Assembly: GCA_016291405.1 (NCBI GenBank)
Contig: JAEEXG010000008.1
Span: 1 to 64,000 of the forward strand
Direction of reading: 5' to 3'
DNA from: Lachnospiraceae bacterium
Lineage (GTDB): Bacteria; Bacillota; Clostridia; Lachnospirales; Lachnospiraceae
Length of the DNA: 64,000 bases
Shown: positions 1-64,000 of the stretch, one piece after another
Numbering within the stretch: position 1 is the first letter of the stretch
How the letters are laid out: each line of letters begins with the position of its first letter
Made by a program: the position numbers and the translations under genes
The notes under the pieces: generated by a model
What the model was told of the DNA's origin: nothing
Databases searched by the model: none
Seen by the model: the letters and a program-made list of their open reading frames with translations, nothing else

Positions 1-225
1 TATGAAAAAGGCTTTAGCGCTTACATAAACGGAAAAGAAACTACTATTAATAAAGTAGACTATGGCTTTATGGCAGTCCTTGCCCCGGAGGGCGAATCAA
101 CCATCGAATTTAAATACGAGCCTTCCCTTTATAAAGAAGGTAGACTATTCTCCCTCGCGGGAGTTATAATGCTCATAGTTTTATTAATCTTTATGCGCGA
201 TAAAAAAATCCAAAATTCCCCTTGA
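1..225 (+). CDS. C-terminal fragment of a YfhO-like membrane protein
   Basis: The frame is open from base 1 to a TGA at 223-225, so only about 74 C-terminal residues are in the window. The peptide has a beta-rich segment (YEKGFSAYINGKETTI, then an acidic EGESTIEFKYEP stretch), one hydrophobic helix and a basic tail. This resembles the C-terminal end of YfhO-family polytopic membrane proteins, which carry a periplasmic-type domain followed by a last membrane helix. In characterised Gram-positive relatives, YfhO glycosylates lipoteichoic acid. The fragment is too short to be sure of the family. Confidence 0.55.
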   Translation, partial: YEKGFSAYINGKETTINKVDYGFMAVLAPEGESTIEFKYEPSLYKEGRLFSLAGVIMLIVLLIFMRDKKIQNSP

Positions 226-250
226 CGAAGCAGGGGCGATATGGTAAAGT
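222..250 (+). promoter_or_regulatory. Promoter of rpmG-secE-nusG
   Basis: TTGACG (222-227), a 17-bp spacer and TAAAGT (245-250) preceded by an extended TGG. The -35 element overlaps the stop codon of the upstream gene. The leader to rpmG is about 70 nt. Confidence 0.6.
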
Positions 251-326
251 AATCGAGCAAAGAGATTTTAGGCTCTTTTTTTTATGTTAAAATTTTTAGA
301 TTATATATACGCGGAGGGACAATTTT

Positions 327-476
327 ATGCGTACAAAGATTACATTGGCATGTACAGAATGCAAACAGCGTAACTACAATACTACCAAGGATAAGAAGAC
401 ACATCCTGATCGTATGGAAACAAAGAAATACTGCAGATTCTGCAAGAAGCACACATTACACAAAGAAACAAAATAA
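327..476 (+). CDS. rpmG: 50S ribosomal protein L33 (zinc-binding form)
   Basis: A 49-residue protein beginning [17 protein letters not shown], too short for the ORF track. It has the two CxxC pairs (CTEC and CRFC) of the zinc-binding C+ type of L33. L33 sits near the E site of the large subunit. The start follows a GGAGGG site by about 10 nt. Its position directly before secE and nusG is the standard Firmicutes arrangement, and the three genes probably share the promoter at 222-250. Confidence 0.95.
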
Positions 477-506
477 TCCGATCCGTACAAAGAGAAGGAG
501 CTTATC

Positions 507-707
507 ATGGCAGATTCCAATAAGAAAGAGAATAAACCCGGATTTTTTAAAACAGTTTCAGTTGAATTCAAGAAGATTGTTTGGCCTTCCAAAGAATCTG
601 TATTCAGACAGTCTGTTGCTGTTACGGCAATTGCTATCGTAGTAGGAATCCTTATTACCGTATTCGATTTCCTTATTCAGTACGGTATTAACTTTATCAC
701 ACAGTAA
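507..707 (+). CDS. secE: Preprotein translocase subunit SecE
   Basis: This 66-residue single-span SecE clamps SecY in the membrane translocon. The N-terminus is cytosolic and charged (MADSNKKENKPGFFKTVSVEFKKIVWPSKE), with the conserved amphipathic KKIVWPS segment that lies on the membrane surface. One transmembrane helix follows at about residues 35-60. This short one-helix form is usual in Gram-positives. An AAGGAG site precedes the ATG. It is encoded between rpmG and nusG, as in most Firmicutes. Confidence 0.97.
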   Translation: MADSNKKENKPGFFKTVSVEFKKIVWPSKESVFRQSVAVTAIAIVVGILITVFDFLIQYGINFITQ

Positions 708-721
708 AGTGGAGGCAATCT

Positions 722-1240
722 ATGGCAGAAGCTAACTGGTATGTAGCACATACCTATTCCGGATATGAAAACAAAGTGAAGGTTACACTTGAAAAAACTA
801 TTGCTAACCGTCACCTTGAAAACGAAATCCTTGAAGTAAGAGTTCCTCTTCAGGACGTAGTTGAAATGAAGGATGGCGTACGCAAGACTTCACAGAAGAA
901 AATGTTCCCCGGATATGTTTTGGTAAAGATGATCATGAACGACGACACATGGTATATCGTTAGAAATACTCGTGGTGTTACAGGTTTCGTTGGTCCCGGA
1001 TCCAAGCCGGTTCCTCTTACCGAAGCAGAGATGAAGCCCTTGGGCATTCGTATGGAGAATGTTTCTGTTGACTTTAAAGAAGGCGACACAATCGCTGTTG
1101 TTGCAGGTGTTTGGAAAGACACAGTCGGTGTTGTTACACGTATGGATTACAACAAGCAGACAGCAACAATCAATGTTGAGCTCTTCGGACGTGAAACACC
1201 TGTTGAAATCAGTTTCGCCGAAGTTCGCGCAATGAACTAA
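722..1240 (+). CDS. nusG: Transcription termination/antitermination factor NusG
   Basis: 172 residues. The N-terminal NGN domain begins NWYVAHTYSGYENKV and contains the RNA-polymerase-binding face (MFPGYVLVKM). The C-terminal KOW domain (GDTIAVVAGVWKDTVGVV) binds Rho or ribosomal protein S10. NusG modulates pausing and couples transcription to translation. The gene starts 14 nt after secE behind a GGAGGC site. Length and domain order are normal. Confidence 0.97.
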   Translation: MAEANWYVAHTYSGYENKVKVTLEKTIANRHLENEILEVRVPLQDVVEMKDGVRKTSQKKMFPGYVLVKMIMNDDTWYIVRNTRGVTGFVGPGSKPVPLTEAEMKPLGIRMENVSVDFKEGDTIAVVAGVWKDTVGVVTRMDYNKQTATINVELFGRETPVEISFAEVRAMN

Positions 1241-1245
1241 TTAAG

Positions 1246-1329
1246 ATATTTATAGCCTAGGCTTTAAATATAGAACCACTAACGTGGGAGTGTCTCCGGA
1301 TTCCCCGGATAAAAGACGCGCCTAACCAC
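1246..1329 (+). promoter_or_regulatory. Structured leader of rplK-rplA (probable L1-binding region)
   Basis: The nusG-rplK spacer is rich in structure. A near-perfect 26-bp dyad (1246-1271, arms ATATTTA/TAAATAT around AGCCTAGGCT) comes first. A compound hairpin follows: GTGG (1284-1287) pairs with CCAC (1326-1329), GTGTC with GACGC, and TCCGG with CCGGA around a 5-nt loop. CCAC at 1276-1279 can compete for the same GTGG, giving two alternative folds. A GTGGGAG...ACCACA layout before rplK is what I associate with L1-dependent autoregulation in Firmicutes. The function is inferred. Confidence 0.6.
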
Positions 1330-1350
1330 ATAAATATTAGGAGGTGCCAA

Positions 1351-1776
1351 ATGGCAAAGAAAGTAGAAGGTTATATCAAATTACAGATCGCTGCCGGCAA
1401 AGCAACACCTGCTCCCCCTGTTGGACCTGCACTTGGTCAGCACGGTGTAAACATCGTTGAGTTTACAAAGCAGTTCAATGCTAAGACAGCAGACATGGGC
1501 GACACAATCGTGCCCGTTATCATCACAGTATATGCAGACAGAAGCTTTAGTTTCATCACAAAGACTCCCCCTGCAGCAGTACTTATCAAGAAGGCTTGTA
1601 ACATTAAATCAGGTTCAGGCGTTCCCAACAAGACAAAGGTAGCTCAGATTTCAAAGGCTAAGCTTAAAGAAATTGCTGAAATCAAGATGAAAGATCTTAA
1701 CGCAGCAAGCCTTGAAGCAGCTATGAGCATGATCGCAGGAACATGCAGAAGCATGGGCGTAACAGTAGAAGAATAA
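1351..1776 (+). CDS. rplK: 50S ribosomal protein L11
   Basis: 141 residues, full length. The N-terminal domain carries the proline-rich motif [19 protein letters not shown], and the C-terminal rRNA-binding domain contains the GTCRSMGV motif. L11 binds the GTPase-associated centre of 23S rRNA, where elongation factors dock. An AGGAGG site precedes the ATG. It is co-transcribed with rplA 24 nt downstream and sits behind a structured leader. Confidence 0.98.
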
Positions 1777-1800
1777 TAAGAGCTTAGGAGGATATTTAAA

Positions 1801-2490
1801 ATGAAACATGGTAAGAAATATGTTGAAGCAGCTAAGCTCGTAGATCGTTCTCAGTATTATGAGACAGCTGAAGCAATCGCTTTAGTTAAGAAGACAGCTA
1901 CTGCTAAGTTTGATGAAACAGTTGAATTACATTTAAGAACAGGTTGTGACGGACGTCATGCTGAACAGCAGATCCGTGGCGCAGTTGTTCTTCCCAACGG
2001 AACAGGTAAGACCGTTAAGGTTTTGGTTTTCGCTAAAGGACCCAAGGTTGACGAAGCTTTGGCAGCCGGTGCAGATTACGCAGGCGGAGACGAACTTATT
2101 CCCAAGATTCAGAACGAAGGATGGCTTGATTTCGACGTTGTTGTAGCAACACCTGATATGATGGGCGTTGTTGGACGTCTTGGTAAAGTTTTGGGACCTA
2201 AGGGATTAATGCCCAACCCCAAGGCCGGTACAGTAACAATGGACGTTACAAAGGCTGTTAACGATATTAAGGCTGGTAAGATTGAATACCGTCTTGATAA
2301 GGCTAACATCATCCACGTTCCCGTAGGTAAGGCTTCTTTCACAGAAGAACAGCTTACACAGAACTACAATGCACTTATGGATGCTATCTTAAAGGCTAAG
2401 CCCGCTGCATTAAAGGGTCAGTACATTAAGTCAGCTACATTGACAACAACAATGGGCCCCGGCGTACGTATGAGCGTTGCAAAGTTCTAA
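1801..2490 (+). CDS. rplA: 50S ribosomal protein L1
   Basis: 229 residues. The N-terminal segment contains the RNA-contacting [18 protein letters not shown] stretch, and the middle has the conserved [11 protein letters not shown] loop. L1 forms the mobile L1 stalk near the E site and commonly represses translation of its own rplKA mRNA. It is second gene after rplK, with an AGGAGG site 8 nt before the ATG. The next gene, rplJ, has its own promoter and leader. Confidence 0.98.
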
Positions 2491-2502
2491 TCAATTAAAT
2501 AG

Positions 2503-2531
2503 TTGACACTTATTAATATATGTGTTAATTT
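2503..2531 (+). promoter_or_regulatory. Promoter of rplJ-rplL
   Basis: TTGACA (2503-2508), a 17-bp spacer and TAATTT (2526-2531) with an extended TGT just upstream. Transcription would start just ahead of the L10 leader. Confidence 0.65.
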
Positions 2532-2535
2532 ATAC

Positions 2536-2672
2536 AAGGCCGAAGACAGTAGGTGAAGGATTTAACCTTCGTAAGATGACCGCCTACCGAGGAACCAGTA
2601 AGTATTGTTATTTACACCTCTCTGTCTTTAGGCAGAGAGGTTTTCTTTTATACAGAAATACTTCCTGTTCGG
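2536..2672 (+). promoter_or_regulatory. L10 ribosomal leader with intrinsic attenuator
   Basis: This has the recognisable L10 leader core, GCCGAAGACAGTAGGTG ... TTAACCTTCG ... GACCGCCTACCGAGG, which mimics the L10 site on 23S rRNA. Downstream is a strong intrinsic terminator (CCTCTCTG 2617-2624, CAGAGAGG 2633-2640, then TTTTCTTTT). An outer helix, AAGTATT (2600-2606) with AATACTT (2657-2663), plus flanking CAG/CTG and CCGA/TCGG pairs, could enclose the terminator. When free L10(L12)n binds the core, expression of rplJL should drop. The mechanism is known for the family and inferred here. Confidence 0.88.
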
Positions 2673-2696
2673 CAAATTTTATAAGGAGGTAAGAAA

Positions 2697-3329
2697 ATGG
2701 CTAGTGCTAATCAGTCTATCAAAGACGCAAAGGCCGCAATTGTTGCTGAGATTTCTGAACAGATCAAAGACGCTGAATCAATCGTAGTTGTTGACTACAG
2801 AGGTCTTACAGTTGCTCAGGATACTGCTCTCAGAAAAGCATTCCGTGAAGAAGGTGTTACATACAAGGTTTACAAGAACACATTCATCACAAGCGCAATT
2901 AAAGGCACAGCATTCGAGTCTATCGGTGAATACCTTGAAGGACCTACAGCTATCGCTATCGGCAGAGCTGATGCTACAGCTCCCGCTAGAGTACTTGGTA
3001 AGTTCGTTAAGGAAGCAGATAAGCTTGAAATCAAAGGTGGCGTTGTAGAAGGAACACTTTACGACGCAAAGGGAATCACAGCTATCGCAGCAATCCCTTC
3101 AAGAGACGAGTTACTCTCCAAGTTGCTTGGAAGCTTACAGTCTCCTATTACAAACTTCGCTCGTGTTATGAATCAGTTGGCAGAAAAAGGTGGCGCATCC
3201 GCTACAGCTAACGAAGCACCTGTAGAAGCAAAAGAAGAAGCTCCCGCTGAGGAAGCAAAGGCAGAAGCACCTGCAGAAGCTCCTGTAGAAGAAGCTAAGG
3301 CAGAAGCAGAAGCAACAACAGAGGCGTAA
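2697..3329 (+). CDS. rplJ: 50S ribosomal protein L10 with extended acidic-alanine tail
   Basis: 210 residues, about 40 longer than the usual ~170. Residues 1-170 are ordinary L10 (IVVVDYRGLTVAQ near the N-terminus, then the helix that binds L7/L12 dimers). The remainder is a low-complexity tail of EAPAEEAKAEAP-like repeats. L10 anchors the L12 stalk. The tail is probably disordered, and similar tails occur in some Clostridia. The gene lies behind the L10 leader and is followed by rplL. Confidence 0.97.
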   Translation: MASANQSIKDAKAAIVAEISEQIKDAESIVVVDYRGLTVAQDTALRKAFREEGVTYKVYKNTFITSAIKGTAFESIGEYLEGPTAIAIGRADATAPARVLGKFVKEADKLEIKGGVVEGTLYDAKGITAIAAIPSRDELLSKLLGSLQSPITNFARVMNQLAEKGGASATANEAPVEAKEEAPAEEAKAEAPAEAPVEEAKAEAEATTEA

Positions 3330-3378
3330 GCTCTCAAACATGACATTAACAATTTTTAATTAAATGGAGGATTTTAAA

Positions 3379-3750
3379 ATGGCTAAATTAACAGCTCAGG
3401 AACTCATTGATGCTATCAAAGAGTTATCCGTTATGGAATTAAATGACTTAGTAAAAGCTTGTGAAGAAGAATTCGGCGTATCTGCAGCAGCAGGCGTTGT
3501 AGTTGCAGCAGCAGGTCCTGCAGCAGCAGCTGAAGAAAAGAGTGAATTCGACGTTGAACTTACAGAAGTTGGCGCTGAAAAGGTTAAGGTTATCAAGGTT
3601 GTACGTGAAGCTACAGGTCTTGGACTTAAGGAAGCAAAGGATCTTGTTGAAGCAGCTCCCAAGGTAATTAAGGAAGCAGCTGCTAAGGCTGATGCTGAAG
3701 CATTAAAGAAGTCTCTTGAAGAAGCTGGCGCTAAGGTTACTCTTAAGTAA
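3379..3750 (+). CDS. rplL: 50S ribosomal protein L7/L12
   Basis: 123 residues from the ATG at 3379. The ORF-track start at 3364 is wrong because it begins at the GGAGG ribosome binding site. The protein has an N-terminal dimerisation domain, an alanine-rich hinge ([17 protein letters not shown]) and a C-terminal factor-binding domain ([21 protein letters not shown]). It is the multi-copy stalk protein that recruits translational GTPases. A strong terminator follows. Confidence 0.97.
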
Positions 3751-3772
3751 TTTTACCCCTTATAAAGAATTT

Positions 3773-3808
3773 AAAGCTCATGTCGTAAGACATGAGCTTT
3801 TTATTTTG
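3773..3808 (+). terminator. Terminator of rplJL
   Basis: A 12-bp stem AAAGCTCATGTC/GACATGAGCTTT with a GTAA tetraloop, followed by TTTTTATTTT. Confidence 0.92.
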
Positions 3809-3814
3809 CTATAT

Positions 3815-4258
3815 TTACCATTGATGAGTGATAAGATAATGCGTCAGATTGTGACGGGTGTGAACATAGGGAATTCTGTTAGGATAGTAGTTTATCATCA
3901 TGTAGATAAAGTATATTAAAGTAATTGCCAAAACAGCTATCAATAGAAAGTCTGTAATTTTATACCTTTTTCCGATTATGTATCTTGTGATAAAAAGCCA
4001 GATTAAAAAGGCTAACCACAAAACGCCCATTGCGTTAATTGTTATGGCTTCTTGAAACCGAAATGAAAGTAAATATTTCATTGACCGTGTGATTCCGCAT
4101 CCCGGGCAGGGGAGACCGAATACCAATACAAAGGGACAGGCGGAGCCAAAGAAATAAATGGTGGTAAACCTGTACACCAAATACGCCAAAACCGCAATCC
4201 AATAATCTTTTATATCGTTAAAAATCCTATGGCCTATCGCCTTTATTTTTTCTTTCAT
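3815..4258 (-). CDS. DUF2752-type small membrane protein
   Basis: 147 residues from the ATG at 4258. The longer ORF in the track uses a TTG codon at 4297. Neither start has a good ribosome binding site, but a TATAAT on this strand lies just upstream of the ATG, so a very short or leaderless mRNA is possible. The protein has about three membrane helices and the CPFVLVFGLPCPGCGITRS motif typical of DUF2752, with paired cysteines at the membrane edge. The family has no established function. It is convergent with rplJL and divergent from the next gene. Confidence 0.75.
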   Translation of the reverse strand: MKEKIKAIGHRIFNDIKDYWIAVLAYLVYRFTTIYFFGSACPFVLVFGLPCPGCGITRSMKYLLSFRFQEAITINAMGVLWLAFLIWLFITRYIIGKRYKITDFLLIAVLAITLIYFIYMMINYYPNRIPYVHTRHNLTHYLITHQW

Positions 4259-4299
4259 AGACACAATTATATAGTAAAAATATTTCTTTGCATACAAAC

Positions 4300-4349
4300 T
4301 TATCCACAGGGGAAAAATAAAATAGATTTTTTTGAATAATTATCCACAA
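4300..4349 (+). promoter_or_regulatory. Two perfect DnaA boxes
   Basis: TTATCCACA occurs at 4300-4308 and again at 4341-4349, same orientation, 41 bp apart (about four helical turns). Both lie in the intergenic region between two divergent genes. This is the high-affinity DnaA box consensus. No dnaA, dnaN or other origin gene is nearby, so a titration or regulatory role is likelier than an origin. Confidence 0.7.
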
Positions 4350-4415
4350 AGAACTTGATTAAGAAAGAGTTTCTTGGTAACCTAATAAAAAGAAGACTCA
4401 TACGGGGGTATAGTT

Positions 4416-4790
4416 ATGGACGAATTTCAACAGAATAATTTTACGGAAGGTGAGGCTCCGAAGGCACCCAATGCCCCAACCTTTGAAAGAGAGGCGGCAC
4501 CTTCATACAACGGTACACCGAGCAACACACCGGTATATACCGAAGAACCTGTTTCTTTGGGAACATGGATTGGAATGTTACTTTTGGGATTTGTCCCTTG
4601 TGTGAATTTGATAATGCTTTTTGTTTGGGCTTTTTCTGAAGGAAAGAAATCACGTCAGAACTGGGCGAGAGCAAGTCTTATTGTAACAGCCATCGGCGTG
4701 GCGCTTTACTTCATTTTTATACTTGTATTCGGAGCTGCATTTGTTGCGGCGGTTTCTTCAAACTTATCGGATTTACAAGGATATATGTAA
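4416..4790 (+). CDS. Small membrane protein with disordered N-terminus
   Basis: 124 residues. The first ~45 are polar and rich in Pro, Glu and Asn (for example EGEAPKAPNAPTFEREAAP), with no signal peptide. Two hydrophobic helices follow (about residues 49-72 and 87-115) joined by a basic loop, SEGKKSRQNWARAS. The layout resembles small uncharacterised Firmicutes proteins in which a flexible cytosolic arm precedes two membrane spans. I do not recognise a family with a known function. It is a single gene, preceded by DnaA boxes and closed by its own terminator. Confidence 0.75.
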   Translation: MDEFQQNNFTEGEAPKAPNAPTFEREAAPSYNGTPSNTPVYTEEPVSLGTWIGMLLLGFVPCVNLIMLFVWAFSEGKKSRQNWARASLIVTAIGVALYFIFILVFGAAFVAAVSSNLSDLQGYM

Positions 4791-4795
4791 GATTT

Positions 4796-4826
4796 AAGCC
4801 TCCTTTAAAAGAAGGAGGCTTTTTAT
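4796..4826 (+). terminator. Intrinsic terminator
   Basis: AAGCCTCCTT pairs with AAGGAGGCTT around a short A-rich loop, followed by TTTTTAT. Confidence 0.9.
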
Positions 4827-4851
4827 ATGTTTAGATTAAAGGAAGAATAAA

Positions 4852-5733
4852 ATGTGGATTGCAGATAACTGGAAAGATTATGAAATATTGGATACATCCG
4901 ACGGCGAAAAGCTTGAAAGATGGGGTAAATATATCTTGCTTCGCCCAGATCCCCAGGTTATTTGGAAAAGCGATAAAAAGAATAAAAACTGGAAATCCTT
5001 AAACGGCCACTATCACAGAAGTTCTAAAGGCGGTGGCGAATGGGAATTCTTTGACCTTCCTAACGAGTGGCAGATTTCCTATGCTAATGGCGCTAAGTTT
5101 AACTTAAAGCCTTTTGCTTTTAAACATACAGGATTGTTTCCTGAGCAGGCGGTTAACTGGGATTGGTTTTCTTCTATAATAAAGAGAGAAAAAGAAACAA
5201 ACCCCGATAAGCCCATTAAGGTATTAAACCTCTTTGCCTATACAGGCGGCGCAACTATTGCGGCTTCTTTAGCCGGAGCTGAAGTAACTCACGTTGATGC
5301 TTCAAAAGGAATGGTTCAATGGGCCAAAGAAAATGCCGAAGTCTCAGGCCTTAAAGATGCAAAGATAAGATGGCTTGTGGATGACTGCGTAAAGTTTGTT
5401 GAAAGAGAAATCCGTCGCGGTAATAAATACGATGCAATTATTATGGATCCCCCTTCGTACGGAAGAGGACCTAAAGGAGAAATCTGGAAGATAGAAGAAA
5501 GCATCTATCCCTTTGTGGAGCTTTGCGAACAGATTCTTTCCGATGATGCTGTTTTCTTTCTTATAAACAGTTACACAACAGGACTTCAGCCCGCTGTTTT
5601 ATCCTATATGATAAACATGGCAATAAACAAAAAACACAAAGGTGTTGTGAAAGCCGATGAAATCGGAATACCGGTAACTGAAACAGGCCTTGTGCTTCCC
5701 TGCGGTGCCAGCGGAAGATGGATGAAAGAATAA
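4852..5733 (+). CDS. Class I SAM-dependent methyltransferase (RlmI/RlmK-like)
   Basis: 293 residues. The SAM-binding motif I is LNLFAYTGGATIAASLAGA, motif II contains the acidic VDASKGM, and the catalytic-site motif is DPPSYGRGPKG. The NPPF/DPPSYG-type motif and overall layout are those of the family that includes rRNA C5-cytosine and guanine methyltransferases, but it lacks the N-terminal PUA domain of RlmI. The target, probably rRNA, is inferred. The start follows AAAGGAAG. It appears to be a single gene. Confidence 0.85.
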   Translation: MWIADNWKDYEILDTSDGEKLERWGKYILLRPDPQVIWKSDKKNKNWKSLNGHYHRSSKGGGEWEFFDLPNEWQISYANGAKFNLKPFAFKHTGLFPEQAVNWDWFSSIIKREKETNPDKPIKVLNLFAYTGGATIAASLAGAEVTHVDASKGMVQWAKENAEVSGLKDAKIRWLVDDCVKFVEREIRRGNKYDAIIMDPPSYGRGPKGEIWKIEESIYPFVELCEQILSDDAVFFLINSYTTGLQPAVLSYMINMAINKKHKGVVKADEIGIPVTETGLVLPCGASGRWMKE

Positions 5734-5757
5734 ATTAAAAAAATTTTAAAATAGGGG

Positions 5758-5786
5758 TTGCTTTTTACATTGATTTGTAGTAATAT
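5758..5786 (+). promoter_or_regulatory. Promoter of the S10 superoperon
   Basis: TTGCTT (5758-5763), a 17-bp spacer and TAATAT (5781-5786). Predicted transcription start is near 5793. Confidence 0.75.
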
Positions 5787-5789
5787 AGC

Positions 5790-6091
5790 ACTTGCTGTGG
5801 CATAGATAGCTATGAAGCGTGAGGTTGCTGCAGGTGGTAAGTACAATATCACATGCAGGTTTTCCGTGGAGCGAATGTCAAGTTTAAGAAACTGACGACA
5901 AGGTCACTGTACAAAGCAACTGTCTACAATATAGTAGAAACGACGTGCTAATGTCGCTTGCTTTGATTGAGAAGAATACAGCTTATGTGTTCTTCAAAAT
6001 TTTTGAGCATGCAGGACACGCACGGGAGAGTGTACAGTCGCCACTTGTCGTACTTAGCTTTCTAAAGTACGAAAAGGAGGAGACTTTTTTT
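5790..6091 (+). promoter_or_regulatory. Long structured 5' leader of rpsJ
   Basis: About 300 nt between the promoter and rpsJ contain no credible ORF. The in-frame extension of rpsJ in the track has no ribosome binding site. Visible folds include CATAG/CTATG around ATAG near 5810 and an 8-bp stem TCGTACTT (6048-6055)/AAGTACGA (6065-6072) ending two bases before the rpsJ AAGGAGG site. The second stem is well placed to control ribosome access. The sequence looks conserved-RNA-like (GCGTGAGGTTGCTGC). Autoregulation by a ribosomal protein such as L4 is a reasonable inference, not shown. Confidence 0.6.
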
Positions 6092-6403
6092 ATGGCAAGT
6101 CAAGTAATGAGAATCACACTCAAGGCATATGATCATCAGTTGGTTGATGCATCTGCCAAGAAAATCATCGAGACCGTTAAAAAGAACGGATCTCAGGTAA
6201 GTGGACCTGTTCCGCTTCCTACTAAAAAGGAAGTTGTAACAATTCTTCGTGCTGTTCATAAGTACAAAGATTCCAGAGAACAGTTCGAACAGAGAACCCA
6301 CAAGAGACTCATCGATATCATTACACCTACACCTAAGACTGTCGAGGCACTTCAGAGATTAGAAATGCCTGCAGGTGTAAGCATCGATATCAAGATGAAA
6401 TAA
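6092..6403 (+). CDS. rpsJ: 30S ribosomal protein S10
   Basis: 103 residues from the ATG at 6092, which follows AAGGAGG. The track's earlier start at 5945 lies in the leader. The conserved start [21 protein letters not shown] and the loop [20 protein letters not shown] identify S10. It is a small-subunit head protein that also pairs with NusG (encoded at 722-1240) and NusB in transcription-translation coupling. It is the first gene of the superoperon. Confidence 0.97.
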
Positions 6404-6484
6404 GTAACACATTAATTAAGAAACAAACCTCTACACTAGAATGAATGCGAATGCATTCCGCTGTAGACAAAAGGAGGAAAACAA

Positions 6485-7168
6485 ATGAAAAAAGCTATAT
6501 TAGCTACAAAAGTCGGAATGACTCAAATCTTCAATGAAGACGGATCATTAGTACCCGTTACTGTACTTCAGGCAGGCCCTTGTGTTGTAACACAGGTTAA
6601 GACAGTTGAAAACGATGGTTATGAAGCTGTTCAGGTTGGTTTTGCTGAGAAGAAAGAAAGAATCATCAACAAAGATGCTAACGGCAAGAAAGAATATGTT
6701 CATGCTCATGGCGTAAACAAGGCTATGAAGGGACACTTCGACAAGGCCGGCACTACTACAAAGAGATACGTAAGAGAGTTTAAACTTGAAAACGTAAGCG
6801 ACTATGCACTTGGCGCTGAAATCAAGGCTGACATCTTCGCAGCAGGCGATAAGATCGATGCTACCGCTATTTCAAAGGGTAAAGGATTCCAGGGCGCAAT
6901 CAAGAGATTAGGTCAGCACAGAGGACCTATGAAGCATGGTTCCAAGTTCCATCGTCACCAGGGTTCCAACGGTGCATGTTCTTCACCCAGCCGTGTATTC
7001 AAGGGAAAAGGAATGCCCGGTCATATGGGACACGTAAAGGTTACAGTTCAGAACCTTGAAGTAGTAAGAGTTGATGCTGAAAATAACCTTTTACTTGTTA
7101 AGGGTGCAGTACCCGGACCCAAGAAAGCCTTGGTTACAATCAAAGAAACCGTTAAGGCTAACGCTTAA
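6485..7168 (+). CDS. rplC: 50S ribosomal protein L3
   Basis: 227 residues, with the start [16 protein letters not shown] and the conserved loop [18 protein letters not shown]-like region that reaches toward the peptidyl transferase centre. An AAAGGAGG site precedes the ATG. In the 81-nt spacer after rpsJ, TCTACA (6430-6435)/TGTAGA (6462-6467) and GAATG/CATTC form a stem-loop just before this site, perhaps tuning translation. Confidence 0.97.
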
Positions 7169-7194
7169 TAAAGATCGGAAGGAGGACCATTAAG

Positions 7195-7815
7195 ATGGCA
7201 AAAGTAGCTGTTTATAATATGGAAGGCAAGGAAGTTGAAAAGATCGACTTAAGCGATGCAGTATTCGGTGTAGAAGTTAACGAACATCTCGTACACATGG
7301 CTGTCGTACAACAGCTTGCAAATAATCGTCAGGGAACACAGAAAGCAAAGACACGTTCTGAAGTTTCCGGTGGCGGAAGAAAACCTTGGAGACAGAAAGG
7401 AACCGGACATGCTCGTCAGGGTTCAACAAGATCTCCTCAGTGGACAGGAGGCGGTGTTGTATTCGCTCCCGTTCCCAGAGACTATTCCTTCAAGCTTAAC
7501 AAGAAGGAAAAGAGAGCAGCTTTACAGTCAGCTCTTACAAGCCGTTTACAGGCTGACAAGTTAATCGTTGTAAATGAACTTAAGCTTGATGAAATCAAGA
7601 CAAAGAACTTTGCAAACGTAATGAAGAACTTAAAGGTTGAAAAGGGACTTGTTGTTTTGGCAGATAACGATGCTAACGTTGTTCTTTCAGCTAAGAACGT
7701 AGCAAATGTTGATACAACACTTGTAAACCAGATCAACGTATATGACATCATGAAGGGCGGCACCATTGTTCTTACAAAGGACGCAGCCAAGAAGATCGAG
7801 GAGGTGTACGCATAA
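7195..7815 (+). CDS. rplD: 50S ribosomal protein L4
   Basis: 206 residues. The long extended loop contains [26 protein letters not shown], which lines the peptide exit tunnel with L22. In many bacteria L4 also represses the S10 operon. Its stop codon overlaps the rplW start by one base (TAATG), which indicates translational coupling. Confidence 0.97.
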
Positions 7816-8114
7816 TGGCAGCAATTCAGTACTATGACGTAATCCTTAAGCCTGTACTTACTGAAAAGTCTATGGCAGGCATGGGTGAGAAAAAATACAC
7901 ATTCCTTGTACACACTGATGCAAACAAGACTCAGATCAAGGAAGCTGTTGAAAAAATGTTCGCAGGAACAAAGGTTAAGCGCGTAAACACAGTTAACTAT
8001 GACGGAAAGTCAAAGAGACGTGGCGCTACAGTAGGTAAGACAGCAGCAACAAAGAAGGCAGTAGTTTGGTTAACAGAAGACAGCAAGGATATCGAAATCT
8101 TTGCAGGTTTATAA
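7815..8114 (+). CDS. rplW: 50S ribosomal protein L23
   Basis: 99 residues, with the typical start [19 protein letters not shown]23 lies at the tunnel exit and docks trigger factor and SRP. It overlaps rplD by one base. The upstream GATCGAGGAGGTG inside rplD serves as ribosome binding site. Confidence 0.97.
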
Positions 8115-8175
8115 GATAGGCCTTCACACTATACGCAATAAAGCGTGATAACAAATAATCAAAGGAGATAAAGAA

Positions 8176-9018
8176 ATGGGAATTAAGACATATAACCCCT
8201 ATACACCCTCCAGAAGAAACATGACCGGTTCAGACTTTGCTGAAATCACAAAGAAGACACCTGAAAAGAGCCTTTGTGTAAGCCTTGCAAAGACAGCCGG
8301 ACGTAACAATCAGGGTAAGATCACCGTAAGACACATCGGTGGTGGTAATAAGAAGAAATACAGAATCGTAGACTTCAAGAGATTGAAGGATGGCATCCCT
8401 GCAAAGGTAGTTGGCATCGAATACGATCCTAACAGAACAGCAAACATTGCACTTATCTGCTATGCAGACGGTGAAAAGTCATACATCCTTGCTCCCGAAG
8501 GACTCAAGGTTGGCATGAAGATCATGAACGGTGCGCAGGCCGAAGTTAGAATCGGTAACTGCTTACCCCTTTCAGAAATCCCGATCGGTACTGAAGTTCA
8601 CAACGTAGAACTTTATCCCGGCAAGGGCGGACAGCTTGTTCGTTCAGCTGGTAACTCAGCTCAGTTGCTCGCTAAAGAAGGTAAGTACGCAACACTTCGT
8701 CTTCCTTCAGGCGAAATGAGAATGGTTCCCATCGTATGCCGTGCTACAGTTGGTACAGTTGGTAACGTTGATCACAGCCTTGTTAATATCGGTAAAGCCG
8801 GACGTAAGCGTCACATGGGCATCAGACCTACAGTTCGTGGTTCTGTAATGAACCCCAACGACCATCCTCATGGTGGTGGTGAAGGTAAGTGTGGTATCGG
8901 TCGTCCCGGTCCCAGCACTCCTTGGGGCAAGCCTGCACTTGGTCTTAAGACACGTAAGGCTAAGAAGGCTTCTAACAAGCTCATCGTAAGAAGACGTAAC
9001 GGTAAGGCTATTAAATAA
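8176..9018 (+). CDS. rplB: 50S ribosomal protein L2
   Basis: 280 residues, full length. It contains the conserved [19 protein letters not shown] motif, with the histidine important for peptidyl transferase activity, and a basic C-terminus ([13 protein letters not shown]). L2 binds domain IV of 23S rRNA and is needed for subunit association. An AAAGGAG site precedes the ATG. Confidence 0.98.
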
Positions 9019-9035
9019 TTCAGGAGGATAGATAA

Positions 9036-9317
9036 ATGGCTAGATCAATTAAAAAAGGACCTTTCGCAGATGCAAGCCTTCTTAAGAAGGTTGATGCAAT
9101 GAATGCAGCCGGACAGAAGCAGGTTATCAAGACTTGGTCCCGTCGTTCAACAATCTTCCCTTCATTTGTAGGACACACGATTGCTGTTCACGACGGACGT
9201 AAGCACGTTCCGGTATATGTAACAGAAGACATGGTTGGACATAAACTTGGTGAATTCGTAGCTACCAGAACCTTCAGAGGTCACGGTAAAGACGAAAAGA
9301 AGTCTAAAGTAAAGTAA
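9036..9317 (+). CDS. rpsS: 30S ribosomal protein S19
   Basis: 93 residues, start [19 protein letters not shown] and motif [20 protein letters not shown]. It is a head protein that contacts S13 and the A-site finger. It follows rplB by 17 nt, with an AGGAGG site. Confidence 0.97.
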
Positions 9318-9344
9318 GAGGCAATTTGAAAGGAGGACACATCT

Positions 9345-9731
9345 ATGGCAAAAGGACATAGATCTCAAATTAAGAGAGAAAGAAATGCACAGAAAGATAC
9401 AAGACCTTCAGCAAAATTGTCTTACGCTAGAATTTCGGTTCAGAAGGCTTGTTTCGTATTAGATGCCATCAGAGGAAAAGATGCAAAGACAGCTCTTGCT
9501 ATTCTTACATATAATCCCAGATATGGTTCAAGTATCATTAAGAAATTGTTGGAGTCAGCTATTGCAAACGCAGAAAACAATAACGGTATGAACGCTGACA
9601 ACCTTTACGTAGCAGCATGCTTCGCTAACAAAGGACCCACAATGAAGAGAGTAAGACCCCGTGCACAGGGCCGCGCTTACAGAATTGAAAAGCGTATGAG
9701 CCACATCACAATCGTGCTGGATGAAAGATAG
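9345..9731 (+). CDS. rplV: 50S ribosomal protein L22
   Basis: 128 residues. The extended beta-hairpin contains [19 protein letters not shown] and reaches into the exit tunnel, where changes in this protein commonly give macrolide resistance. The N-terminus is slightly extended ([21 protein letters not shown]). An AAAGGAGG site precedes the ATG. Confidence 0.97.
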
Positions 9732-9745
9732 GAGGAGCAAAAAAG

Positions 9746-10405
9746 ATGGGACAGAAAGTTAATCCTCATGGACTTAGAGTCGGTGTTATAAAGGATTGGG
9801 ATTCCAGATGGTATGCTGAATCCGACTTCTCCGACAACTTAGTAGAAGATTACAACATTAGAAAATATCTCAAGAAGAAATTATTTGGCGCAGGAATCTC
9901 TAAGATTGAAATCGAAAGAGCTTCAGATCGCGTTAAGGTAATTATCTTCACCGCAAAGCCCGGTTTAATCATCGGTAAGGGCGGTCAGGAAATCGAAGTA
10001 ACAAAGAACGAAGTATCAAAGCTTACAAACGGTAAGAAAGTTCTTGTTGACATTAAGGAAATCAAGCGCCCCGATAAGGACGCACAGCTTGTTGCTGAAA
10101 ACATTGCTCAGCAGCTTGAAAACCGTGTATCCTTCCGTCGTGCTATGAAGTCTGCTATGTCTCGTACACTTAAGTCAGGCGCTCTTGGTATCAAGGCAGC
10201 TGTTTCAGGTCGTGTAGGCGGCGCAGATATCGCTCGTACAGAGTCTTACAGCGAAGGTACTATTCCGCTTCAGACAATCAGAGCTGACATTGATTACGGT
10301 TTCGCAGAAGCTGATACCACATATGGTAAGCTTGGCGTTAAGGTTTGGATCTACAAGGGTGAGGTCCTTCCTACAAAGTCTAACAAGGAAGGGAGCGATA
10401 AATAA
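9746..10405 (+). CDS. rpsC: 30S ribosomal protein S3
   Basis: 219 residues. The N-terminal signature is [20 protein letters not shown], followed by a KH domain with [12 protein letters not shown] and the C-terminal S3 domain. S3 forms part of the mRNA entry channel. It overlaps the rplP start by one base (TAATG). Confidence 0.98.
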
Positions 10406-10842
10406 TGTTAATGCCTAAAAGAGTAAAGCGTCGTAAACAGTTCCGTGGCACTATGGCAGGAAAAGCGATGCGTGGAAATACCATTTCTTATGGTGAATTC
10501 GGTCTTGTAGCAACAGAGCCCAGCTGGATCAAGTCAAACCAGATTGAAGCAGCCCGTGTAGCTATGACAAGATACGTAAAACGTGGTGGTCAGGTTTGGA
10601 TTAAGATTTTCCCCGACAAGCCCATCACAGCTAAGCCGGCAGAAACTCGTATGGGTTCCGGTAAAGGAACAGTAGAATATTGGGTAGCAGTAGTTAAGCC
10701 CGGACGTGTAATGTTTGAAATTGCCGGTGTTCCTGAAGAAACAGCAAGAGAAGCATTACGTTTGGCATCTCACAAGCTTCCTGTTAAATGTAAGATCGTT
10801 TCTAAAGCGGACTTGGAAGGCGGTGCATCTAATGAAAACTAA
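10405..10842 (+). CDS. rplP: 50S ribosomal protein L16
   Basis: 145 residues, start [15 protein letters not shown] and motif [20 protein letters not shown]. It organises the A-site tRNA region of the large subunit. Its end overlaps the start of rpmC by 11 bases, so the two are probably translationally coupled. Confidence 0.98.
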
Positions 10843-11041
10843 TAAGTATGTTGAAAGCTTAAATGCAAAGACAACTGCAGAATTAGCTAAGGAATTAACC
10901 GATGCTAAGAAGGAACTTTTCAATTTAAGATTCCAGAATGCCACTAACCAGTTAGATAACACAGCAAGAATTACAGAAGTTAGAAAGAACATAGCAAGAA
11001 TTCAGACCGTTATGACTGCAAAGTCTAAGGCTGAAGCCTAA
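10832..11041 (+). CDS. rpmC: 50S ribosomal protein L29
   Basis: 69 residues from the ATG at 10832 ([24 protein letters not shown]). The track's start at 10715 lies out of frame inside rplP and is an artefact. The ribosome binding site GGAAGGCGG lies inside rplP. L29 is a helical-hairpin protein at the tunnel exit, with the motif [13 protein letters not shown]. Confidence 0.96.
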
Positions 11042-11078
11042 GTTCGGCATTTGACAATCAGAAAGGAGACTTAGAATC

Positions 11079-11336
11079 GTGGAAGAAAGAAATCTTAGAA
11101 AAACACGTACCGGTAAAGTTGTCAGCGACAAGATGGACAAGACAATTACGGTTGCAGTTGAAGATCACGTAAAGCATCCTCTTTACGGAAAAATCGTTAA
11201 GAGAACTTACAAGCTTAAGGCTCATGATGAAGAGAACACTTGTAAGATCGGTGATACAGTTAAAGTAATGGAAACAAGACCTCTCTCAAAAGGTAAGAGA
11301 TGGAGACTTGTTGAAATCGTAGAAAGAGCTAAGTAA
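11079..11336 (+). CDS. rpsQ: 30S ribosomal protein S17
   Basis: 85 residues. The start codon is GTG (11079), placed 10 nt after GAAAGGAG. The protein has the OB-fold motif [18 protein letters not shown]17 is a primary 16S rRNA binder. One of the few non-ATG starts in the superoperon. Confidence 0.97.
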
Positions 11337-11356
11337 GCATTGGAAGGAGAAAAAGC

Positions 11357-11725
11357 ATGATTCAACAGGAAAGCAGATTGAAGGTTGCTGATAACACCGG
11401 TGCTAAAGAATTGCTTTGCATCCGTGTTATGGGCGGATCTACAAGAAGATATGCTAACATCGGCGATGTTATCGTTGCCAGTGTTAAAGATGCTACACCC
11501 GGTGGAATGGTTAAGAAGGGTGATGTAGTAAAGGCTGTTGTTGTTCGTACAGTTAAAGGCGCTCGTCGTAAAGACGGTTCCTATATTAAGTTTGACGAAA
11601 ATGCTGCAGTAATTATCAAAGATGACAAGGAACCCAAGGGAACCCGTATCTTTGGACCTGTAGCACGTGAGCTTCGTGAGAAACAGTTCTCAAAGATTGT
11701 TTCTTTAGCTCCCGAAGTACTCTAG
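11357..11725 (+). CDS. rplN: 50S ribosomal protein L14
   Basis: 122 residues, start [28 protein letters not shown]14 lies at the subunit interface and is the docking site for RsfS. It ends in CTCTAGGAGGTAG, where its stop codon overlaps the ribosome binding site of rplX. Confidence 0.98.
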
Positions 11726-11736
11726 GAGGTAGCTAA

Positions 11737-12051
11737 ATGGCAACAATGAAGATTAAGAAAGGTGATACTGTTAAGGTTATCGCCGGCAAGGACACCGGAA
11801 AAGAAGGTAAGGTCCTTGTTGTAGACCAGAAGAACGCTAAGGTAGTTGTAGAAGGCGTTAACATGGTTACCAAGCATATGAAGCCCTCCCAGGCTAATCA
11901 GAATGGCGGCATTGTACAGAAGGAAGCAGCAATCGATGTTTCAAACGTAATGCTCGTATTCAAGGGTAAAACTACTCGTGTTGGCTTCAAGATGGATGGC
12001 GACAAGAAGGTCCGTTTTGCTAAGGCAACGGGCGACGTTATTGATAAGTAA
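11737..12051 (+). CDS. rplX: 50S ribosomal protein L24
   Basis: 104 residues with an N-terminal KOW motif ([21 protein letters not shown]). It is an early-assembly initiator of the large subunit. It starts 11 nt after rplN. Confidence 0.97.
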
Positions 12052-12067
12052 AGGAGGCCGATGAAAC

Positions 12068-12607
12068 GTGAGTAGATATAAGGATTTATACAAAAACGAA
12101 ATTGTCAAGGCAATGACAGACAAGTTCGGTTATAAAAACGTTATGGAAGTTCCTAAGCTCGACAAGATCGTTATCAACATGGGTGTTGGTGAAGCTAAGG
12201 AAAACGCTAAAGTTTTAGAATCTGCTGTAGCTGACATGGAAAAGATTGCAGGTCAGAAGGCAGTTATTACAAAAGCTAAGAAGTCTGTTGCAAACTTCAA
12301 GATTCGTGAAGGACAGGCAATCGGATGTAAGGTTACACTTCGTGGAGAAAAGATGTATGATTTCTGCGATCGTCTTGTAAACCTTGCACTCCCTCGAGTT
12401 CGTGACTTCAGAGGCGTAAATGCAAACGGATTTGACGGAAGAGGAAACTACGCACTTGGTATCAAGGAACAGATCATTTTCCCTGAAATCGAATACGATA
12501 AGATTGATAAGGTTCGTGGTATGGACATTATCTTCGTAACTACAGCAAAGACAGATGAAGAGGCACGTGAATTACTTAGATTATTCAACATGCCGTTCGC
12601 GAAATAG
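12068..12607 (+). CDS. rplE: 50S ribosomal protein L5
   Basis: 179 residues from a GTG at 12068. An ATG at 12061 in another frame opens only a four-codon ORF (ATGAAACGTGAGTAG) that overlaps this start. The spacing from AGGAGG favours the GTG. L5 binds 5S rRNA (motif [21 protein letters not shown]) and contacts P-site tRNA. Confidence 0.96.
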
Positions 12608-12621
12608 GAGGAGACAAAAAT

Positions 12622-12807
12622 ATGGCTAAAACAGCAATGAAGCTTAAACAGCAAAAGAAGCCTAAGTTCTCTACCAGAGCTTATACCCGCTGCAAAATTT
12701 GCGGACGTCCCCATGCAGTATTAAGAAAGTATGGAATCTGCAGAGTTTGCTTCCGTGAACTCGCTTACAAGGGTGAAATTCCCGGCGTAAAGAAAGCCAG
12801 CTGGTAA
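12622..12807 (+). CDS. rpsZ: 30S ribosomal protein S14, zinc-binding type
   Basis: 61 residues with CxxC-x12-CxxC ([20 protein letters not shown]), the short zinc-binding type Z form of S14. AGGAGG precedes the ATG. Zinc-free paralogues, where present, are usually encoded elsewhere under zinc control. Confidence 0.97.
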
Positions 12808-12830
12808 AAAGAAGGAAGGAGGACAATCAA

Positions 12831-13232
12831 ATGGCATGTAATGATCCCATTGCAGATATGCTTACAAGAATTCGTAATGCTAACACTGCAAAACACGATA
12901 CAGTAGATGTACCTGCATCAAAGATGAAGACAAGCATTGCTCAGATTCTCTTAGATGAAGGTTTCATTAAAAAATATGAAATCATTGAAGACGGCAATTT
13001 CAAGACTATCCGTATCACATTAAAGTATGGTGCTGATAAGAACGAAAAGATTATCTCCGGTATCCAGAGAATTTCTAAACCCGGTCTTCGTGTATACGCA
13101 AGCAAGGAAGATCTTCCTAAGGTTCTTGGTGGACTTGGTATCGCTATCATCTCCACAAACCAGGGCGTTGTAACCGACAAGAAAGCTCGTGAGCTTGAAG
13201 TTGGCGGCGAAGTTCTTGCATTCGTATGGTAA
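12831..13232 (+). CDS. rpsH: 30S ribosomal protein S8
   Basis: 133 residues, start [25 protein letters not shown] and C-terminal [21 protein letters not shown]. It is a primary 16S rRNA binder and, in E. coli, the autoregulator of the spc operon. AAGGAGG precedes the ATG. Confidence 0.97.
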
Positions 13233-13275
13233 TTTTTTTGAATTATTAACCTAAATTTTAATAGGAGGTACGGGC

Positions 13276-13815
13276 ATGTCACGTATAGGTAAAATGCCAA
13301 TCGCGATTCCTGCAGGTGTAACTGTAGAAGTTGCAGAAAATAACAAAGTGACCGTTAAAGGTCCCAAGGGAACACTTGAAAGAGTATTACCCAAGGAAAT
13401 GGAAGTTAAGGTTGAAGGCGCAGAAGTTACAGTTTCTCGTCCCAACGACTTAAAGAAAATGAAATCCCTTCACGGATTGACCAGAACACTTATCAACAAC
13501 ATGGTTGTAGGTGTTACATCCGGTTATGAAAAGAAGCTTGAAGTCAACGGTGTTGGTTACAAAGCTCAGAAGTCCGGTAAGAAGTTAACATTATCCTTAG
13601 GTTATTCACATCCGGTTGAAATGGAAGATCCCGCAGGTATCGAAACCGCAGTTGATGGTAACGTTATCATCGTAAAGGGTATCGACAAAGAAAAAGTTGG
13701 CCAGTTTGCAGCTGAAATCAGAGACAAGAGAAGACCTGAACCTTATAAGGGCAAGGGTATCAAGTATGCCGATGAAGTTATCAGACGTAAAGTTGGTAAG
13801 ACCGGTAAGAAATAA
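13276..13815 (+). CDS. rplF: 50S ribosomal protein L6
   Basis: 179 residues with duplicated L6 domains and the C-terminal signature [22 protein letters not shown]. It lies near the sarcin-ricin loop and factor-binding site. AGGAGG precedes the ATG. Confidence 0.98.
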
Positions 13816-13835
13816 TAGATAAGGAGAGTGTTAAA

Positions 13836-14204
13836 ATGGTTAGTAAAGAATCTAAACAGGAAATCCGTGTTAAAAAGCACATGAAAATCCGCAACCGTTT
13901 TGCCGGAACAACTGAAAGACCTCGTCTTGCAGTATTCCGTAGCAATAACCATATGTATGCTCAAATTATCGATGATACAGTTGGTAAGACTTTAGTAGCT
14001 GCGTCCACAAACGAAAAGGACGTTAAGGCTCAGTTAAAGAAGACTAACGACGTCGAAGCAGCAGCATATTTAGGTACTGTAATTGCAAAGCGTGCAATTG
14101 AAAAAGGTATTAAGACAGTTGTCTTTGATAGAGGCGGCTTTATATACCAGGGAAAAGTAGCAGCATTAGCTGACGCAGCAAGAGAAGCTGGGTTGGAATT
14201 CTAG
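13836..14204 (+). CDS. rplR: 50S ribosomal protein L18
   Basis: 122 residues, with [20 protein letters not shown] and the C-terminal [23 protein letters not shown]. It binds 5S rRNA together with L5, encoded four genes upstream. AAGGAGAG precedes the ATG. Confidence 0.98.
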
Positions 14205-14221
14205 GAAGGAGAACACATCAC

Positions 14222-14731
14222 ATGAAACGCACTATGATAGATACAACTAACATGGAGTTCAGTGAAAAGGTAGTAACCATCAAGCGTGTTACAAAGGTTG
14301 TTAAGGGCGGACGTAACATGCGTTTCACAGCCTTGGTAGTTGTTGGTGACTCTAACGGTCACGTAGGCGCCGGCCTTGGAAAAGCTGCTGAAATTCCTGA
14401 AGCTATTCGTAAAGGTAAAGAAGACGCTATGAAGAATCTCGTAAGTGTTGCACTTGACGAGAACAAATCAATCTCTCATGATTACTTTGGTAAGTACGGA
14501 TCAGCTTCCGTATTACTTAAGAAGGCCCCTGAAGGTACCGGTATTATCGCAGGTGGTCCCGCTCGTATTGTTTGCGAACTTGCAGGCATCAAGAATATCC
14601 GTACAAAGTCACTCGGATCAAACAACAAGCAGAACGTTGTTCTTGCAACAATTGCAGGCCTTTCTGAGCTTAAGAGCCCTGAACAGGTTGCAGCAAACCG
14701 TGGCAAGTCCGTTGACGAAGTAATGGCGTAA
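14222..14731 (+). CDS. rpsE: 30S ribosomal protein S5
   Basis: 169 residues. The dsRBD-like N-terminal domain contains [22 protein letters not shown], and the C-terminal domain is S5-like. It affects decoding accuracy together with S4, also in this superoperon. GGAAGGAG precedes the ATG. Confidence 0.98.
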
Positions 14732-14745
14732 GGAGGACTGTAATC

Positions 14746-14940
14746 ATGGCAACAAAGAAAGTTAAAAAGATTAAAGTTACTTTAGTGAAATCTACTATCG
14801 GAGCCATTCCGAAGCACAGAGCAACTGTTGAAGCATTAGGCCTTCATAAGCTTAATCAGACAGTAGAGCTTCCTGATAACGATGCTGTAAAGGGAATGAT
14901 TCAGCAGGTTAGACACTTAGTTAAAGTAGAAGAAGCTTAA
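14746..14940 (+). CDS. rpmD: 50S ribosomal protein L30
   Basis: 64 residues, containing KIKVTLVKSTIGAIPKHRATVEALGL, characteristic of bacterial L30. It lies between rpsE and rplO as in other Firmicutes. Confidence 0.97.
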   Translation: MATKKVKKIKVTLVKSTIGAIPKHRATVEALGLHKLNQTVELPDNDAVKGMIQQVRHLVKVEEA

Positions 14941-14958
14941 TAAAGAGGAGGTGTCACA

Positions 14959-15399
14959 ATGGAATTATCTAACTTACAGCCCGCAGAAGGCTCTAAACAC
15001 AGCGATAATTTTAGAAGAGGTCGTGGACACGGTTCAGGAAACGGCAAGACCGCAGGTAAGGGTCACAAGGGTCAGAAGGCTCGTTCCGGTCAGCCCAGAA
15101 TCGGTTTCGAAGGTGGTCAGATGCCTTTGTACAGACGACTTCCTAAGAGAGGTTTCAAGAACAGAAACCATAAAGAAATCGTAGCTATTAACGTAAGCGC
15201 ATTAGAAGTGTTCGATAACGGTGCAACAGTTGATGTTGAAGCACTTATCGCACAGGGAATTATTAAGAACCCTGCAGACGGTGTTAAGATTCTTGGCAAC
15301 GGAGAACTTACCAAAAAGCTCAATGTTAAGGTTAACTCTTACAGCGAATCAGCTAAAGAGATGATTGAGAAGCTTGGTGGAACTGCAGAGGTGATCTAA
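14959..15399 (+). CDS. rplO: 50S ribosomal protein L15
   Basis: 146 residues. The glycine/arginine-rich N-terminal arm ([20 protein letters not shown]) threads into the large subunit, followed by the globular C-terminal domain. Its stop overlaps the secY start by one base (TAATG), coupling the two. Confidence 0.98.
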
Positions 15400-16718
15400 T
15401 GCTTAAAACACTCAGAGATGCATTAAAGATAAAAGAAGTAAGAACAAAGTTACTTTATACATTGTTAATGATCGTCATCATCAGAATCGGCTGTCAAATG
15501 CCGGTTCCCGGTGTTGACCGTAGTTACTTTGCTAACTGGTTTGCAAGCCAGACAAGCGATGCATTCAACTTCTTGGATGCTTTCACAGGTGGTTCGTTCT
15601 TGCAGATGTCATTATTGGCATTGAACATCACACCTTACATTACATCTTCCATTATTATGCAGCTCTTAACAATTGCAATCCCTGCACTTGAAGAGATGCA
15701 GAAGGAAGGCGGCGAAGGCAGAAAGAAGATTGCTTCTATCACTCGTTACGTAACAGTAGCACTTGCACTTATCGAATCAACAGCAATGACCATTTCATTC
15801 GGTCAGAGCGGTTTGCTTCAAAAGTTCAATGCACTTAACGTAATCACAGCAATCGTTGCTTTGACAGCAGGTAGTGCTTTCGTAATGTGGATTGGCGAAA
15901 GAATTACAGAGAACGGTATCGGAAACGGTATTTCCATTATCCTTCTTGTAAACATCATTTCAAGAATCCCTCAGGATATGACAAGTCTTATTTCACAGTT
16001 CGTAACCGGCAAGCTTATTGCTCAGCAGATTTTGGCTGTTGTTATCATTCTTGCAATCCTTGTACTTATGATTATGCTTGTAGTATTACTTAACTCAGGC
16101 ATTCGTAAGATCCCTGTTCAGTACGCTCGTCGTTCACAGGGTTCACAGATTGGCAGCGGTACAGCTTCCAATATTCCGATCCGTATCAATACAGCAGGTG
16201 TTATTCCGATTATCTTTGCATCATCACTTTTGCAGACACCCGGAATCATCACTTCCTTGGTAATGGGCAACCAGAGTCCTAGCGGAGTTTGGGGTGAAGT
16301 ACTTAAGTACTTAAGCTCAAGATACTGGGTCAACAAAGCATACCCGATTTACTCAATCGGCTTACTTGTTTATTGTATCCTTGTTGTTGTATTTGCTTAC
16401 TTCTATACATCGATTACATTTAATCCTATAGAACTTGCAGACAACTTAAAGAAGTCAAACGGCTTTATCCCCGGCATTCGCCCCGGTAAGCCTACCAGCG
16501 ACTATATTACAAACATTTTGAATGCCATCATCTTCATTGGTGCAATCGGACTTACGATCGTAGGTGTTTTACCTTACATCTTCTACGGAGTATTTAATGC
16601 TTCCGTAACATTCCTTGGCACCAGCCTTATCATTATCGTAAGCGTTATCATTGAAACACTTACACAGGTTGAAGGCATGATGCTTGTAAGAAATTACAAG
16701 GGATTTTTAAATCAGTAA
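15399..16718 (+). CDS. secY: Preprotein translocase subunit SecY
   Basis: 439 residues with ten predicted membrane helices. It is the protein-conducting channel and partners with SecE (507-707). The conserved loop GERITENGIGNGISII and the cytosolic loop with YARRSQGS, where SecA and ribosomes bind, are present. It overlaps rplO by one base. A large stem-loop lies between secY and adk. Confidence 0.98.
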   Translation: MLKTLRDALKIKEVRTKLLYTLLMIVIIRIGCQMPVPGVDRSYFANWFASQTSDAFNFLDAFTGGSFLQMSLLALNITPYITSSIIMQLLTIAIPALEEMQKEGGEGRKKIASITRYVTVALALIESTAMTISFGQSGLLQKFNALNVITAIVALTAGSAFVMWIGERITENGIGNGISIILLVNIISRIPQDMTSLISQFVTGKLIAQQILAVVIILAILVLMIMLVVLLNSGIRKIPVQYARRSQGSQIGSGTASNIPIRINTAGVIPIIFASSLLQTPGIITSLVMGNQSPSGVWGEVLKYLSSRYWVNKAYPIYSIGLLVYCILVVVFAYFYTSITFNPIELADNLKKSNGFIPGIRPGKPTSDYITNILNAIIFIGAIGLTIVGVLPYIFYGVFNASVTFLGTSLIIIVSVIIETLTQVEGMMLVRNYKGFLNQ

Positions 16719-16728
16719 TCATTTATTT

Positions 16729-16773
16729 GCACATATGGTTCGGAGTGGGATTTATCCCGCTCCGAAGTTGTGC
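16729..16773 (+). other. Large stem-loop between secY and adk
   Basis: TTCGGAGTGGGA pairs with TCCCGCTCCGAA around a TTTA loop, and an outer GCACA/TGTGC extends it. No U-tract follows, so it is more likely an RNA processing or stabilising element than a terminator. Confidence 0.6.
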
Positions 16774-16791
16774 GTTAAAAAAGAATATTAT

Positions 16792-16821
16792 TTGGAGGCC
16801 TTAAAAAGGTTTCTTTATACT
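16792..16821 (+). promoter_or_regulatory. Possible internal promoter before adk
   Basis: TTGGAG (16792-16797), an 18-bp spacer and TATACT (16816-16821). The -35 is weak and the -10 good. Confidence 0.45.
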
Positions 16822-16855
16822 ATAGATACTTACTTAAAATAAGGAGCAGTTCAAA

Positions 16856-17500
16856 ATGAAGATTATTATGTTAGGAGCCCCCGGTGCCGGAAAAGGTACT
16901 CAGGCAGAAATGATTTGCGAAAAGTACAACATTCCTCATGTTTCAACAGGCGATATCTTCCGTGCAAACATTAAAAACGGAACCAAGCTTGGTATGGAAG
17001 CAAAACAGTACATGGATAAGGGCTTACTTGTTCCCGATGAATTAACAGTAAAGATTTTACTTGACCGCGTAGCTCAAGATGATTGTAAGGACGGATACGT
17101 ACTCGACGGATTTCCTCGTACAATTCCTCAGGCAGAAGTATTGGACAAGGCTCTTACAGAGTTAAACGACAAAGTTGATTACGCAATCAACGTTGATGTA
17201 CCCGATGAAAACATCATCAACCGTATGTCAGGAAGAAGAGCATGTGTTTCTTGCGGTGCTACATACCATGTAGAATATGCTGCTCCCAAGAAGGAAGGCA
17301 TCTGCGATAAGTGCGGAGCCGAACTTATTTTAAGAAACGATGATAAGCCTGAAACTGTAAAGAACAGATTAAGCGTTTATCACGATCAGACACAGCCTTT
17401 AATCGAGTACTACTCAAAGAAGGGTATCCTTAAAGAAGTAGACGGAACAAAGGCAATGAACGAAGTATTTAATTCAATAGTAGATATTCTTTCAAAGTAG
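16856..17500 (+). CDS. adk: Adenylate kinase
   Basis: 214 residues, cytosolic. It catalyses ATP + AMP = 2 ADP. The P-loop is GAPGAGKGTQAE, the AMP-binding region contains STGDIFRANI, and the lid has a zinc-binding CVSC...CDKC arrangement typical of Gram-positive long-form enzymes. It lies between secY and map as in most Firmicutes. AAGGAG precedes the ATG. Confidence 0.98.
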   Translation: MKIIMLGAPGAGKGTQAEMICEKYNIPHVSTGDIFRANIKNGTKLGMEAKQYMDKGLLVPDELTVKILLDRVAQDDCKDGYVLDGFPRTIPQAEVLDKALTELNDKVDYAINVDVPDENIINRMSGRRACVSCGATYHVEYAAPKKEGICDKCGAELILRNDDKPETVKNRLSVYHDQTQPLIEYYSKKGILKEVDGTKAMNEVFNSIVDILSK

Positions 17501-17508
17501 GAGGAAAC

Positions 17509-18267
17509 ATGTCAGTAACGATTAAATCTCAAAGAGAGATAGAACTCATGAGAGAATCGTGCAGGATTCTCGGAGAAGTGCATGATGCACTTTCAAAGAT
17601 TATAGCACCGGGCATCTCGACAAAGGAAATAGATATAGAAGGCGAAAAGCTGATAAGAAGCTACGGCTGCATACCTAACTTTTTACACTATAACGGATTT
17701 CCCGCTTCGATTTGTGTGTCCGTAAACGACGAGGTCGTACACGGTATTCCCAATAAGAAGAAAATTTTAAAGGAAGGCGATATCGTAAGCTTGGATTGCG
17801 GTCTTATTTATAAGGGTTATCACTCAGATGCCGCAAGAACCTACGGAGTCGGAAAGATTTCAGACGAAGCTCAAAAGCTTATCGATGTTACAAAGCAGTC
17901 ATTCTTTGAAGGAATCAAATATGCAAAAGCCGGCAATCACTTATACGATATTTCAAATGCCATCGATGATTATGTAACACCTTTTGGCTACGGAATCGTA
18001 AGAGACTTGGTTGGACACGGAATAGGAACGAGTCTTCACGAAGATCCTCAGATTCCTAACTTCAGACAGAAGCGTCACGGCATTTTGCTTGAGCCCGGTA
18101 TGACACTTGCAATTGAGCCCATGATTAACATGGGAACATGGGAAGTCTGCTGGGAAGACGATGACTGGACGGTAGTTACCGAAGACGGTTCATTGTCAGC
18201 ACATTATGAAAACACAATCCTCATTACCGAGGGTGAACCCGAAATATTGACACTTGGCAACAAATAA
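17509..18267 (+). CDS. map: Methionine aminopeptidase, type I
   Basis: 252 residues. It removes the N-terminal methionine from nascent proteins. The pita-bread fold metal ligands are visible: D in LDCGLIYKGYHSDAART (two Asp), H in GHGIGTSLHEDPQ, and E in AIEPMIN and AHYENTILITE. It starts 8 nt after adk and is followed closely by infA. Confidence 0.97.
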   Translation: MSVTIKSQREIELMRESCRILGEVHDALSKIIAPGISTKEIDIEGEKLIRSYGCIPNFLHYNGFPASICVSVNDEVVHGIPNKKKILKEGDIVSLDCGLIYKGYHSDAARTYGVGKISDEAQKLIDVTKQSFFEGIKYAKAGNHLYDISNAIDDYVTPFGYGIVRDLVGHGIGTSLHEDPQIPNFRQKRHGILLEPGMTLAIEPMINMGTWEVCWEDDDWTVVTEDGSLSAHYENTILITEGEPEILTLGNK

Positions 18268-18279
18268 CGGAGGAATTGA

Positions 18280-18498
18280 ATGTCTAAACAGGATGTTATT
18301 GAAATTGAGGGAACTGTAGTTGAAAAGCTTCCCAATACCATGTTTCAGGTAGAACTTGAAAACGGCCACAAGGTTTTGGCACACATTAGCGGTAAGCTTC
18401 GTCAGAACTTTATCCGTATCTTACCCGGTGACAAGGTAACGCTTGAATTATCACCTTACGATCTTTCAAAAGGAAGAATCATTTGGAGAGATAAATAA
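18280..18498 (+). CDS. infA: Translation initiation factor IF-1
   Basis: 72 residues, an OB-fold protein ([26 protein letters not shown], with the usual [15 protein letters not shown]). It blocks the A site during initiation. A GGAGG site lies 13 nt after map. Confidence 0.98.
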
Positions 18499-18523
18499 GC
18501 TAAAATTTCTTTTAATTTATAGG

Positions 18524-18552
18524 TTGCAAACAGGAAACTGTTGTGATACAAT
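18524..18552 (+). promoter_or_regulatory. Internal promoter before rpmJ
   Basis: TTGCAA (18524-18529), a 17-bp spacer and TACAAT (18547-18552) with an extended TGA. It could feed rpmJ-rpsM-rpsK-rpsD-rpoA-rplQ independently of the upstream operon. Confidence 0.65.
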
Positions 18553-18628
18553 GATACTCGGTCTTTTTTGGGCGAGGAGCTTTTGCTTGCATAAAAAAGG
18601 CTATCGGAAGAACTGAAAGGAGGACATC

Positions 18629-18742
18629 ATGAAAGTAAGATCTTCTGTAAAACCTATTTGCGAAAAATGCAAAGTTATCAAGCGTAAGGGAAAGATCAGA
18701 ATTATCTGTGAAAACCCTAAGCACAAGCAGGTACAGGGTTAA
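18629..18742 (+). CDS. rpmJ: 50S ribosomal protein L36 (zinc-binding form)
   Basis: 37 residues, [20 protein letters not shown]..., too short for the ORF track. It has the CxxC...C...H zinc ligands of the C+ type. AAAGGAGG precedes the ATG. It lies between infA and rpsM, the standard position. Confidence 0.97.
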
Positions 18743-18982
18743 TCCTATTATAGGATTTGAAGTATATATACGTAGTAATTAATTGATTTATTCAATTATT
18801 TGAGCCTACGAATAATACTTTTGAAACCGAGGAGAGCTCAATAATACGGAGAGCTCGTAACCTGTCGGAAAAATCGGGAGCCGTCCCGATCGGGTGATAT
18901 TAATCACCTCATTCAATTAGTAATTGCATGCAAGGCATGCGCACATGTGGCATAAGCCACGAGAATTTGGAGGAAATAAAAA
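18743..18982 (+). promoter_or_regulatory. Hairpin-rich spacer before rpsM
   Basis: 240 nt without an ORF. There is a chain of small inverted repeats: AATCCTA/TAGGATT over the rpmJ stop, ATCGGGA/TCCCGAT (18873-18890, GCCG loop), GGTGAT/ATCACC (18893-18908, ATTA loop), GCATGC/GCATGC (18926-18940) and GTGGC/GCCAC (18947-18960, ATAA loop). There is also a direct repeat GGAGAGCTC near 18832 and 18848. None has a U-tract. An autoregulatory leader for the alpha-operon segment is plausible. Confidence 0.5.
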
Positions 18983-19351
18983 ATGGCTCGTATCGCAGGT
19001 ATTGACTTACCCAGAGAAAAACGTGTTGAAATCGGTTTGACTTACATCTACGGTATCGGTAGAACATCATCAAACAAGATTTTGGCAGCCGCAAAGGTTA
19101 ACCCTGACACTCGTGTTAGAGATTTAACTGACGAAGAAGTTAAGAGAATCGGCGAAGTTATCGCTGAAGGCTACACAATCGAAGGTGACCTTCGTCGTGA
19201 AGTAGCATTCAACATCAAGACTCTTCAGGAAATCGGATGTTACAGAGGTATCCGTCATCGTAAGGGACTTCCCGTACGTGGACAGAAGACAAAGACAAAC
19301 GCTCGTACTCGTAAGGGTCCCAAGCGTACTGTAGCAAATAAGAAGAAGTAA
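18983..19351 (+). CDS. rpsM: 30S ribosomal protein S13
   Basis: 122 residues, start [26 protein letters not shown], with an H2TH motif and basic tail ([23 protein letters not shown]). It is a head protein forming inter-subunit bridges. TTGGAGG precedes the ATG. Confidence 0.98.
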
Positions 19352-19393
19352 GTAACCAGTAAATAGTAATTGGAGAAAGTAGGTTAGTTTAAA

Positions 19394-19786
19394 ATGGCTA
19401 AAGTTGCAAAGAAAGTAACAAAAAAGCGCGTAAAGAAAAACGTTGAACGTGGACAGGCACATATCCAGGCATCTTTCAACAACACAATTGTTACATTAAC
19501 AGATGCTGAAGGTAACGCTTTATCATGGGCAAGTGCCGGTGGTCTTGGATTTAGAGGTTCAAAGAAATCTACTCCCTATGCTGCACAGATGGCCGCAGAG
19601 ACAGCTACAAAGGCTGCTATCCCTCACGGCTTAAAGTATGTTGACGTATTTGTAAAGGGTCCCGGCTCAGGCCGTGAAGCTGCAATTCGTGCACTTGCTG
19701 CTGCAGGTTTGGAAGTTGTTTCTATCAGAGACGTAACTCCTGTACCTCACAACGGATGCAGACCCCCCAAGCGTCGTCGTGTGTAG
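19394..19786 (+). CDS. rpsK: 30S ribosomal protein S11
   Basis: 130 residues with [15 protein letters not shown] and the C-terminal [15 protein letters not shown]. It lies on the platform by the mRNA exit. It is preceded by GGAGAAAG. Confidence 0.98.
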
Positions 19787-19882
19787 TCTTATTTACTGTT
19801 TTTAATAAGACAATTAACAAGCGTTGGAAGAAGACAGCCTAGAAGGCTGCTGTAAACAATAATTTGAAAGGAAATTAAAACA

Positions 19883-20473
19883 ATGGCAATTAACAGAACT
19901 CCTGTATTAAAAAGATGCAGATCTTTAGACCTTGATCCTATCTTTTTAGGATATGACAAGAAGTCAAACAGAAGCTCACGTGCAGGCAAGAAGATGTCTG
20001 AATACGGATTACAGCTTCGTGAAAAGCAGAAAGCAAAATTCATCTACGGCGTACTTGAAAAGCCTTTCCGTAACTACTATGAAAAGGCTGATCGTATGAA
20101 AGGTATGACCGGTGAAAACCTTATGGTTATGCTTGAATCAAGACTTGACAACGTAATCTTCCGTATGGGATTTGCTCGTACACGTAAGGAAGCAAGACAG
20201 GTTGTTGACCACAAGCATGTATTGGTAAACGGAAAGTTAATCAACATTCCTTCTTACCTCATCAAGGCCGGCGATGTTATCACATTGACAGACAAGGCTA
20301 AAGAATTACAGCGTTATAAAGATGTCCTTGAAGTAACAGGCGCTAGACTTGTTCCTGAATGGATTGACGTAGATCAGGACGCTTTCAAGGGAACCATCAA
20401 GAATCTTCCTACAAGAGAAATGATTGATGTTCCTGTTAACGAAATGCTTATTGTCGAATTATATTCAAAATAA
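19883..20473 (+). CDS. rpsD: 30S ribosomal protein S4 (zinc-free N-terminus)
   Basis: 196 residues. The C-terminal S4 RNA-binding domain (SRLDNVIFRMGFARTRKEARQVV) is clear. The N-terminus (MAINRTPVLKRCRSLDLDPIF) lacks the four-cysteine zinc knuckle of many S4 proteins, having a single Cys, as in related Clostridia. S4 nucleates 30S assembly and in Bacillus represses its own mRNA. The 96-nt spacer upstream has TCTTATT/AATAAGA and CAGCC/GGCTG inverted repeats. Confidence 0.97.
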   Translation: MAINRTPVLKRCRSLDLDPIFLGYDKKSNRSSRAGKKMSEYGLQLREKQKAKFIYGVLEKPFRNYYEKADRMKGMTGENLMVMLESRLDNVIFRMGFARTRKEARQVVDHKHVLVNGKLINIPSYLIKAGDVITLTDKAKELQRYKDVLEVTGARLVPEWIDVDQDAFKGTIKNLPTREMIDVPVNEMLIVELYSK

Positions 20474-20509
20474 AGTAATTTCACAAAATCCTAAAGGAGG
20501 GTATTTACT

Positions 20510-21478
20510 GTGTTTGAATTTGAAAGACCGAATGTTGAAGTTGTTGAAGTGTCCGAAGATAAGAAGTATGGCAAGTTTGTTGCTGAGCCCCTTGAGAGAG
20601 GCTATGGTATTACCCTTGGCAATTCTTTAAGAAGAATCATGCTTTCTTCATTACCCGGTGCTGCAGTAAGCCAGATTAAGATTGAAGGTGTACTCCATGA
20701 GTTTTCTTCAATTCCCGGAGTAAAAGAAGACGTAACTGAAATTATCTTAAATGTTAAGAAACTCGCAATCAGAAATACAAGTGATTCATATGAGCCCAAG
20801 ACAGCTTATATCGATTTCACAGGTGAAGGCGTTATCAAAGCTTCAGACATTCAGGCTGATTCTGACATTGAAATCTTAAATCCCGATCTTGTAATCGCTA
20901 CACTTTGCGGCGGCAAGGATGCTAAGTTCTACATGGAACTTACAATCACAAAGGGCCGTGGATACGTAAGCGCAGACAAGAATAAAAACGATGATCTTCC
21001 CATCGGTGTTATTGCAGTTGATTCAATCTACACACCTGTAGAAAGAGTTAACATGACTGTTAACAACACTCGTGTAGGTCAGGTTACTGATTTTGACAAA
21101 CTTACATTAGACGTTTATACAAACGGTACTCTTGCTCCCGAAGAGGCTGTAAGCCTTGCAGCAAAGGTATTAAGTGAGCACTTGTCACTCTTCATCGACC
21201 TTTCCGAAGCAGGACAGAAGACAGACGTTATCACAAGTAAGGAAGACAGCTCTAAGGGAAGACCTGTTGATGACATGAGCATCGATGAGTTGGAACTTTC
21301 TGTTCGTTCTTACAACTGCTTAAAGAGAGCAGGCATCAATACTGTTGGTGAACTTGTAAACAAGACACCCGAAGACATGATGAAGGTTAGAAACCTTGGA
21401 CGCAAGTCTTTAGAAGAAGTATTGTTCAAACTTAAGGAGTTAGGTTTACAGTTAAACTCCGTTGAAGACATGATATAG
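20510..21478 (+). CDS. rpoA: RNA polymerase alpha subunit
   Basis: 322 residues from a GTG 8 nt after AAAGGAGGG. The alpha-NTD assembly domain holds [22 protein letters not shown]. After an acidic linker ([13 protein letters not shown]), the alpha-CTD ([22 protein letters not shown]) binds UP elements and activators. It sits between rpsD and rplQ as usual. Confidence 0.98.
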
Positions 21479-21536
21479 TTTAGAATGCATTGATTGTGCG
21501 GTAAGACCGTAAGAGCACGCACGAAAGGAATTTAAA

Positions 21537-22019
21537 ATGGCAAAGTACAGAAAGTTAAGCAGAACATCTGCACAGAGAAAGGCTTTATTAAGAGGCCAGG
21601 TAACATCATTAATTGCTAACGGCAAGATCGTTACAACAGAAGCTAAGGCTAAAGAAGTTTCTAAGATCGCTGAAGGACTTATTGCATTAGCAGTTAAGGA
21701 AAAAGACAATTTTGAAACAGTTAAAGTAACAGCTAAGGTTGCCAAGAAAGATAAAGATGGCAAGCGCGTTAAAGAAGTAGTAGACGGAAAGAAAGTTACT
21801 GTGTACGAATCAGTTGAGAAGGAAATCAAGAAAGATAAGCCTTCAAGACTTCACGCACGTCGTCAGATGCTTAAGGTTCTCTACACAGACGAAACCAACA
21901 AGCTCTTCGATGAAATCGCTCCCAAGTATGTAAATCGTAACGGTGGTTACACAAGAATCGTTAAGATTGGTCAGCGTAAGGGTGATGCTGCAATGGAAGT
22001 ACTTCTTGAGTTAGTTTAA
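21537..22019 (+). CDS. rplQ: 50S ribosomal protein L17 with internal lysine-rich insertion
   Basis: 160 residues against about 115-120 for most bacterial L17. The extra ~40 residues lie at about 60-105 ([22 protein letters not shown]...) between the standard N-terminal [19 protein letters not shown] and C-terminal [22 protein letters not shown]. The insert is highly charged. It is the last gene of the superoperon and is followed by a strong terminator. Confidence 0.97.
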
Positions 22020-22029
22020 TTCAAAGATA

Positions 22030-22060
22030 AAAGAGAGTATCGAAAGATACTCTCTTTTTT
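22030..22060 (+). terminator. Terminator of the ribosomal superoperon
   Basis: AAAGAGAGTATC/GATACTCTCTTT with a GAAA tetraloop and a run of six T. Confidence 0.93.
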
Positions 22061-22077
22061 GTTATTCGTTTATTTAA

Positions 22078-22278
22078 TTATTTTCCGTTCTTTGCGGCAT
22101 ACTCGGCTAAGGTTTCATTGCCACCCATCACTCTTGCAATTATGGCGCATATGATAATGATGAGAATAATCTTAGCTAGGGGTATGATTATATTTTTTTC
22201 ATATGGTGCAAGTTTTTCACGTATTATTTTGTATTTATCTTTAAAGAAAGATCCTATTCTCTCCAATAAGCTTTTCAT
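22078..22278 (-). CDS. Small single-span membrane protein
   Basis: 66 residues. A basic amphipathic N-terminus (MKSLLERIGSFFKDKYKIIREKLAPYEK) precedes one very hydrophobic helix (NIIIPLAKIILIIIICAIIARVM), then a short tail, GGNETLAEYAAKNGK. AAGGAA lies 10 nt before the ATG. It has no recognised family. It is wedged between the superoperon terminator and ecfA1 on the opposite strand. Composition and ribosome binding site make it a likely real gene. Confidence 0.6.
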   Translation of the reverse strand: MKSLLERIGSFFKDKYKIIREKLAPYEKNIIIPLAKIILIIIICAIIARVMGGNETLAEYAAKNGK

Positions 22279-22367
22279 ATGCCCAGTTCCTTGTATTTTC
22301 TTTGTAATTTAAGTATAATCAATTAGATTGTAATATTCTAGTTTATTCTTTGATAAAGGTAATTAAA

Positions 22368-23219
22368 GTGGAAATTGTAAAAGCAGATCATCTTTCATTT
22401 GATTATATAAGACGAGACGAAGAAGGCAACGTTGAAGGCATCACGACAGCAGTCAACAATGTTTCTTTCACCGTTAAAAAAGGAGAGTTTGTGGCAATCC
22501 TTGGTCATAACGGCTCCGGTAAATCCACTCTTGCCAAGCACTTAAACGCAACTTTGTACCCCACAGAGGGTGCGGTTTATGTGGAAGGCAAGGATACTAA
22601 CGATGAAAAGAACCTTTGGGATATACGTGAGACAGTTGGAATGGTGTTTCAAAATCCCGACAACCAGATAATCGGTCAGATTGTTGAAGAAGACGTTGGG
22701 TTCGGACCTGAAAACTTAGGCGTTCCCACTAAGGAAATCTGGGAAAGAGTTGAAGAATCCTTAAAGGCAGTGGGAATGTATGAGTATAGAACCAAATCTC
22801 CCAATAGATTATCAGGCGGACAAAAGCAGAGAGTGTCAATTGCAGGCGTGCTTGCAATGCATCCTTCTTGCATAGTGTTTGATGAACCAACGGCCATGCT
22901 TGACCCCATAGGACGTAAAGAAGTTATAAGAGCCGCAAGAGCTTTAAATGATGTTGAAAAAATCACGGTAATTTTGATTACTCACTACATGGATGAAATT
23001 GTTCATGCAGATAAAGTAATTGTAATGGATAAAGGTTCAATCGCAATGGCGGGAACTCCACGTGAAATCTTTTCGCAGATTGATAAGCTTAAAGAACTTA
23101 GGCTTGATGTGCCGCAGGTAACAATGTGTGCGCACTTACTTAAAGAAAAGGGATTAAATATTCCCGGAACAATACTTACAAATGATGAGCTAATAGAGGC
23201 TTTAAAGAAATGTCGATAA
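22368..23219 (+). CDS. ecfA1: ECF transporter ATPase EcfA1
   Basis: 283 residues from the GTG at 22368, six nt after AAAGGT. The track's TTG at 22350 lies upstream of that site. The ATPase has Walker [10 protein letters not shown], signature LSGGQKQR, Walker [12 protein letters not shown] and an H-loop (ITHYMDE). With EcfA2 and EcfT it forms the energising module shared by several vitamin-binding S components. No S component is encoded in this window, as expected for group II modules. It overlaps ecfA2 by 10 bases. Confidence 0.95.
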
Positions 23220-24049
23220 TTGTAAATCATGTTACGTATCGTTATAATGCAGGAACCGCAATGGAAAATACCGCACTTAACGATGTAAATATTAAAATAA
23301 ATGATTCTGAATTCATAGGTCTTATCGGGCATACGGGCTCGGGTAAGTCGACCTTGGTGCAACATTTAAACGGGCTTATAAAGCCTACGGAAGGCGGCAT
23401 CTATGTTGACGGAGCAGATATATGGGACGAAGGATATGATTTAAAGAAACTTCGCGGAGAAGTGGGACTTGTATTTCAATATCCCGAGCATCAGCTTTTT
23501 GAAACAGATGTGTTTACGGATGTTTGCTTTGGACCAAAGAACTTAGGCCTTTCTGAAAAAGAGATTCAGTTAAGAGCCTATGAAGCATTAAAAATGGTTG
23601 GAATTGAAGATGATTATTTCTACCAGTCACCCTTTGATTTATCCGGTGGCCAAAAGCGAAGAGTGGCCATTGCGGGAGTGCTTGCCATGAAGCCTAAAGT
23701 GCTTGTGCTTGACGAACCTACGGCAGGTCTTGATCCTAAGGGCAGAGATGAGCTTTTGGATAAGCTTTCTTCCATTAGAAAAGAAACCGGATGCACAATA
23801 GTGCTTGTGTCTCACAGCATGGAAGATGTTGCAAACTATGCTGACAGAATTGTCGTTATGGATAAGGGAACCGTGGTCTACGACGATACGCCGAGGAATG
23901 TCTTTAAGCATTACAAAGAGCTAAAAGAAATGGGGCTTGGCGTTCCGCAGATAACAGAAACCATGTATGCGTTAAAAGAAGCAGGTTTCAACGTTTCAAC
24001 AGATATAATTACTATAGAAGAAGCAGTTAAGGAAATACTTGGATGTTAA
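23210..24049 (+). CDS. ecfA2: ECF transporter ATPase EcfA2
   Basis: 279 residues, the partner ATPase: Walker [10 protein letters not shown], signature [16 protein letters not shown], Walker [12 protein letters not shown] and H-loop VSHSMEDV. It overlaps ecfA1 by 10 bases and ecfT by 7, showing tight coupling. Confidence 0.95.
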
Positions 24050-24843
24050 AAGATATAACACTGGGTCAGTACTACCCGCAGGAATCGGTAATACACAGGC
24101 TTGACCCAAGAGTGAAATTGTTTGGAACCTTTCTTTTCATCATTTCACTTTTTATAAATGACAATTTCATAGGATATATTGCATCGGTGTTGTTTTTGAC
24201 AACGGTGATAATCCTTTCAAAGGTACCTTTTTCTTTTATGGTACGAGGCATGAAGGCAATTGTGCTTTTGCTTCTTTTCTCGGTTGTTTTAAATCTTTTT
24301 ATGACCGAAGGTGAGGTACTGGTTTCTTTTTGGAAACTAACCATCACAAAAGAAGGGCTCTATACCGCTATATTTATGGCGCTTAGGCTTTCTTTCCTAA
24401 TTATTGGTTCGAGCATTATGACTCTTACCACAACGCCCAATCACTTAACCGACGGCCTTGAAAAGAGCCTTGGATTTTTGAAAGTGATAAGAGTGCCGGT
24501 TCATGAAATATCAATGATGATGTCCATTGCCTTAAGGTTTATCCCGATTTTGATGGAAGAAACCGACAAGATCATGAGAGCGCAGATGGCAAGAGGCGCC
24601 GATTTTGAGAGTAAGAATTTAATTAAAAGAATAAAGAGTTTGATTCCGTTACTGGTACCGCTTTTTGTTTCAGCCTTCAGACGTGCAAACGATCTTGCAA
24701 TGGCAATGGAGGCAAGATGCTATAAAGGCGGAGAGGGAAGAACCAAGATGAAGCCCTTAAAGTACCAAGGAATAGACAGAGTATCGTATTTGATCATTTT
24801 GCTTTATTTTGCAAGTATAATTGCAATCAGGGTAATCGTATGA
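24043..24843 (+). CDS. ecfT: ECF transporter transmembrane protein EcfT
   Basis: 266 residues with about five membrane helices and two C-terminal coupling helices holding the X-Arg-Gly-type motifs (MARGADF and MEARCYKGG) that contact EcfA1 and EcfA2. It begins with the family's conserved LGQYYPQESVIHRLDPRVKLFGT. It overlaps truA by four bases (ATGA). Confidence 0.95.
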   Translation: MLKDITLGQYYPQESVIHRLDPRVKLFGTFLFIISLFINDNFIGYIASVLFLTTVIILSKVPFSFMVRGMKAIVLLLLFSVVLNLFMTEGEVLVSFWKLTITKEGLYTAIFMALRLSFLIIGSSIMTLTTTPNHLTDGLEKSLGFLKVIRVPVHEISMMMSIALRFIPILMEETDKIMRAQMARGADFESKNLIKRIKSLIPLLVPLFVSAFRRANDLAMAMEARCYKGGEGRTKMKPLKYQGIDRVSYLIILLYFASIIAIRVIV

Positions 24844-25598
24844 GAAGAGTGCTTTTGTGCGTAGCATACGACGGGACGGCATACGCCGGATGGCAGGTTC
24901 AAAAGAATGCAGTGACCGTTGAAGGTGAACTTAATAAAGCTCTTTCAGATTTGTGCAAAGAAACCGTTGAGGTTATCGGAGCAAGCAGAACGGATGCCGG
25001 GGTTCACAGTTTATCAAGCATGTGCGTGTTTGATACAAATATGAGAATGCCTGCCGAAAAGTTTTCTTTTGCCTTAAATACTAAGCTTCCCGATGATATC
25101 AGGGTGGTGTGGTCTAAAGAAGTGAATGAAAACTTTCATCCAAGACACTGCTTAACAGAGAAAACTTACGAATACCATATATACAATGCGGATTTTATGC
25201 CGCCCACAAAGAGGCTTTATGCATATCAAGAAAGGCGTGAGCTTAACATTGAAGCTATGAAAGAAGCTTCGAAATATCTGGTGGGAGAGCATGATTTTAA
25301 AAGTTTTTGCAGCGCCGAATCAACTGCGGAAACAACAGTAAGAACAATAACAGACATTGATGTCTTTAAAGATGGCGAAGAAGTAGTCATTTCGGTCTCG
25401 GGAAACGGATTTTTATACAATCAGGTAAGAATCATAGCAGGCACCCTTATGTGGGTGGGCTTAGGCGTTAGAAAACCTGAAGACGTAAAAGATATGTTAG
25501 AAGCCCTCGACAGAAGTGCAAGCGGACCTACCGCACCGGCCCACGGACTCCTTTTAAAAAGCTTTAAATTTTTGGAAGAAGAGGGCTTGAAACCTTGA
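24840..25598 (+). CDS. truA: tRNA pseudouridine(38-40) synthase TruA
   Basis: 252 residues. It isomerises U38-U40 in the anticodon arm. The catalytic aspartate lies in GASRTDAGVHS, and the N-terminal VAYDGTAYAGWQVQ and the FLYNQVRIIAGTLMWVG motifs are typical. It is co-transcribed with ecfT through a 4-base overlap. rplM follows behind its own promoter. Confidence 0.97.
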   Translation: MRRVLLCVAYDGTAYAGWQVQKNAVTVEGELNKALSDLCKETVEVIGASRTDAGVHSLSSMCVFDTNMRMPAEKFSFALNTKLPDDIRVVWSKEVNENFHPRHCLTEKTYEYHIYNADFMPPTKRLYAYQERRELNIEAMKEASKYLVGEHDFKSFCSAESTAETTVRTITDIDVFKDGEEVVISVSGNGFLYNQVRIIAGTLMWVGLGVRKPEDVKDMLEALDRSASGPTAPAHGLLLKSFKFLEEEGLKP

Positions 25599-25606
25599 AA
25601 ATGTGC

Positions 25607-25635
25607 TTGACAGAGCCACTTTCTTTGGTTATACT
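25607..25635 (+). promoter_or_regulatory. Promoter of rplM-rpsI
   Basis: TTGACA (25607-25612), a 17-bp spacer and TATACT (25630-25635): near-consensus. Confidence 0.85.
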
Positions 25636-25642
25636 GTCTTAG

Positions 25643-25712
25643 TGTGCGAATGCGTTTAGTGTGCCTTACCACTGCCCCGGAAAGGCATATGAACATAAAT
25701 TCACGATAGTAC
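25643..25712 (+). promoter_or_regulatory. L13 ribosomal leader
   Basis: The sequence GTGTGCCTTACCACTGCCCCGGAAAGGC...TGAACATAAATTCACGATAGT matches the L13 leader RNA pattern of Firmicutes. It has a GCCTT/AAGGC stem (25663-25686) followed by a small TGAA/TTCA hairpin, just before the rplM ribosome binding site. Autoregulation by L13 is the expected role. Confidence 0.8.
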
Positions 25713-25736
25713 TTGATTTTTTATGGAGGAAACACA

Positions 25737-26165
25737 ATGAAAACATTTATGGCAAATCCTGCTACCATCGAAAGAAAATGGTATGTAGTTGACGCTACAG
25801 ATAAGACTCTTGGACGTTTAGCTTCTGAAATTGCTAAGGTTTTAAGAGGTAAGAACAAAGCAATTTTCACTCCTCATGTTGATACAGGTGATTATGTAAT
25901 CGTTGTAAACGCTGAGAAGATTTCTGTTACAGGTAAGAAGATGGAAGAAAAGACATACTTCCGTCACTCTGATTATGTAGGCGGTGTACGCACAATGCCT
26001 TTGTCAGAAAAGCTTGCTACAAAGCCTGAAGAAGTTATCGAAATCGCTGTAAAGGGCATGCTTCCCAAGGGACCTCTTGGACGTAAGATGGCCAAGAAGC
26101 TTTTTGTATACGCAGGACCTGATCACAAGCATGAAGCTCAGAAACCTGAAGTATTGACATTCTAA
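25737..26165 (+). CDS. rplM: 50S ribosomal protein L13
   Basis: 142 residues from the ATG at 25737, 7 nt after GGAGG. The track start at 25713 lies upstream of that site. Conserved [26 protein letters not shown] and the C-terminal [16 protein letters not shown] are present. It is an early-assembly large-subunit protein. Co-transcribed with rpsI. Confidence 0.97.
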
Positions 26166-26190
26166 GAGGAACTGAAAGGAGATTACCAAA

Positions 26191-26598
26191 ATGGCTAAGA
26201 AAGCAGCTAAAGCAGCTAAGTTTTACGGAACAGGTAGAAGAAAATCTTCCGTAGCTAGAGTATATTTAGTACCCGGTAAGGGAACTATCACAATTAACAA
26301 GAGAGACATTGATGAATACTTTGGTCTCGAAACATTGAAAGTTATCGTTCGTCAGCCCCTCGCAGCAACAGAAACTGCTGACAAGTACGATGTTATCGTA
26401 ACTGTTAAGGGTGGCGGATTTACAGGCCAGGCAGGTGCTGTTCGTCACGGTATCGCTCGTGCATTACTTACAGTTGATGCAGACTTCAGACCTGTATTAA
26501 AGAAGGCAGGATACCTTACAAGAGATCCTCGTATGAAGGAAAGAAAGAAGTACGGCTTAAAGAAAGCTCGTCGTGCTCCCCAATTTTCAAAACGTTAA
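26191..26598 (+). CDS. rpsI: 30S ribosomal protein S9
   Basis: 135 residues with a short lysine/alanine N-terminal extension before [15 protein letters not shown]. The C-terminal tail [12 protein letters not shown] reaches the P-site tRNA. AAAGGAG precedes the ATG. A terminator follows. Confidence 0.98.
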
Positions 26599-26611
26599 TA
26601 AGAACCAAAAC

Positions 26612-26642
26612 AATAGCCTCCACGTATGTGGGGGCTATTTTT
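26612..26642 (+). terminator. Terminator of rplM-rpsI
   Basis: AATAGCCTCCAC/GTGGGGGCTATT stem with a GTAT loop and TTTTT. Confidence 0.9.
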
Positions 26643-26735
26643 GTGTTCTTATACGTTTTGAGAACTGGGGGCACCCAAGAGTATGCCGGAGGCATGCTCG
26701 AGCCGCAACATACTGTTCTAAATTGGGATAGAAAT

Positions 26736-26744
26736 TGATATAAT
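26736..26744 (+). promoter_or_regulatory. Extended -10 promoter before Nudix gene
   Basis: TGATATAAT, a perfect TATAAT with an extended TG. No good -35 is visible. The rest of the 26643-26811 spacer shows only a small TGCC/GGCA repeat. Confidence 0.5.
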
Positions 26745-26811
26745 TGTTAAAAATGATAGTTTATGCTTTTGAATCTTATTTTCTACGATAATAGGAATTT
26801 GAGGAGTTCAA

Positions 26812-27351
26812 ATGAAGAAAATTTTAGTCATGGACGAGAAAAATTATTCACTTGAAATGGATGAAATCATCCGTGAGGCGGTTAGAGCCGTTATTTTTTT
26901 AAAAGGTAAACTGCTGATGATAGAGAATGATTTTGGAGAGACAAAACTCCCTGGAGGGGGTATCGAAAAAGGGGAAAATGAGTATCAGGCTTTGATGAGA
27001 GAGGTAAAAGAGGAAACCGGATATGATGTAATCTATGAGTCAATCAGGCCCTTTGGAGAAATAGAGGAAAAACGTTTATCTACGCATGAGCCAAAGATAT
27101 GGCATCAGATCAGCAGGTTATATTTCTGCGATGTAAAACCTACTAAGGGCCTATGCAATTATACGGAAAACGAAAAACAGTACGGATTTCATCAGGTAAC
27201 CTATTCATTGGATGAAGCTATTTCTAAGAATGAAAAGATGTTGGGAAAAGAAGGAAGACAAGCATGGAATGAGAGAGAGTATAGAACGTTATTACTGATA
27301 CGTGACGCTGTGAAAGACAATCTTATGTCCAAGCCGGATAAAACTATTTAA
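26812..27351 (+). CDS. Nudix hydrolase
   Basis: 179 residues. The Nudix box fits G-x5-E-x7-REUxEExGU exactly (GGIEKGENEYQALMREVKEETGY), so it should hydrolyse a nucleoside diphosphate linked to another moiety; the substrate is unknown. GAGGAG precedes the ATG. It is followed within 20 nt by an ASCH-domain gene and may form an operon with it. Confidence 0.88.
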   Translation: MKKILVMDEKNYSLEMDEIIREAVRAVIFLKGKLLMIENDFGETKLPGGGIEKGENEYQALMREVKEETGYDVIYESIRPFGEIEEKRLSTHEPKIWHQISRLYFCDVKPTKGLCNYTENEKQYGFHQVTYSLDEAISKNEKMLGKEGRQAWNEREYRTLLLIRDAVKDNLMSKPDKTI

Positions 27352-27369
27352 TGTGTGAAGGAATTTAGA

Positions 27370-27717
27370 ATGGAGAATCATATTATGAACTTGACTCCTT
27401 CCCCGCTACGAATGATTAGGGAGGGAAAAAAGACAATAGAACTTCGTTTATATGATGAGAAGCGGAAAGCAATATCAGTGGGTGATACAATAACTTTTTT
27501 GAACACAGAAGATGTGACAGATACTCTGACGGTAATAGTAAAAGAACTGTACATTTTTGATTCATTTGAGGATTTGTATCAGAATCTACCGTTGCTTGAA
27601 TGTGGTTATACGGACGAAGATATAGCAACTGCATCACCGACAGATATGGAAGAGTATTATTCAAAGGAAAAGCAGGCTCAATACGGTGTTGTGGGGATAA
27701 AGATTGCTTTGTTTTAG
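27370..27717 (+). CDS. ASCH-domain protein
   Basis: 115 residues from the ATG at 27370, which is 7 nt after AAGGA. The track's GTG at 27355 precedes that site. The protein has the ASCH signature (MIREGKKTIELRLYDEKRKAISVGDTITFLN). ASCH folds resemble PUA domains and bind RNA or modified nucleosides; some are amidohydrolases of modified cytidine. Together with the upstream Nudix gene this suggests nucleotide or RNA metabolism. The function is inferred. Confidence 0.82.
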   Translation: MENHIMNLTPSPLRMIREGKKTIELRLYDEKRKAISVGDTITFLNTEDVTDTLTVIVKELYIFDSFEDLYQNLPLLECGYTDEDIATASPTDMEEYYSKEKQAQYGVVGIKIALF

Positions 27718-27811
27718 ATTTAAAGCAATGGAATAGACGTGATTTATTATTTCTGCTATCATTTTGAGTAAGCTAGTATTTGACAGAAGCGCTTAATCGG
27801 AGGGTTGCAAA

Positions 27812-28837
27812 ATGAAGGTGTTGTTTATAGGTGGTACCGGCACTATAAGCGCCGGAATAGTAAGAAAACTTGTGAATGACGGGAAATGGGAAGTCTGGCT
27901 TTTAAATCGCGGAAACAGAAAAAACGTGATTCCTAAAGGCGTTCATACCATTACTGCGGATATTAACGATGAAAAGAAAGTGCTTGAAGCAATTAAAGAT
28001 ATGCATTTTGATGTGGTGGGCGAGTTTGTGGGCTTTACTCCGGATCAGGTGGAGAGAGACTATAGATTGTTTAAAGGCCGCACTAATCAATATATTTATA
28101 TAAGCTCTGCATCCGCATATCATAAACCTGCGGCAGACTACAGAATCACAGAGGGAACCACCCTTGCAAACCCTTACTGGGAGTACTCAAGAAACAAAAT
28201 CGCTTGCGAAGAGTTTCTAATGAAAAAATACAGAGAAGAAGGCTTTCCTGTAACAATTGTGCGCCCGAGCCATACCTATGATGAAAGAAACATCCCTATA
28301 GGTGTTCACGGAAATAACGGTTCATGGCAGGTTATTAAGCGAATGATGGAAAATAAGCCTGTAATTATACAAGGCGACGGCACATCTTTGTGGGCCCTTA
28401 CTTTTAACGATGATTTTGCAATAGGATACACTGCCCTTATGGGAAATCCCCATGCAATAGGTGAGGCCTTCCAGATTACGGGAGACGAGATTTTAAGCTG
28501 GAATCAGATATATAAAACGATTGCCGATGCTCTTGGCGTTACTTTGAAGCCTTATTATGTTTCATCACGGTTTCTTTCCGATGTGGGTAAAAAGAATGGA
28601 TACGACTTTGAAGGAAGCTTGATTGGCGATAAGGCCGTATCAGTAGTGCTTGACAATGCAAAATTAAAGAGATATGCGCCTGATATGACAACGCATATTC
28701 CTTTTTCGGAAGGCGTAAGAATTGCTCTAAAATACATCTTAGAGCACCCGGAAGAATGCCAAAAGCCGGACCCTGAGTTTGACAAATTTTGCGATGACGT
28801 GATAGATGCGTTGGAAGAAGCAAAGAAGAAGTTTTAA
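27812..28837 (+). CDS. NAD-dependent epimerase/dehydratase-family protein
   Basis: 341 residues. An N-terminal Rossmann motif, FIGGTGTISAGIVRKL, binds NAD(P). The SDR core includes YISSASAYHKP and the YWEYSRNKIACEE segment, in the position of the catalytic Tyr-xxx-Lys. It resembles the extended SDR group that includes sugar-nucleotide epimerases and RNA-binding CSP41-like proteins. The substrate cannot be told. GGAGGG precedes the ATG. The small gene at 28854 follows by 16 nt. Confidence 0.85.
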   Translation: MKVLFIGGTGTISAGIVRKLVNDGKWEVWLLNRGNRKNVIPKGVHTITADINDEKKVLEAIKDMHFDVVGEFVGFTPDQVERDYRLFKGRTNQYIYISSASAYHKPAADYRITEGTTLANPYWEYSRNKIACEEFLMKKYREEGFPVTIVRPSHTYDERNIPIGVHGNNGSWQVIKRMMENKPVIIQGDGTSLWALTFNDDFAIGYTALMGNPHAIGEAFQITGDEILSWNQIYKTIADALGVTLKPYYVSSRFLSDVGKKNGYDFEGSLIGDKAVSVVLDNAKLKRYAPDMTTHIPFSEGVRIALKYILEHPEECQKPDPEFDKFCDDVIDALEEAKKKF

Positions 28838-28853
28838 ATAAGGAGGATAGAAA

Positions 28854-29018
28854 ATGGAAAAACAGATTATTACAATAAAAATTGTCACTGAAGGCGAAAA
28901 ATGCGTGATGCAGGATAAAGAGATTGTCGATTGGTATAAGGAGCACGTAGAGGCTATGTTTAACCCCATATACGGTACTCCAAAGATTGACGTTAAGCTT
29001 GAAAGAATAGAAGAATAG
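28854..29018 (+). CDS. Small hypothetical protein (54 aa)
   Basis: Too short for the ORF track. The ATG follows AGGAGG by 7 nt, and the frame encodes MEKQIITIKIVTEGEKC..., 54 residues, acidic, with no membrane segment or signal peptide. It contains a predicted beta strand then a helix (DKEIVDWYKEHVEAMF) and ends KIDVKLERIEE. The good ribosome binding site, tight packing after the SDR gene and balanced composition support a real gene. No family recognised. Confidence 0.7.
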   Translation: MEKQIITIKIVTEGEKCVMQDKEIVDWYKEHVEAMFNPIYGTPKIDVKLERIEE

Positions 29019-29049
29019 AAAGAAATCGGTACATACGGAGGGTAATTAG

Positions 29050-30594
29050 TTGGAGCATTTTGTTGATGAAAAGACCGTCATGCAGTTCTATCTTGAATGC
29101 ATGGAAAGAGACGAAATTCTTTTTTTGAATGGAAAAGACGATCTAAAGAAAGATATTAAAAAATCCTTGGAAGAGCTCATTCAAGAATCCAAGATGAACA
29201 ATAAGATTCAGATTGCGGTTGTGCTTTGGAAGAAACTTTTTGAAGGGGCGATGAGCTATCTTTCGCCAAATAAAAAAGGATACGATAAGATATTTAAGTA
29301 TTTTGATTCTTATGTTGAGTTTGAAGAGCTTATTTTCGCTTCGGATTCTTTTTACAGAGACCACACTCTTCACTGCCTGTGGGTATATTTTTTAGGAGAG
29401 TATCTTTACAGAAAGCCTGAGTTTTCTGAGCTTTACAGATTGGATAGAGAGACTAAAGAGTCTTATAAGGTGATTGAAAATCTTTCAGAAAACTTGCATT
29501 TGGTTGAAGGTAACGATGCGAATGTATTAAAAAGAGTTTTAAAGCTTGTTGATGAATCAAAAGACTTACAGGACTCACAAAGGTGTATTGCGGCACTTAC
29601 CCACGATCTTGGATATCCCCTTAAAAAGATTGAAAAGATCAATAAAGCAATGAACAAGGTGCTTCCCTACTTTGCAATCAACAATTTTGAAAACTTTAGC
29701 TTTGAATATGAAAACATTCAGCAGGAATTTGTGAATCAGTTTATTGACTTTATTTCAAGACAGTCTGAAGTGAATGTAACTCAAAAGGATGATTTGTCCA
29801 AAGAAGCTCTTTCTGCTTTAATGAAGGGTTTTAGCAATCAAAATTACCATGGAAGCGAACTAAACGTTTTAATGGGAAGCTTAGAGGCGCTTCCTGAAAA
29901 AGAAAAAGAACTTTTAAAGGGCAGTTTTAAAGTAGAGGCTTTATTCCATGCGCCTTTTAGTCAGAAGGTTTCTTATTACAATGATTTTGAGGCTTACCAG
30001 CACGGAATTATGAGCGCTTTCTTGCTTATGAAGAATTTGCAGGCCTTTCAGGATATCGACTATAACAGGCCCGATTGGCTGATTCCCATGCCAAATGCAA
30101 GAATCCTCACGCTTCATGATATTTTGGCATCGATTTCCAATCACACAAGCGATAGCTATCAGATTGAGCATATAGATGAAAACTCATTCTTAACATTTGT
30201 GGATGAACTTGAAGAGTTTTCAAGAATTTCAAGAGCAAGCCAGAACAGAGAATACGTTGAAGAATTCTGTGACACCGCTCTTTACATGGAAGATGGTTGG
30301 CTTAACATTGTGTTTGAATTTAACAACACTAACCTTGATAACTTAGATCCGGAGATTTCATTTAAGGGAAGATGTAAGAGATTCTTATCCCTTTTTGATA
30401 TCGCCAACCTGGATGAATACTTAAAGATAAGGGTAACAATCTTAGGAAAGCTTCCTACAGACAATAACGAGTATGTTCTTGAAATTGCTAAGCACCACGC
30501 GGACATAAGGATTAACGGAGAATCAAAGGATATCCCCAAGTACTTAAAGTCCACTCAGTTTTTAACTAAAGAAGAATATGCGCGTAACGCATAG
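29050..30594 (+). CDS. HD-like domain protein
   Basis: 514 residues from a TTG placed 7 nt after CGGAGGG. It is soluble and acidic. HD-type metal ligands are suggested by RDHTLHCLWVYF (about residue 100) and ALTHDLGYP (about residue 185), the latter being the HD pair. These enzymes are metal-dependent phosphohydrolases, often acting on nucleotides. The large remainder is mostly helical and unrecognised. It is probably the last gene of a short operon with 27812 and 28854. A terminator follows. Confidence 0.65.
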   Translation: MEHFVDEKTVMQFYLECMERDEILFLNGKDDLKKDIKKSLEELIQESKMNNKIQIAVVLWKKLFEGAMSYLSPNKKGYDKIFKYFDSYVEFEELIFASDSFYRDHTLHCLWVYFLGEYLYRKPEFSELYRLDRETKESYKVIENLSENLHLVEGNDANVLKRVLKLVDESKDLQDSQRCIAALTHDLGYPLKKIEKINKAMNKVLPYFAINNFENFSFEYENIQQEFVNQFIDFISRQSEVNVTQKDDLSKEALSALMKGFSNQNYHGSELNVLMGSLEALPEKEKELLKGSFKVEALFHAPFSQKVSYYNDFEAYQHGIMSAFLLMKNLQAFQDIDYNRPDWLIPMPNARILTLHDILASISNHTSDSYQIEHIDENSFLTFVDELEEFSRISRASQNREYVEEFCDTALYMEDGWLNIVFEFNNTNLDNLDPEISFKGRCKRFLSLFDIANLDEYLKIRVTILGKLPTDNNEYVLEIAKHHADIRINGESKDIPKYLKSTQFLTKEEYARNA

Positions 30595-30609
30595 GATTAG
30601 CAGTAAGAA

Positions 30610-30635
30610 AGGCTCCATGGCTGTGGGGCCTTTTT
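30610..30635 (+). terminator. Intrinsic terminator
   Basis: AGGCTCCA/TGGGGCCT stem (one G-U pair), loop TGGCTG, then TTTTT. Confidence 0.8.
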
Positions 30636-30742
30636 ATAAACTATAGACAAGGTTGTCTAATGCAAAAAAACGGCAATTCCCGCTTTGTGTCGTGTTATTT
30701 TTGCAAAGAAATTATTATTCTGCAAGGGAAAGGAGGAATCCC

Positions 30743-31942
30743 ATGGATCAAAAGAAGATAGGTTTATTTTTGAAGGAACTAAGAAAGCAAAAAGGGATTA
30801 CCCAGGAAGAACTTGCTGAGCATTTTAATGTTTCTTCAAGAAGTATTTCTCGTTGGGAGACCGGAAGCAATATGCCGGATATTTCTCTCCTTACCGGCAT
30901 TGCTGATTTTTATGATGTGGATGTGAGAGAAATCATTGAAGGAGGAACAAAAAGCGGGATGAATGAAGAAATAAAAGAAGTTGCCGATAAAATGGCAGCT
31001 TATGCGGGGGCTGAAAAAGGAAGCCTCTTTAAGTGGGTAAGAATAATAAGTTTAGCAGGAACAGTTCTGCTAACCATAGCGATAGTGTTACAATGCGTAA
31101 ACTATGAACCAAACATTGTAAGGGCAGGAGGAATCGCCCTATCCTTTTTAGGTCTTATAGCACTAGCCGTAACCACACTTTATGCAAACGGAATACTGGC
31201 AAAGCTTGCAAAAAAGAAAGCATTTAAAATAATAGTGCAGATTGTGGTAGCTTCACTTATTGTGATAAGTCTAAAGTTTATAATCGTTGCATTGGCTGTT
31301 ATCGGCCTTGGAACTTTGGAAGAAAAGCAGCCCTATGATAAGAAGACAGGAATAGAAAGCTATGACAAGGTAAGCATAATTAAGGAATATGGCTCTGATT
31401 TAGACAGCGGACTGTTTCTTTTCCCGGATGATACAAAAAATGCCATAAAGGTGGATTTTGAGTCAGCGTTGAAAACCGGATTATTTGACACTGAAGGAAG
31501 CATTTTTCTTTCCGCAGATTATACGGATGAGGATTATAACAAAGAAAGAAACCGCCTCTCTCAAGTGACATGCACGGTTTATAAAACAAATTACGAGGAT
31601 AGTGACTACCATGTCGGAAAAGTAGAATATGACACAGACTCTTATAACTATCCTGCATACGTTGCTTGTGACGGATATGACAATGTTTATGAGTATGCGC
31701 TTTTGGATGAAGAAAACAATCGAATCGTGTATGTGCTTTTATCAAATCCTTTCATTACAGAGAGTGCGGAAATGGCAGTGGATACGGATTATTTAAAGAA
31801 AGACATAAAAGCCTATGACTTAAGCGGCGACAACGACGTTCTTGATAATTTCACCATCTATAGTTACAGCTTTTCAAAGGGCATTTGGAGCGAGTATTCA
31901 CTTGAAGATGAAGGAAGAACGCCTAAGGGAAATTTAAAATAA
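30743..31942 (+). CDS. XRE-family regulator with membrane and extracytoplasmic domain
   Basis: 399 residues from the ATG at 30743, which follows AAAGGAGG; the track start is 90 nt too early. Residues 4-60 form a Cro/C1-type helix-turn-helix (LGF-like KELRKQKGITQEELAEHFNVSSRSISRWETG). Three hydrophobic helices lie at about 95-120, 126-145 and 158-185, followed by a ~200-residue acidic, Tyr/Asp-rich domain that should face outward. The layout suggests a one-component membrane-bound transcription factor sensing an external or envelope signal. The target is unknown. Confidence 0.8.
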   Translation: MDQKKIGLFLKELRKQKGITQEELAEHFNVSSRSISRWETGSNMPDISLLTGIADFYDVDVREIIEGGTKSGMNEEIKEVADKMAAYAGAEKGSLFKWVRIISLAGTVLLTIAIVLQCVNYEPNIVRAGGIALSFLGLIALAVTTLYANGILAKLAKKKAFKIIVQIVVASLIVISLKFIIVALAVIGLGTLEEKQPYDKKTGIESYDKVSIIKEYGSDLDSGLFLFPDDTKNAIKVDFESALKTGLFDTEGSIFLSADYTDEDYNKERNRLSQVTCTVYKTNYEDSDYHVGKVEYDTDSYNYPAYVACDGYDNVYEYALLDEENNRIVYVLLSNPFITESAEMAVDTDYLKKDIKAYDLSGDNDVLDNFTIYSYSFSKGIWSEYSLEDEGRTPKGNLK

Positions 31943-31953
31943 AGATAGCTTAG

Positions 31954-31979
31954 AACCTCTGCGAGAGCGGAGGTTTTTT
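31954..31979 (+). terminator. Intrinsic terminator
   Basis: AACCTCTGC/GCGGAGGTT with a GAGA loop and TTTTTT. Its T-tract overlaps the -35 box of the next promoter. Confidence 0.88.
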
Positions 31980-32006
31980 GCTTCATCTCCTTAATAAGAG
32001 TATAAT
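31978..32006 (+). promoter_or_regulatory. Promoter of PAP2 gene
   Basis: TTGCTT (31978-31983), a 17-bp spacer and TATAAT (32001-32006). Confidence 0.75.
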
Positions 32007-32037
32007 TAAGGCAGAAAAATAAAGAGAAGGTGGATTT

Positions 32038-32955
32038 ATGGGTAATACATTTTTCTTTGGCTTTGAGCCAAAACTTATGGAATGGATGCAGGCGCATTTG
32101 GGAAGCGCAGGGGTTTCTTTTTTCGCAGCATGCTCCGCTTTTGGCGAAGAAACCATTTTAATCGGGGTTATGTGCGTGCTTTATTTTATCTATGACAAAG
32201 AAACAGCAAAGTTTGTGGCCAGGCGCTTTATGGTGGCGGGATGTGCACTTGCCTGCATAAAAAATCTGGTGTGCAGATTAAGGCCATACATGGTGCATGA
32301 AAATGTCAATTGTTTAAAGCCTGTGGATAAGAACGCAGACATTATGGATATTACGGCGCAAGGTTATTCTTTTCCAAGCGGTCACTCGGAAGGCAGTGCT
32401 GCGATAATCGGAGGAACCGCTATTAAGCTAAAAAAGAGGTGGCTTTCCATTCTAGCCACAATCTTAGTCTTTATGGTCGGTGTATCAAGAGTGGCTTTGG
32501 GAAATCACTATCCTACGGATGTGCTTGCGGGATGGGCAATCGGCCTTGGAAGTATATTTTTGTTTTCTTTGATGGAAAAGATAATTAAAAAAAGATGGGT
32601 GATATATCTTATCTGGATTTTAATCTTTGCATCGGGATTGTTTTATTGCACCACAAACGATTACTTTACTAATTTCGGCATGATGCTTGGGGTGTTTGCG
32701 GGTGATTTATTTGAAGAAAAGTATGTTAAGTTTGAAAAGCCCAAGAACATTTTGTTCGGGCTTTTAAGGATGGTGGGAGCCTTGGTACTTTACTTTGGAC
32801 TTAATACCTTACTTAAACTTCCCTTTTCAAGCGAGTTTCTTCATTCAGGAACCTTCATGGCTCACTTGGTGAGGATGGTCAGATATGCCATAGTTTTATT
32901 TATGGCTATGGGTGTTTACCCTATGGCATTTAAGGCCTTTAAAAAGAAACAATAA
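32038..32955 (+). CDS. PAP2-family membrane phosphatase
   Basis: 305 residues with about seven to eight membrane helices. All three acid phosphatase motifs are present: KNLVCRLRP (KxxxxxxRP-like), PSGHSEG (PSGH) and SRVALGNHYPTD (SRxxxxxHxxxD). It should dephosphorylate a lipid phosphate such as undecaprenyl pyrophosphate or phosphatidate at the outer membrane face. The C-terminal half adds further helices beyond the core. It is a single gene with its own promoter, convergent with the anti-sigma gene. Confidence 0.88.
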   Translation: MGNTFFFGFEPKLMEWMQAHLGSAGVSFFAACSAFGEETILIGVMCVLYFIYDKETAKFVARRFMVAGCALACIKNLVCRLRPYMVHENVNCLKPVDKNADIMDITAQGYSFPSGHSEGSAAIIGGTAIKLKKRWLSILATILVFMVGVSRVALGNHYPTDVLAGWAIGLGSIFLFSLMEKIIKKRWVIYLIWILIFASGLFYCTTNDYFTNFGMMLGVFAGDLFEEKYVKFEKPKNILFGLLRMVGALVLYFGLNTLLKLPFSSEFLHSGTFMAHLVRMVRYAIVLFMAMGVYPMAFKAFKKKQ

Positions 32956-32963
32956 TAGCGAAA

Positions 32964-32996
32964 GCCCTCGGCATGGGGAGTGCCGGGGGCCTTCTT
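32964..32996. terminator. Stem-loop between convergent genes
   Basis: A 10-bp stem GCCCTCGGCA/TGCCGGGGGC with loop TGGGGAG. The T-tract is weak on the + strand (CTTCTT) and on the minus strand (TTTCGC). It probably ends both neighbouring transcripts. Confidence 0.6.
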
Positions 32997-33021
32997 AATG
33001 ATGATGTAAAAAGAATGAGAA

Positions 33022-34137
33022 TTATTCGTCAAAGAATTCTACAGATGCAAGCTTCTCTGTCCCTAAATCCCACATAACGTCAACGGTTGTTCCGTTAAAG
33101 TTAAATACGTAGCGAAGCTGTCTTGCATCGTTTTCGCCGTAATCCGTGTAATCGTAGTAAACTTCTTCAATCTCGATTACAGGATTCTTGTAGCCGTAAA
33201 GACGTTCAATTTCTGCCAAAACTTTGGGTAAATCGGTTTTAAGCCTTGATTCTGCCTCGGCGTCTGAGAAACTATCAAGAGAAGCAAAGTGCTCTCTTCC
33301 TCGAACGGCTACAGCGCCGATTGATGAATCGTCCATGTTTATAACAACTATATAGTCGGTGCTGTTAGAAGAACCGCCCACCTGTTCCCAATAGATAAAG
33401 TACATATCATGGGATGTGCCAAGAGAAGGGTCTGTGGCTGAGGGCTTAAATGCTTCAACTCTTGTGTTCCATCCTGAAGCTACGTCTTTTCCGAAAAGCT
33501 TTTCCAATGCAGGACGGGCAGCCTTTACAAGATCTGCTTCAGATGTGCCTTCCAAGGGTACGTAAGGAGAGGGCGTATTATCCGCAACTTCTTTAGCTTT
33601 CTGCTCCATTACATAGTCCTTCTTTGTGCTATAGTCTATAAATTCAAGAAGGTCTTCATCTGTCATGTTATCGGGTAAGTGAAGCTTGTGGTCTTCTTCA
33701 ACGTAGCAAACGGATTTTCCGTCCCATTCGGCTAAGGTGGCAACTCTTGCTACATCTCCTTCGGGATACTTTCCTTCTGCATTGTATTTTCTTTCAAGCT
33801 CAGCAACTTTGAGGGCTTCTTCGTCGCTTAACTTTCTGCTGTAAGCTTCATCAATGGTTACACCTGTGTCATTTTGAAGGTCCAATGCGTATTCATGGAT
33901 CTCGGTTTCGGGCATTGCTTCCATACGCATCTGCACGCTTTGGTAATATGCGTAGGATGCAGCTCCTGTGCATCCAAAGACGATGACACCGATTAAGGCT
34001 GTTAAAGCACCGGCATATCTGAATCTAAAGTCACCGGCCCTTTTACCGCGCTTACAGTTTTCGTATAATTCTTTCTTCATTCTGTTTGATATCTCAATGT
34101 TTGAGAAAAGCTCTTTATTAAAATCACTCTTATTCAT
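33022..34137 (-). CDS. Membrane-anchored anti-sigma-like protein
   Basis: 371 residues from the ATG at 34137, 7 nt after GGAGGAG; the track's earlier start lies inside the sigma gene. A ~40-residue cytosolic N-terminus (MNKSDFNKELFSNIEISNRMKKELYENCKR) precedes one membrane helix (about 41-63) and a large extracytoplasmic domain. It overlaps the ECF sigma gene by 8 bases, the usual anti-sigma arrangement. There is no HxxxCxxC zinc anti-sigma motif. Its role as a repressor of the partner sigma factor is inferred from context. Confidence 0.75.
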   Translation of the reverse strand: MNKSDFNKELFSNIEISNRMKKELYENCKRGKRAGDFRFRYAGALTALIGVIVFGCTGAASYAYYQSVQMRMEAMPETEIHEYALDLQNDTGVTIDEAYSRKLSDEEALKVAELERKYNAEGKYPEGDVARVATLAEWDGKSVCYVEEDHKLHLPDNMTDEDLLEFIDYSTKKDYVMEQKAKEVADNTPSPYVPLEGTSEADLVKAARPALEKLFGKDVASGWNTRVEAFKPSATDPSLGTSHDMYFIYWEQVGGSSNSTDYIVVINMDDSSIGAVAVRGREHFASLDSFSDAEAESRLKTDLPKVLAEIERLYGYKNPVIEIEEVYYDYTDYGENDARQLRYVFNFNGTTVDVMWDLGTEKLASVEFFDE

Positions 34138-34642
34138 ATGCAACTCCTCCGTCATAGGCCTTTCCGAGGGTTGAGAGGGTCTCTCTTGCTCGTTGCAGGC
34201 GTTTCTTTACGGCGCATTCCGATATATTTAAGATGGCTGAAATTTCTTTAACAGAATAGCCTTCCACATAATAAAGGATTACTACGCCTTTAAGTTTTAC
34301 ATTTAGGTTCCATATAAGTTCAAGCTTTTCTTTGTCTTCCATATCGAGCCCTTTTGTGATTTTTATGCTTTCTTCCACCTCATCAAGAGGGATACCGGCA
34401 TGCATCTTATGAAATCTTAGGAACTCTCTGCATTTATTCTGTGATACTTTGATAAGCCAAGCTTTCTTATGTTCTTCGGAATGAAAGTGTGGGCGCTTGG
34501 TCATGTATGCCAAAAAGGTTTCTTGGAGCACATCTTTTGTGTCCTGCTCACTTTTAAGCATCAAGAAACAAATCTTATAGAGCATGTTACTGTAGTTTTC
34601 GATGACCCGCTCTAAGCTTGCATTCCTTTCTTCTTGGTTCAT
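34130..34642 (-). CDS. ECF-type RNA polymerase sigma factor
   Basis: 170 residues from the ATG at 34642, after AAGGAGG. Region 2 contains YKICFLMLKSEQDTKDVLQETFLAYM. Region 4 contains LKGVVILYYVEGYSVKEISAILNISECAVKKRLQRAR, the -35-recognising helix-turn-helix. It pairs with the overlapping downstream membrane protein. It is probably autoregulated; a possible ECF promoter lies at 34694-34727. Confidence 0.92.
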   Translation of the reverse strand: MNQEERNASLERVIENYSNMLYKICFLMLKSEQDTKDVLQETFLAYMTKRPHFHSEEHKKAWLIKVSQNKCREFLRFHKMHAGIPLDEVEESIKITKGLDMEDKEKLELIWNLNVKLKGVVILYYVEGYSVKEISAILNISECAVKKRLQRARETLSTLGKAYDGGVAYE

Positions 34643-34693
34643 TTTGTTGTCCTCCTTAAGTGATAACAACAGGTCTTCGCGAATGGCCTTTCA

Positions 34694-34727
34694 CTATATA
34701 TATGATTTTGAAATCCAAAAGGTGACA
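34694..34727 (-). promoter_or_regulatory. Possible ECF sigma-dependent promoter
   Basis: On the minus strand, TGTCACCTTTTGG (34715-34727) precedes CATATATATAG (34694-34704) by 10 bases, about 55 nt upstream of the sigma gene start. It resembles ECF -35 elements of the TGTCAC/TGAAAC kind. Tentative. Confidence 0.35.
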
Positions 34728-34801
34728 TTCTCAAAAAATAATTATAAACTAATTCGGTAAGCACTTTTAAAAGAAACTATTTAGATTCATGAAAATAATT
34801 A

Positions 34802-34832
34802 TTGACCTTACAGTTAACTGCAATGATACAAC
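34802..34832 (+). promoter_or_regulatory. MerR-type promoter with 19-bp spacer and operator dyad
   Basis: TTGACC (34802-34807), a 19-bp spacer and TACAAC (34827-34832) preceded by TGA. The spacer carries the palindrome CAGTTAACTG (34811-34820), extendable to TTACAGTT/AACTGCAA. An over-long spacer with a centred dyad is the hallmark of MerR-regulated promoters. Confidence 0.75.
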
Positions 34833-34856
34833 AGTAGTCGAAAGGAGGATTCTGAT

Positions 34857-35678
34857 ATGACAATTAAAGAATTTGCAGCACTCGTAGAGTGCAATCCCCA
34901 GACACTGAGGTATTATGATAAAGAAAATCTGCTGAAACCGGTTAAGGTAGATGAGTGGACTGGGTACAGATATTATGAGGCAGATCAGGCGTTAGATTTC
35001 GTAAAAATAAAGAACCTTCAGAACGCGGGTTTTACAATTGATGAAATCAAGAAGCTTGCGAACGCCGATAATGAAACAATATTGGCTGCTTTTGATGAAA
35101 AAATCAGAGAGCAGAAAGAAAAATTAAATAAGACAATAGAAATCAGCAAGTCATATCAGAACGAAATGACAATGATGAAAAATAAACTTGAAGCTTTAAA
35201 GAAAATGCTTGATTGTTCCATGGCTGCATTCGATCCTGTGAAGGAATTTGGAATTGACAAACAAACCTACGGTGAAATCTCAAAAGAAGTAACAGGTTGT
35301 CTTGAAGAAGCTATATCGGAAGGATGTATAAAGTACTTAAATAATATTGATTTTATTCCCGATGATATAGAAGGTGAACTTGAAAAAGATCACGAATGCA
35401 ACATTGATTTCTTTAACTCAAGCAAATATGAGCTTGTTTATGAAAAGCATGGCTGGAGCCATGTTAAGGATTTTTTTGATGAGCTTTCTTTTGAAAAAGA
35501 AGGCGAATATGCAATGCTTTTTAAGACTAATGAGGAAAGAGCAAAGAACTTTGCTTTTATAAACACAGTACTTGCTTTAGCCATGAAGAAAAACGAGGAA
35601 GTAAAGAAAAAAGTAAGTTGTAACGTGCACAGAACCGAAGATGGTGAAAATCACTTCTGGTTATTTAAGGTATTATAG
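34857..35678 (+). CDS. MerR-family transcriptional regulator
   Basis: 273 residues. The N-terminal winged-helix MerR domain (IKEFAALVECNPQTLRYYDKENLLKP, then WTGYRYYEADQALDFVKIKNLQNAGFTIDEIKKL) is followed by a coiled coil at about 75-125 and a C-terminal effector domain that I do not recognise. There is no metal-binding cysteine cluster, so it is a drug- or small-molecule-type member. It is probably autoregulated from the 19-bp-spacer promoter just upstream. No adjacent target operon is obvious; the next gene, an ABC-F, has its own promoter. Confidence 0.88.
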   Translation: MTIKEFAALVECNPQTLRYYDKENLLKPVKVDEWTGYRYYEADQALDFVKIKNLQNAGFTIDEIKKLANADNETILAAFDEKIREQKEKLNKTIEISKSYQNEMTMMKNKLEALKKMLDCSMAAFDPVKEFGIDKQTYGEISKEVTGCLEEAISEGCIKYLNNIDFIPDDIEGELEKDHECNIDFFNSSKYELVYEKHGWSHVKDFFDELSFEKEGEYAMLFKTNEERAKNFAFINTVLALAMKKNEEVKKKVSCNVHRTEDGENHFWLFKVL

Positions 35679-35688
35679 TGACGGAAAG

Positions 35689-35720
35689 AAGGTCTTCGCA
35701 TAAGCGGAGACCTTTATTTT
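35689..35720 (+). terminator. Intrinsic terminator
   Basis: AAGGTCTTCGC/GCGGAGACCTT with an ATAA loop, followed by TTATTTT. Confidence 0.88.
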
Positions 35721-35734
35721 CAAAAAAGTAAAGA

Positions 35735-35763
35735 TTGAAAGATTAATAATACTGTGCTAATCT
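35735..35763 (+). promoter_or_regulatory. Promoter of the ABC-F gene
   Basis: TTGAAA (35735-35740), a 17-bp spacer and TAATCT (35758-35763) with extended TGC. An inverted repeat AAAGATTA/TAATCTTT (35738-35765) brackets it. Confidence 0.6.
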
Positions 35764-35796
35764 TTAAAAGAATAAAAGAAAGGGCGCTTGTCGCAT

Positions 35797-35969
35797 AGGT
35801 GAACGAATGATTATTAGATAGTTTGATTTAGGTGAACACGTTGATTAAGGCTACGTAGGTAGCAGTTTTGTGTACGCTTAAATTGGATTATCATGCATTC
35901 TTAGCCTGTTTAATAATATAGGTTTATTTTTGTGTGAGTCTATTTTGCGTATGCAGAATGGACTTTTTT
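35797..35969 (+). promoter_or_regulatory. ABC-F leader with two mini-ORFs and an attenuator terminator
   Basis: The ~220-nt leader holds two AGGTGA ribosome-binding-like sites (35797-35802, 35830-35835). Each is followed by a tiny ORF: ATGATTATTAGATAG (35807-35821, MIIR) and TTGATTAAGGCTACGTAG (35841-35858, five codons). At the end, AGTCTATTTTGC/GCAGAATGGACT (35937-35964, GTAT loop) plus TTTTTTG forms an intrinsic terminator immediately before the gene's ribosome binding site. This is the layout of ribosome-mediated attenuation in resistance ABC-F genes; the mechanism is inferred. Confidence 0.65.
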
Positions 35970-35987
35970 GTTTTAGAGGGAGGAAAT

Positions 35988-37448
35988 ATGGCACAAAAAT
36001 TACTTATAAAAGCTGAGAATATAGTTCACTCATACGGTGAGCAAACAGTGCTTGATTTTGACAAGTTTTACCTTTATGAAGGTGAGAAGGTGGGCCTGGT
36101 AGGCGTAAACGGTGCAGGGAAAAGCACGCTCCTAAAGATACTATCAGGTGAATTAAAGGCAACCGAAGGAACTGTTTTCAGAGATTGTAATCCCGTCTAC
36201 TTTGAGCAATTTGCTTCAGATGAATCCTACTATGAAACAGACTACAGTGAAGCGGGAAAGATGGGTGTAAGTGAACAGATATGGCAAGAAAACGTAAGCG
36301 GTGGAGAAGATACGAGAATCAGACTGGCAAAACTCTTTTCAAATAACCAGGCGGTTGCTTTCCTTGATGAGCCTACGTCAAATCTCGATTTTGAAGGCGT
36401 AAATATGTTAAAGAAGCGCCTCAAAGAAATTGATACGATGGTGATTATTTGCCACGACAGAGCAGTACTTAACGAGCTTTGCAACAGGATTGTGGATCTT
36501 TCCTTTGGTAAGCTTCAAAGTTACTCGGGAAATTATGATGAGTATGTGGCTCAGAAAGAAGAACAGTTTAAAACAAAGCAAAACGAGTATGAAAACTATC
36601 AGGCTGAGAAGAAGCGCCTGCAGGGAGTTTATCTTGAAAAGAAAATAAAGGCGGTAAAAATCGAAAAGAAACCGAAAAACATATCTGCAAGTGAAGCAAA
36701 AGTAAGAGCGTATATCGGAAATCATAAGCCTGAAGACAAAGCAAGAAATATGGAGAAAAGTGCCACTAATGTTTTAAAGCGAATAGAGCACATGGAGGTA
36801 AAAGAAAAGCCAAAGGTTGAACCTACCGCAAGACCTGATTTTAGGCTCACAAATCCCCCAAAGAATCCGATTGTTATAAGAGGAGAACATGTTTCTTTTT
36901 CTTATGGTGATAAGGTCATATTTGAAGATGCCGACTTCATGATCAAGAACGGGAGTAAAGTGGCGATTCTTGGCGGAAACGGAGCGGGAAAGACAACGCT
37001 TTTGGAAATGATAAATAAGCGGGAAGAAATCTACGTCGTGCCGGGAGCAAAGATTGGCTATGCCAAGCAAAACATGTCTCAGATTGATTTAAACAAGACT
37101 GTTTTAGAAAATGTAAGGAGAGTAAGCATCCAAAGTGAGAGCCTTTCAAGAATCATTTTGGCGAGGCTCCTGCTTTCAGAAAGAGACATAAATAAAATGG
37201 CTAAAGACCTTTCAGGCGGGGAAAGAATGAAACTTTCTTTTGCAATGTTGTTTGTTTCGGATGTAAATCTCCTTATCTTGGATGAGCCCACAAACTACCT
37301 GGACATTCCTTCGGTGGAGGCACTTGAAAAGCTACTCATGGAATATGAAGGGACCCTAGTGTTTACATCTCATGACAAAACCTTTGTTGAAAGAATAGCG
37401 ACTGAAAAGCTCATCATAAAAGATAGAAAGCTTAAAAAAGCAGAGTAG
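35988..37448 (+). CDS. ABC-F ATPase, antibiotic-resistance type (Vga/Lsa/CplR-like)
   Basis: 486 residues from the ATG at 35988, after GAGGGAGG; the track start lies in the attenuator. It is a soluble protein with two ABC domains (GVNGAGKST and GGNGAGKTT Walker A motifs, signatures VSGGEDTR and LSGGERMK, Walker B FLDEPTSNLD and ILDEPTNYLD) joined by a charged helical linker at about residues 190-270. No membrane domain. ABC-F proteins bind the ribosomal E site, and this subgroup commonly displaces 50S-targeting drugs. A housekeeping role cannot be excluded, but the attenuated leader argues for inducible protection. Confidence 0.82.
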   Translation: MAQKLLIKAENIVHSYGEQTVLDFDKFYLYEGEKVGLVGVNGAGKSTLLKILSGELKATEGTVFRDCNPVYFEQFASDESYYETDYSEAGKMGVSEQIWQENVSGGEDTRIRLAKLFSNNQAVAFLDEPTSNLDFEGVNMLKKRLKEIDTMVIICHDRAVLNELCNRIVDLSFGKLQSYSGNYDEYVAQKEEQFKTKQNEYENYQAEKKRLQGVYLEKKIKAVKIEKKPKNISASEAKVRAYIGNHKPEDKARNMEKSATNVLKRIEHMEVKEKPKVEPTARPDFRLTNPPKNPIVIRGEHVSFSYGDKVIFEDADFMIKNGSKVAILGGNGAGKTTLLEMINKREEIYVVPGAKIGYAKQNMSQIDLNKTVLENVRRVSIQSESLSRIILARLLLSERDINKMAKDLSGGERMKLSFAMLFVSDVNLLILDEPTNYLDIPSVEALEKLLMEYEGTLVFTSHDKTFVERIATEKLIIKDRKLKKAE

Positions 37449-37459
37449 GAAAAAGAAAA

Positions 37460-37487
37460 AAGCCTCCACGAAAGTGGAGGCCTTTTT
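37460..37487. terminator. Bidirectional terminator
   Basis: GCCTCCAC/GTGGAGGC with a GAAA loop, an A-rich tract before and TTTTT after, so it works for both convergent genes. Confidence 0.9.
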
Positions 37488-37497
37488 GACTAAAGGT

Positions 37498-38142
37498 TTA
37501 CTGAATGTCAGATGCGATATCGATGTTTATGCCTGTGATGCCTACCCAAGCGCCGTCCTTTGCTTCAGATGATTCTGCGTGAGCAAGGAGCCACTTGTTG
37601 GTAGCTGTGATAAGTTTATCTTCCTGATTGGCGGGAGTGAACTTAGGGCATCCAACGTTCGTGCCCTTAGGAAGTCCAACCAATACCTGGAAGCCTGAAT
37701 CCTTGTGAGCCTGGCAGGGAGCGTAGTGAAGAGCTGTAGCATATACTTCAATCATAACGCCCTTGGGGCAAAGGAAAGCTTTAACTTTGCTTGAGTCAAT
37801 CTTGTGGTTAACGATTTCTTCACGCTTAGCAAGAAGGAGAATGAAATCTGTTGCGCCAAGGTTTATTTCGCTTGAGCGATGATATTCAAGGCAGTTAAGC
37901 TTTGTGTTGTGGCCGTTACACCATCCAAACTGCATGGGTGAGCCACCAAATAAAGATGTAGCGATTTTTTCTGCTGCAGGAAGCTCCTGTAATGCCTTTT
38001 CTTCGGCAACATAGTCGGTGCCTACAGGAACGGGAGTCTTGTCTCTCAAAGCTTCCATGATTTGTTTCTTTTCTTCGTCATAGCCTTCAATAATGCGGCC
38101 GTAGTTTGTAAATTCAGGATCTGTTACTTTTAATATTGTCAT
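37498..38142 (-). CDS. DUF4867-family protein
   Basis: 214 residues from the ATG at 38142, after GGAGGGTG; the track's start four codons earlier overlaps that site. It has conserved segments CNGHNTKLNCLEYHRSSEINLG, FLCPKGVMIEVYATALHYAPC and GLPKGTNVGC, which I associate with DUF4867, an uncharacterised family of Firmicutes proteins. The conserved histidines, cysteines and glutamates suggest a metal-binding, cupin-like fold; this is inference. It is a single gene, convergent with the ABC-F gene. Confidence 0.75.
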   Translation of the reverse strand: MTILKVTDPEFTNYGRIIEGYDEEKKQIMEALRDKTPVPVGTDYVAEEKALQELPAAEKIATSLFGGSPMQFGWCNGHNTKLNCLEYHRSSEINLGATDFILLLAKREEIVNHKIDSSKVKAFLCPKGVMIEVYATALHYAPCQAHKDSGFQVLVGLPKGTNVGCPKFTPANQEDKLITATNKWLLAHAESSEAKDGAWVGITGINIDIASDIQ

Positions 38143-38320
38143 GTCACCCTCCAAATGTGTTTGATTTGCCGGTTCTTAATGAAAGGATACACCTTTAAAG
38201 GGGCTTTTGCATATCAATTTTTTCCTTAAGACTTTCAAATATTGCTGTATTTATAAATATGTTGTAGATAGTAGATAAATGAATTAGAATTTCTATTAGT
38301 GGTTTCTTTAGGAGGCATAG

Positions 38321-39322
38321 ATGCAGATAAGAAAGGCAAAGCCGGAAGACTTAGATTCCATATTGGAAATATATAAAATTGCCAGAGAGTTTATGATTAA
38401 CTCCGGAAATCCGAACCAATGGCGAAAAGAAAAGCCTGCGAAAGAGCAGATTGAGGCAGATATAAAGAACGGGATTTGTAATGTAATTTACGAAGGAGAT
38501 GAGATCCACGGAGTGTTTGCTTTGTGCGAAGGAATCGACCCAACGTATTCATACATAGAAAACGGTGCATGGCTAAACGATGAAAAGTACGTAACCATTC
38601 ACAGAATCGCAAGTGACGGTAAAGCTCACGGCATCTTCGAAGCTGCAATGAATAAGTGCAAAGAATACGCCGATAACATAAGAATCGACACTCATGAAGA
38701 TAACAAAGTCATGCAGGGTGCTTTAAAGAAATTCGGATTTAAGCGTTGCGGAATTATATATCTTTCAAACGGTGAACCAAGAATTGCATTTCAGTGGAAG
38801 AAGGAAGTAAGAATAGAGACTAAAGACTTAGTCCTTAAGAAGGCTGAGTTTGATGACTGGAAGCCGCTTCTTAGAAACATTTGGAGTCATGAGGAATCGG
38901 CAAAGTATATGCTTTGGAAGGTTACAAAGACACAAGAAGAAGCAAAGGCGCGAATAATTCGAACTCTTGAGTTTGAGGAAAAAGAAAAGTATGCGCTGAT
39001 TATTTATAAAAAGCCTGAGATGGAAGCAATCGGGTTTGCGGCAATGAGAGAGTGTGAGCCCGGTGTTTTTGAAGAGATGGGGGTAGCCTTTGGGCCTGAC
39101 TTTGTGCATAAGGGATACGGAAAGCAGGTTTTGACTGCCATGTGCGAGGAAGCAAAGAAAGCGGGGGCAAAGGAATTTTTGGCAAGTCACAGAAAGTTAA
39201 ATGTAGCGTCAAAAGCGTTAATAGTTTCTTGTGGCTTTGAATATGACTATGAGTCGGAAGAAAAGGAAGATCCTAGAACCGGCGAAAAATACACGATAGT
39301 AAACTACAGAAAGAAACTATAG
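38321..39322 (+). CDS. Tandem GNAT-domain acetyltransferase
   Basis: 333 residues with two GNAT modules. Residues 1-155 (IRKAKPEDLDSILEIY...) are a divergent domain in which the acetyl-CoA loop is weak (SDGKAHGIFEAAMNKC). Residues 162-333 form a second domain with a clearer loop, DFVHKGYGKQVLTAMCEEAKKAG (Q/RxxGxG/A-like). GNAT enzymes transfer acetyl groups to amines; the substrate is unknown. The start follows TAGGAGG. A TSUP permease gene follows by 27 nt. Confidence 0.82.
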   Translation: MQIRKAKPEDLDSILEIYKIAREFMINSGNPNQWRKEKPAKEQIEADIKNGICNVIYEGDEIHGVFALCEGIDPTYSYIENGAWLNDEKYVTIHRIASDGKAHGIFEAAMNKCKEYADNIRIDTHEDNKVMQGALKKFGFKRCGIIYLSNGEPRIAFQWKKEVRIETKDLVLKKAEFDDWKPLLRNIWSHEESAKYMLWKVTKTQEEAKARIIRTLEFEEKEKYALIIYKKPEMEAIGFAAMRECEPGVFEEMGVAFGPDFVHKGYGKQVLTAMCEEAKKAGAKEFLASHRKLNVASKALIVSCGFEYDYESEEKEDPRTGEKYTIVNYRKKL

Positions 39323-39349
39323 ACTAAAGATTGAAGGCAGGAAAAAAGA

Positions 39350-40072
39350 ATGGTGTTATGGATTATCGCAACATTTGTGGCGTTTTTTATTAAGGGCCTA
39401 TGCGGATTTGCAAATACATTGGTGTTTACATCGATAATGGGATTTGGGGCAAATAACGTGGCAATCTCGCCGGTCGAATTAATGCTTGGATATCCCGCAA
39501 ACTTTATTTTGACAATTAGAAACAGAAAGAAACTGGACCCTAAAGTATATATTCCTTTGGCGGTGCTGGTGCTTGCAGGATGCATTCCCGGAGCATTACT
39601 GCTTAAAAACGTGGACGCTACCTACATTAAAATTGTGTTTGGTGTAGTGATTATCTTAATCGGAATCGAAATGTTTTTTAGGGAGCAAGGGAAACTTAAG
39701 TTTAAAGAATCAAAGCTTGTTCTTGGAATTATAGGCATTCTATCAGGCGTTTTGTGTGGGCTTTTTGGCGTTGGCGCTTTGCTTGCAGCCTACGTTGGAA
39801 GAGTGACCGGCACAAGCGATGAGTTTAAAGCAAATATAAGCGCAGTATTTATTGTTGAAAACACCTTTAGAATCATCCTTTACAGCATCATGGGAATCAT
39901 TACGTTCCAGGGCTTTAAGCAGGCTCTTATCCTAATGCCTGTTGTTATTGCGGGATTGTTTGCGGGAATATTTAGCTCAAAAGTATTGAATGAAAAAATA
40001 GTAAAGCGTCTTGTAATTATACTTTTGATAGTATCAGGTGCTGCATTAATCATCATGAATTGTAATAAATAA
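39350..40072 (+). CDS. TSUP (TauE/SafE)-family permease
   Basis: 240 residues with about eight membrane helices in two similar halves (GLCGFANTLVFTSIMGFG near the N-terminus and GVLCGLFGVGALLAAYVG in the middle), typical of TauE/SafE anion permeases. Substrates in the family include sulfite, sulfoacetate and other small anions; none can be assigned here. It probably shares a transcript with the upstream GNAT gene. Confidence 0.85.
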   Translation: MVLWIIATFVAFFIKGLCGFANTLVFTSIMGFGANNVAISPVELMLGYPANFILTIRNRKKLDPKVYIPLAVLVLAGCIPGALLLKNVDATYIKIVFGVVIILIGIEMFFREQGKLKFKESKLVLGIIGILSGVLCGLFGVGALLAAYVGRVTGTSDEFKANISAVFIVENTFRIILYSIMGIITFQGFKQALILMPVVIAGLFAGIFSSKVLNEKIVKRLVIILLIVSGAALIIMNCNK

Positions 40073-40079
40073 AAAATGC

Positions 40080-40108
40080 TTGACATACAATTGTCAGTCA
40101 ATTATACT
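40080..40108 (+). promoter_or_regulatory. Consensus promoter with overlapping dyad
   Basis: TTGACA (40080-40085), exactly 17 bp, TATACT (40103-40108). The spacer has inverted repeats (TGACA-N6-TGTCA and ATTG-N5-CAAT), which may be a repressor site. Confidence 0.82.
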
Positions 40109-40140
40109 TTCGATTAAATAATTTTAAGAAAGAGGAAACT

Positions 40141-40254
40141 ATGTTAGAATTTACAATCTCTAAATCTAATATGAATGCCCCCGAACCCTGGAATAATAAT
40201 CAGGGGTTATTTGCATACGTATTTGATGAGGAAGATTTAGCGCGCCAAGCATAG
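40141..40254 (+). CDS. 37-codon ORF, candidate leader peptide or small protein
   Basis: Not in the ORF track. ATG at 40141 follows AAAGAGGA; the frame encodes MLEFTISKSNMNAPEPWNNN... ending FDEEDLARQA. It is acidic, with no signal peptide or membrane span. It sits alone behind a consensus promoter, and a terminator lies between it and the next gene. Its codons for FDEE contain TTTGATGAGG, an exact copy of the terminator's 3' arm, so the ORF may act in cis as an attenuator leader. It could also be an ordinary small protein. No family recognised. Confidence 0.7.
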   Translation: MLEFTISKSNMNAPEPWNNNQGLFAYVFDEEDLARQA

Positions 40255-40279
40255 GATTACTTAGTCTAAAAGGATTATT

Positions 40280-40320
40280 AAGCCTCATCAAACTAAATGT
40301 TTGATGAGGCTTTTGTTTTT
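40280..40320 (+). terminator. Terminator/attenuator before nucleoside phosphorylase
   Basis: AAGCCTCATCAAAC (40280-40293)/GTTTGATGAGGCTT (40299-40312), loop TAAAT, then TTTTGTTTTT. The next gene's AGGAGGG site begins about 4 bases later, leaving no room for another promoter. A copy of the 3' arm at 40222-40231 can pair with the 5' arm instead. Confidence 0.88.
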
Positions 40321-40334
40321 ATTAGGAGGGAAAA

Positions 40335-41102
40335 ATGATTATTAAGAACGAAATACCCATACTGGAATATGATGATGCTTCAAAAGAAGTTATTTCTCCA
40401 AAGCAGGATGTGGAAGAATTAAAGCTTCCAAAGAAGTGTCTTATAGCATTCTTAAGTGGATGCGTGGAAGAATATGCAAAGGCACATAACGCAACAATAG
40501 CTGAAGAAATCATTACATTCTCACATGTGGTTAAAATTTATATTTTGCATGAAGATGATGAAGATATTTGCCTTATTCAGCCAACTATCGGATCTGCGGC
40601 AGCAGTGCAGGCTTTGGATGTTTTGATTGCCTGCGGATGTGAAAAGATTATAGCCGTAGGCTCTTGCGGAGTGCTTGCGGACTTACCGGAAAACGCTTTC
40701 TTGGTACCTACAAAGGCGCTTAGAGCAGACGGAACATCTTATCATTATTTACCTGCATCAAGATATGTGGAGCTTGATGGGGATGCAATTAAGGCTATAG
40801 AGCGTTGCTTTACAAAGCACGATTTACCTTTTGTCACCACCACCACTTGGACAACGGACGGCTTTTACAGAGAGACAAAGGATATGGTTAAGTACCGTTT
40901 GGAAGAGGGCTGTGAGGTAGTGGAAATGGAATGCGCCGGAATGGCGGCATGTGCTAAAAAGCGCGGAGCTAAGTTCGGACAGTTTCTTTTTACAGCCGAT
41001 TCTTTGGCAAACGTGCATGAGTACGATACCAGGGATTGGGGCTTAGCGTCCCACGAAAAGGCGCTGCTTCTTGGACTTGAAGTATTAAGAGAGTTTAACT
41101 AG
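40335..41102 (+). CDS. Nucleoside phosphorylase (PNP/UDP family)
   Basis: 255 residues. The fold's motifs are present: TIGSAAAVQALDVLIACGCEKIIAVGSCGVL (phosphate and ribose binding) and VVEMECAGMAACAKKRG (the MECA glutamate contacting ribose). It should cleave a purine or uridine nucleoside to base plus ribose-1-phosphate; the base preference is not clear. It is the first full gene after the attenuator. A GNAT-methyltransferase fusion starts 9 nt downstream, so the three genes to 43264 are probably one operon. Confidence 0.85.
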   Translation: MIIKNEIPILEYDDASKEVISPKQDVEELKLPKKCLIAFLSGCVEEYAKAHNATIAEEIITFSHVVKIYILHEDDEDICLIQPTIGSAAAVQALDVLIACGCEKIIAVGSCGVLADLPENAFLVPTKALRADGTSYHYLPASRYVELDGDAIKAIERCFTKHDLPFVTTTTWTTDGFYRETKDMVKYRLEEGCEVVEMECAGMAACAKKRGAKFGQFLFTADSLANVHEYDTRDWGLASHEKALLLGLEVLREFN

Positions 41103-41111
41103 GAGGGAAAA

Positions 41112-42392
41112 ATGGAGTTAATAAGAGTACAGGATTCTGACACAAAGAAAGCCTATGAAATGTATATGACATTTGCGAAAGACGAAAACGGATACATCAA
41201 TCCTGTGTACGGCTATGAGTACGATGAATTTCTTAAATGGATAGATAAAAAGAGAGACTGGAGCGTAGGAAAAAATCTTCCGGAAGGTTTTGTGCCGGAT
41301 ACCACTTACATTTTGGAAGATGATGGAAAGTATGTGGGAGCCTTTAACTTAAGGCATCACTTAAACGACTTTTTAAGAGAGGGCCCGGGGCATATAGGAT
41401 ACGGCATTTCCAAAGAATATCGAGGGAAGGGCTATGCCACAAAGGGACTTTTGCTTACCCTAGAAAAGGCCAAAGAACACGGAATCTATGAGGCATATTT
41501 ATCCGTTAACAAGGATAACCCGGCAAGTCTAAAGGTGCAAAAAAAGTGCGGAGCCTACATTCATCATGAAAACGACAAGGAGTACTTTACAAGAATTAAC
41601 CTTGAAACAAAAAGGGAAGAAATAGTTGAAAACTATTATAAAGCCTATGATGAAGACAGCAGACTTCAAAGAAGCTGTCACGGCAGGCTTGAATACGCCA
41701 CCACAATGCACTACATCCATAAGTACGCTAAGGAAGGTGCCAAGATTTTGGAAGTTGGCGCGGGAACAGGAAGATACAGCGTGGCACTTGCAAAGGAAGG
41801 CTTTGACGTAACTGCGGTGGAACTTACAAGTGCAAACCTTGAAGTTTTAAAGAAAAACGGAGAGGGCGTAAAGACACTTAAGGCCCTTAAAGGGGACGCC
41901 ACAAACCTTAAAGACATTGAGGATGGCACCTTTGATGTAACGGTGGTGCTAGGCCCCTTCTATCATTTATATGAAAGAAAAGACCTTGATAAGGCCATAA
42001 AAGAAGCCTTGAGAGTCACCAAGAAAGATGGAATTGTGATGTTTGCATACATTTCAGTTTATGCAATTATGTACATGAACTACTTTCAGGGAAACTGGGC
42101 TTTCGGAGAGGAAGAAAACTTTACGAAAGACTATAAGGTTAAGCACTATAAAGAGCAGGTTTTCACAGGCTTTGACGTAGAAGAGTTTTCTCATCTGTTT
42201 GATGATAAGGACATTGACTATATCACAACCGTATCTACCGATCAGTGTATCGGGGCCTTGGAAGAAAGAAGTGATTTCTCTCTTCCCGATGCAGACTTTG
42301 CGGCTTTCTTTAAATGGCACCTTGCAATCTGTGAAAAGAAAGAACTTCTTGGAAGCGGCTGCCACCTATTGTATATCTGTAAGAAAAGATAG
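41112..42392 (+). CDS. GNAT acetyltransferase-SAM methyltransferase fusion
   Basis: 426 residues with two catalytic modules. Residues 1-165 are a GNAT domain with acetyl-CoA loop YRGKGYATKGLLLTLEKA. Residues 170-426 are a class I methyltransferase with motif I ILEVGAGTGRYSVALAKEG and acidic motif II VELTSANLE, plus VVLGPFYHL at the active-site side. Both modules look intact. The fusion suggests sequential acetylation and methylation of one substrate, or a regulatory pairing; neither substrate is known. AGGAGGG precedes the ATG. Confidence 0.82.
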   Translation: MELIRVQDSDTKKAYEMYMTFAKDENGYINPVYGYEYDEFLKWIDKKRDWSVGKNLPEGFVPDTTYILEDDGKYVGAFNLRHHLNDFLREGPGHIGYGISKEYRGKGYATKGLLLTLEKAKEHGIYEAYLSVNKDNPASLKVQKKCGAYIHHENDKEYFTRINLETKREEIVENYYKAYDEDSRLQRSCHGRLEYATTMHYIHKYAKEGAKILEVGAGTGRYSVALAKEGFDVTAVELTSANLEVLKKNGEGVKTLKALKGDATNLKDIEDGTFDVTVVLGPFYHLYERKDLDKAIKEALRVTKKDGIVMFAYISVYAIMYMNYFQGNWAFGEEENFTKDYKVKHYKEQVFTGFDVEEFSHLFDDKDIDYITTVSTDQCIGALEERSDFSLPDADFAAFFKWHLAICEKKELLGSGCHLLYICKKR

Positions 42393-42424
42393 ATACTGTA
42401 TTTATAAAAATACGGAGAAAGAAA

Positions 42425-43264
42425 ATGTCTAAAACCATTGAAGAAATTGCTCTTGACTGGGAAGAAAAGTATAGATACGGTTCCGTTGAAAAAAGAAAGA
42501 TAAGAGCCTCGCTTTGGAAGCCCTATTACTCGTTAGTTTATGAGGCGCAAAGAAACGCAAAGTACAAAGCCCCCGATAAACCCGATGAGCTCATACAAAA
42601 GCTATCGGATATAGGCGCAATAACCAAAGACTCTAAAGTCCTTGATATAGGAGCAGGCCTTGGGGGCCACACCTTTCAGATTGCTAAAATAGCAAAAGAA
42701 GTGGTTTCTTTGGACACTAACGAAGTCGCTCTTTCTATATTAAATAAAAGGGCAAAAGAAAACGGTGTTAAAAACGTGACCACAATCAACACTTCATGGG
42801 AAGACTATCAGGCGACAGATAAGTATGACATGGTGTTTTCTTCCATGTGCCCTGCTATCTGCAATATAGAAGAAATAAAGAGAATGGAATCTTTATCAAA
42901 GGGCTATTGCGTGCTTATTACGGTCATGGCAGGGTCTTATGATAAGCACAGAAAGAAAATGATGGGCGAGCTTAACTTAAAGCCCGAAGGCATGATCACG
43001 GACTTTGATACCTACAAGGAAGTGCTTTTAGCTATGGGGCGGGATGTAAAGGAAGCTACCAAAACCACAAAGCATGAATATAAGACTTATCTTGAAGATT
43101 TGCTTGATACAATGCCCACCTATTTTAAGATTTTTGGCATAGATGAGGAAAAATCGGTTTCTTTTATCAAAGAATACTTTAATAAAAATCAAGAAGACGG
43201 ACATTTAAATGATGAAACTTTAATGAATATAGGTATGCTTTATTGGAAACCGAGTAAAAACTGA
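42425..43264 (+). CDS. Class I SAM-dependent methyltransferase
   Basis: 279 residues with motif I VLDIGAGLGGHTFQIAKIAK, acidic motif II SLDTNEVAL and motif IV-like MVFSSMCPAICN. The N-terminus (EEIALDWEEKYRYGSVEKRKIRASLW) and the SMCPA segment recall corrinoid- or coproporphyrin-associated methyltransferase-like families, but the substrate is unknown. It follows the fusion gene by 32 nt with GGAGAAAG before the ATG. Probably the last gene of the operon that begins at 40080. Confidence 0.8.
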   Translation: MSKTIEEIALDWEEKYRYGSVEKRKIRASLWKPYYSLVYEAQRNAKYKAPDKPDELIQKLSDIGAITKDSKVLDIGAGLGGHTFQIAKIAKEVVSLDTNEVALSILNKRAKENGVKNVTTINTSWEDYQATDKYDMVFSSMCPAICNIEEIKRMESLSKGYCVLITVMAGSYDKHRKKMMGELNLKPEGMITDFDTYKEVLLAMGRDVKEATKTTKHEYKTYLEDLLDTMPTYFKIFGIDEEKSVSFIKEYFNKNQEDGHLNDETLMNIGMLYWKPSKN

Positions 43265-43317
43265 TGGTTTCCGTTTTGCGACTGTCTTGCGAATAGACAC
43301 CCAATAGTGGAGAAAAC

Positions 43318-43346
43318 TTGACAAATATGAGCAAAACCAATAAATT
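43318..43346 (+). promoter_or_regulatory. Candidate promoter of the small membrane-protein pair
   Basis: TTGACA (43318-43323), a 17-bp spacer and TAAATT (43341-43346). A second TTGACA (43351) and two TATAAT boxes (43368, 43402) lie further down without well-spaced partners. Confidence 0.55.
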
Positions 43347-43456
43347 ATTATTGACAGAAATGAACTTTATAATGATATGAAATCGTTATTAGGTTGTGTA
43401 GTATAATGATAAATGTAAAAATCTGTTATTTTTAGTTAAGTTGGAGGATATTATTT

Positions 43457-43852
43457 ATGGCATGTTTTCTTGTATCGGCAGCCGAAGCTGCTGTAGTTAC
43501 AGCGGTTGAAAAGAAAGAAGCTAAGAGAGAAATGCTTCATGCATCAGAGCATGGTCACGTAGAAGAGGTTAAGGTTCCTTTTTCAAGAAAGCTTAAATGG
43601 CTTAAGAGCTTACTTCTTGGCGGAGCTGTTTTACTTATGTTTGAGCACGTTTGGCACGGAGAGGTAGTTGCATGGTTTCCTTTCCTTACAGCAATGTCTA
43701 ATGCAGAAGATGCAGCTGAAATGTTTAAGGAAATGGGAACAGTCGGCGTTAGCATGGCACTTTTAATCACAGTAGTTTGGGGCGTTATGTGCAAAGTTGC
43801 CGATGCTATTGTTAAAAGACCTGTATCAGAGGCTCAGAAAAACGAAGCATAA
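43457..43852 (+). CDS. Conserved small membrane protein A
   Basis: 131 residues. The first ~40 are polar, beginning MACFLVSAAEAAVVTAVEKKEAK. Two membrane helices follow (about 48-65 and 95-115), separated by the aromatic segment FEHVWHGEVVAWFPFLTAMSNAEDAAEM. I recall similar FEHVWHGEV proteins in other gut Clostridia, always uncharacterised. TTGGAGG precedes the ATG. It is paired with the next gene 14 nt downstream. Confidence 0.75.
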   Translation: MACFLVSAAEAAVVTAVEKKEAKREMLHASEHGHVEEVKVPFSRKLKWLKSLLLGGAVLLMFEHVWHGEVVAWFPFLTAMSNAEDAAEMFKEMGTVGVSMALLITVVWGVMCKVADAIVKRPVSEAQKNEA

Positions 43853-43866
43853 TCGGGGGAATAAAA

Positions 43867-44178
43867 ATGACATTACTTATTACAGTTTTTGCAGCTGTTA
43901 TAGCTACTGTTAAATGGTATACACGTAAGGATGACTCAATGAAGCTCGGTATTCTTTTGTTTATGTACTGGGGCGCATCTTTAATGTGGTTTGTGGATGC
44001 AATCTTTGAATATGTCGAAAGCGGCGCAGCTTACTTTACACCCGCTATCGAGGATGTTTTAAACGATGCATTCTTAGGCCTTTGCGTTGTAGCATTAGGT
44101 TTAATTATCTGGGTGGTACGTTTGCTTATTACAGATCCCAAGGGTTCTGTTCGTGCAGCACTTACAAAGAAAAACTAA
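43867..44178 (+). CDS. Conserved small membrane protein B
   Basis: 103 residues with three hydrophobic stretches (1-15, 28-48, 73-92). The middle, LMYWGASLMWFVDAIFEYVESGAAYFT, contains acidic residues next to a membrane span. The C-terminus is basic (DPKGSVRAALTKKN). It always appears to follow protein A in the layouts I recall. The two probably form one membrane complex. Function unknown. A terminator follows. Confidence 0.72.
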   Translation: MTLLITVFAAVIATVKWYTRKDDSMKLGILLFMYWGASLMWFVDAIFEYVESGAAYFTPAIEDVLNDAFLGLCVVALGLIIWVVRLLITDPKGSVRAALTKKN

Positions 44179-44192
44179 ATTATTACAAAATC

Positions 44193-44230
44193 AAGAGACC
44201 GAAAGGATGCAAATCCCTTCGGTCTCTTTT
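44193..44230 (+). terminator. Intrinsic terminator
   Basis: AGAGACCGAA/TTCGGTCTCT stem with flanking GG/CC, followed by TTTT. Confidence 0.85.
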
Positions 44231-44289
44231 ACAATGGTTGAAAATATGTTTTAATTAACGTTGTAAAGAAACCCCGCAAGGAGGATTAA

Positions 44290-45498
44290 ATGAGAACTCT
44301 TTTTATAGATTGCGGTATGGGCGCTGCAGGCGACATGCTTACCGCAGCCCTTTTGGAAAATACGGGAAATATGGAAGAATCGGTTAAAAAGGTAAACGGC
44401 TTAAACATTCCCGGTGTTACGTTTACTTTCGAGAGTGCTAAGAAGTGCTCTGTTACAGGCACGCATGTGCATGTACTTGTAAACGGCGAAGAAGAGGGAG
44501 AAGAAACCCATCATCATCATGAGCATGAGCACACTCATGACGGTCACACTCATTCACACTCCGCGAACTCTTTACATGATATAGAACATATTGTAAAAGA
44601 CCACATTAATGCAAGTGATAGGGTCAAAGAAAACATTCTGGGAGTCTATAAGCTTTTGGCAGAAGCGGAAAGCCACGTCCACGGAGAACCTGTGTCACAG
44701 ATCCATTTTCATGAAGTGGGAAACATGGATGCCATTGCGGATATTTCGGCCGTATGCTTTTTAATAGATGAATTAAAGATAGAAAGAATAGTTTCTTCAC
44801 CCATACACGTAGGAAGAGGAACCGTTAAGTGCGCTCACGGCATACTTCCTGTTCCGGCACCGGCAACAGCGGTTTTGCTTCAAAACATTCCGATTTATTC
44901 AAGGCCCGAAGTCACCGGAGAGCTTTGCACACCTACAGGCGCGGCCCTTTTAAAATTCTTTGTAAATGAATTTGGCGAAATGCCTGTAATGACTTGTGAA
45001 TCAATCGGTTACGGCATGGGAAAGAAGGATTTCCCCATAGCAAACGTCGTAAGAACTTTTGTGGGTGAAACTACGAATAGTAACAAAGAAACCATTACGG
45101 AGCTTTTATTCTCTGTGGATGATATGACGGGAGAAGAAATTGCTTTTGCCGCAAATCTTTTACTTGATAGCGGTGCAAAGGATGTATTTACAACCGCCAT
45201 CGGCATGAAGAAAGGTCGCCCCGGCGTTCTTGTAACCGTCCTTACAAAAGAAGATAAAAAGGAAGAGATTTTAAGACTTATTTTTAAGCACACCACCACA
45301 ATCGGCGTAAGGGAAAGAGTAAACACAAGATACGAGCTAGACCGTGTGATTACAGAAGAAGAAACCAAATTCGGAACCATAAGAAAGAAGGAATCTTCAG
45401 GTTACGGCGTTAAAAAATCAAAGTATGAATACGATGATTTGGCGAAAATTGCAAAAAACAATGACTTAAGTATTCGCGATGTTTTAAATAACCTTTGA
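44290..45498 (+). CDS. larC: Nickel-pincer cofactor biosynthesis protein LarC
   Basis: 402 residues, a single intact frame (in Lactiplantibacillus plantarum larC needs a programmed frameshift). It has the N-terminal FIDCGMGAAGDMLTAALLEN, a histidine-rich loop, HHHHEHEHTHDGHTHSHS (nickel binding, about residues 74-92), and IHFHEVGNMDAIADI. LarC inserts nickel into the pyridinium dithiocarboxylate cofactor of lactate racemase and related enzymes. No larA, larB or larE is in the window, so partners must lie elsewhere. Confidence 0.92.
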   Translation: MRTLFIDCGMGAAGDMLTAALLENTGNMEESVKKVNGLNIPGVTFTFESAKKCSVTGTHVHVLVNGEEEGEETHHHHEHEHTHDGHTHSHSANSLHDIEHIVKDHINASDRVKENILGVYKLLAEAESHVHGEPVSQIHFHEVGNMDAIADISAVCFLIDELKIERIVSSPIHVGRGTVKCAHGILPVPAPATAVLLQNIPIYSRPEVTGELCTPTGAALLKFFVNEFGEMPVMTCESIGYGMGKKDFPIANVVRTFVGETTNSNKETITELLFSVDDMTGEEIAFAANLLLDSGAKDVFTTAIGMKKGRPGVLVTVLTKEDKKEEILRLIFKHTTTIGVRERVNTRYELDRVITEEETKFGTIRKKESSGYGVKKSKYEYDDLAKIAKNNDLSIRDVLNNL

Positions 45499-45532
45499 TA
45501 ATACAGATAAGTATGAGCATAAAACCAAAGTT

Positions 45533-45562
45533 AAAAGCAGGGAAAATTCCCTGCTTTTATTT
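45533..45562 (+). terminator. Terminator of larC
   Basis: AAAAGCAGGG/CCCTGCTTTT stem around AAAATT, followed by ATTTAT. Confidence 0.82.
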
Positions 45563-45565
45563 ATG

Positions 45566-45625
45566 TTGACACGGTGTCAGTTTTTTGATATATTTCTTTT
45601 TGTTAAATTGACACGGTGTCAGTTT
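45566..45625 (+). promoter_or_regulatory. TetR promoter with two identical palindromic operators
   Basis: TTGACACGGTGTCAGTTT occurs at 45566-45583 and, identically, at 45608-45625, 42 bp apart. Each copy contains the perfect palindrome TGACACGGTGTCA. The first supplies the -35 (TTGACA 45566-45571); a 17-bp spacer leads to TATATT (45589-45594). The second copy lies just after the expected start site. Occupancy of both would block initiation and escape. Confidence 0.88.
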
Positions 45626-45646
45626 ACGCGTGAAGAGGAGAATAAA

Positions 45647-46315
45647 ATGCCAAAATGCTCGTGTGAAGAGACTAAGAAAAAGCGTGAAGAAATAGTTGAC
45701 GCTTGCTCAAAACTTTATGAGACCATGGCCTATAAGGATATCACCATTAAAGAAATAGGCCGTTTTACTTCATTTACAAGAACATCCATCTATAATTACT
45801 TTGCCACAAAGGAAGAGATTTTCTTGGAGCTTTTGATGAGAGACTTTAGATCATGGATTGAAGATCTTGACTCTATTCCTGCCAAGGGAGAGCTTTTAAC
45901 CTTGGATGAAGCGGCCGACGGTTTGGCCGGTTCTTTGGCAAGAAGAGTAAGAATGTTAGGGCTTTTAAGTATGAGCCTTGCAGACATGCAGGATAATTGC
46001 AGGATGGATAACTTAATAGAGTTTAAGAAGGTTTATAACAGTACAGGCCAAGCCATTCGAAGAGTGTTGGAAAGAGTGACTCCGGAAATTACAGAAGAAG
46101 ACAAGCAGGCCTTTGTGTGCGCTTTTTATCCATTTATATACGGGCTTTACCCTTATACAGCCATCAACAAAAAACAGGAAGAAGCTGAACTAAAGACGGG
46201 AGTTCCCTGTTGCTGCGTGTGCCATAAAATGTACGACGCCGCAAGGCCCTGTATAAAGATGCTTTTGGAAGCTGTTATTTGCGGATGCAACGGAAAGAAT
46301 TTTCAAAAGAAATAA
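45647..46315 (+). CDS. TetR-family repressor, cysteine-rich
   Basis: 222 residues from the ATG at 45647 after AGAGGAG; the track's start runs through the operators. The N-terminal helix-turn-helix is clear (YKDITIKEIGRFTSFTRTSIYNYFATKEEIFLELL). Cysteines cluster at both ends: CSC at residues 4-6, and VPCCCVCHKM, RPCIKM and ICGCNGK near the C-terminus. These could sense thiols, metals or redox state (inference). It is the first gene of an operon with a polar amino-acid ABC importer 14 nt downstream, which it probably controls together with itself. Confidence 0.88.
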   Translation: MPKCSCEETKKKREEIVDACSKLYETMAYKDITIKEIGRFTSFTRTSIYNYFATKEEIFLELLMRDFRSWIEDLDSIPAKGELLTLDEAADGLAGSLARRVRMLGLLSMSLADMQDNCRMDNLIEFKKVYNSTGQAIRRVLERVTPEITEEDKQAFVCAFYPFIYGLYPYTAINKKQEEAELKTGVPCCCVCHKMYDAARPCIKMLLEAVICGCNGKNFQKK

Positions 46316-46329
46316 AAAGAGGTTTTTAA

Positions 46330-47028
46330 ATGACAGAAAGAATTTTAGGCATTCTACAGGAAGCCTTTACAAGAATACTTGCTGCAAGCATTCAGGTAAC
46401 CTTGCCACTTACCATAATCGGCTTTACCCTTGCGATGGTGATTGCCATGATTATGGCCCTTGTGCAATACGCAAAGGTTCCGGTGCTTACTCAGATAGCA
46501 AGATTATACATTTGGATATTTAGAGGAACGCCTCTTTTGGTGCAGTTATTCTTAGCTTATTTCGGACTTCCCAAGCTTGGAATCGTGATGGATGCCTTCC
46601 CCTGTGCGGTAATGGTGTTTGCACTTAATGAAGGAGCTTATTGCTCCGAAACCATGCGTTCGGCCCTTGAATCGGTTTCCGAAGGACAGATTGAGGCAGG
46701 GTATTGCGCCGGGATGAACTACTTACAGATTATGTGGCACGTAGTGCTTCCTCAGGCCTTTAGAACAGCCTTCCCGCCCCTTTCAAATTCACTTATCAGT
46801 ATGCTTAAAGATACATCTTTGGCCGCTACAATCACCGTTGCGGATATGTTTATGGCAGCTCAGAGAGTGGTTGGCCGTACCTATGAGCCTTTGTGGGTAT
46901 ATATAGAAGTTGCACTTGTTTACCTTTTCTTCTCAACTTTACTTACAATCCTTCAAAGAGCGGGAGAAAAGCGCTTAGGCTTCTTTACCTCTAAAGAAGT
47001 AAATACAAAGAAAGAGGTGAGAGCATAA
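46330..47028 (+). CDS. Amino-acid ABC transporter permease (cystine-type)
   Basis: 232 residues with about five membrane helices and the EAA coupling loop (EGQIEAGYCAGMNYLQIMWHVVLPQAF). The N-terminal half has the His/Glu/Gln/Arg-type permease signature RIFRGTPLLVQLFLAYFG-like. Together with the ATPase and binding protein downstream it makes a complete importer. Similarity to TcyB-like cystine permeases is my impression. Overlaps the ATPase gene by one base. Confidence 0.88.
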   Translation: MTERILGILQEAFTRILAASIQVTLPLTIIGFTLAMVIAMIMALVQYAKVPVLTQIARLYIWIFRGTPLLVQLFLAYFGLPKLGIVMDAFPCAVMVFALNEGAYCSETMRSALESVSEGQIEAGYCAGMNYLQIMWHVVLPQAFRTAFPPLSNSLISMLKDTSLAATITVADMFMAAQRVVGRTYEPLWVYIEVALVYLFFSTLLTILQRAGEKRLGFFTSKEVNTKKEVRA

Positions 47029-47780
47029 TGAGTTTTTTTGAAGTTAAAGACGTAAAGAAAACATTCGGAACAAACGATGTGCTTTTGGGAATAGACTTAT
47101 CCGTTGATAAGGGCGACGTTATCGCGGTTTTAGGCCCAAGCGGCTCCGGAAAGACTACATTTTTAAGATGTATAAATTTCCTTGAAAAGGCCACAGGCGG
47201 CACCATGACCTTTGACGGAGAGACCTTTGATTTAGCCCACATAAAGAAAAAAGAAATTGCAAAGATCAGAAAGAAAACAGGTTTTGTGTTTCAAAGCTAC
47301 AACCTTTTCTTAAATAAAACGGCGCTTCAAAACGTAATGCTGGGACTTACTTCAGGAAGAAAGATGAAGAAGGAAGAAGCAAAGAAGATAGCCGAAGAAA
47401 TGCTTGAAAAAGTAGGGCTTAAAGAAAGAATGAACTATTACCCAGGACAATTATCCGGAGGGCAGCAGCAAAGAGTGGCAATTGCAAGAGCCTTGGCCAC
47501 AAGCCCTGAAATTATCTATTTTGACGAGCCGACTTCAGCACTTGACCCCGAACTTATCGGAGAAGTGCTTTCGGTCATGAAACAGCTTGCTTCGGAGGGC
47601 ATGACGATGCTTGTTGTAACTCATGAAATAAATTTTGCAAGAAATGTTGCCAATAAGATTGTGTTTATGGATGGAGGACACGTGCTTGAGGCGGGACCTT
47701 CAAAGGAATTCTTTGAAAACCCGAAGAATGCGCGCACCAAAGAATTCTTAAACAACATCACAACGCAGCATGAAACTTGA
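47028..47780 (+). CDS. Amino-acid ABC transporter ATPase
   Basis: 250 residues: Walker A GPSGSGKTT, Q-loop VFQSYNLF, signature LSGGQQQRVAIARALA, Walker B IYFDEPTSALDP, H-loop VTHEINFA. It drives import by the flanking permease and lipoprotein. It starts one base before the permease stop ends (TAATG). Confidence 0.93.
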   Translation: MSFFEVKDVKKTFGTNDVLLGIDLSVDKGDVIAVLGPSGSGKTTFLRCINFLEKATGGTMTFDGETFDLAHIKKKEIAKIRKKTGFVFQSYNLFLNKTALQNVMLGLTSGRKMKKEEAKKIAEEMLEKVGLKERMNYYPGQLSGGQQQRVAIARALATSPEIIYFDEPTSALDPELIGEVLSVMKQLASEGMTMLVVTHEINFARNVANKIVFMDGGHVLEAGPSKEFFENPKNARTKEFLNNITTQHET

Positions 47781-47794
47781 CCAGGAGGAATAAA

Positions 47795-48595
47795 ATGAAG
47801 AAATTATTATCACTTGCATTGGTATTATCAATGGCAGTACTTTCTTTTGCAGGATGCGGAAAGAAAGAAGAAGTTAAGGAAGGCGATTTGCTTTCTAAAA
47901 TTAAGGCACAGGGATACTTCACTGTAGCTATGGAAGGACAGTGGGCACCTTGGACCTATCACGATGAAAATGACAATCTCACAGGCTTTGAAGTTGACGT
48001 TGCAAAGGCAGTAGCAGATAAGCTCGGCGTTGAAGCAAGATTCGTTGAAGGCGAATGGGACGGCCTTTTGGCAGGTGTTCAGGGCGGAAGATACGACCTT
48101 ATGGCAAACGGTGTAGGTGTAACAGATGAAAGAAAAGAATCCTACGAATTCTCAGATCCTTATGTATTTAACAGAACAGTTTTGATTGTTAGAAATGACA
48201 ACGAAGACATTAAGTCACTTGAAGATTTAAAGGGAAAGACAACATGTAACTCAGCAAACAGTACATATCAGACAACTGCTGAAAGTTACGGCGCAACCGT
48301 AAAGGATTTAGAAACCCTCGATCAGACTCTTGAAGAAGTAACGGCAGGAAGAGTTGACGCTACATTAAACGCAGAGGTTTCTTTTAACGATTATTTAAAG
48401 GCCCATCCCGATGCACCTTTAAAGGTAGCAGCAGTTGATCCCGATGTTGAAAAGTGTGCAATGATTATGCCTAAGGGTGAAAACAGCTATGCTTTAAGAG
48501 ATGCTGTAAATAAAGCACTTAAAGAGCTTGCAAGCGAAGGCAAGTTAGCAGAAATTTCCAATAAATACTTTGGAATGGACATCACAAAAGAATAA
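47795..48595 (+). CDS. Amino-acid (probably cystine) binding lipoprotein
   Basis: 266 residues from the ATG at 47795 after AGGAGG. The N-terminus is a lipoprotein signal (KKLLSLALVLSMAVLSFAGC, Cys lipidated). The SBP family 3 fold shows VAMEGQWAPWTYHDENDNLTGFEVDVAKAVADKLG, and EGEWDGLLAGVQGGRYDLMANGV is typical of TcyA/FliY-like cystine binders. Ligand assignment is inference. Last gene of the TetR operon. Confidence 0.87.
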   Translation: MKKLLSLALVLSMAVLSFAGCGKKEEVKEGDLLSKIKAQGYFTVAMEGQWAPWTYHDENDNLTGFEVDVAKAVADKLGVEARFVEGEWDGLLAGVQGGRYDLMANGVGVTDERKESYEFSDPYVFNRTVLIVRNDNEDIKSLEDLKGKTTCNSANSTYQTTAESYGATVKDLETLDQTLEEVTAGRVDATLNAEVSFNDYLKAHPDAPLKVAAVDPDVEKCAMIMPKGENSYALRDAVNKALKELASEGKLAEISNKYFGMDITKE

Positions 48596-48599
48596 ATAT

Positions 48600-48629
48600 T
48601 TGTATCCACGTTCACCAATATGTTATAGT
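48600..48629 (+). promoter_or_regulatory. Candidate promoter of HAD-thioesterase-TRIC genes
   Basis: TTGTAT (48600-48605), an 18-bp spacer and TATAGT (48624-48629) with an extended TGT. Confidence 0.5.
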
Positions 48630-48658
48630 GGGAAGAAATGAGACAAGGGAGAATGAGA

Positions 48659-49366
48659 ATGGTAAAAACTATACTTTACGACTTGGACGGAACATTGCTT
48701 CCTATGGACATGGAAGTCTTCACTAACGCATATTTTGGATACCTTGTAAAGAAAATGATTCCTTACGGGTATGAAAAGGACTCGCTCATTAAAGCGATTT
48801 GGGGCGGCACCAAAATGATGGTGAAAAACGACGGTAACAAAACAAATGAAGATGCTTTCTGGGAATACTTTTTAAAAGAGGGAAACTCTAAAATAGAGGA
48901 TAAAGAAATCTTTAACGAGTACTATGAGGTTGAATTCGATCAGGTTAAAGCCCATGTGGGATTCAATGAAAAAGTACCGGCTTTGATTAAAAAGGTTAAA
49001 GAATTGGGACTTAGACAGGCCCTTGCCACAAACCCCATTTTCCCTTCCGTAGCCACAAAGAAACGAGTATCCTGGGCAGGGCTTTCAACCGACGATTTTG
49101 AATATTTTACAACTTATGAGAATTCTCATTTTTGTAAGCCAAACCCCAAATACTACGAAGAGCTTTTAAAAAAGATTGATGCTAAGCCCGAAGAATGTCT
49201 TATGATAGGTAACGATGTCGAAGAAGACATGGTGGCTGCTTCATCTTTGGGAATAAAAGTTTTTCTTGTGACAGATTGGATGCTTAATCCAAACAATAAG
49301 GATATAAGCGCCTTCCCTCACGGTGACTTTGATGACGCCCTTGAATACATAAAGAAAGTGAGCTAG
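48659..49366 (+). CDS. HAD-family hydrolase
   Basis: 235 residues from the ATG at 48659, about 8 nt after AAGGGAG; earlier ATGs sit too close to that site. Motif I is YDLDGTLLP (nucleophile and acid Asp), motif II is ALATNP, and motif III/IV is MIGNDVEEDMVAA. A helical cap lies at about residues 15-95. A phosphatase of unknown substrate. A thioesterase gene follows closely. Confidence 0.88.
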   Translation: MVKTILYDLDGTLLPMDMEVFTNAYFGYLVKKMIPYGYEKDSLIKAIWGGTKMMVKNDGNKTNEDAFWEYFLKEGNSKIEDKEIFNEYYEVEFDQVKAHVGFNEKVPALIKKVKELGLRQALATNPIFPSVATKKRVSWAGLSTDDFEYFTTYENSHFCKPNPKYYEELLKKIDAKPEECLMIGNDVEEDMVAASSLGIKVFLVTDWMLNPNNKDISAFPHGDFDDALEYIKKVS

Positions 49367-49370
49367 AAAA

Positions 49371-49781
49371 GTGGATAAATATATTCATACCGTGCAATAC
49401 TATGAAACCGATAAAATGGGCATCACCCATCATTCAAACTACATCCGCTGGATGGAAGAAGCAAGATGCGACCTTTTAAAGCAGGTTGGATGGCCCTATG
49501 AAAAGATGGAAGAGCTCGGCGTCATATCGCCTGTAACCGCAGTCGAATGTAAATATAAAATAAGTACCACATACGCAGAAAAAATCGCCATTAGAGCCAA
49601 AGTCGAAGAATTTAAGGGCGTAAAGCTTAAGGTTTCTTATACAATGGAAAACGAAGCGGGAAAGACCGTTTTTGAAGGAAAATCGGAGCATTGCTTTTTA
49701 TCAACCGACGGAAAACCCATGATACTTTCAAAGAAATTTCCCGATTTACACGAAGTTTTGACGAAAGCCGTAGGTGTATAG
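49371..49781 (+). CDS. YbgC-like acyl-CoA thioesterase (4HBT)
   Basis: 136 residues from a GTG at 49371, 4 nt after the HAD gene; the ribosome binding site lies within AAGTGAGC and is weak, suggesting coupling. The hot-dog fold motif YYETDKMGITHHSNYIRWMEEAR contains the family's catalytic Asp. It should hydrolyse an acyl-CoA thioester; substrate unknown. Confidence 0.87.
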   Translation: MDKYIHTVQYYETDKMGITHHSNYIRWMEEARCDLLKQVGWPYEKMEELGVISPVTAVECKYKISTTYAEKIAIRAKVEEFKGVKLKVSYTMENEAGKTVFEGKSEHCFLSTDGKPMILSKKFPDLHEVLTKAVGV

Positions 49782-49790
49782 AGGCGCGAT

Positions 49791-50381
49791 ATGATATTTG
49801 CTTTGGAAATAATCGGCACCATCGCCTTTGCCATTTCGGGCGCTATGGTGGGAATTGAAAAGAAAATGGATATTTTCGGAGTGCTGGTGCTTGGCATGAC
49901 TACTGCCGTTGGCGGAGGAATAATAAGAGACCTCCTTATAGGAGTGGTGCCGCCTATGGCATTTCAAGAGCCGGTATACGCACTTACCGCAATTGCTGTC
50001 TCAATAATAGTTTTCTTACCCTTTGTAAGAAACAGGATTAACAAAATAAGCAAGATGATATTACTTATGGATTCTATCGGACTTGGAATCTTTACTGTAA
50101 TCGGTATTAAGGCTGCGGCGTCTTTTAACAACGCGTTTCTTTCTATCTTTCTTGCACTGGTAACGGGTGTAGGTGGAGGAGTATTAAGAGATGTGTTTGC
50201 ACAAGACCGTCCTATGATATTTGTAAAACACTTTTACGCTTCCGCGTCGATTATAGGTGCAGTTGTTTCATTGCTTTTATGGAGCATTAATGTGGAAACA
50301 TCTATGATAGTAGGCGCAGCTACGGTTATTGTGTTAAGAATTCTTGCAGCGAAATTCAGATGGCATTTGCCGAAAGCATAA
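49791..50381 (+). CDS. TRIC-type/YicG (UPF0126) membrane protein
   Basis: 196 residues with about seven membrane helices and the duplicated signature GGGIIRDLLIG and GGGVLRDVFAQ. Bacterial TRIC proteins are homotrimeric cation channels; others in the family are linked to glycine transport. Which applies is unknown. It starts 9 nt after the thioesterase gene. Confidence 0.88.
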   Translation: MIFALEIIGTIAFAISGAMVGIEKKMDIFGVLVLGMTTAVGGGIIRDLLIGVVPPMAFQEPVYALTAIAVSIIVFLPFVRNRINKISKMILLMDSIGLGIFTVIGIKAAASFNNAFLSIFLALVTGVGGGVLRDVFAQDRPMIFVKHFYASASIIGAVVSLLLWSINVETSMIVGAATVIVLRILAAKFRWHLPKA

Positions 50382-50403
50382 AGAAACATTTTTAAAGACA
50401 GAT

Positions 50404-50435
50404 TTAACGTTATTTTAACGGTAGCATACTATAAT
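50404..50435 (+). promoter_or_regulatory. Promoter with tandem 11-bp direct repeats
   Basis: TTAACG at 50404-50409 and 50415-50420, exactly 11 bp apart, lies 9 bp upstream of TATAAT (50430-50435), and no -35 is present. Repeats of this type and spacing are recognised by PhoB/PhoP-like (OmpR family) regulators that stand in for the -35. Confidence 0.5.
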
Positions 50436-50454
50436 CCTTAAAAAGGAGTTTGGT

Positions 50455-51603
50455 ATGATTTACATTGTTGAGATTAACGCAATCTGTCTTTTTATTTTGC
50501 TTTTTACCCTATCAAGCGTTTGCTCAAAATCCGAAAGACAGGTTTCAATCAGATATTACATCATGTGTATAGTATCTTCATTAGTGTGCATTATTGCGGA
50601 CATTTTCTTTCAGATTGTGGAAAACGGTTCGAACGGCACGCTTAGAATGGTGCCATACTTAAACTTCTTTATTAATCTGGTCTATTATCTTTTTGATGTG
50701 GCGTCCGGATACTTTTGGTTTATGTACGCAGAATACGCCATAGACGGAGCCGTAAAGAATAAAAAGATACTTAAATATATTGCGATAGCGCCGCTAATCA
50801 TTAACACTCTTCTTTGCATTATCTCCTTTAGAACCGGAACTTTGTTCTTTATAAATGCAGAGGGCAAATATGAAAGAGGACCTTTATTTATCGTAAATAC
50901 GGCATTTTGCTACATCTATGTAATATTTGCAAGCGTTCATGCTTTGATTAAGTCTTACACCACGCAAATATATTTTAAAAAGAGTGAGTACAGGATAATT
51001 TCAGCATACATTCTTTTCCCCTTTGTGCTTGGAATAATCCAGATTATTTTTCCGGATGTTCCGACGGTTTGTCTAGGCATGGCAATTCCCATCATGTTTG
51101 TGCACATTAAGATTCAGGACCTTCAGATATCAACCGATTACTTAACAAACATGAATAACAGAAATCAATTGATCCGTTTCCTTACAAACAAAATAAGAAA
51201 CGGCACCACAAATCTTTACGTGTTCATGATGGATATCGATAAGTTTAAGCATATTAACGATACCTACGGCCACACGGAAGGCGATAAGGCTTTAATAAGT
51301 GTGGCCGATAAGCTAAAAGAGGTTGCAAGGCAGTACGGAGGCATCATAGCGAGGTACGGAGGAGATGAATTTACCTTTGCAACAGAGCTTATGGATGAAA
51401 ACTACGTAAACGAGATTAAGGCTTTGATTAAAACAAAGATGGAAGAAGCATCGCTGAATCACACCTTTAAAATCGGAATGAGTGTGGGATGTGCAAAATA
51501 CGAAAAAGGAATGAAGCTTGTTGAAATAATATCTGCGGCAGACAAAATGCTTTATGAAGAAAAACGAGCAAGAAAAGCAAAAGAAGCAGAGGATGCAAGA
51601 TAG
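50455..51603 (+). CDS. Membrane diguanylate cyclase (GGDEF)
   Basis: 382 residues. Six to seven hydrophobic helices occupy about residues 1-215, followed by a GGDEF domain with intact active site (RYGGDEFTF) and substrate motifs DKFKHINDTYGHTEGD. It makes cyclic-di-GMP from two GTP. The upstream position where an RxxD inhibitory site would lie reads RQYG, so feedback inhibition may be absent. AAAGGAG precedes the ATG. A neighbouring sigma-28-type promoter hints that motility regulation is nearby. Confidence 0.92.
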   Translation: MIYIVEINAICLFILLFTLSSVCSKSERQVSIRYYIMCIVSSLVCIIADIFFQIVENGSNGTLRMVPYLNFFINLVYYLFDVASGYFWFMYAEYAIDGAVKNKKILKYIAIAPLIINTLLCIISFRTGTLFFINAEGKYERGPLFIVNTAFCYIYVIFASVHALIKSYTTQIYFKKSEYRIISAYILFPFVLGIIQIIFPDVPTVCLGMAIPIMFVHIKIQDLQISTDYLTNMNNRNQLIRFLTNKIRNGTTNLYVFMMDIDKFKHINDTYGHTEGDKALISVADKLKEVARQYGGIIARYGGDEFTFATELMDENYVNEIKALIKTKMEEASLNHTFKIGMSVGCAKYEKGMKLVEIISAADKMLYEEKRARKAKEAEDAR

Positions 51604-51611
51604 CAATAAAA

Positions 51612-51640
51612 AAGGGAAAGCTAAATGCTTTCCCTTAATT
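51612..51640. terminator. Bidirectional terminator
   Basis: AAGGGAAAGC/GCTTTCCCTT with a TAAAT loop. On the minus strand it is followed by TTTTTTATT, so it is strongest for the gene at 51641-52033. Confidence 0.85.
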
Positions 51641-52033
51641 TTATACTGTTAAACTCATAGCGCTTAGATTCTGCTTTAAAAATTCAATTTCTGATTCTAT
51701 GTAAGTACGCTCGCCGTTTGAAAGATTCTTATCGTTTGCTTTCGAAGCAAGTGTGGTACATTTCTCTATAAGGTTTGAGGCTCTTACCGAGTCGCTAAAG
51801 TCTTCTTTACTCTTAAGGTTGTTCTTAAAATATGTTGCGCTGTGTCCTAAATCTTTTACTTCGTTTAAAACTCTTGAAGATATCATTACAGATACCGCAG
51901 GTGTTTTATCTATAGGTTTAACTTTAGAAGGCTCCTTTTCCGGCTTTACTTCCTTGGGAGCTTCGTTTACAGATTTGGTGTCACCGACAGCATATTGTAA
52001 AACATTTCCCGAGCTACTAACAGATGTAGTCAT
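51641..52033 (-). CDS. Small protein with flagellin-like C-terminus, sigma-28 controlled
   Basis: 130 residues from the ATG at 52033, which follows AAAGGGGA; the ATG seven codons earlier overlaps that site. The N-terminal ~50 residues are disordered (Ser/Lys/Pro/Glu rich). The C-terminal half is helical, with KANDKNLSNGERTYIESEIEFLKQNL, similar in rhythm to the N-terminal helix of flagellins. It has no signal peptide. A sigma-28-like promoter precedes it. Likely a motility-regulon protein; the exact role is unknown. Confidence 0.65.
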   Translation of the reverse strand: MTTSVSSSGNVLQYAVGDTKSVNEAPKEVKPEKEPSKVKPIDKTPAVSVMISSRVLNEVKDLGHSATYFKNNLKSKEDFSDSVRASNLIEKCTTLASKANDKNLSNGERTYIESEIEFLKQNLSAMSLTV

Positions 52034-52086
52034 ATGTCTTTTCCCCTTTAACATACAAAAACAAGTTTTACACGTTTACAATGCAT

Positions 52087-52114
52087 ATATCGGTTTATTT
52101 ATATTGAAAGTTTA
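52087..52114 (-). promoter_or_regulatory. Sigma-28 (SigD)-type promoter
   Basis: On the minus strand, TAAA (52111-52114), a 16-bp spacer and ACCGATAT (52087-52094) match the motility sigma consensus TAAA-N15-GCCGATAT at all but one position, and precede the gene at 52033 by about 45-50 nt. Confidence 0.7.
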
Positions 52115-52232
52115 GCATAAAATTTCAAAATGGCAACACTTTTTTGCCAAAAATGACCGAAAAAGTGCATTTTTTTGCCCTATTGGGCGAAAAAGTATAA
52201 GATTTATACCTTAAATATGGTAAGACAACGAT

Positions 52233-53186
52233 TTAAATGTAACCAAAAGTTCTCAGAATAAAGAGCCAGAATGTTAGTGTAAAAGAACTTAAAAGTGTGG
52301 TCACCATAACGGAAGCGCAGGATAAATGTCCGTCGTGTCCCATGTTCTTTGCCATTATAAATGAGCTGCTTGTGGTGGCTGTTCCAAGCATGATAAGGGC
52401 CGCCACAATCTTTTCATCCCTGAATCCAAGAAGTACGCACACAGGTAAAAACAATAGGCAAAACAGTATCAACTTATTAAAGATAACGAGTGATAGGGCG
52501 CGAGAGTTTTCTTTTATATTTGAAAACTCAAAGGATGCGCCGAGTCCTATTAAGGCTAAGGGTGAAGCTACATTTGCAAGGTATGATACCGATTTATCAA
52601 CAATCTTTGGCATTTCAAAGGGAAGGAGTGTAAATAAAAATCCTGCCAAAATACCAAGGATAATAGGATTTGTCACAAGGTTAAAGAGGGTCTTTTTAAT
52701 TGTCTCCTTAAAGCTTTGATTTAAATTGGTTTCTTTGGACGTTAAAGACAAAAGAATAACGGAAACAATGTTGTAGATTGGAACGGAACCTATTATCATA
52801 AGGGATACCATGGCTACGTTATCGTAGACATTTGTCATAAATGCGATGCCAAGGGTAGCGGCGGCACTTCTGAAAGAAGCCTGGATGAACTCGCCCTTGT
52901 CGCAGGATTTGCAAAAAATCTTTGCAAGTAATGCACTTATTAAGATACTTAAAACAGTGCTTAGCATGCAAAAGAGCACAAAGGTTGAATCCCAGATATT
53001 TACAAAGTCCTGTTTTGACAAATCGTAAAAAAGCAATGCCGGTAAGAATACTCTGAAAACCAGCTTGTTTATGCCGTTTGCCACAGGCTCGTTTATTAAG
53101 TTAATGCGCTTTAGAATGTAGCCAAGCACCATCACAATAAAAATCGGAAGGGTGGCGTTTAAAGAAAATATAAGATTATCAAGCAT
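52233..53186 (-). CDS. AEC-family transporter
   Basis: 317 residues with ten membrane helices in two five-helix halves. The start LDNLIFSLNATLPIFIVMVLGYILKR and the internal ASPLALIGLGASFEF belong to the auxin efflux carrier family, which in bacteria often exports or imports organic acids such as malate. Substrate unknown. AGGAGAT precedes the ATG. Divergent from the histidine kinase gene. Confidence 0.87.
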   Translation of the reverse strand: MLDNLIFSLNATLPIFIVMVLGYILKRINLINEPVANGINKLVFRVFLPALLFYDLSKQDFVNIWDSTFVLFCMLSTVLSILISALLAKIFCKSCDKGEFIQASFRSAAATLGIAFMTNVYDNVAMVSLMIIGSVPIYNIVSVILLSLTSKETNLNQSFKETIKKTLFNLVTNPIILGILAGFLFTLLPFEMPKIVDKSVSYLANVASPLALIGLGASFEFSNIKENSRALSLVIFNKLILFCLLFLPVCVLLGFRDEKIVAALIMLGTATTSSSFIMAKNMGHDGHLSCASVMVTTLLSSFTLTFWLFILRTFGYI

Positions 53187-53261
53187 TTTTATCTCCTATT
53201 GCTTCAAGGGCATTATAGCACTTTACATTGGAAAAGTTCTTACTAATTTTTAACAATCATA

Positions 53262-53270
53262 TGATAGAAT
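53262..53270 (+). promoter_or_regulatory. Extended -10 promoter before the hybrid kinase
   Basis: TGATAGAAT at 53262-53270, close to TGnTATAAT. The -35 region is weak. Confidence 0.4.
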
Positions 53271-53308
53271 GACAATGATTTTTAGTGATTTATTATCTCG
53301 GAGAAAAC

Positions 53309-55525
53309 ATGATTACAGTTTTAATTTATGTAGTACCGTTAATTATTTCGGTATTTTCTTTATGGATATTGCTTGTTACGACGGAAGAGCAAAAGAATAC
53401 ATACCATGCACTTTTGTTTATAACTGTATTCTTTGTTAACCTGTCGTATTTTTGTGTTGCCATTTCAAAGTCCACGGACGATGCGCTCCTAGCCACTAAG
53501 TTTACTTATTTTAGCGGCACTTTCTTAATGCTTTTCATTATTAAATGCATGCTTCAGATTTGTAACATTAAGGTTAAGCACATTTGGTTTGTGCCCTTAG
53601 TGCTTCTTAACATGGAAATAATGATTTCCGTTTTTACCGCAGGTTACACCCCTTGGCACTATATTTCAGCGGTTCGCGCCGAAGAAAATGGGGTTGTGTA
53701 CCTTGCGAAGGTGTATGGACCGCATCATACTCTTTACACCGTGACCCTTATAATCAGCATGTTAATTCCTATGGCAATAGTTATCTGGGCCTTTATAAAC
53801 AGAAAGAAAGTTTCCTGGATATATGCGCTTTTACTTGCTTTAATGGAACTATTGACCGTTGTCATATATTTCGGTGAAAGATATGTGGGCTTAAGAGCGG
53901 AGTTTCTTCCTTATGCCTATGCTTTTGATGAAATAGTTATTCTATACATTTTAAAGCGAGCCGCCATATATGATGTTAACGCAAACGTAGAGCTTTCTTT
54001 TGCCAATACGGACGACCACGGATATGTTATTCTAAGTGCCACAAGAAAGTATATGGGAAGCGACGAAGTGGCAAGGATGTACTTCCCCGAAGTAAACAAC
54101 CTTGAAATAGACTGCGAAATTAAAGACCCGTTCCTTAGAGATGAATTCGGAGACTGGATTTTAGAATCCCGTGAACATTCCGTTCCTCCTAAACTTTATG
54201 AAAGATGCGGAGACATCGTAAAGGTTACGGTAAGGCCTTTCTATGCAAAGGACGGAAGGAAAAACCTTGGCTTTATTTTGCAGATTGTTGATGACAGCGA
54301 GACTCAAAAATATATTTCAAGGCTTAAAGAAAGCAAGGAATTTGCGGAAGACATGGCCAAGAGAGCAGATGCCGCAAACAAGTCAAAGAGCGAATTTCTG
54401 GCAGGTATTTCTCATGAAATAAGAACACCCATCAATGCGGTTTTGGGCTTTGATGAAATGATAATAAGAGAGTCAACGGAAGAAAAGATTAAAAACTACG
54501 CCGTTGATATAAAGAAATCGGGCACCACCATGCTTGGGCTTATTAACGACCTTTTGGATTTATCAAAGATAGAGTCCGGTAAAATGGAGCTTGTGCCCAC
54601 AAACTTTAATCTTGTGGTGCTTTTAAACGAAGTAATCAATATGACAAGCGTTCGCGCCCAGGATAAGGGGCTTGACTTTAAGATTGAGATAGATAATAGT
54701 ATTCCTAAGAATCTTTACGGCGATGAGGTAAGGCTTAAACAGATTATGGTAAATATTCTTACCAATGCCGTTAAGTATACAGAGACCGGTACTGTTACCC
54801 TTATTATGAATTACAGGAAGGTTTCTTTGGACAAGATTAACTTATACGTGGCTGTTGCCGACACCGGTATCGGCATGAAAGAAGATACCATAAAGCAGCT
54901 TTTTGAGCCTTATCAAAGAATTGATGAAGTAAAGAATCGATATATTGAAGGCACGGGCCTTGGAATGTCCATTACTCATAAGCTTTTGGCGCTTATGAAT
55001 TCTAACCTTGATGTAATGAGCGTTTACGGGGAAGGCTCGCGGTTTTCTTTTGAAGTAGAGCTTTCGGTTGTAGGAGATGAAGTAATCGGAAATCTTGAAG
55101 ACAGCTTTAGAGAGCTTCACGAAAGCTTAAAGGAGTACAAGGCTTCTTTTACAGCGCCGGATGCTCAGGTTTTGATAGTTGACGATACTAAGGTTAATAT
55201 AAAGATATTCAAGGGACTTTTAAAGCATACCCTTGTTAAAATCGATGAAGCCCTTTCCGGTATGGAAGCTATAGAATTGACCCGTCTTAAAAAGTATGAT
55301 GTAATTTTTATCGATCACATGATGCCGAATATGGACGGAATCGAGACTTTCAGAGCAATTAAGTCTGAAGAAGATAACTTAAATCACTACACGCCCATGA
55401 TTATGCTTACTGCAAATGTTTCTTCAAACTCAAGGGAATATTATAGTTCCGTCGGATTTGATGACTTCATGGGAAAGCCTATCGACCCCATTTTACTTGA
55501 GGCTATGCTAAAAAGATTTTTATAG
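53309..55525 (+). CDS. Hybrid sensor histidine kinase with 7TM sensor
   Basis: 738 residues from the ATG at 53309 after CGGAG; the track uses a GTG upstream. Residues 1-220 hold seven membrane helices of the kinase 7TM type. A PAS-like region follows, then a HisKA dimerisation domain (FLAGISHEIRTPINAVLG, phospho-His), HATPase_c (NILTNAVKYTETG, DTGIGMKEDT, GTGLGMSITHKLL) and a C-terminal receiver domain (IVDDTKVN, FIDHMMPNMDG with the phospho-Asp, GKP lysine). No separate response regulator is adjacent. The DUF362 gene follows 10 nt later. Confidence 0.93.
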   Translation: MITVLIYVVPLIISVFSLWILLVTTEEQKNTYHALLFITVFFVNLSYFCVAISKSTDDALLATKFTYFSGTFLMLFIIKCMLQICNIKVKHIWFVPLVLLNMEIMISVFTAGYTPWHYISAVRAEENGVVYLAKVYGPHHTLYTVTLIISMLIPMAIVIWAFINRKKVSWIYALLLALMELLTVVIYFGERYVGLRAEFLPYAYAFDEIVILYILKRAAIYDVNANVELSFANTDDHGYVILSATRKYMGSDEVARMYFPEVNNLEIDCEIKDPFLRDEFGDWILESREHSVPPKLYERCGDIVKVTVRPFYAKDGRKNLGFILQIVDDSETQKYISRLKESKEFAEDMAKRADAANKSKSEFLAGISHEIRTPINAVLGFDEMIIRESTEEKIKNYAVDIKKSGTTMLGLINDLLDLSKIESGKMELVPTNFNLVVLLNEVINMTSVRAQDKGLDFKIEIDNSIPKNLYGDEVRLKQIMVNILTNAVKYTETGTVTLIMNYRKVSLDKINLYVAVADTGIGMKEDTIKQLFEPYQRIDEVKNRYIEGTGLGMSITHKLLALMNSNLDVMSVYGEGSRFSFEVELSVVGDEVIGNLEDSFRELHESLKEYKASFTAPDAQVLIVDDTKVNIKIFKGLLKHTLVKIDEALSGMEAIELTRLKKYDVIFIDHMMPNMDGIETFRAIKSEEDNLNHYTPMIMLTANVSSNSREYYSSVGFDDFMGKPIDPILLEAMLKRFL

Positions 55526-55535
55526 GAAAACGGTT

Positions 55536-56636
55536 ATGGAAAAAAACGAAATATTGAGAATTTACGGTACGGATTATAAGGAAATGACAAAGACGCTCCT
55601 TAACGAGGCGCGTCTTTTTGAGCGCATTAAAAAGGGCGCAAGAATAGGAATTAAGCCAAATTTAATGGCTCCCGTTCCCGCTGACTTTGGCGCCACCACC
55701 CACCCTGAAGTAGTTGCGGGAATTATTGAGCACTTACAGGAGCATGGCTTTAACGACATTAGAATCATCGAAGGCTCATGGGTTGGCGATAAAACCGAAA
55801 TGAGCTTTGAATATTGCGGATACAATAACTTAAAGGATACTTACGGCATTACCCTAGTGGACACTCAAAAGGAATCTGCCTATGAAACCGGAAACGGTGA
55901 TATTAAGGTAAACGTTTGTAAGTGTATGCAGGATGTGGACTTCCTTATTAACGTGCCTGTAATAAAGGGCCACTGCCAGACAAACATTACTTGCGCCCTT
56001 AAAAATATGAAGGGCCTTATTCCTAACTCAGAAAAGAGAAGATTTCATTCAATGGGGCTTCACGAGCCTATTGCCATCCTTAATTCCTGCCTTAAGCAGG
56101 ATTTTATCGTGGTTGACCACATCTGCGGCGACTTAGATTCAGAAGGCGGCGGAAACCCTTATCATACAGACTGTGTCATGGCAGCAGTAGACCCTGTTTT
56201 ACTTGATGCCTATGTATGTAAGCTTCTAGGCTATGAAGTGTCTGATGTTCCATACATCGGCCTTTCCGAAAAGGCAGGTGTGGGATGTGCTGATCTATCC
56301 ACATTAAAGATGCACACTATCGGCGGAGACGGCGTTGAAAAAGACGAAGTTTTACCAGTTTCTCACAGAATCATAAAGCTTAAAGACTTTGCAAAGGACG
56401 TTGATACCTGTTCTGCATGTTACGAAAGCTTAATGGAAGCCCTTGAACGCCTCCAAGACGAAGGATTGCTTGAAAAGTTTAATTCAAAGATTATGATCGG
56501 CCAGGGAAACCGCGGACAAATCGGCGAATACGGAATCGGTAACTGCACAAGCAAGTTTAAACACTACATTAAAGGTTGCCCTCCCGAGAGCGATGATATT
56601 TACGAAGGCATCAAGGGGTGGATTGAAGAGCAATAA
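55536..56636 (+). CDS. DUF362-family protein with cysteine clusters
   Basis: 366 residues. DUF362 signature segments are GIKPNLMAPVPADFGATTHPEVVAG, NVPVIKGHCQTNITCALKNMKGL and the C-terminal DTCSACYESL and GIGNCTSKFKHYIKGCP. DUF362 proteins often bind iron-sulfur clusters; the Cys arrangement here fits at least one metal site, though no classical CxxCxxCxxxC ferredoxin motif is present. The reaction is unknown. Probably co-transcribed with the hybrid kinase. Confidence 0.83.
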   Translation: MEKNEILRIYGTDYKEMTKTLLNEARLFERIKKGARIGIKPNLMAPVPADFGATTHPEVVAGIIEHLQEHGFNDIRIIEGSWVGDKTEMSFEYCGYNNLKDTYGITLVDTQKESAYETGNGDIKVNVCKCMQDVDFLINVPVIKGHCQTNITCALKNMKGLIPNSEKRRFHSMGLHEPIAILNSCLKQDFIVVDHICGDLDSEGGGNPYHTDCVMAAVDPVLLDAYVCKLLGYEVSDVPYIGLSEKAGVGCADLSTLKMHTIGGDGVEKDEVLPVSHRIIKLKDFAKDVDTCSACYESLMEALERLQDEGLLEKFNSKIMIGQGNRGQIGEYGIGNCTSKFKHYIKGCPPESDDIYEGIKGWIEEQ

Positions 56637-56691
56637 TAGTGGCCCATGGACGTAACAAAGAACGTTTAAAAGCACTGCAAAGGGAGAAACG

Positions 56692-58128
56692 ATGGGAAAG
56701 AACAGACGTATACTAATTGGAATAATAATCGTAACGACAGTCTTTTTTGCATGCGGTTGTTCATTTAAAGCCGATGAAGTAAATCCTGACAATGCCTTAA
56801 TAAGTGAGACTTCGGTTGATGAAAACCTAGAAGCCGAAAGCAAGCCGAAGTTAGATACCTCGCTTCCTTTTGACGAACTGTTTAAAGAATACGCATCTTC
56901 ACTTGGCGAGACTTATGACTACGGAATTACTTATGCGTATATATCGAATATGAAAGATGGTATCGGCGAAAGTGATAAAGCTGCCATCGCAGAGTTCTTA
57001 AGCAAAGAAGAAAACTCTTACATTCTTGATTTTACCCTCCCCTTAACGGAAGATATTTTTGTGTCAGAAGAAACCGCTCAGCTCACAAAGGATACGGCAA
57101 GAGCATTTGCAGACTATATTCTTGATACTTACGGGGAGGAAGAATTAAAGAAGCTAACCAAATCGAGCGTTAGGGACGAAGAAAAAACACGCCTTAAAAA
57201 TGAATGGCTTAAAACAATCGGAGTGCCTGTAGAGTATACGCCGGCTGCATCGTTTTTCTTTGTAAATAATGAGTCGGAGGATAGGGCTAAATATCCGTAC
57301 TATATCGAAAGTGAAACCTATGACCTGTTCATAGCAACGGAAGATGTTGTGGTGGGGGGGTACAGTGAACTTTTTAAAACATATGAAAAGACAAGCGAGT
57401 ACTGGGAGGAAGATTTAAAAGACGCAAGGGAAAAGTACTTTGGCTTTGACAAAGAAGTTCCGAGAGTAAAAATGTATACTTGCTTTTCCGAAGGTGATTC
57501 CAAGGGAGAAATTCTCGATGCAGAGTATTGGGATAAAAAGATTCGCCTGTTTCGTAATTTCGATGTTGCAACAGAACTTTTCTTACATGAATACACTCAC
57601 CATTTGCAGTTTTCTTCAAATATAAACGCGATGCTTATAAGGCGTGAAACTATCAGCGCAATGGACGAAGGCTACGCGGTGGAATTTGACAACTATGAAT
57701 ACGAAAGGCATGCTTACAATAAGTTTCTTGAAAGCGAAGAACTCGAGTATAGAAATCTTTGGAGCGAAGAAACCGGGCAGTATGACTTTGCCATGTACAA
57801 CGACATGCTTGCTTATTGCGAAGACACAGTGAGTGGTATAGAGTATTACAGCGTATCCCAGACCATGGAAACCACCGGCCCTGGAATTAAGCCATACACC
57901 AAACTTTCCTATCATATGTTAGGTAGCTTTATACATTACTTAAAGCTTACAAAGGGCGAAGAAACCGTTATGGAAGCCTTTGCCGAACCTGAAAAGTTTG
58001 AGGCGCTTTTTGAAGGAGACTACGAGGCGACTTACAAGGCCTGGAGAGAGTGGCTCTATGAAAGAGTGCATTCTGATGAAGAAACCTTGAACAAAATATT
58101 GTTTCATGCCAATGGGAATAATGCTTGA
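56692..58128 (+). CDS. Zincin-like lipoprotein (HEXXH)
   Basis: 478 residues. The N-terminus is a lipoprotein signal (ILIGIIIVTTVFFACGC, lipidated Cys). Around residue 300 it has LFLHEYTHHLQF, an HEXXH zinc motif, followed by AMDEGYAVEFDNYEYERH, which holds a likely third ligand. It should be an extracellular, membrane-anchored metallopeptidase; the substrate is unknown. GGGAG precedes the ATG. A terminator follows. Confidence 0.82.
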   Translation: MGKNRRILIGIIIVTTVFFACGCSFKADEVNPDNALISETSVDENLEAESKPKLDTSLPFDELFKEYASSLGETYDYGITYAYISNMKDGIGESDKAAIAEFLSKEENSYILDFTLPLTEDIFVSEETAQLTKDTARAFADYILDTYGEEELKKLTKSSVRDEEKTRLKNEWLKTIGVPVEYTPAASFFFVNNESEDRAKYPYYIESETYDLFIATEDVVVGGYSELFKTYEKTSEYWEEDLKDAREKYFGFDKEVPRVKMYTCFSEGDSKGEILDAEYWDKKIRLFRNFDVATELFLHEYTHHLQFSSNINAMLIRRETISAMDEGYAVEFDNYEYERHAYNKFLESEELEYRNLWSEETGQYDFAMYNDMLAYCEDTVSGIEYYSVSQTMETTGPGIKPYTKLSYHMLGSFIHYLKLTKGEETVMEAFAEPEKFEALFEGDYEATYKAWREWLYERVHSDEETLNKILFHANGNNA

Positions 58129-58182
58129 GTAAATAATCATAGATTACTTCTTGTAAATGACTACAATTATACTAAGAAAAGG

Positions 58183-58206
58183 GCTGCGGTATTCCGCAGC
58201 TTTTTA
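58183..58206 (+). terminator. Intrinsic terminator
   Basis: GCTGCGG/CCGCAGC with a TATT loop and TTTTT. Confidence 0.92.
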
Positions 58207-58350
58207 TATATTTACAAAAGCCCCCTTTTTGTGTATATTTTGTTATGTGCTGCTCGAAATAACGAGCAAATCGATTGTGGCAGCCCGTATGCGGGTTGGC
58301 AAAATCCCCATTTTTTAAAATGTAACAAGGCGTAAAGGAGGTAAAACAGA
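58207..58350. other. Intergenic region with small hairpins
   Basis: Between the terminator and the HigA promoter, GCTCG/CGAGC (loop AAATAA) and CCCG/CGGG (loop TATG) are visible, but no gene. An AAAGGAGGT at 58335 precedes no usable ORF. Confidence 0.4.
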
Positions 58351-58379
58351 TTGACGATATAGGATATATCCTATATACT
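58351..58379 (+). promoter_or_regulatory. HigBA-type promoter with 20-bp palindromic operator
   Basis: TTGACG (58351-58356), 17-bp spacer, TATACT (58374-58379). The perfect palindrome ATATAGGATATATCCTATAT (58357-58376) fills the spacer and overlaps the -10. It is a plausible binding site for the HigA encoded downstream. Confidence 0.82.
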
Positions 58380-58396
58380 AATAATCGACAAGACAA

Positions 58397-58477
58397 ATGA
58401 AGTTTCAAGTAGAGTTTTATGAGAAAGAGAGTAAGGAGCAACCGGCCATAGAAGGGAGAAATCATAATGAGCACTAG
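58397..58477 (+). pseudogene. Remnant of a HigB/Gp49-like toxin
   Basis: The 26-codon frame begins MKFQVEFYEKESKEQP, the typical N-terminal strand of RelE/HigB (Gp49-like) toxins, which are normally ~110 residues. After about 18-20 residues the similarity stops and the frame enters the higA ribosome binding site and start, ending at TAG 58475-58477. An internal deletion removed the toxin's core and catalytic region. It is in the right place, between the operator and higA. Confidence 0.68.
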
Positions 58478-58766
58478 ATTTGACGACTTTTTGGAAGAGC
58501 AATTAAAGGATGATGAGTTCAGAAAAGAATTTGAAGCCCTTCAACCGGAACATGCAGTTATTCAGGCGATAATAGATGCAAGAAAAGAGTCAGGGCTTAC
58601 GCAAAAGGAACTGGCTGAGAAAACAGGAATTGCACAGGGGGATATCAGCAAAATTGAGAAAGGCTTGGCTAATCCTTCGCTTAAAACGCTTAAACGACTT
58701 GCCCTTGGTATGGGCAAAGTGCTAAAAATCGAGTTTGTATCTATAGAAAACACCATAAAGGGATAG
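58467..58766 (+). CDS. HigA-like antitoxin / XRE regulator
   Basis: 99 residues, with AGAAGGGAGAAA before the ATG. The N-terminus (STRFDDFLEEQLKDDEFRKEFEALQPEHAVIQAIIDARKE) is the usual HigA toxin-facing part. The XRE helix-turn-helix is SGLTQKELAEKTGIAQGDISKIEKGLANPSLKTLKRLA. It normally neutralises HigB and represses its own operon. Here the cognate toxin is truncated to a remnant, so it is an orphan antitoxin retained as a regulator or for defence against related toxins. Confidence 0.85.
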   Translation: MSTRFDDFLEEQLKDDEFRKEFEALQPEHAVIQAIIDARKESGLTQKELAEKTGIAQGDISKIEKGLANPSLKTLKRLALGMGKVLKIEFVSIENTIKG

Positions 58767-58855
58767 TGGCTTAATTGCGCCATCCTCTTTACTTTTTCAA
58801 AAAAATGATTTAGCATATTAAAAGTGTGTAGTAAACAAAGAAAAGGAGTAGCATT

Positions 58856-60520
58856 ATGAATCTTTCACCACTTCAGAAAGCTAGATATGAATATCAGCCC
58901 AAGCTTCCCGGAATGCTTAAGGCAGGTATCAAAGAAATCAGCGTTAAAGTAGGATCTGCTACAACAAGCGTTGCAGATCAGGATAAAATTAAAGCTCTTT
59001 TCCCTAACACTTACGGAAAAGAAGAAATTACATTTGTAAAGGGTAACAACACCGCAGCTTCCAAGAAGCAGGTAGTTGGTGTAATCCTTTCAGGCGGACA
59101 GGCACCCGGCGGACACAACGTTGTTTGCGGTCTTTATGATGCATTAAAGGCAACAGATAAGAACAACGTTCTTTTAGGATTCAAGGGCGGCCCCAGCGGA
59201 CTTTTGGATGACGATTATATCGAATTTACAGATTCTTTCATCGATGAATACAGAAACACAGGTGGTTTTGATATCATCGGTTCAGGAAGAACAAAGCTTG
59301 AAACAACAGAACAGTTTAAGGTTGTTACAGAAGTAGCTAAGAAGCACGGACTTACTGCTATCGTTATCATCGGCGGCGACGATTCAAACACCAACGCAGC
59401 AGTTTTGGCTGAATACATGGCAGCAAACAACACAGGCGTACAGGTTATCGGATGCCCTAAGACAATCGACGGTGACTTAAAGAACGAAGATATCGAAGCA
59501 TCATTCGGTTTTGATACAGCAACAAAGACATACTCAGAGTTAATCGGTAACATCGAAAGAGACTCTAACTCAGCTAAGAAGTACTGGCACTTCATTAAGG
59601 TTATGGGACGTTCCGCTTCCCACGTAGCACTTGAATGTGCTCTTGAGACACAGCCTAACATCTGCCTTATCGGTGAAGAAGTTGCAGCAAAGAAGATGTC
59701 ACTTGCTCAGATCGCAGGTCAGATTGCTGACTCTGTTGAAAAGAGAGGAAATGCAGGAAGCAACTTTGGTGTAGCTATTATCCCTGAAGGTATTGTTGAA
59801 TTCGTTCCCGAATTCTCAGTACTTATTGCAGAAATCAACGAACTCTTGGCAGGAAAGAAAACAGAAGAATTTAACAATCTTCCTGACTGGGCTGCTAAGT
59901 ACGATTTCATTAAGAAAGGTCTTACAAAGGAATCATTTGCAGTATTTGATATCCTTCCCGAAGCAATTCAGAAGCAGCTCTTCTTAGAAAGAGACCCTCA
60001 CGGAAACGTACAGGTTTCTTTGATTGAATCTGAAAAGCTCTTCTCAGAACTTGTTAAGGCTGAACTTGATAAGAGAAAGAAAGCAGGCACTTACAAGGGT
60101 AAGTTTGCAGCACAGCATCACTTCTTTGGTTATGAAGGAAGATGTGCATTCCCTTCAAACTTCGATGCAGACTACTGCTACTCACTTGGATACAATGCAT
60201 TCATGCTTATCTCTTACGGTTATACAGGATACCTTTCAAAGGTTTCAAACCTTGCTAAGCCCGCTGATGAATGGGTTGCAGGTGGTATGCCTATCACAAA
60301 GATGATGAACATCGAAAGAAGAAACGGTGAAGACAAGCCCGTTATCAGAAAGGCACTTGTTGAACTTGATGGCAAGCCTTTCAAGTACTTTGCAGCAAAC
60401 AGAGATAAGTGGGCAGTTGAAACTGCATTCACATATCCCGGTGCTATTCAGTACTACGGACCCGCTTCCGTATGTGACCTTACCACAAGAACACTTGCTC
60501 TTGAAAAAGGACAGATGTAG
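58856..60520 (+). CDS. pfp: PPi-dependent phosphofructokinase (long form)
   Basis: 554 residues. It interconverts fructose-6-phosphate + PPi and fructose-1,6-bisphosphate + phosphate. The [16 protein letters not shown] phosphate loop, GGDDSNTNA (Asp in place of the Gly of ATP-dependent enzymes, indicating PPi use) and PKTIDGDL (catalytic TIDxD-type) are present. The length fits the long plant-like/Spirochaete-like subgroup. High use of preferred codons suggests strong expression. AAAGGAG precedes the ATG. Confidence 0.95.
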
Positions 60521-60551
60521 TAGTTAAGGACATAAAAAATAATACATATTG

Positions 60552-60590
60552 TAGCGACTTCATAAAAAAATATGGAGTCGCTATTTTTTT
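60552..60590 (+). terminator. Terminator of pfp
   Basis: TAGCGACTTCATA/TATGGAGTCGCTA (one G-U pair) with an AAAAAA loop and TTTTTTT. Confidence 0.93.
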
Positions 60591-60606
60591 GTGAATCATT
60601 ATGGTG

Positions 60607-60612
60607 TATAAT
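60607..60612 (+). promoter_or_regulatory. -10 element before the glucosaminidase gene
   Basis: TATAAT with a weak -35 in the T-rich stretch about 17 bp upstream. The leader to the GTG start is about 80 nt. Confidence 0.4.
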
Positions 60613-60698
60613 GGGTTACATAAAGTGGGATACTAGTGTTACGAATGGCATTTGGTCAACTTCGAATATACCCAAAAGTACTCAGAGGGAGGGGCGCC

Positions 60699-62993
60699 GT
60701 GATTTCTAAGAAAGTCGGCAAAACTGCATTATTTACATTGGGCTTAGGTTTATGCCTTTCCTTTTTGTACCCTTCTTTAGACTCTTATGCTTCGGACTTT
60801 GTGAGCGAAGTTTTGGATGAAGTCAATGATTCCATTGATACAATCAGAGAAAATAAGGAAATACTTGCAACCATATATCTTTGTGACACCTATGACATAA
60901 AGGATGCTCCGAGCAAAACTGCGGGCACCGTTCAAACCGTCTTTAGCGGCCAGTCCGTTACCATTTTGGAAAATACCACCGATGAGGAAGGAAACGTTTG
61001 GGCTAAGGTGTCATTTTTCTATGGGGAAGATAAGTACGGATATGTAGAAAGAAGCTATCTTGCCACAGCGGATAATGATTACTTAGGCGCAGAAGAAGAT
61101 GCGGGAATAGTCGATAACAAAATCGAAGACCCGATAATAAACTTCATAGCTCCAAAGCTTTACATGAAAAGCGGGAACCTTAACTTAAATTTGGACGGCT
61201 TAAACAGGGCCGGCATTATGTCGGAGGGCGACACAGATTCAGATGTTTCTGAAAATGAAATAGATATGTCGTTAACAGACGGAGAGGACGGAGAAGAAAC
61301 CCCTTCAAATCCGGATCCTTATCCCGCTGATATTATGGCTTTCCCCGAAAGCTACAGAGAAGCTTTGGCAGCACTTAAAAACGCTCACCCAAATTGGACC
61401 TTTGTAAAGATGCCAACAGGCGTGTCATTTCAGACGGCGGTAAACAGTGAACTTGGCGATAAAAGCTTAATTCATTCTTCACTCGGCGCGGCAGTAAGAG
61501 AAGGACTTTACGGTCAAAACACCTGGTATTACGCAACTCCCGAAATCCTTAGCTATTACATGGATCCAAGAAACTTCTTAAATGAAGAAAAGATATTCCA
61601 GTTTGAACTTTTAACATACAATGCCGAATATCACACGCAGCCGGCTCTTGAAACCTTCTTAAGCACTACATTTATGAAAGGCCCTGCACATGCTCCCCAA
61701 ATGGACATAACCTATGCAGACATTATTTGGAACCTCTCAAGAGTTAAGAATATAAGCCCCTTCTTCCTTGCATCAAGAATCTATCAGGAGCAGGGAAACG
61801 GCACTTCGCCTATGATTTCAGGCACTTACCCGGGATATGAAGGGTATTATAACTACCTAAACATCGGGGCAAGCGGAAAGACAAACACCGAAGTAATTAC
61901 AAACGGTCTTTCCTATGCAAAGAACAGTGGCTGGTCTGATCCCTACAAAGCCATAGACGGCGGAGCAGATCAGATATCAAAAAATTACGTTTTAAAAGGT
62001 CAGGACACCTTATACCTTCAGAAGTTTAACGTAAATCCCGCAACAGGAAACATGTACGGACATCAGTACATGCAGAATATTTCCGCGGCCTCATCGGAAA
62101 GCTCTTCCACAAAGAAAATGTATGCGGGAGCGGGTTCTTTAAACCAGAATTTCGTGTTTAAGATTCCTGTATATAACGATATGCCCGATACTCCGAGCCC
62201 CTATCCTCAGAGCAATCAAAAGGCAGTTTTATACTTGCCGGATAGTGCAGCTTCAAACAACGTGACACTATCATCGGAAGTTTGGATTGACGGCGTAAAG
62301 AAAACAAGCACAAGCAGAAACAGATACATTGTGGTGGACACAGAGTCTCAAAGCGCCACAAATGCAGTTATATATAAATACAATTCCGCAGGTACATGCA
62401 CGGGTATGTATGTGTGGTTATTAAACTACGCTAATGGCGGATATTCGGTAACATATGAAAGCGAGTTAGAGGACTTGCTTAATATTGTCGGGTTCTCGAT
62501 TAGAATCAAAGGTGATTCAGGAATAAGAGCCATGACATCGATCAATAGAAACTTGAGGTTGAAACTCTTAAATCAAGGAGTCGATGGCTATAAGGCGACG
62601 GAATATGGAACCGTTGTAATGACGAAGAACAACCAAGCAGTTTATCCGTTTGTAAGGGGCGGTGAAAAGACAGCCGTAGGTCTAGCGTATGGAACGGATA
62701 GTTCAGGAAAAAGAATTGATGCCATCTATGAGACGGTAGATGGAAGAGATAGATTCACTTCAGTTTTGATAGGACTTCCGGCTAAATCATATAAAAAAGA
62801 CTATTCCTTCAGAGGATATATAGTTTTAAAGAATTCTACCAGAACGATAGTAATCTATGGACCACCTTCATCAAACAGTATTTATAACTTGGCAAATATT
62901 TATATTGCCGGAAGATATTATAAACAGGGTTCAGCTGCAGATATTTTCTTACGACAGATAATTGCGGATGGCGATAATCCGCCAACACCATAG
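60699..62993 (+). CDS. Secreted SH3b-glucosaminidase, peptidoglycan hydrolase
   Basis: 764 residues from a GTG at 60699, which follows GAGGGAGGGG; the track's ATG at 60636 lies before that site. It starts with a signal peptide (KKVGKTALFTLGLGLCLSFLYPSLDSYASD). An SH3b domain follows (about residues 60-125), then an acidic linker and a glucosaminidase domain (about 230-460) with RIYQEQGNG, holding the likely catalytic Glu, and NYLNIGASG. The C-terminal ~170 residues form an unrecognised beta-rich domain. It should cleave GlcNAc-MurNAc bonds for cell separation or turnover. A lipoprotein gene follows. Confidence 0.85.
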   Translation: MISKKVGKTALFTLGLGLCLSFLYPSLDSYASDFVSEVLDEVNDSIDTIRENKEILATIYLCDTYDIKDAPSKTAGTVQTVFSGQSVTILENTTDEEGNVWAKVSFFYGEDKYGYVERSYLATADNDYLGAEEDAGIVDNKIEDPIINFIAPKLYMKSGNLNLNLDGLNRAGIMSEGDTDSDVSENEIDMSLTDGEDGEETPSNPDPYPADIMAFPESYREALAALKNAHPNWTFVKMPTGVSFQTAVNSELGDKSLIHSSLGAAVREGLYGQNTWYYATPEILSYYMDPRNFLNEEKIFQFELLTYNAEYHTQPALETFLSTTFMKGPAHAPQMDITYADIIWNLSRVKNISPFFLASRIYQEQGNGTSPMISGTYPGYEGYYNYLNIGASGKTNTEVITNGLSYAKNSGWSDPYKAIDGGADQISKNYVLKGQDTLYLQKFNVNPATGNMYGHQYMQNISAASSESSSTKKMYAGAGSLNQNFVFKIPVYNDMPDTPSPYPQSNQKAVLYLPDSAASNNVTLSSEVWIDGVKKTSTSRNRYIVVDTESQSATNAVIYKYNSAGTCTGMYVWLLNYANGGYSVTYESELEDLLNIVGFSIRIKGDSGIRAMTSINRNLRLKLLNQGVDGYKATEYGTVVMTKNNQAVYPFVRGGEKTAVGLAYGTDSSGKRIDAIYETVDGRDRFTSVLIGLPAKSYKKDYSFRGYIVLKNSTRTIVIYGPPSSNSIYNLANIYIAGRYYKQGSAADIFLRQIIADGDNPPTP

Positions 62994-63004
62994 GAGGGAC
63001 AAAG

Positions 63005-64000
63005 ATGAAGAAAAATAAATCTATATTCTTATTAGCATCGATTCTTGCATCGCTGGTTCTTCCGGCATGCACGAATCCCTTTGAAGCAACGATTCACAGA
63101 GGCAATGAAGGATTATTTGATTCATCAAAGAATAATGCGAGCCAAGGCTCATCTCTTTCAGAATTAGACGGAGAGCTAAAAGAGGTTCTTTCGCTTATGC
63201 AAAAAGAAACCGCAGAGGGCTTAACCAAAGACGAATACATGACACTTGCTTCTTTGTGCGAAGGAAAGGGCATGGTGAAAGCAAAGAGGGATGTATTGGA
63301 AGATGCATACAGACTTTTTCAAGACCCTGAAATTTTGGAAGAGTGTGAAAATATAAGCGTAAACGGACTTGAAGAAAGCGATGAAGTTGTTAAGCTTCTA
63401 GACGCTGTTCTAACCGGAATGGCTACAGGAACAGGGGATTTGTCCGAGGCGGCAGATCTGATTGACAGTGACGGTTTCTTCGATACCTTGATGCCTAAAC
63501 TTAAAGAAGGAAGAAGAAATTACTTTTACGAAGAAGACGCTGAGCCTTATTTTGTGCTTACGGTAGGTTATGCCGAAAACGGCGAGAAGGCTGTGGAGGC
63601 ATACTTCTTTGATAAAGCAACAAAAACTTGCTATATACTTCAAAAAAGGTTAAACCAGTTTTCTTTCTTTACCGAAATGGGTGAATTTGAGAACCTTGAA
63701 GATGTATTTAACAGATTCAAATCAGAAACCTTTGAAAAACTAACAGTCGATAGCTATTCGGGAGTTATGAAGAAAGAAACCGGAAGCATAAAAGAAGGGA
63801 AGCTTGTAGGAGACTACGAAGCGGTTGTTGCATACTTTGATAACTATGCAAACGACAAGGTTTCTACCCTTATAAAGAACATGGATAATTACTCAAAGGT
63901 AGTATTTAAAGGCGCCTTTGATGAAAACGGAAAACCTTCCGTTGAAGCGCTTAGCGATAAAAACATAGAAAAACTCGTTAAAACCGAGGATGGAAAAACG
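63005..64000 (+). CDS. Lipoprotein, truncated by the window end
   Basis: The ATG at 63005 follows AGGAGGG by about 7 nt, and the frame is open for 332 codons to the window edge, so it is absent from the ORF track. The signal KKNKSIFLLASILASLVLPAC is a lipoprotein signal with the lipobox LPAC. The mature part is acidic and hydrophilic, with segments like SGVMKKETGSIKEGKLVGDYEAV that recall MORN-like repeats. Function unknown. It is translated from the same transcript as the upstream glucosaminidase. Confidence 0.78.
   Translation, partial: MKKNKSIFLLASILASLVLPACTNPFEATIHRGNEGLFDSSKNNASQGSSLSELDGELKEVLSLMQKETAEGLTKDEYMTLASLCEGKGMVKAKRDVLEDAYRLFQDPEILEECENISVNGLEESDEVVKLLDAVLTGMATGTGDLSEAADLIDSDGFFDTLMPKLKEGRRNYFYEEDAEPYFVLTVGYAENGEKAVEAYFFDKATKTCYILQKRLNQFSFFTEMGEFENLEDVFNRFKSETFEKLTVDSYSGVMKKETGSIKEGKLVGDYEAVVAYFDNYANDKVSTLIKNMDNYSKVVFKGAFDENGKPSVEALSDKNIEKLVKTEDGKT

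Follow-up and report, generated by a model that had tools for sequence, protein, structure and literature searches.

The window analysed here, a 64,000-nt stretch of contig JAEEXG010000008.1 (Lachnospiraceae bacterium, assembly GCA_016291405.1), carries an operon of three enzyme genes, all on the plus strand; the host is a rumen bacterium. The first gene (40335–41102) encodes an enzyme of the PNP/UDP superfamily, probably a nucleosidase, as judged from Pfam (PNP_UDP_1, 103 bits, above the gathering cut-off), an alignment of 30 homologues and a PDB profile search. The second gene (41112–42392) encodes a GNAT domain (aa 1–160) fused to a class I SAM methyltransferase (aa 166–426), and the third (42425–43264) encodes MT2, a second class I SAM methyltransferase found in this lineage only. 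The close packing reported in the first-pass annotation was verified: the ORFs, their coordinates and the intergenic gaps of 9 and 32 nt are correct, and the Shine-Dalgarno sites of the three ORFs are good. In the fusion protein, Pfam detects Acetyltransf_1 (47 bits at aa 60–147; cut-off 20.7) and Methyltransf_11 (65 bits at aa 213–311) in a single chain; full-length fusions are also present in records L061–L064, L120 and L121. The fusion has both the gathering score and the acetyl-CoA motif R/QxxGxG/A of the GNAT superfamily; gathering score and motif I likewise place the methyltransferase in class I. The GNAT motif RGKGYA and the methyltransferase motif I (VGAGTG/IGAGTG) are intact in all seven fusions, so the earlier description of complete GNAT and SAM motifs in one chain holds. 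None of the three proteins reaches the cut-off of any listed curated NCBIfam model or of a curated resistance model, and no NCBIfam resistance acetyltransferase model scores above its cut-off for the fusion.

The first enzyme had been called a nucleoside phosphorylase, and this part of the earlier description is doubtful. In DeoD, the Arg of the RVGSCG motif binds phosphate; among the 30 aligned homologues the corresponding position is mostly Ala, Ser or Thr, while the Glu-Met-Glu and Asp motifs are retained. Since the phosphate-binding Arg is missing, the enzyme is likely to be a nucleosidase rather than a phosphorylase. In PDB profile comparison its neighbours are uridine phosphorylase-like proteins, archaeal MTA phosphorylase and AMP nucleosidase. 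Three specific assignments lack support: DeoD-type purine nucleoside phosphorylase (29 bits against an NCBIfam cut-off of 232, with the RVGSCG Arg missing), AMP nucleosidase (57 bits against 264, even though this enzyme and the uridine phosphorylase-like proteins are nearest by profile) and MTA/SAH nucleosidase (21 bits against 169).

MT2 is assigned by Methyltransf_31 (51 bits, above the Pfam gathering cut-off). Its AlphaFold2 model has a methyltransferase fold with good confidence (pLDDT 82.5), and the solved structures nearest to the model are mostly small-molecule methyltransferases. No close relatives of MT2 were found outside the sister species; the DxGxGxG motif is retained even in proteins 19–25% identical. 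Distant kin of MT2 lie beside Nik/Dpp-type ABC transporter genes and FmdE, yet they share only 19–25% identity, and a nickel-linked role was therefore not adopted. An assignment to an anti-phage system was also dropped, the search having returned generic methyltransferase matches only.

The complete three-gene operon is present only in this genome and in one sister species (a Lachnospiraceae MAG, G016, record RUI583), with 95% identity at the DNA level. The full fusion occurs elsewhere in three Butyrivibrio records (L062, L063 and L064) and in genomes G194 and G075, at 62–68% identity; comparison of neighbourhoods revealed no adjoining PNP or MT2 gene in any of the five further Lachnospiraceae fusion records. 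A fixed unit of three genes is thus not supported, since five records have the fusion on its own and MT2 has close relatives in the sister species only. The first-pass annotation had also stated that a fusion always found alone, or a degenerate catalytic motif, would speak against its reading: the fusion is usually alone, and no catalytic motif is degenerate. In many Lachnospiraceae the two halves of the fusion are separate genes. A single origin of the fusion was not rejected (p-AU 0.074), and up to three origins are possible; the structure model of the fusion (mean pLDDT 57) was too poor for use. The three-gene operon is young and its parts are older. On the 3′ side of the operon lies a pair of small membrane-protein genes (43457–44178), the first without a Pfam match, and an equivalent pair adjoins the fusion gene of G194 (L120, 7169–7874).

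The region ahead of the first gene (40080–40319) very probably has the architecture of a ribosome-mediated attenuator. A sigma-70 promoter (TTGACA-17-TATACT, 40080–40108, plus strand, 11 of 12 consensus bases, spacer AATTGTCAGTCAATT) is followed by a leader ORF of 37 aa (MLEFTISKSNMNAPEPWNNNQGLFAYVFDEEDLARQA, 40141–40254, plus strand) with an AGAGG Shine-Dalgarno sequence. Inside the ORF are hairpin A (CCCTG/CAGGG, 40186–40205), a possible pause hairpin with one pair showing a compensatory change, and the antiterminator arm TTTGATGAGG (40222–40231); Asn codons lie at 40192–40200 and further upstream. The hairpin A motif was not found in viral contigs. The arm repeats the sequence of the terminator 3′ strand and is able to pair with the 5′ strand at 40283–40292 (duplex −14.5 kcal/mol). 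The intrinsic terminator itself (40280–40319; 40280–40312 in the folding analysis) consists of a 14-bp stem and a U-run, and its fold z-score of −4.7 confirms the attenuator noticed in the first-pass annotation; in the sister species the terminator loop is changed and the stem unbroken. Antiterminator and terminator are mutually exclusive, and both helices covary. Ahead of the first gene, promoter, short ORF with a ribosome-binding site and intrinsic terminator follow one another in the order seen in 11 other leaders.

The promoter is the sole match within three mismatches across its own genome. Relatives have promoter sites with a similar spacer ahead of their fusion, GNAT and PNP genes (L064, L104, L146, L062 and L063). 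The conserved spacer TTGACATACAATTGTCAGTCAATTATA, at 40080–40106 of the window, was also seen at position 7858 of L064 and on the reverse strand of L104 (from 2280) and L146 (from 2358); at the PNP gene of L146 (genome G344) the promoter is present and the attenuator absent. Besides the attenuator, a regulatory protein may act here, with its operator in the spacer. Further downstream in the window, a TetR-type gene probably starts at 45648 and not at 45563 (window 45563–45647), and the two TTGACACGGTGTCAGTTT repeats just 5′ of its start are likely its own operator; a by-eye comparison of the TTGACACGGTGTCAGT repeats before this gene with the operon promoter led us to regard them as a different motif. 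Near upstream of the operon are genes for an ABC-F ribosomal-protection-like protein (35934–37448) and a GNAT protein extended by an additional N-terminal region (38321–39322), neither of which has this attenuator.

A sequence search with the leader peptide in 397 genomes of the family and in plasmids returned the window itself only; the attenuator family was recognised solely through comparison of upstream DNA and covariance models. Upstream-DNA comparison revealed a like architecture before a GNAT gene of G247, the fusion genes of G194 and G075, an MT gene of G090 and a GNAT gene of G017 that is cut by the contig end, so that its full-length or fused form is not visible. The Butyrivibrio fusions and the MT-PNP pair of G004 keep the promoter and the terminator and have no such leader ORF. 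A first covariance model, run on 299 genomes, produced five new sites at E < 1e-4, located before a kinase::GNAT fusion gene (G330), MT_X-GNAT pairs (G332 and G017), a GNAT-PNP pair (G317) and asnS (G194). Matches in G146, G196 and G327 were discarded as T-box-like leaders before genes of Trp-transporter type, and matches in G282 and G035 because they were terminators only. The site in G330 (L206, G330:C10:197745-197889) precedes a gene for a P-loop kinase fused to GNAT, with a further GNAT gene behind it, and its leader contains YYY and NNN. A model built from 12 leaders produced nine matches outside its training set, with E values of at most 0.11. Eight of them lie immediately upstream of module genes and the ninth upstream of an operon containing MT. 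A chance probability calculated for the matches of this model was set aside, as training sequences made up half of the matches. The nine are not independent events, since they come from about five lineages, and in the weakest of them, before 40%-identical MT genes, the leader sequences differ. Distant MT genes in L081, L082 and L085 (39–40% identity) have a leader ORF and terminator of their own, with another sequence and a similar layout (TGATGG vs CCATCA).

Both alternative helices are supported by covariation. In the terminator, 98% of cells are paired and 13 are changed on both sides, a level reached in none of 500 shuffles; for the antiterminator the figures are 78%, seven and 3 of 500. 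The key compensatory exchange is CCTCATC/GATGAGG in one genome group against CCTTATC/GATAAGG in the other. No Rfam covariance model, for the T-box or any other known RNA family, matched the attenuator, and in the literature searched, with incomplete coverage, we found no description of the family.

The leaders are rich in asparagine. Asn makes up 14.2% of residues in 11 module leaders, compared with 4.2% in long ORFs, and no other residue comes near such an excess; Lys and Ile are depleted, so that A+T content does not account for it. Of 12 leaders, eight have Asn codons 26–33 nt before the arm and 11 have them at 56–66 nt. Every one of the 11 module leaders has its stop codon 13–31 nt beyond the start of the arm, which fits coverage of the arm by a ribosome completing the ORF (the P values for these patterns ignore the relatedness of leaders). 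The exception is the asnS copy, with its stop 15 nt before the arm. This attenuator (L216, G194:C5:60490-60613, reverse strand) has a 24-aa leader, MAFTSMLNNLNNNNNNSVNNNQGI, with 11 Asn codons. A shortage of Asn-tRNA should increase asnS expression, which is why a stalled leader is taken to mean ON. The asnS locus is not favoured as the ancestral home of the leader: the attenuator was found at one of 18 asnS loci, and since the other 17 have no such leader this use looks derived. The Asn bias fits amino-acid sensing and drug sensing equally well.

Genes of the three families recur side by side in other arrangements. MT-PNP pairs were observed in three genomes: a 70%-identical PNP gene stands beside an unfused MT gene in G004 and G330, and a PNP fragment lies at a contig end in G395. 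GNAT-PNP pairs occur in at least three genomes, with an unfused GNAT in G353 and RimJ/L-like GNATs in G317 and G285; MT adjoins GNAT in G252, G276 and G328. Genes with GNAT domains make up seven of 25 PNP neighbours and seven of 30 MT neighbours, compared with three of 83 control genes located three or four places away (Fisher p = 0.001 for PNP and 0.003 for MT, with the loci partly related). We read the parts as belonging together because a common attenuator precedes them and because they are neighbours pairwise (PNP-MT, PNP-GNAT and MT-GNAT) in different genomes.

More distant relatives of the first enzyme also occur in mobile resistance regions (aad9/aadE/sat4/tet(O)), both plasmid-borne and in a phage. 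Lactobacillus plasmid p1_CACC736 carries such a gene together with aad9 and aadE; in Campylobacter pN29710-1 it lies among tet(O), sat4, aph(3′)-IIIa and aad(6), and phage phi-m46.1 has it downstream of tet(O). The PNPs of these aminoglycoside-resistance regions belong to the same protein family as that of the window; they differ in sharing only 45–50% identity with it and in that the attenuator family was not found upstream. A 1.7-kb segment with a PNP gene and a streptomycin-adenylyltransferase-like (ANT(6)-like) gene is 99.9% identical in three Lachnospiraceae genera (L077, L179 and L180). A region with PNP and aad9 is shared at 99.5% identity by one Lachnospiraceae genome and one Lactobacillus plasmid (L183 and L193), and a plasmid of Lactobacillus intestinalis (L195, 3219–7370) carries three tandem PNP paralogues with kinase, phosphotransferase and NUDIX genes, a similar pool of enzymes. 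We know of no explanation for the presence of PNP genes in mobile aminoglycoside-resistance regions.

The reading that we prefer, with a probability of roughly 0.55 on sequence comparison, is that the operon is a translation-stall-induced, mix-and-match module for modification of small molecules of the antibiotic type. The strong promoter would produce a leader RNA whose short ORF includes the arm TTTGATGAGG. In normal translation the ribosome would reach the stop just past the arm and shield it, so that the terminator forms and the operon stays OFF. A ribosome stalled upstream, e.g. at Asn codons 27–33 or 51–66 nt before the arm, would leave the arm free, the antiterminator would form and the operon would be transcribed (ON). 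Acetylation, methylation and cleavage by the enzymes may then inactivate a translation inhibitor of the nucleoside, aminoacyl-nucleoside or aminoglycoside type. In relatives, other combinations from the same pool of GNAT, MT, PNP and P-loop kinase genes stand behind the switch. The placement of PNP relatives in resistance regions and the precedent of drug-induced attenuation at bmrB also speak for this reading. Against it count the failure of all three proteins to reach a curated resistance model, the identity of only about 50% and the missing attenuator of the PNPs in mobile resistance regions, and the restriction of the three-gene set to two sister species. The idea of an inducible small-molecule modification module, put forward in the first-pass annotation, gains from the common attenuator before separate GNAT, MT, GNAT-PNP and fusion genes and from parts adjoining in several combinations; a fixed three-gene unit and phosphorolysis by the first enzyme are not supported.

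The inducer could instead be charged tRNA-Asn as such, in which case the operon would be an amino-acid or nutrient-stress response with enzymes acting on cellular metabolites and not on a drug. The Asn excess (14.2% vs 4.2%), the conserved distances of Asn codons from the arm and the leader of asnS in G194 all agree with this explanation. We nevertheless consider it unlikely: 17 of 18 asnS loci do not have this leader, the other targets include no gene of Asn metabolism, the enzymes are of modifying and not biosynthetic types, and the leaders of G332, G317 and G285 contain just 2–4 Asn codons. A narrower proposal joins the two ideas, with the attenuator reading the loss of charged tRNA-Asn specifically and the module detoxifying natural products that cause this loss, e.g. 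aminoacyl-nucleoside inhibitors of Asn-tRNA supply. Here the GNAT would acetylate the aminoacyl part, the nucleosidase would cleave the base, and a methyltransferase or kinase would block other groups. This we regard as quite improbable; if true, Gram-positive bacteria would have in this module an inducible equivalent of immunity to microcin C.

Other explanations concern the enzymes. If the first enzyme were an MTA/SAH nucleosidase clearing the SAH released by two methyltransferases, the operon would be a methylation pathway with product removal, and PNP genes beside MT genes in G004, G330 and G395 would follow, as would the weak match to the MTA/SAH nucleosidase model. That match is far below its cut-off, structures of AMP nucleosidase and of uridine phosphorylase-like proteins are better matches, and in places with no MT the PNP gene adjoins GNAT or adenylyltransferase genes, which makes this explanation very unlikely. 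There is as slight a chance that unrelated ordinary enzymes were gathered at random in an unstable region: the three-gene order is limited to two sister species and the fusion is alone in five records, while the common attenuator, the pairings recurring in different orders and the GNAT enrichment among neighbours argue otherwise. Stall-sensing leaders classically control erm genes, and weak Erm and RsmA motif matches were seen; both would suit an Erm-like target-protection operon in which one of the methyltransferases modifies rRNA. Such a function is exceedingly improbable given 24 bits with the Erm 23S rRNA methyltransferase model (NCBIfam cut-off 212) and the best fold matches of MT2 to small-molecule methyltransferases.

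In the preferred reading, of a stall-induced modification module, a common RNA switch ties otherwise scattered enzymes together. The switch offers independent guidance as to which of the many anonymous genes for GNATs, methyltransferases and nucleosidases in gut and rumen Clostridia share one drug-type response. Screens for the compound that induces it could use the leader as a reporter, and the question of the inducer is directly testable through the pattern of Asn codons and the asnS copy.

In its predicted action the switch resembles the bmrB leader of Bacillus subtilis, ahead of the bmrCD transporter genes, where readthrough occurs once antibiotics slow down the translation of a short ORF (PMC4191407). 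Both have a short translated ORF, alternative stem-loops and a terminator, and slowed translation would here likewise lead to readthrough into a drug-related gene. The bmrB leader controls a transporter, whereas the attenuator described here controls modification enzymes, has an Asn-rich leader and recurs before different genes, and no sequence relation was seen. The cysS leader uORFC-8-2 has a run of cognate codons before an aminoacyl-tRNA synthetase gene (PMC8632094), as does the asnS copy in G194; lineage, codon and sequence differ, and the main targets of our attenuator are GNAT, MT and PNP genes. For the acetyltransferases MccE and RimL we know of no attenuator of like kind. These enzymes disarm microcin C, an inhibitor of a tRNA synthetase (PMC4964394). 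Their resemblance to the module is one of role only, GNAT enzymes acting against a translation inhibitor, with RimJ/L-like GNATs present in the module pool; MccE and RimL demonstrate that GNAT enzymes are able to give protection from aminoacyl-nucleotides, which for the module is no more than an analogy.
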